From an uncultured Roseiflexaceae bacterium (GTDB taxonomy: Bacteria > Chloroflexota > Chloroflexia > Chloroflexales > Roseiflexaceae), in assembly GCA_903932805.1 (NCBI GenBank), contig CAIZHO010000254.1, positions 1-11,392 on the forward strand: 11,392 nucleotides of DNA, written 5' to 3'. Within the stretch, counting starts at the first letter, position 1, and each line of letters begins with the position of its first letter. The translations under genes were made by a program, and so were the position numbers. Under the pieces are notes generated by a model. That model was not told the DNA's origin. It made no database searches and saw nothing but the letters and a program-made list of their open reading frames with translations. Shown piece after piece: positions 1 through 11,392 of the stretch.

Positions 1-1156
1 GCACGGTTTCGGCCAGAATCGCCGCCCCGATGGGGAACGAACGCTCGTCGATGTCGAACACAGGCGTATGGTGCGGCCGGTTCATGTCGCCCAGCGCGGC
101 GCCCAGCATCATCATGGTGCCGGGGGCTTTCTGTTGCATATAAGCAAAGTCCTCGCCGCCCATGCCGGCAGTGACCCGATCGACATTGGTTGCACCCACG
201 TATTCGCTGGCCACGTCGTCCATCCACTGCGTCACCGTGGCATCGTTGATGCCAGCGGGATAGCCACGGATAATCTCGAGCGTGTAGTCGCCGCCCAATG
301 CCTTGGCCACCGAGAAAGCCCGATCGAGTTCGACATACAACTGCTCGCGCACCTCGGGGTCGAAGCTGCGGATCGTACCGCCGATGTATACCTCGTTGGG
401 GATGATGTTGAAGGCCGTGCCCGTCTGCACGATACCGACGCTGATGACGGCTGACTTCATCGGGTCAATGCGGCGCGACACAATGCCGTTGATGGCCTGC
501 ACCACTGCTGCCATCATCATCACTGGGTCGGTGCCACTGTGCGGGTAGGCGCCATGGCCACCAGTGCCGCGGATCCACCCTTTGAACCCATCTGCAGCAG
601 CCGTGACTGGGCCACGGGTCAACCCGACCTGGCCCAATGGGATTTCGGAGGCGACATGCAGTGCAATCACATGATCGACACCATCCATGGCACCGTCGGC
701 GATCATTTTGGGTGCACCCGAGACGCCGTCACCGCCGACTTCTTCGGCGGGTTGGAACAGGAAGCGCACGTTGCCTTTGAGTTTGCCCGTCGCGAATTCT
801 TCTTTGAGCAGGTGGGCAGCGCCGAGCAGGATGGCCGTGTGGGCATCGTGGCCGCAGGCGTGCATTTTGCCGGCGTCCTGCGAGGCATGGCCGAGGCCGG
901 TGTTTTCGAGCACGGGCAGAGCATCCATGTCGGCGCGGATGGCAATGGTCGGGCCGTCCCCCGTGCCCAAATCACCCACCACACCGGTCACACCGACCTG
1001 GGTGCGGATGCCAATCCCGCCGATTTCTTTGAGGGTATCGGCTACCAATGCGGCGGTGCGCACTTCTTGGAAGCCAAGTTCAGGATGCATATGAATCTCG
1101 CGGCGCAAACGCGACAACTCGGCACTCATGGCCTCGGCGCGGGTCAACATAGACAT
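1..1156 (-). CDS. M20D-family amidohydrolase (partial, C-terminus off the left edge)
   Basis: Metal-dependent amidohydrolase of peptidase family M20D (hippurate hydrolase / N-acyl-amino-acid amidohydrolase / IAA-amino-acid hydrolase group), expected to hydrolyse an N-acyl amide in the cytoplasm; the true substrate is unknown. I translated 385 codons in this frame; comparison with the neighbouring paralog suggests only about the last 6-7 residues are missing. Seen: RADMDALP, HACGHDAH with the metal-binding Cys and His, FLFQPAEE with the Glu pair, IALHV, GGHGAYPHSGTDP, NIIPNEVY, GGEDFAYMQQ and the C-terminal HHTPVFDIDER. All expected metal ligands are present, so it looks active. The start at 1156 is preferred over the in-frame ATG at 1150 because AGAGG (1164-1168) lies 7 bases upstream. 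The gene follows the paralog at 1185-2363 by 28 bp, so the two are almost certainly co-transcribed. By eye the two proteins are about three-quarters identical. There is no signal peptide. Confidence 0.93.
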   Translation of the reverse strand, partial: MSMLTRAEAMSAELSRLRREIHMHPELGFQEVRTAALVADTLKEIGGIGIRTQVGVTGVVGDLGTGDGPTIAIRADMDALPVLENTGLGHASQDAGKMHACGHDAHTAILLGAAHLLKEEFATGKLKGNVRFLFQPAEEVGGDGVSGAPKMIADGAMDGVDHVIALHVASEIPLGQVGLTRGPVTAAADGFKGWIRGTGGHGAYPHSGTDPVMMMAAVVQAINGIVSRRIDPMKSAVISVGIVQTGTAFNIIPNEVYIGGTIRSFDPEVREQLYVELDRAFSVAKALGGDYTLEIIRGYPAGINDATVTQWMDDVASEYVGATNVDRVTAGMGGEDFAYMQQKAPGTMMMLGAALGDMNRPHHTPVFDIDERSFPIGAAILAETV

Positions 1157-1184
1157 GTGGTTGCCTCTTTTTCTCTCTAAAAAA

Positions 1185-2363
1185 CTAGCGCGCCAGATAG
1201 CGTCGCACGGTCTCGGCCAAAATCGCTGCCCCAATCGGCATCGCGCGTTCATCGATGTCAAAGACCGGTGTGTGGTGCGGACGCGGCATGTCGCCCACTG
1301 CAGCACCCAACATCAGCATCGCGCCCGGTACCACCTGCTGCATGTAGGCAAAATCCTCGCCGGCCATCCCGACGGTCTTGCGGTCGACCTGCGTACTCCC
1401 GACGATGTCGCTGGCGACGTCGTCCATCCACTGTGCCACAGCGACATCGTTGATGCCCGCCGGGCAGCCGCGAATAATCTCGAGCTCGTAGCTGCCGCCC
1501 AACCCGTCGGCCAGCGCGAACGCCCGGTCCAACTCGGCAAACAGCGTCTCGCGCGTCGATTCTTTGAAGCTCCGTAAGGTACCAGCGAAGTAGACCTCGT
1601 TGGGGATGATGTTGAAGGCCGTGCCCGCTTGGACAATCCCCAAACTCACCACCGCTGGCTCTTTGGGGTTGATACGTCGCGCCACGATGCCGTGGATTGC
1701 CGTGATGATGGGCGCCGCCATCCACAGTGGATCGGTGCCGTGGTGTGGGTATGCGCCGTGGCCGCCGGTGCCACGCACCCAGGCCTTGAAGGCATCGGCA
1801 GCCGAGGTCACCGGTCCTTTGACCATTTTGACGGTGCCGACGGGAGAGCCCGAATCGACGTGGAGCGCAATCACGTGGTCAACGCCCTGCAGCGCGCCGT
1901 CGGCAATCATCTTGGGTGCGCCCGAGACCCCATCACCACCGAGTTCTTCGGCAGGTTGGAACAAGAAACGCACGTTGCCTTTGAGGCTACCGCTGGCAAA
2001 CTCGGCCTTGAGCAGATGGGCGGCACCGAGCAGAATCGCCGTGTGGGCGTCGTGACCGCAGGCGTGCATTTTGCCAGCGTCCTGCGATTCATGGCCGAGA
2101 CCTGTTGTTTCGTGGATGGGCAATGCATCCATATCGGCGCGGATGGCAATGGTCGGGCCATCGCCCGTGCCCAGGTCACCCACCACGCCGGTGATGCCCA
2201 CCTGGGTGCGGATGTCGATGCCGCCGATTTCGCGCAGGGTGTCCGCCACGAGGGCTGCCGTGCGGACTTCTTGGAAGGCCAACTCGGGGTGCATGTGGAT
2301 GTCGCGGCGGAGCCGTGACAGCTCGCCACTGATGACTTCGGCCCGCTTCAGCATATCGGTCAT
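1185..2363 (-). CDS. M20D-family amidohydrolase (N-acyl-amino-acid amidohydrolase / hippurate hydrolase-like)
   Basis: Full-length 392-aa M20D metallo-amidohydrolase, the usual size for this family. It is expected to cleave N-acyl or N-aryl amides of amino acids in the cytoplasm; specificity cannot be read from sequence. Motifs: RADMDALP (75-82), HACGHDAH (100-107; Cys102 and His104 likely metal ligands), FLFQPAEE (133-140; Glu139/Glu140 as ligand and general base), IALHV (His168), lid-domain GGHGAYPHHGTDP (200-212), NIIPNEVYFAGTLRSF (251-266), GEDFAYMQQ (335-343) and the final ligand in RPHHTPVFDIDE (361-372). Start: ATG at 2363 has AGGAG (2371-2375) 7 bases upstream. It lies 55 bp downstream of the GH2 gene and 28 bp upstream of its paralog, forming a leftward three-gene set. 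The hydrolase trio suggests scavenging of acylated or glycosylated compounds, but this is only context. Confidence 0.95.
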   Translation of the reverse strand: MTDMLKRAEVISGELSRLRRDIHMHPELAFQEVRTAALVADTLREIGGIDIRTQVGITGVVGDLGTGDGPTIAIRADMDALPIHETTGLGHESQDAGKMHACGHDAHTAILLGAAHLLKAEFASGSLKGNVRFLFQPAEELGGDGVSGAPKMIADGALQGVDHVIALHVDSGSPVGTVKMVKGPVTSAADAFKAWVRGTGGHGAYPHHGTDPLWMAAPIITAIHGIVARRINPKEPAVVSLGIVQAGTAFNIIPNEVYFAGTLRSFKESTRETLFAELDRAFALADGLGGSYELEIIRGCPAGINDVAVAQWMDDVASDIVGSTQVDRKTVGMAGEDFAYMQQVVPGAMLMLGAAVGDMPRPHHTPVFDIDERAMPIGAAILAETVRRYLAR

Positions 2364-2395
2364 TGCAACGCTCCTGGCTGGGGTTTTCTGTGGAC

Positions 2396-2401
2396 ATTAT
2401 A
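2396..2401 (-). promoter_or_regulatory. possible -10 element (TATAAT) before the amidohydrolase pair
   Basis: On the minus strand a perfect TATAAT lies in the 55-bp gap between the GH2 gene and the amidohydrolase, which would place a start of transcription near 2389, upstream of the AGGAG at 2371-2375. The -35 region at 17-18 bp spacing (GTATGA/CGTATG) does not match TTGACA, so this is a weak candidate for an internal promoter. The pair may simply be read from the GH2 promoter. Confidence 0.35.
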
Positions 2402-2418
2402 CGAGAGGCCAGCAGTCG

Positions 2419-4557
2419 TCATACGACGACGAGTGGGTATGTCTGCTCGAGCACGCCGTTGGCGTCACGCAGGGTGATATCGATGTGGTACCTGCCGGTC
2501 TGCGTCGGGGTGAGCCGTAGTTCATCGAGTTGCATCGCCATCGCATCGGCCGGCACATGGCGCTGATGCTCGACCTGCGCCAAGGTCGTCCCGTCGGGGT
2601 CACGCACGGTCATCGTCACCGTGACGGCAATCGCCGTGCGCAAATCGTTCATCACATACAGCGGCACATCGACCGACTGCCCGCGTGCCGCAGGCGTGGC
2701 GGGCACGATGGTGCATGCATATGTCGGCCGAAAGGCGCGTTGCAACGCGTAGTACGACGCCTTGGGCACGCGCCAGTAGTCGACAATCGACCACGACACC
2801 GCCGGGTTCGCATCGGTGAACATAAACGGCACGATGCCGCCGGTCGGGCGATATTTGCGCAGGCGCAACCGGTCGACATAGAAGCGGTTGATGTCGCTTT
2901 GGTAGTCCTGCGTCATGCTGATGAGCGTGTGCAGATCGGGGGCACGCCGCCAGTCCATCCAGGTCGCCAGCATTTCGGGTTGGAAGCTGTGCCGCTCGAC
3001 CAAACGTGCGACATCCAGCCGACGCACATCGGCATCCATAAAGCGCACGGCACTTTCGTAATTGGGGAAGCTCTGCGCGCCGAACTCGGTCACAAAACGG
3101 GTGTTTTTGGGGAATCGGGCAATAATCTGCTCCCACGCAGACAGCTTGCCGTAGATGCCGTACCACCCATAGTAGAAGTGCGTGTCGGTGCCACGTGCCA
3201 GTAACGGTACGGCGTATTCGCCCGACGAACGGACACTCTGGCGTTGCTCGTCTTCGCTGGCTACGACGCGTTGCAGGGCCACGTCGAGCACATTGCGGTT
3301 CCAGTTCCAGCCGAACACCGAGATATACGTCCGGATTTTGCTCAGGAGTCGCTCGTCACTGGTGTCGGCGACGTATATCGCCTCGTTGTGCATGCACCAA
3401 ACCACAATCGATGGGTGATTATGGAGCAAGCGCACCATCGCACGTACCTGCTTGAGGGCCGGGCCGAGCACACTGCGCGCATACAACCACTGCAACGGGA
3501 AGTCTTGCCACAGCAGCACCCCCTGTGCATCGGCCTCGGCATAGAGCGCCGGGTGCGCCACATGGGCATGCACACGCAACACGTTCATGTGGCATTCGCG
3601 CGCCAATTGGACGTCGGTGGCACAACGCGCCTGCGTCACCGTGGCGAGGCGGGTGTCTGTGGGTGGGTAGTTATTGCCCTTCATGAGAAAGCGCTTGCCA
3701 TTGAGATACGGGATCCAATTGCGGAACTCAAACATGCGAATCCCGTAATCAAACGTCACGCTGTCGCTCGCCACGCCGCCGATTACCATCGTCGCCGTGA
3801 TTTCGTACAACGCCGGATGCCCGAGGTCGTGGCTCCACCACAGCTCGGGGTCGGGGATGCGGAGCATCCCGCTGGCCTCGTGCTGGCCGGCAGCAACGCT
3901 GATGCGACTCTCGAGCTGATGGATTTTGCCGCCGAAGTTCTTGGGGGCAATCCGCCACGTCAGGATGGCATCGGTCGCTGCCAGTGCATCGGTGGCAATG
4001 CGGTAGCGCACATCGGCGTGGTCGCCGCCGACGCGCTTCGTCGCGAGCAACACCTGCGAAAGGTGAACTGGCCCTGTTTCGATCAGTTCGACGGGCAACC
4101 AGACACCACCCGGGTTGGTCGTTTTGTCCAGACTATCCCAATGCGAAAAGACGCCGGTGATGAGCCGTTTGCCGATTTTGTCGTGTTCGTCGGGGCAACG
4201 CACCTCGAGGACCAGCTCGTTTTGGGCAGTGAGCAGACGGCTGACATCGATGGTATGTGGGGTAAAGTAGCCCTCGTGCAGCCCCAAATCGGTGCCGTTG
4301 AGCCACGGGCGACTGGTGTAAAACACGCCGTTGAGGCGCAAAAACGACCGCGTTGTACGCTGTTCGGCGCTGGCAAATGTCGTCCGATAGACCATGGGGC
4401 CGACGTAGCGCGCCAAATCGGGGTGTGATTGCCACTGCGACGGGATGCTGGTGGCAAACCAACCGGGCGCATCGACGCGCGGATACTCGCCCTGGGCAAA
4501 GCGGTGAACGGGACGCATGTGCCATGCATCGGATAGTGCGCGGGTCTGCCGTGTCAT
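2419..4557 (-). CDS. glycoside hydrolase family 2 protein (beta-mannosidase/beta-galactosidase-like)
   Basis: Retaining exo-glycosidase of the GH2 clan, 712 aa from the chosen start, cytoplasmic (no signal peptide). Domain order: N-terminal jelly-roll sugar-binding domain (about 15-160, with a LNG..YTSRPWLNG-type core), immunoglobulin-like domain (about 165-275), TIM barrel (about 277-600) and a C-terminal beta domain (about 620-712). In the barrel, GNNYPP (294-299) and WQDFPLQW (350-357) match the beta-mannosidase-like branch. The acid/base Glu is in CMHNEA (Glu392) and the nucleophile in TEFGAQ (Glu491), so the active site looks intact. The substrate (beta-mannoside, galactoside, glucuronide or glucosaminide) is not decided. 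Start: the frame runs back to a GTG at 4614, but that codon lies upstream of the likely transcription start. ATG at 4557 has GGAGG (4563-4567) with 5-base spacing. It is first in the leftward set with the two amidohydrolases. Confidence 0.93.
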   Translation of the reverse strand: MTRQTRALSDAWHMRPVHRFAQGEYPRVDAPGWFATSIPSQWQSHPDLARYVGPMVYRTTFASAEQRTTRSFLRLNGVFYTSRPWLNGTDLGLHEGYFTPHTIDVSRLLTAQNELVLEVRCPDEHDKIGKRLITGVFSHWDSLDKTTNPGGVWLPVELIETGPVHLSQVLLATKRVGGDHADVRYRIATDALAATDAILTWRIAPKNFGGKIHQLESRISVAAGQHEASGMLRIPDPELWWSHDLGHPALYEITATMVIGGVASDSVTFDYGIRMFEFRNWIPYLNGKRFLMKGNNYPPTDTRLATVTQARCATDVQLARECHMNVLRVHAHVAHPALYAEADAQGVLLWQDFPLQWLYARSVLGPALKQVRAMVRLLHNHPSIVVWCMHNEAIYVADTSDERLLSKIRTYISVFGWNWNRNVLDVALQRVVASEDEQRQSVRSSGEYAVPLLARGTDTHFYYGWYGIYGKLSAWEQIIARFPKNTRFVTEFGAQSFPNYESAVRFMDADVRRLDVARLVERHSFQPEMLATWMDWRRAPDLHTLISMTQDYQSDINRFYVDRLRLRKYRPTGGIVPFMFTDANPAVSWSIVDYWRVPKASYYALQRAFRPTYACTIVPATPAARGQSVDVPLYVMNDLRTAIAVTVTMTVRDPDGTTLAQVEHQRHVPADAMAMQLDELRLTPTQTGRYHIDITLRDANGVLEQTYPLVVV

Positions 4558-4593
4558 CGTTGCCTCCGTTGCGTCGAGTGCCCCCAGGGGATG

Positions 4594-4609
4594 ACTCAAT
4601 TGTATGAGT
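4594..4609. promoter_or_regulatory. possible operator: inverted repeat ACTCA-N6-TGAGT around the GH2 -10 box
   Basis: ACTCA (4594-4598) and TGAGT (4605-4609) form a perfect inverted repeat. The six bases between them are exactly the -10 hexamer of the leftward GH2 promoter. A repressor bound here would block that promoter, as expected for an inducible glycosidase gene. The arms are only 5 bp, so chance is possible, and no regulator gene is present in the window. Confidence 0.35.
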
Positions 4610-4627
4610 GCCACAGAGTGCTGTCAA
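4599..4627 (-). promoter_or_regulatory. sigma70-type promoter of the GH2 gene
   Basis: Read on the minus strand: TTGACA (4627-4622), 17-bp spacer, TACAAT (4604-4599). Transcription should start near 4592, giving a leader of about 35 nt with GGAGG before the ATG at 4557. This places the upstream GTG (4614) outside the transcript and settles the start choice. Confidence 0.8.
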
Positions 4628-4647
4628 CGCATCTGAACGCCCTAGAT

Positions 4648-4676
4648 TTGACAGTCATGCACACTGATGTGATAAT
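4648..4676 (+). promoter_or_regulatory. sigma70-type promoter with extended -10, upstream of the chelatase gene
   Basis: TTGACA (4648-4653), 17-bp spacer, GATAAT (4671-4676), with TGT directly before the -10 (an extended -10 TGn). Expected start near 4683, giving a leader of about 113 nt before the ATG at 4796. Its -35 lies only 20 bp from the -35 of the leftward GH2 promoter, so the two polymerases could interfere or share a regulator. Confidence 0.8.
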
Positions 4677-4748
4677 GGAGGTATATGCAGTCTTTTTGTG
4701 CCTGCTGGCGCTTGCGTCACCCGTACAAACACTGCTTGGGCATTCGTC

Positions 4749-4770
4749 CGTTGTGTGTTCGCATACAACG
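4749..4770 (+). promoter_or_regulatory. 9-bp hairpin with TTCG loop in the chelatase mRNA leader
   Basis: CGTTGTGTG (4749-4757) pairs with CATACAACG (4762-4770) across a TTCG loop, with one G-T pair. It ends 25 nt before the start codon and is not followed by a T run, so it does not look like a terminator. It could stabilise the 5' end or hold the ribosome site (GGAAAGAG, 4782-4789) single-stranded. It does not resemble a cobalamin riboswitch: the leader is too short and I see no B12 box. Confidence 0.5.
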
Positions 4771-4795
4771 ATGGTTGGTTTGGAAAGAGATACCC

Positions 4796-5890
4796 ATGAC
4801 CACTGCACGTCCGGTCTACCCCTTCAGTGCCATCGTCAGTCAAGACAGACTGAAACGGGCGCTCATTTTGAATGCAATCAATGCCCGCATCGGCGGCGTG
4901 TTGATTCGCGGTGAGAAAGGTACGGCCAAATCGACGGCGGTACGTGGCCTGGCGCGGATTTTGCCGCACATCCGGGTCGTTGCCGACTGTCCCTATGGGT
5001 GTCCGCCCGATCAACCATCTGCGATGTGTCCTTCGTGCCGCGCGCGCTACGAGACCAACCCCGACTTGCCCGTCGCCGAACGCGCTACGCGTCTGGTCGA
5101 TTTGCCGGTGGCTGCCTCCGAAGACCGCGTCGTCGGTTCACTCGACCTCGAACACGCTTTGACCGAGGGGCATCGTCGCTACGAGCCCGGCTTGTTGGCC
5201 CAGGCCAACCGCGGGTTGTTGTACGTCGACGAAATCAACCTCCTCGACGACCATTTGGTCGATATCCTCCTCGATGCCGCAGCAATGGGCATCAACACCG
5301 TCGAGCGTGAGGGCATCAGCGTGACCCACCCGGCACGCTTCATCCTCGTCGGCACGATGAACCCCGAAGAAGGCGAACTGCGTCCGCAGTTGCTCGACCG
5401 CTTCGGTCTGGTCGTCGAAATCGGCGGTATCCATGACGTCGAAGGCCGTGTCGAAGTCATATCGCGGCGTATGCGCTACGATGGCGACCCGGACGGCTTC
5501 TCCAAAGAATGGTTGCCCACCGAACAAGAATTGGCCGAGCGTATTGTGCGTGCCCGTGCCTTATTGCCGCTGGTGCAAATCACCCGCCGCGACATGGCAG
5601 CAGTCGCTACCCTTTCGATGGAGCTGGGCGTCGACGGTCACCGTGCCGACCTGGCCATCCTCGAGACGGCCCGTACCCACACCGCCTGGGCCGGTCGCAC
5701 CACATTGGCAGCCGAAGACATCCGTGTCGCTGCCGAGTTGGCGCTGCCGCACCGCATGCGCCGCCAGCCCTTCACCGAGGTCAAACTCGACGAGGCGCGG
5801 GTCGGTGACATCCTCGATCGCGTCCAATCTGCCGAAGGTGATGAGTCAGCCCAAGCCAATGCGGATGGCGTAAAAAAAAAGACCCTCTGA
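4796..5890 (+). CDS. chelatase AAA+ ATPase subunit, ChlI/BchI-like (normal-frame product)
   Basis: AAA+ ATPase of the Mg/Co chelatase small-subunit type, 364 aa. In the family it forms hexameric rings with the medium (D) subunit and powers metal insertion into a porphyrin or corrin ring by the large subunit. Motifs: Walker [10 protein letters not shown] (39-47), Walker [12 protein letters not shown] (141-151), sensor-1/arginine region [20 protein letters not shown] (186-205), sensor-2 GHRADLAI (281-288). All look intact. Four cysteines (65, 69, 78, 81) in CPYGC...CPSC form a likely metal-binding insertion, as I recall from archaeal and some bacterial ChlI-like proteins. Start: the frame extends back to ATG 4685, but similarity to the family begins at the [10 protein letters not shown] segment just after ATG 4796, which has GGAAAGAG upstream. 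The frame stops at 5888, just past an A9 run; a -1 shift there would extend it into the downstream VWA segment. Confidence 0.93.
5872..5881 (+). promoter_or_regulatory. likely programmed -1 frameshift site (A9 run, heptamer A_AAA_AAG)
   Basis: The ChlI-like frame reads GTA AAA AAA AAG ACC CTC TGA. Positions 5875-5881 are therefore A_AAA_AAG in the right register for a tandem -1 slip, the same heptamer as the E. coli dnaX frameshift site. After the slip, reading continues GAC CCT CTG AAC into the ChlD-like frame. The -1 frame has stops at 5839 and 5842, so the shift must occur between 5845 and the zero-frame stop at 5888; the A9 run is the obvious place. A weak SD-like GGATGG lies at 5863-5868. 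RNA polymerase slippage on the A9 run is an alternative mechanism with the same result. Confidence 0.75.
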
Positions 5891-5923
5891 ACACGAGTGA
5901 CGACGGCGAGTCGACCGAGGGTC
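5881..5923 (+). promoter_or_regulatory. stem-loop directly after the slip site
   Basis: GACCCTC (5881-5887) pairs perfectly with GAGGGTC (5917-5923). The 29-nt loop holds a smaller 4-bp hairpin, CGAC (5901-5904) with GTCG (5910-5913). The outer stem starts at the last base of the slip heptamer and includes the bases up to the zero-frame TGA. It is a candidate stimulator, although the usual spacer of several bases between slip site and structure is absent. Confidence 0.5.
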
Positions 5924-6873
5924 AAGAAGAAAGCGAAGGCGGCGCTGGGGCAAACGCCAGCGCTGGGGCAACGGACCAGGGGTCCAATGCAAACAACGAA
6001 CAGGGTGGTGGCGAAAAGGCGTTCAAAGCAGGCGAGATGTTCAAGCCCAAACGGCTCGATGGACAACGCGATCGCCAAGAACGCAAATCACCCGGGCGCC
6101 GCAGCAAAACACGCACCACGCGCAAGCAAGGGCGATATGTGAGTAGCCGCCCGGCCCACCGTGTGACTGACCTGGCATTCGATGCAACGCTCCGCTATGC
6201 AGCACATCTGCAACCGAAGCGCCGCGCCGATGCTCTGGCCGAAGGCAAACCCGTGCGGGCAGTGATGCTCAGACGGAGCGATCTGCGCCAGAAAGTCCGC
6301 GTCCGCAAGACGCGCAACGCTGTCTGTTTTGTCGTCGATGCAAGTTGGTCGATGGCAGCTGATGAGCGCATGCGCGCCACCAAAAACGCCGTTTTGTCGC
6401 TGTTGCGCGATGCGTATCAGCGCCGTGATCGAGTCGGGTTGGTGTCGTTCCAGCGTGATTATGCAACGCTGTTGTTGCCGTTGACCAGTAGTGTCGAGCT
6501 GGCGCAAAAGATGTTGCAGACCATGCCCACCGGCGGTCGTACGCCGCTGTCACGCGGGTTGATGATGGGCTACGAGGTCCTCAAACGGGCCCGCCGGCAG
6601 GACGAAGAAGTGGTCCCGCTGATGGTCTTGTTGACGGACGGTCAAGCCAATGTGGCCATGACCGATTTGCCTCCGCAATCCGAGAGCTACTCGATAGCAG
6701 ACTTCATCGCCAGCGAAGAGATTCGCTCGGTGGTGATTGATACCGAACACCCGGTGTTCGAACGTGGCTTGGCCAAGCAGTTGGCCCACCACTTAAAAGG
6801 AAACTACTACCGGCTGGATGACCTGCGCGAGGGTGGCCTCGTCGATTTGGTCCGGTCGGAACTGAACCGCTAG
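5881..6873 (+). CDS. chelatase medium-subunit C-terminal part, ChlD/BchD-like linker plus VWA domain (made as a -1 frameshift fusion from 4796)
   Basis: Read in the -1 frame after the A9 run, this adds 330 residues to the upstream ATPase, giving a 692-aa protein spanning 4796-6873, about the length of ChlD/BchD. It starts with a linker rich in Gly, Asn, Ala and acidic residues (about 5890-6015), then a basic stretch ([18 protein letters not shown]), then a von Willebrand type A domain with a complete MIDAS: DASWS (Asp515, Ser517, Ser519 in fusion numbering), Thr583 in GGRTPLSRG and Asp615 in LLTDGQAN. In the family this domain binds Mg2+ and docks the AAA+ ring to the large chelatase subunit. 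No ATG, GTG or TTG occurs in this frame from 5845 to 6037. The ATG at 6037 has no convincing ribosome site and would delete the linker, so independent translation is unlikely. Cobaltochelatase and Mg-chelatase roles are both possible. Confidence 0.85.
5942..5963 (+). other. GC-rich hairpin in the linker coding region
   Basis: GCGCTGG (5942-5948) pairs with CCAGCGC (5957-5963) over an 8-nt loop. It is followed by a small hairpin, GGACC (5973-5977) with GGTCC (5981-5985). The segment also holds a 12-bp direct repeat (5942-5953 and 5960-5971) that encodes a repeated Ala-Gly-Ala linker. It may add to mRNA structure after the slip site, or merely reflect linker repeats. Confidence 0.35.
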
Positions 6874-6919
6874 TATTGGTTCCATATTGTAGTGCAGTAA
6901 TCTAGGAGGAAGACCTAAT

Positions 6920-8104
6920 ATGACCGAAGAGACCAAAAACCCAACCCCAGAGAGCGCCGAAACCCCAGTGGCCAGCGCCGAAACCCCAGTGGCCAGCGCC
7001 GAAACCCCAGTGGTCAGCGCCGCGACGGCTGACGTGAGCACGGATGTCGCCGAAAAGCGCTCCAAAAAAGGCATGCAAGAGCTGGTCGCTGGCCAAATTT
7101 TGCAGGGCAAAGTCAAGTCCGTCACCCCGTACGGTGCCTTCATCAGCATCGGTGTCGGCCGTGACGGCTTGGTCCATATCTCTGAACTGGCTGATGCCCG
7201 GGTCGAGAAGGTCGAAGACGTGGTTGTTGTGGGCCAGGATGTCACCGTCAAGGTGCTCGAAGTCGACCAGTCCAAGAACCGCATCAGCTTGACCATGCGC
7301 ACCCAGGAGCGCCCCGCTCGCACCGAGCGCCGCCGCCGCCCCGAAGTGAACAGCGATGCCATCAACGCCCTGCATGCAGGTGATTCGATCGAAGGGATCG
7401 TCAAGAGCACGACCGCCATTGGTGCATTCGTCGATATCGGCGTCGGCAAAGACGGCCTGGTCCACATCTCTGAACTCGCCGACACCCGTGTCGCCAAGGT
7501 CGAAGACGCCGTGACCATCGGCCAGTCATACACCTTCAAAATCATCGAAATCGACCCTGCCCAGGGTCGCATCAGCCTGAGCCTGCGCCGTGCCAGCACC
7601 GACCCCAAGTTGGATGCCATCAGCCAGGGCCAAATTTTGCAGGGCAAGGTCAGCGGGCATTCCCCGTTCGGCGTCTTTGTCAACATCGGCGTCGGTCGCG
7701 ACGGGCTGGTACACAGCAGCGAGATCCCCGGCGGCAAAAAGCCCGAGATCGGCACCGAGTTGCAGGTACGTGTGCTCAACGTCGATACGGCCAACAACCG
7801 CATCAGCCTGAGCGCCTACCTGGAAGACCGCCCAGCCAGCGAGCGCCCCGACCGTGCTGCCCGTCAGCCACGTGAGGACCGTCCCGCCGGTGAGCGCCGC
7901 CCGAAGCGCGACGACAACCGCAAACCCGAGACCTACACTTCGGCCTCGAGCGCTGAAGCAGGCTTCGAGGGGGATGCAACCCTGGCCGACTTGGCTGCCC
8001 GCTTCGGCGCCGAGACGCGCGAGAAGTCCAACCGCACCGGTGGCACCCGTGGTGGCACTGCGCTGCCCAGCGATGTCATCAAGCGCACACTCAACGTCGA
8101 ATAA
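6920..8104 (+). CDS. three-S1-domain RNA-binding protein (ribosomal protein S1-like)
   Basis: 394-aa RNA-binding protein with three S1 (OB-fold) domains at about 54-127, 151-223 and 235-300. Each has the GxF/V...GLVH.SE core and an RISL(S/T) end. Proteins of this kind act as bS1 homologs that help 30S subunits bind mRNA, or as general mRNA-binding factors. It is shorter than the six-domain E. coli S1 but within the range of the shorter S1 proteins of other phyla. The N-terminus (1-50) is low-complexity with AETPVAS repeats. Residues 303-335 are rich in Arg, Asp and Pro, likely disordered and RNA-binding, followed by a conserved-looking short tail. ATG 6920 has a strong AGGAGGA (6904-6910). 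It starts 46 bp after the ChlD-like frame without a clear terminator or promoter between, so read-through from the chelatase gene is possible. A 13-bp hairpin follows its stop. Confidence 0.93.
   Translation: MTEETKNPTPESAETPVASAETPVASAETPVVSAATADVSTDVAEKRSKKGMQELVAGQILQGKVKSVTPYGAFISIGVGRDGLVHISELADARVEKVEDVVVVGQDVTVKVLEVDQSKNRISLTMRTQERPARTERRRRPEVNSDAINALHAGDSIEGIVKSTTAIGAFVDIGVGKDGLVHISELADTRVAKVEDAVTIGQSYTFKIIEIDPAQGRISLSLRRASTDPKLDAISQGQILQGKVSGHSPFGVFVNIGVGRDGLVHSSEIPGGKKPEIGTELQVRVLNVDTANNRISLSAYLEDRPASERPDRAARQPREDRPAGERRPKRDDNRKPETYTSASSAEAGFEGDATLADLAARFGAETREKSNRTGGTRGGTALPSDVIKRTLNVE
6953..7015 (+). repeat. three tandem 21-bp repeats (AETPVAS heptapeptide)
   Basis: Copies at 6953-6973, 6974-6994 and 6995-7015. 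The first two are identical and the third differs by one base (the A-to-V change in ETPVVS). They keep the reading frame and encode a flexible N-terminal segment of the S1 protein. Copy number is likely to vary between strains. Confidence 0.9.
7091..7110 (+). repeat. 20-bp direct repeat shared with 7628-7647 (S1 domains 1 and 3)
   Basis: The same 20 bases occur at 7091-7110 and 7628-7647, 537 bp (179 codons) apart. Both encode GQILQGK at the start of S1 domains 1 and 3. Exact identity at synonymous positions, including TTT-TTG-type choices uncommon here, suggests recent duplication or gene conversion between the domains. Confidence 0.8.
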
Positions 8105-8116
8105 TACCGTTCCCCG

Positions 8117-8145
8117 CCCCGCCTGCACCAGTGGTGCAGGCGGGG
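8117..8145 (+). terminator. 13-bp perfect hairpin after the S1 gene
   Basis: CCCCGCCTGCACC (8117-8129) pairs perfectly with the mirror arm at 8133-8145 over a 3-nt loop, 12 bp after the S1 stop codon. No T run follows, so it may work as a poor intrinsic terminator or as a 3'-end stabiliser. Its place between two transcription units supports a 3'-end role. Confidence 0.65.
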
Positions 8146-8186
8146 ATTGCGCGACGATGACAAGCAGGCAGCCACGGCTTGGCTAT

Positions 8187-8216
8187 TTGACACACGCGCA
8201 CGCGCACCGGTATAAT
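8187..8216 (+). promoter_or_regulatory. perfect-consensus sigma70-type promoter of rpmH-rnpA-yidC-khpB
   Basis: TTGACA (8187-8192), 18-bp spacer, TATAAT (8211-8216). Transcription should start near 8223, giving a leader of about 72 nt. The leader contains a 6-bp hairpin, GTGTTG/CAACAC (8233-8248), and a smaller one at 8264-8277 just before the rpmH ribosome site. This is the strongest promoter in the window, fitting a ribosomal protein gene. Confidence 0.9.
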
Positions 8217-8294
8217 GGCATATTGTATTGACGTGTTGCGACCAACACAACGGAACATCATGTGGCCAACTGTGGCTATTGAAGGGGTTAGATA

Positions 8295-8468
8295 ATGCCC
8301 AAACGTACATGGCAACCAAAGCGTATTCCACGCCGCCGCAAGCACGGCTTTTTGGAGCGGATGAAAACCAAAGACGGTCGTGCCGTATTGAAGCGCCGCC
8401 GGTTGTCCGGTCGCTGGCGATTGACGGTGAGCGACGAGCGGCGAGCAGTACAGCGGACCAGCCGCTAA
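8295..8468 (+). CDS. rpmH: 50S ribosomal protein bL34
   Basis: 57-aa, very basic protein of the large ribosomal subunit. It contains the family core: KRTWQPKR at the start, [20 protein letters not shown] in the middle, and GRWRLTV. The last 12 residues ([12 protein letters not shown]) go beyond the usual end of the 44-47-aa bL34 family. The ATG at 8295 has AAGGGG (8282-8287) 7 bases upstream. It is first in the rpmH-rnpA-yidC-khpB operon, directly after the consensus promoter, and 26 bp from rnpA. Confidence 0.95.
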
Positions 8469-8494
8469 GTATCGTAGAGAGAGCGGGCTGAACG

Positions 8495-8857
8495 ATGAAA
8501 CGGCAGTATCGCTTGCGTCGACCAGCGCACTTCCAACGAGTGCGCACCCATGGCAATCACCATGACGATGCAAGACTGTCTATCAGCGTTGCGCCCGCTC
8601 GTCAACGTACCGCACGATGCGGCATAGTGGTCGCTCGCCGTCACGGTGGAGCGGTCACTCGCAATCGTATAAAGCGTCGGGTGCGCGAGGCAATCCGCCT
8701 CCAGTATCAATACATTCGTGGGAATGTGGACATTGTGTTTATTGCACGCTCACGTTCCCTGTTGTTGACCCCTTTCCCCAAACTCCTCGATCTGGTTGCT
8801 ACTCTTCTGCGGCGTGCTGGTGCATATACCCCCACCGAGGCCGCGCCCACGCACTAA
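8495..8857 (+). CDS. rnpA: ribonuclease P protein component
   Basis: 120-aa basic protein subunit of RNase P, which helps the RNA subunit bind the 5' leader of precursor tRNAs. Diagnostic features: the N-terminal MKRQYRLRRPAHFQRVRTHG segment and the RNR signature RNRIKRRVREAIR (about 57-69). Length is normal for the family. The start at 8495 has only a weak purine-rich site (AGAGAGAGCGGG) upstream, so translation may be coupled to rpmH. It is followed by yidC, whose start lies 12 bp after its stop; the small YidD gene often found between rnpA and yidC is absent. Confidence 0.95.
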   Translation: MKRQYRLRRPAHFQRVRTHGNHHDDARLSISVAPARQRTARCGIVVARRHGGAVTRNRIKRRVREAIRLQYQYIRGNVDIVFIARSRSLLLTPFPKLLDLVATLLRRAGAYTPTEAAPTH

Positions 8858-8869
8858 AAGGTGATTCCC

Positions 8870-9775
8870 ATGGCATTATGGACCTCGCTTGTATCGTTCC
8901 TCGAAGCAATGTTGATGACGTTCTACAGCTGGACCGGCAATGGTGGTGTGGCAGTCATCATTTTTACCATCATCGCCCGGTTGGTGCTGCTCCCATTGAC
9001 AGTGCGCCAGCTCCAGTCGAGCCGCAAGATTCAAGCCCTCCAGCCTGCCCTGCAAGAGCTCCAACGCAAACACGGCAAAGACCCACAGCGCCTGCAACAA
9101 GAGACCATGGCACTCTACAAAGAGAACAATGCCAACCCGGTGACGGGTTGTCTGCCGATGATCTTCCAATTGCCGCTGTTTTTGGGTATTTACCAAGCAG
9201 TCTTTCATCTCACCAGCGTCGCCCCAGCCGAATATGCTGCTGCCAGCATGTTGACGGTGTTGCAGAATGCCGGCAATATGGGCACGGCGATTGCTGCGAC
9301 CACATTGAATCAACCCCCCCTCTCCGGTGGATTTTTGTGGTTGATTGACCTCGGCAAAACTGATCCGTACTACATTTTGCCGGTGTTGTCGGTCATCTTT
9401 CAACTCATTGTGCAGCTGATGTCGACCCCACGGGTCCAAGACCCGCAACAAAAGGCGATGACGCAGACGTTGCTGTTCATGCCGTTGTTATTCGGCTACA
9501 TCGGCTTCACGTTCCCTTCCGGTGCGGTGTTGTACTGGGTGGTCGGTAGCATTTTGTCGATGATTCAGCAGTATGTCATCGGTGGCTGGGGATCACTCGC
9601 CAACTATTTGAAGTTTTTGCCGACCGATGCAGGCTTCTTCCCACCACCGGTAGTGGTGGGGGTGAGTCAGCACGAAGTCGAAGCGAGCCATGCACAGTCC
9701 AAGACGACCGCAGAGTTCTGGGACGTGCTCAAACCGCTCAACGATCCTGACCACAAGCCGACCGCAACTAAGTAG
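8870..9775 (+). CDS. yidC: YidC/Oxa1-family membrane protein insertase
   Basis: 301-aa insertase that places membrane proteins into the cytoplasmic membrane, alone or with SecYEG. It is the short type without the large periplasmic domain of Gram-negative YidC. Seen: hydrophobic helix at about 26-46 carrying Arg37 (FTIIARLVLLPL), the conserved groove arginine; a charged coiled cytoplasmic loop (about 47-92); helix at 96-113 with the CLPMIFQLPLFLGIYQ signature; helices at about 168-185, 200-215 and 217-236 with FPSGAVLYWVVGSILSMIQQ. The N-terminus has no lipobox Cys. The C-terminal tail (about 240-301) is polar. The frame could start at GTG 8861, but AAGGTGA (8858-8864) is an ideal ribosome site for ATG 8870, and the GTG lies inside that site. 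It is followed by khpB after 29 bp. Confidence 0.95.
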   Translation: MALWTSLVSFLEAMLMTFYSWTGNGGVAVIIFTIIARLVLLPLTVRQLQSSRKIQALQPALQELQRKHGKDPQRLQQETMALYKENNANPVTGCLPMIFQLPLFLGIYQAVFHLTSVAPAEYAAASMLTVLQNAGNMGTAIAATTLNQPPLSGGFLWLIDLGKTDPYYILPVLSVIFQLIVQLMSTPRVQDPQQKAMTQTLLFMPLLFGYIGFTFPSGAVLYWVVGSILSMIQQYVIGGWGSLANYLKFLPTDAGFFPPPVVVGVSQHEVEASHAQSKTTAEFWDVLKPLNDPDHKPTATK

Positions 9776-9804
9776 CCCCTTCGTCTTGTACCGAGGAGAT
9801 GCAC

Positions 9805-10491
9805 ATGTCAAAGCAGAAGCCCTCGATCGAAATAAGCGCACGAACCGTCGCCGATGCCGTCGACCTCGCGCTTGCCCAGCTAGGTCGTGATCGCGACGAA
9901 GTCGCCATCGAGATCTTGATCAGCGGCAACGACGAAGAAGAAGCCCTCGTGCGTGTCAGTGTGGTCGACGACGAACCAAGCGAACCCGCCAGCCACGAAG
10001 ACTTGGCCAAACATGCCCGTCATGTGCTCGAACAAATGCTCGAACACATGGGTATCGAAGGATTCGTATCGGCAGTCAAAACCACCGCACCGGCCCAAGA
10101 TGGCGGCGTCGAAGAGACGATTACCCTGCATGTCGAAGGTGCTGACGAAGAAGCGATGGGCTTGTTGATTGGGCGCCGCGGCGACACCCTGCGTTCGATC
10201 CAGTTTATGGTTAACCTGCTCGCTGGGCGTACCAGTCGCAAATGGCCGCAAATTGTCGTCGATGTGGGCAACTACCGGCAGCGTCGCCAAGAAATGCTCG
10301 AAAGCATGGCCCGGCGGATGGCAGAACGCGTGCGCCAGAGCAAAACGCCACATTACTTTGAACCGATGTCGGGCGCTGATCGACGCTACATCCACCTCGC
10401 ACTCCGCGACGACCCAACGGTCTACACCGAGTCCGAAGGCGAAGGTGAGACGCGCAAAATCGTCATCTTCCCCGCCAAAGCAGACAACTAA
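9805..10491 (+). CDS. khpB: RNA-binding protein KhpB/Jag (Jag-N, KH, R3H)
   Basis: 228-aa single-stranded nucleic-acid-binding protein of the Jag/SpoIIIJ-associated (KhpB, EloR) family, cytoplasmic. In Firmicutes it works with KhpA in RNA-based control of cell elongation and division. Domains: Jag-N (about 1-50, SIEISARTVADAVDLAL), an acidic connector, KH domain with the GxxG loop in LIGRRGDTLRSIQ (GRRG 123-126), and R3H domain with RRYIH (Arg193, His197) near the C-terminus. Start: ATG 9799 is in frame but touches GAGGAG (9793-9798); ATG 9805 has the right 6-base spacing and is preferred. Linkage to yidC is classic (spoIIIJ-jag). It ends the operon before an intrinsic terminator. Confidence 0.95.
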   Translation: MSKQKPSIEISARTVADAVDLALAQLGRDRDEVAIEILISGNDEEEALVRVSVVDDEPSEPASHEDLAKHARHVLEQMLEHMGIEGFVSAVKTTAPAQDGGVEETITLHVEGADEEAMGLLIGRRGDTLRSIQFMVNLLAGRTSRKWPQIVVDVGNYRQRRQEMLESMARRMAERVRQSKTPHYFEPMSGADRRYIHLALRDDPTVYTESEGEGETRKIVIFPAKADN

Positions 10492-10513
10492 CACGACCTC
10501 CGACACGGCACGG

Positions 10514-10553
10514 CGCGGTCAGGAGCACAAGCGACTGACCGCGTTGCTTTTTT
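10514..10553 (+). terminator. intrinsic terminator after khpB
   Basis: CGCGGTCAG (10514-10522) pairs perfectly with CTGACCGCG (10535-10543) over a 12-nt loop, followed by TTGC and six T (10548-10553). This is a standard Rho-independent terminator, 23 bp after the khpB stop. It sits immediately before the ribosome site of the next gene. Confidence 0.85.
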
Positions 10554-10563
10554 AGGTGACACT

Positions 10564-11392
10564 ATGAACCCAGACTACCTCATGCTTGGCCATATCACCA
10601 GCGACCTCCTCCCTGATGGCTCGACCATCCCCGGCGGCACATCGCTCTACGCAGCCCGCACCGCCCAACGCCTCGGTCGCCGCCCCGGCATTGTCTCTGC
10701 CAAAGCGACATTACCCGTCGATTGGCCCACCGATGTACCGGTCGCCACGGTCGGTCACAGCAACGCTCCGATCTTCGAGAACCGTTACACACCCAACGGC
10801 CGCATCCAGTTCCTCCATGGCGATGCACAGCCCCTGGCTGCCAGCGACATCCCAACCGCCTGGCGTGGTGCCCCCATCGTCCATTTGGGGCCGATATTGG
10901 CCGAGACACCGCTCACCCTCGTCGACGCGTTCCCCGATGCGCTCATCGGGATGACCCCACAAGGGATGATGCGCCGCTGGGCTGCGCCGTTCCCCTGCCA
11001 AATCGAGTACATCCCATTCGAACCGGCAGCAGCGTTGTTGCGCCGCGTCGACATCTTGGTCATGAGCATCGAAGACGTGCACGGCGACCGCTCGGTGGCT
11101 GAGCGCTATGCCGAGCACTGCGGGATTGTGGCATTAACCTACGGAGCCCGCGGAGCCGACATCTTTATCGCCGGCAACCCCATCCACATCCCTGCCTTCC
11201 CAGCGGTCGAAGTCGACCCGACCGGTGCCGGTGATGTCTTTGCGGCAGCCCTGCTGGTGCGTTACCACGAGACCCGCGACGCCATCGTGGCTGGCTATTT
11301 CGCTGCTGTGGTGGCTGCCGCCAGCGTCGAGGGACTGGGCATCTCGGCGATCCCGGACAGAGGTACCATCGAGACACGGGTGCAACAACACC
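10564..11392 (+). CDS. PfkB/ribokinase-family carbohydrate kinase (partial, C-terminus off the right edge)
   Basis: Sugar or nucleoside kinase of the PfkB family; 276 codons are visible and the family is usually about 300 aa, so only the end is missing. Seen: the N-terminal di-glycine motif IPGGTSLYAARTAQRLG (Gly24-Gly25, substrate-binding region) and the C-terminal signature VDPTGAGDVFAAALL with the catalytic base Asp224 and the anion-hole GAG. The N-terminal lid region is short compared with ribokinase. The substrate (ribose, adenosine, fructose or another sugar) cannot be told. ATG 10564 has AGGTGA (10554-10559). This ribosome site begins right at the end of the khpB terminator T run, with no promoter visible between, so expression probably depends on read-through or on a promoter inside khpB. 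Confidence 0.9.
   Translation, partial: MNPDYLMLGHITSDLLPDGSTIPGGTSLYAARTAQRLGRRPGIVSAKATLPVDWPTDVPVATVGHSNAPIFENRYTPNGRIQFLHGDAQPLAASDIPTAWRGAPIVHLGPILAETPLTLVDAFPDALIGMTPQGMMRRWAAPFPCQIEYIPFEPAAALLRRVDILVMSIEDVHGDRSVAERYAEHCGIVALTYGARGADIFIAGNPIHIPAFPAVEVDPTGAGDVFAAALLVRYHETRDAIVAGYFAAVVAAASVEGLGISAIPDRGTIETRVQQH

Follow-up and report, generated by a model that had tools for sequence, protein, structure and literature searches.

The locus at positions 4796 to 6873 of the window (the whole analysed stretch of 11,392 nucleotides, from an uncultured Roseiflexaceae bacterium) is very probably an fs-chlD gene of the TIGR02442 type, in which −1 slippage at a run of nine A would yield two products. 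Genes of this kind are already published, as the initial annotation had rightly stated in crediting Antonov with work on chlD frameshifting (PMC9227772, PMC3711429), and the gene of the window is a new member. The element that appears new relative to the literature, on comparative grounds, is a mirror-image arrangement in family f4 of the same order: many relatives retain the A run in genes that, on their face, consist of a single normal frame. In the reading we favour, unshifted translation of ORF1 would end at 5888 and give an I-like AAA+ protein of 364 aa, a fraction of ribosomes or transcripts would slip −1 on the A9 run and continue through an acidic linker and a VWA domain to give a D-like AAA+/VWA protein of 692 aa, and the two proteins would act together as a motor pair in the manner of ChlI/ChlD.

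All features lie on the forward strand. ORF1 (4796–5890), supported by ORF reading, profile matches and a structure match, encodes the ChlI-like AAA+ protein, and its 3′ codons, read from ATG 4796, are GGC GTA AAA AAA AAG ACC CTC TGA. The A9 run (5872–5880), whose register is identical in 11 of 11 genomes of the genus, holds two heptamers in register with ORF1, A_AAA_AAA (5872–5878) and A_AAA_AAG (5875–5881), of which the initial annotation had mentioned the second. The stop TGA (5888–5890; TAA in G007 and G010) lies two codons past the AAG of the run. No stop interrupts the −1 frame between 5845 (GTC) and TAG 6871–6873, and its earliest ATG, GTG or TTG is at 6037; entered after slippage (5881–6873), it would contribute 330 codons, an acidic linker followed by the VWA domain, as indicated by profile match and third-position excess, and the predicted fusion comes to 362 + 330 = 692 aa. 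These readings bear out the initial annotation, which had described an intact ChlI-like frame stopping just after the run, a −1 frame with no early start codon, an acidic linker with a VWA domain and a fusion of this length.

In the window, the candidate start codon at 6037–6039 is the sole ATG, GTG or TTG that the −1 frame offers after the slip site and ahead of the VWA match; it is retained across the genus and has no fixed counterpart elsewhere. The VWA domain (6325–6645; VWA_2, residues 161–267 of P0001) carries the motif DASWS, which we take to be its MIDAS motif. Directly downstream lies a gene with three S1-domain matches (6920–8104), recognized by profile matches and neighbour comparison. 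The A9 run is the only run of at least seven A or T in the 11,392 bases, and 0.007 A9 runs would be expected in the window given 20% A and independent bases. Valine is rarely encoded here by GTA, the codon that precedes the run: it makes up 13 of the 258 Val codons counted in nine gene segments of the window.

The two frames match successive parts of NCBIfam TIGR02442 (named “putative cobaltochelatase”, 641 positions), ORF1 covering 1–329 and the −1 frame 339–641. Scored separately, the halves reach 505.2 and 286.1 bits, the cut-off for the whole protein being 779.45 bits; 27 single-frame orthologs of the order exceed that value, among them one that does so only when its neighbours are included in the frame. 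Pfam assigns AAA_lid_2 and Mg_chelatase to ORF1, and VWA_2 and VWA to the −1 frame. The nearest solved structure to ORF1 is 8osf, the Mg-chelatase subunit ChlI (E 1.7e-102), and the VWA part matches 2x31, the Mg-chelatase 60 kDa subunit (E 7.6e-17). ORF1 misses the threshold of the BchI equivalog TIGR02030 (430.5 < 466.95), and that of the BchD equivalog TIGR02031 is missed as well (252.2 and 196.2, each < 499.55).

ORF1 was searched against 40 genomes (its own and relatives), most of which hold an ortholog, and 30 loci were read; G024, G036 and G039 were left out of the slip-site reading. In 26 of the 30 loci, the window's own included, the VWA domain is encoded in the −1 frame and an A7–A10 run precedes it, with the ORF1 stop a short way past the run; this is far beyond chance. 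The remaining four are single-frame. The sequence marks of an fs-chlD gene are thus present, namely an AAA+ frame followed by a −1 VWA, a slip site rich in A close ahead of the first stop, and a slip site and two frames that are conserved among relatives, which is what the initial annotation had proposed to look for by aligning the region. GTA AAA AAA AAG is invariant in 11 of 11 genus genomes. The other ten −1 loci of the window's family carry A9 (eight) or A10 (two), and five loci of family f3 (L043, from Herpetosiphon giganteus, among them) carry A7 in the register CTA/CCA AAA AAA GCN stop.

A wider contig-database search, from which 80 loci were kept out of a larger number, found the −1 arrangement in 24, all of them Chloroflexota; a locus was counted if its VWA lay in the −1 frame at most 220 bases from the ORF1 stop, with an A run ahead of that stop, and L073 and L116, with distant separate genes, were not counted as −1 type. 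Two of the 24 coincide with loci already read (L042 = G001, L043 = G025). What sequence comparison documents, then, is that both frames exist, that the run is invariant in the genus, that the −1 frame is under selection and that the arrangement is conserved through most of the order.

The single-frame orthologs were followed up in 70 of 82 genomes from the order, the 30 already read and 40 others. Of these, 33 have the −1 type, 35 have a single frame with the run kept, so that the long product would be read there without slippage, which counts against the main reading, and two are unclassified (G057, frame 0 broken; G080, cut by a contig end). Family f1, that of the window, comprises 22 −1 loci, one single-frame locus (G017) and G080; family f3 (the Herpetosiphon family) has eight −1 loci; family f4 (Chloroploca, Oscillochloris and kin) has 34 single-frame loci, three of −1 type (G043, G068 and G073) and G057. 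The initial annotation had held that relatives with a continuous frame and no slip site would speak against it. Continuous-frame relatives do exist, yet they argue for two products, because the A run is retained in them and stops mostly lie nearby in the other frames.

In these 35 genes the run sits at the same place as in the −1 loci, and AAA+ and VWA are joined through the same kind of linker; the run is A9 in 25, A10 in nine and A8 in one. A −1 stop follows within five codons in 35/35 genes and within two in 31/35, a +1 stop within six codons in 30/35 and within three in 24/35, and both near stops (−1 within two codons, +1 within three) occur in 21/35. In these linkers, with the site itself counted in, the background rate of −1 stops at up to five codons is 38%, so that the five-codon figure alone says little; with a limit of two codons the rate for −1 stops is 18%, with a limit of three the rate for +1 stops is 9%, and the two occur together in 3%. 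At the codon pair that forms the −1 stop the amino acids vary (P, A, S, G, D, N or L, then D, E, N or S) and TGA, TAA or TAG stays; 15 of the 30 near +1 stops arise from NTA GGN with V, L or I.

Synonymous codons were then randomised according to each gene's own usage, with a single gene, the first listed, for each of 14 genera. A run of at least A8 was present in 14/14 genes vs 3.9 expected, a −1 stop within two codons in 11/14 vs 3.1, a +1 stop within three codons in 11/14 vs 3.0, and both stops in 9/14 vs 0.66, the corresponding p-values being too small because the genera share ancestry. Genera g25, g18 and g8 lack the near −1 stop and g26, g27 and g18 the near +1 stop; genus g16 is represented by a first-listed genome with both stops, the near +1 stop being missing in five of its eight genomes.

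Outside the order, an in-register A heptamer was found in two of 22 single-frame loci in the stretch read, L117 (an archaeon; −1 stop four codons past the heptamer) and L121 (Chloroflexota; two codons). The other 20, including the Chloroflexota locus L094, have no in-register A heptamer there, so the mirror-image feature appears bound to the lineage and not general to fused chlD genes. At L087, which is among these 20, a T7 stands in register and is followed at once by a −1 stop. In a 69-sequence tree, the arrangement label needs at least four changes, two of them forced by well-supported branches; the tree was made by a quick method and has several long branches, and the direction of change is not inferable from it.

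The single-frame orthologs (35, of which 34 belong to one family) are apparently mirror-image two-product genes. Two products look conserved across the order, the product that would need slippage having flipped. A literature search turned up no published description that we recognised of slippage in fused, single-frame chlD genes.

Slippage itself, its rate and the joint action of the two proteins are inferences. Ribosomal −1 slippage, mainly on A_AAA_AAA, is the route we consider probable, with some reserve, and a role for RNA-polymerase slippage, alone or combined with the ribosomal kind, is a serious if lesser possibility. The A7 register of family f3 fits ribosomal slippage on A_AAA_AAA. 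In E. coli dnaX, slippage is ascribed to the weak pairing of its only tRNA-Lys with AAG, and the same source presents two lysine tRNAs as possibly relevant to the use of polymerase slippage by Thermus dnaX instead (PMC5009743). The genus relative G010 has both UUU and CUU tRNA-Lys, in a list of 50 Rfam matches of which one, at a contig end, has no ARAGORN call. By DNA search, tRNA-Lys(CUU) was found in nine of ten further genomes, the exception being G000, the genome of the window. A second search, with the neighbourhood of this tRNA as query, found it among seven genus genomes in G001, G005, G007 and G008; in G000 and G004 the stretch matching that neighbourhood ends at a contig end, and in G006 this search did not find it (L277 is a tRNA-Asn). 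In total, tRNA-Lys(CUU) is present in 8/11 genus genomes (G001, G002, G003, G005, G007, G008, G009 and G010), so that a UUU-anticodon tRNA-Lys is not the sole lysine tRNA of these eight, as it would be for a dnaX-type slip. Of the dnaX-type slip at A_AAA_AAG that the initial annotation had proposed, the conserved slip site stands; the slip itself is doubtful because relatives have tRNA-Lys(CUU), and slippage on A_AAA_AAA (5872–5878) or polymerase slippage on the A9 run seems at least as likely.

No conserved downstream stimulator was found. In the window, 60-base windows after the slip site are no stabler than dinucleotide shuffles (z 0.6 and 1.3), and z ≤ −2 in either window was reached in only 3/26 loci. 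A 7-bp inverted repeat, GACCCTC (5881–5887)/GAGGGTC (5917–5923), was considered as a stimulatory hairpin and rejected; it has no unusual stability and is absent from G002, G003, G005, G008 and G009.

The transcriptional alternative, which we regard as tenable though not the probable one, holds that RNA polymerase slips on the A9 run, so that transcripts carry 8, 9, 10 or more A and their normal translation yields both proteins, as in Thermus dnaX. It is favoured by A9 being the commonest run length in the order (21/33 −1 loci as well as the 25/35 single-frame loci), by the want of a conserved stimulator and by the +1 stops of the single-frame genes, which ribosomal −1 slippage explains less well than slippage in both directions would. 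Against it, the Herpetosiphon family f3 has A7 only (8/8 loci read), in the A_AAA_AAA register that ribosomes need, and seven A is short for polymerase slippage. The two lysine tRNAs of the relatives match the circumstance discussed for Thermus dnaX (PMC5009743), but IS elements of many species that have both lysine tRNAs use A_AAA_AAG motifs (PMC4066793). Published work moreover treats the family as ribosomal and tested it in E. coli, where fs-chlD family cassettes shifted at 63, 40 and 10% with 11, 9 and 7 A (PMC3711429).

For the products, the initial annotation had proposed the roles of small and medium chelatase subunits. The two-product chlD-type gene stands, and the role is doubtful, since CobN and CbiC were found in 0/11 genomes of the genus and BchD, BchH and BchI are separate. 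Its proposed check for separate chlI, cobN and chlH genes gave BchI in relatives and BchH in the genome, and no CobN over cut-off. The window's genome carries separate bchD and bchH genes on contig C49. The large subunit encoded there was considered as CobN on account of a PF02514 match; it is BchH (TIGR02025, 1270 vs cut-off 829 bits) and lies below the CobN profile TIGR02257 (572 vs 822). A paralog of BchI type shares about 52% identity with ORF1; it is full-length in 5/11 genus genomes and partial in a sixth, and the paralogs of four relatives score 535–546 against the BchI cut-off of 466.95 (TIGR02030). A missing bchI in the window's genome was also considered as the reason for the I form and rejected. 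Contig C90 starts (base 2) about 1.1 kb short of the place that bchI has in G010, and the absence is most simply a contig gap, because that place lies beyond the contig end.

That the gene works with CobN as a cobaltochelatase is a role proposed for fs-chlD products, in a capacity like that of CobS/CobT (PMC9227772), and here we give it tentative standing at best. The name of TIGR02442 favours it, as do CobN over cut-off in 13/40 genomes and CbiC in 11/40. In the genus, however, neither CobN above the TIGR02257 cut-off nor CbiC was found in any of the 11 genomes (drafts, 60–98% complete; the window's draft is 94% complete), and Mg-chelatase has its own D and H subunits here and its own I subunit in relatives. 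Furthermore, 8/40 genomes have no CobN/BchH-type match of any kind, and six of these eight keep a full-length ORF1 match, with completeness of 90% or more in four of the six. The drafts are incomplete, however, and CobN may have been lost from the genus recently. The published account has an entry of “function unknown” for orphan fs-chlD (PMC9227772), which appears to fit these genomes better than a cobaltochelatase role.

The S1-domain gene is present in 19 of 21 Chloroflexales regions compared; in 18 it is the immediate, co-oriented neighbour of a called part of the chlD-type gene, and it was not found in G024 and G026. In the region of G015, the chlD-type gene itself is not called. We think it reasonably probable that the Chloroflexales gene is two-product throughout with a flipped default: the short form would be frame 0 in Roseiflexaceae and the Herpetosiphon family, and in most of f4 and G017 the long form would be frame 0 and the short form made by slippage, with selected stops in the other frames. 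What is conserved would be the making of both forms and not a chelatase with CobN, and the pair may serve a CobN-independent machine that is genetically tied to an S1-domain RNA-binding protein.

Much less probable, and in our view improbable, is an arrangement of two cistrons, in which the VWA protein has its own start, e.g. ATG 6037, reached by coupling or reinitiation. ATG 6037 is kept in 11/11 genus genomes, but the third-position excess at 5881–6036 and the invariant run would be left unexplained, and the single-frame orthologs join the same parts through the same kind of linker. Among the genus members compared, the third-position excess of the −1 frame starts at the slip site. Between L006 and L016, the first 25 −1 codons differ by 4/4/12 changes at codon positions 1/2/3 and the VWA part by 32/17/144; selection is looser in those first 25 codons, as eight of the 16 changed codons are nonsynonymous. 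In 5/26 −1 loci there is no ATG, GTG or TTG in the −1 frame before the VWA match, so that the VWA would need slippage or an unusual start. A homopolymer error of sequencing or assembly, or a decayed gene, is extremely improbable even for a draft of 635 contigs and a class of sequence that is generally error-prone, because the A run and the two frames turn up in other assemblies as well (11/11 genus genomes, the single-contig genome G013 of 5,801,598 bases among those carrying them and, with A7, the isolate Herpetosiphon giganteus, L043) and changes favour third positions in both frames, the −1 frame included.

Roseiflexus, Herpetosiphon and Chloroflexus-type bacteria are genera with cultured members, and mirror-image versions of one gene would thus occur naturally within reach of experiment. 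This makes it possible to test the published proposal, since an ortholog that does not slip ought to fail if the two forms are both required. In f4, gene callers would annotate one ordinary frame per gene and overlook the predicted short product. That the gene persists where no CobN, and in some genomes no large subunit at all, was found bears on the question, raised in PMC9227772, of what ChlI + ChlD do when they have no large subunit.

Among known systems, fs-chlD genes, reportedly also the subject of a 2020 paper by Antonov, are the closest: AAA+ frame, A-rich slip site, −1 VWA and two products proposed from one gene are shared. Herpetosiphon, of the same order, is in the fs-chlD cluster of Antonov 2013 (PMC3711429), and Kuznetsov, Milenkin and Antonov 2022 list Anaerolineaceae and Brevefilum (Chloroflexi) among the bearers, Brevefilum having no large subunit and an fs-chlD of unknown function (PMC9227772). 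The difference is that the Roseiflexaceae genus studied here has BchH, BchD and BchI with no CobN or CbiC found, a combination that is not among stages 1–8 as given in the text of PMC9227772. CobS/CobT of the aerobic cobaltochelatase differ in that no CobN lies above cut-off in the genus. BchI/BchD (ChlI/ChlD) of Mg-chelatase resemble the predicted products in their AAA+ part (8osf) and VWA part (2x31), and differ in being separate paralogs in the genome (BchD) and the genus (BchI), with ORF1 under the TIGR02030 cut-off. DnaX is likewise an AAA+ protein, and in Thermus and E. coli dnaX an A run or A_AAA_AAG gives two proteins that share the AAA+ part. The relatives here differ from E. coli in having two lysine tRNAs. 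As in dnaX, the long form is in frame 0 in the single-frame orthologs of the order, whereas the window has the short form in frame 0 and would need the slip for the long form.

A 7-bp inverted repeat, GACCCTC/GAGGGTC, spans window positions 5881–5923 of the chlD-like gene and overlaps by one base the 3′ end of the slip site, where the ChlI-like AAA+ frame (ORF1) and the VWA frame meet; it is conserved in only part of the genus. Locus L268 (G080:C148, 1–1378), whose genome belongs to family f1, genus g4, shows A10 at the slip run versus A9 in its relatives. This one-base change would make the gene long-first, with the long AAA+/VWA form in frame 0, although the locus lies at a contig end and the extra base may reflect an assembly error. 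At L049/L261 (G057:C128), the run reads GAA AAA AAA ATC ATC TGA and the VWA part lies in frame 0, past the stop, an organization that matches neither the −1 nor the single-frame arrangement.

Across the 40 genomes searched, no CobN/BchH-type large subunit was found in G030, G031, G036, G009, G004, and G039, and each of these six carries a full-length ORF1 match belonging to the fs-chlD family.

Directly 3′ of the fs-chlD gene in the window is an S1-domain gene (6920–8104), found in 19 of the 21 Chloroflexales regions compared. Seven other Chloroflexota loci (L052, L053, L055, L058, L062, L068, and L077) show a weaker S1-domain match (35–39% identity) 5′ of the gene, on the opposite strand.

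The window also holds two adjoining M20-type amidohydrolase genes (2–1306 and 1185–2363; Pfam assignment for the latter only), which group together in sequence clustering, and genus relatives carry two to four such copies nearby. Locus L173 contains a short palindrome-like repeat of ∼40–50 bases (52–106 and 1134–1205), which recurs across many genus contigs, with dozens of matches in a DNA search of seven genus genomes, and looks like a small dispersed repeat.
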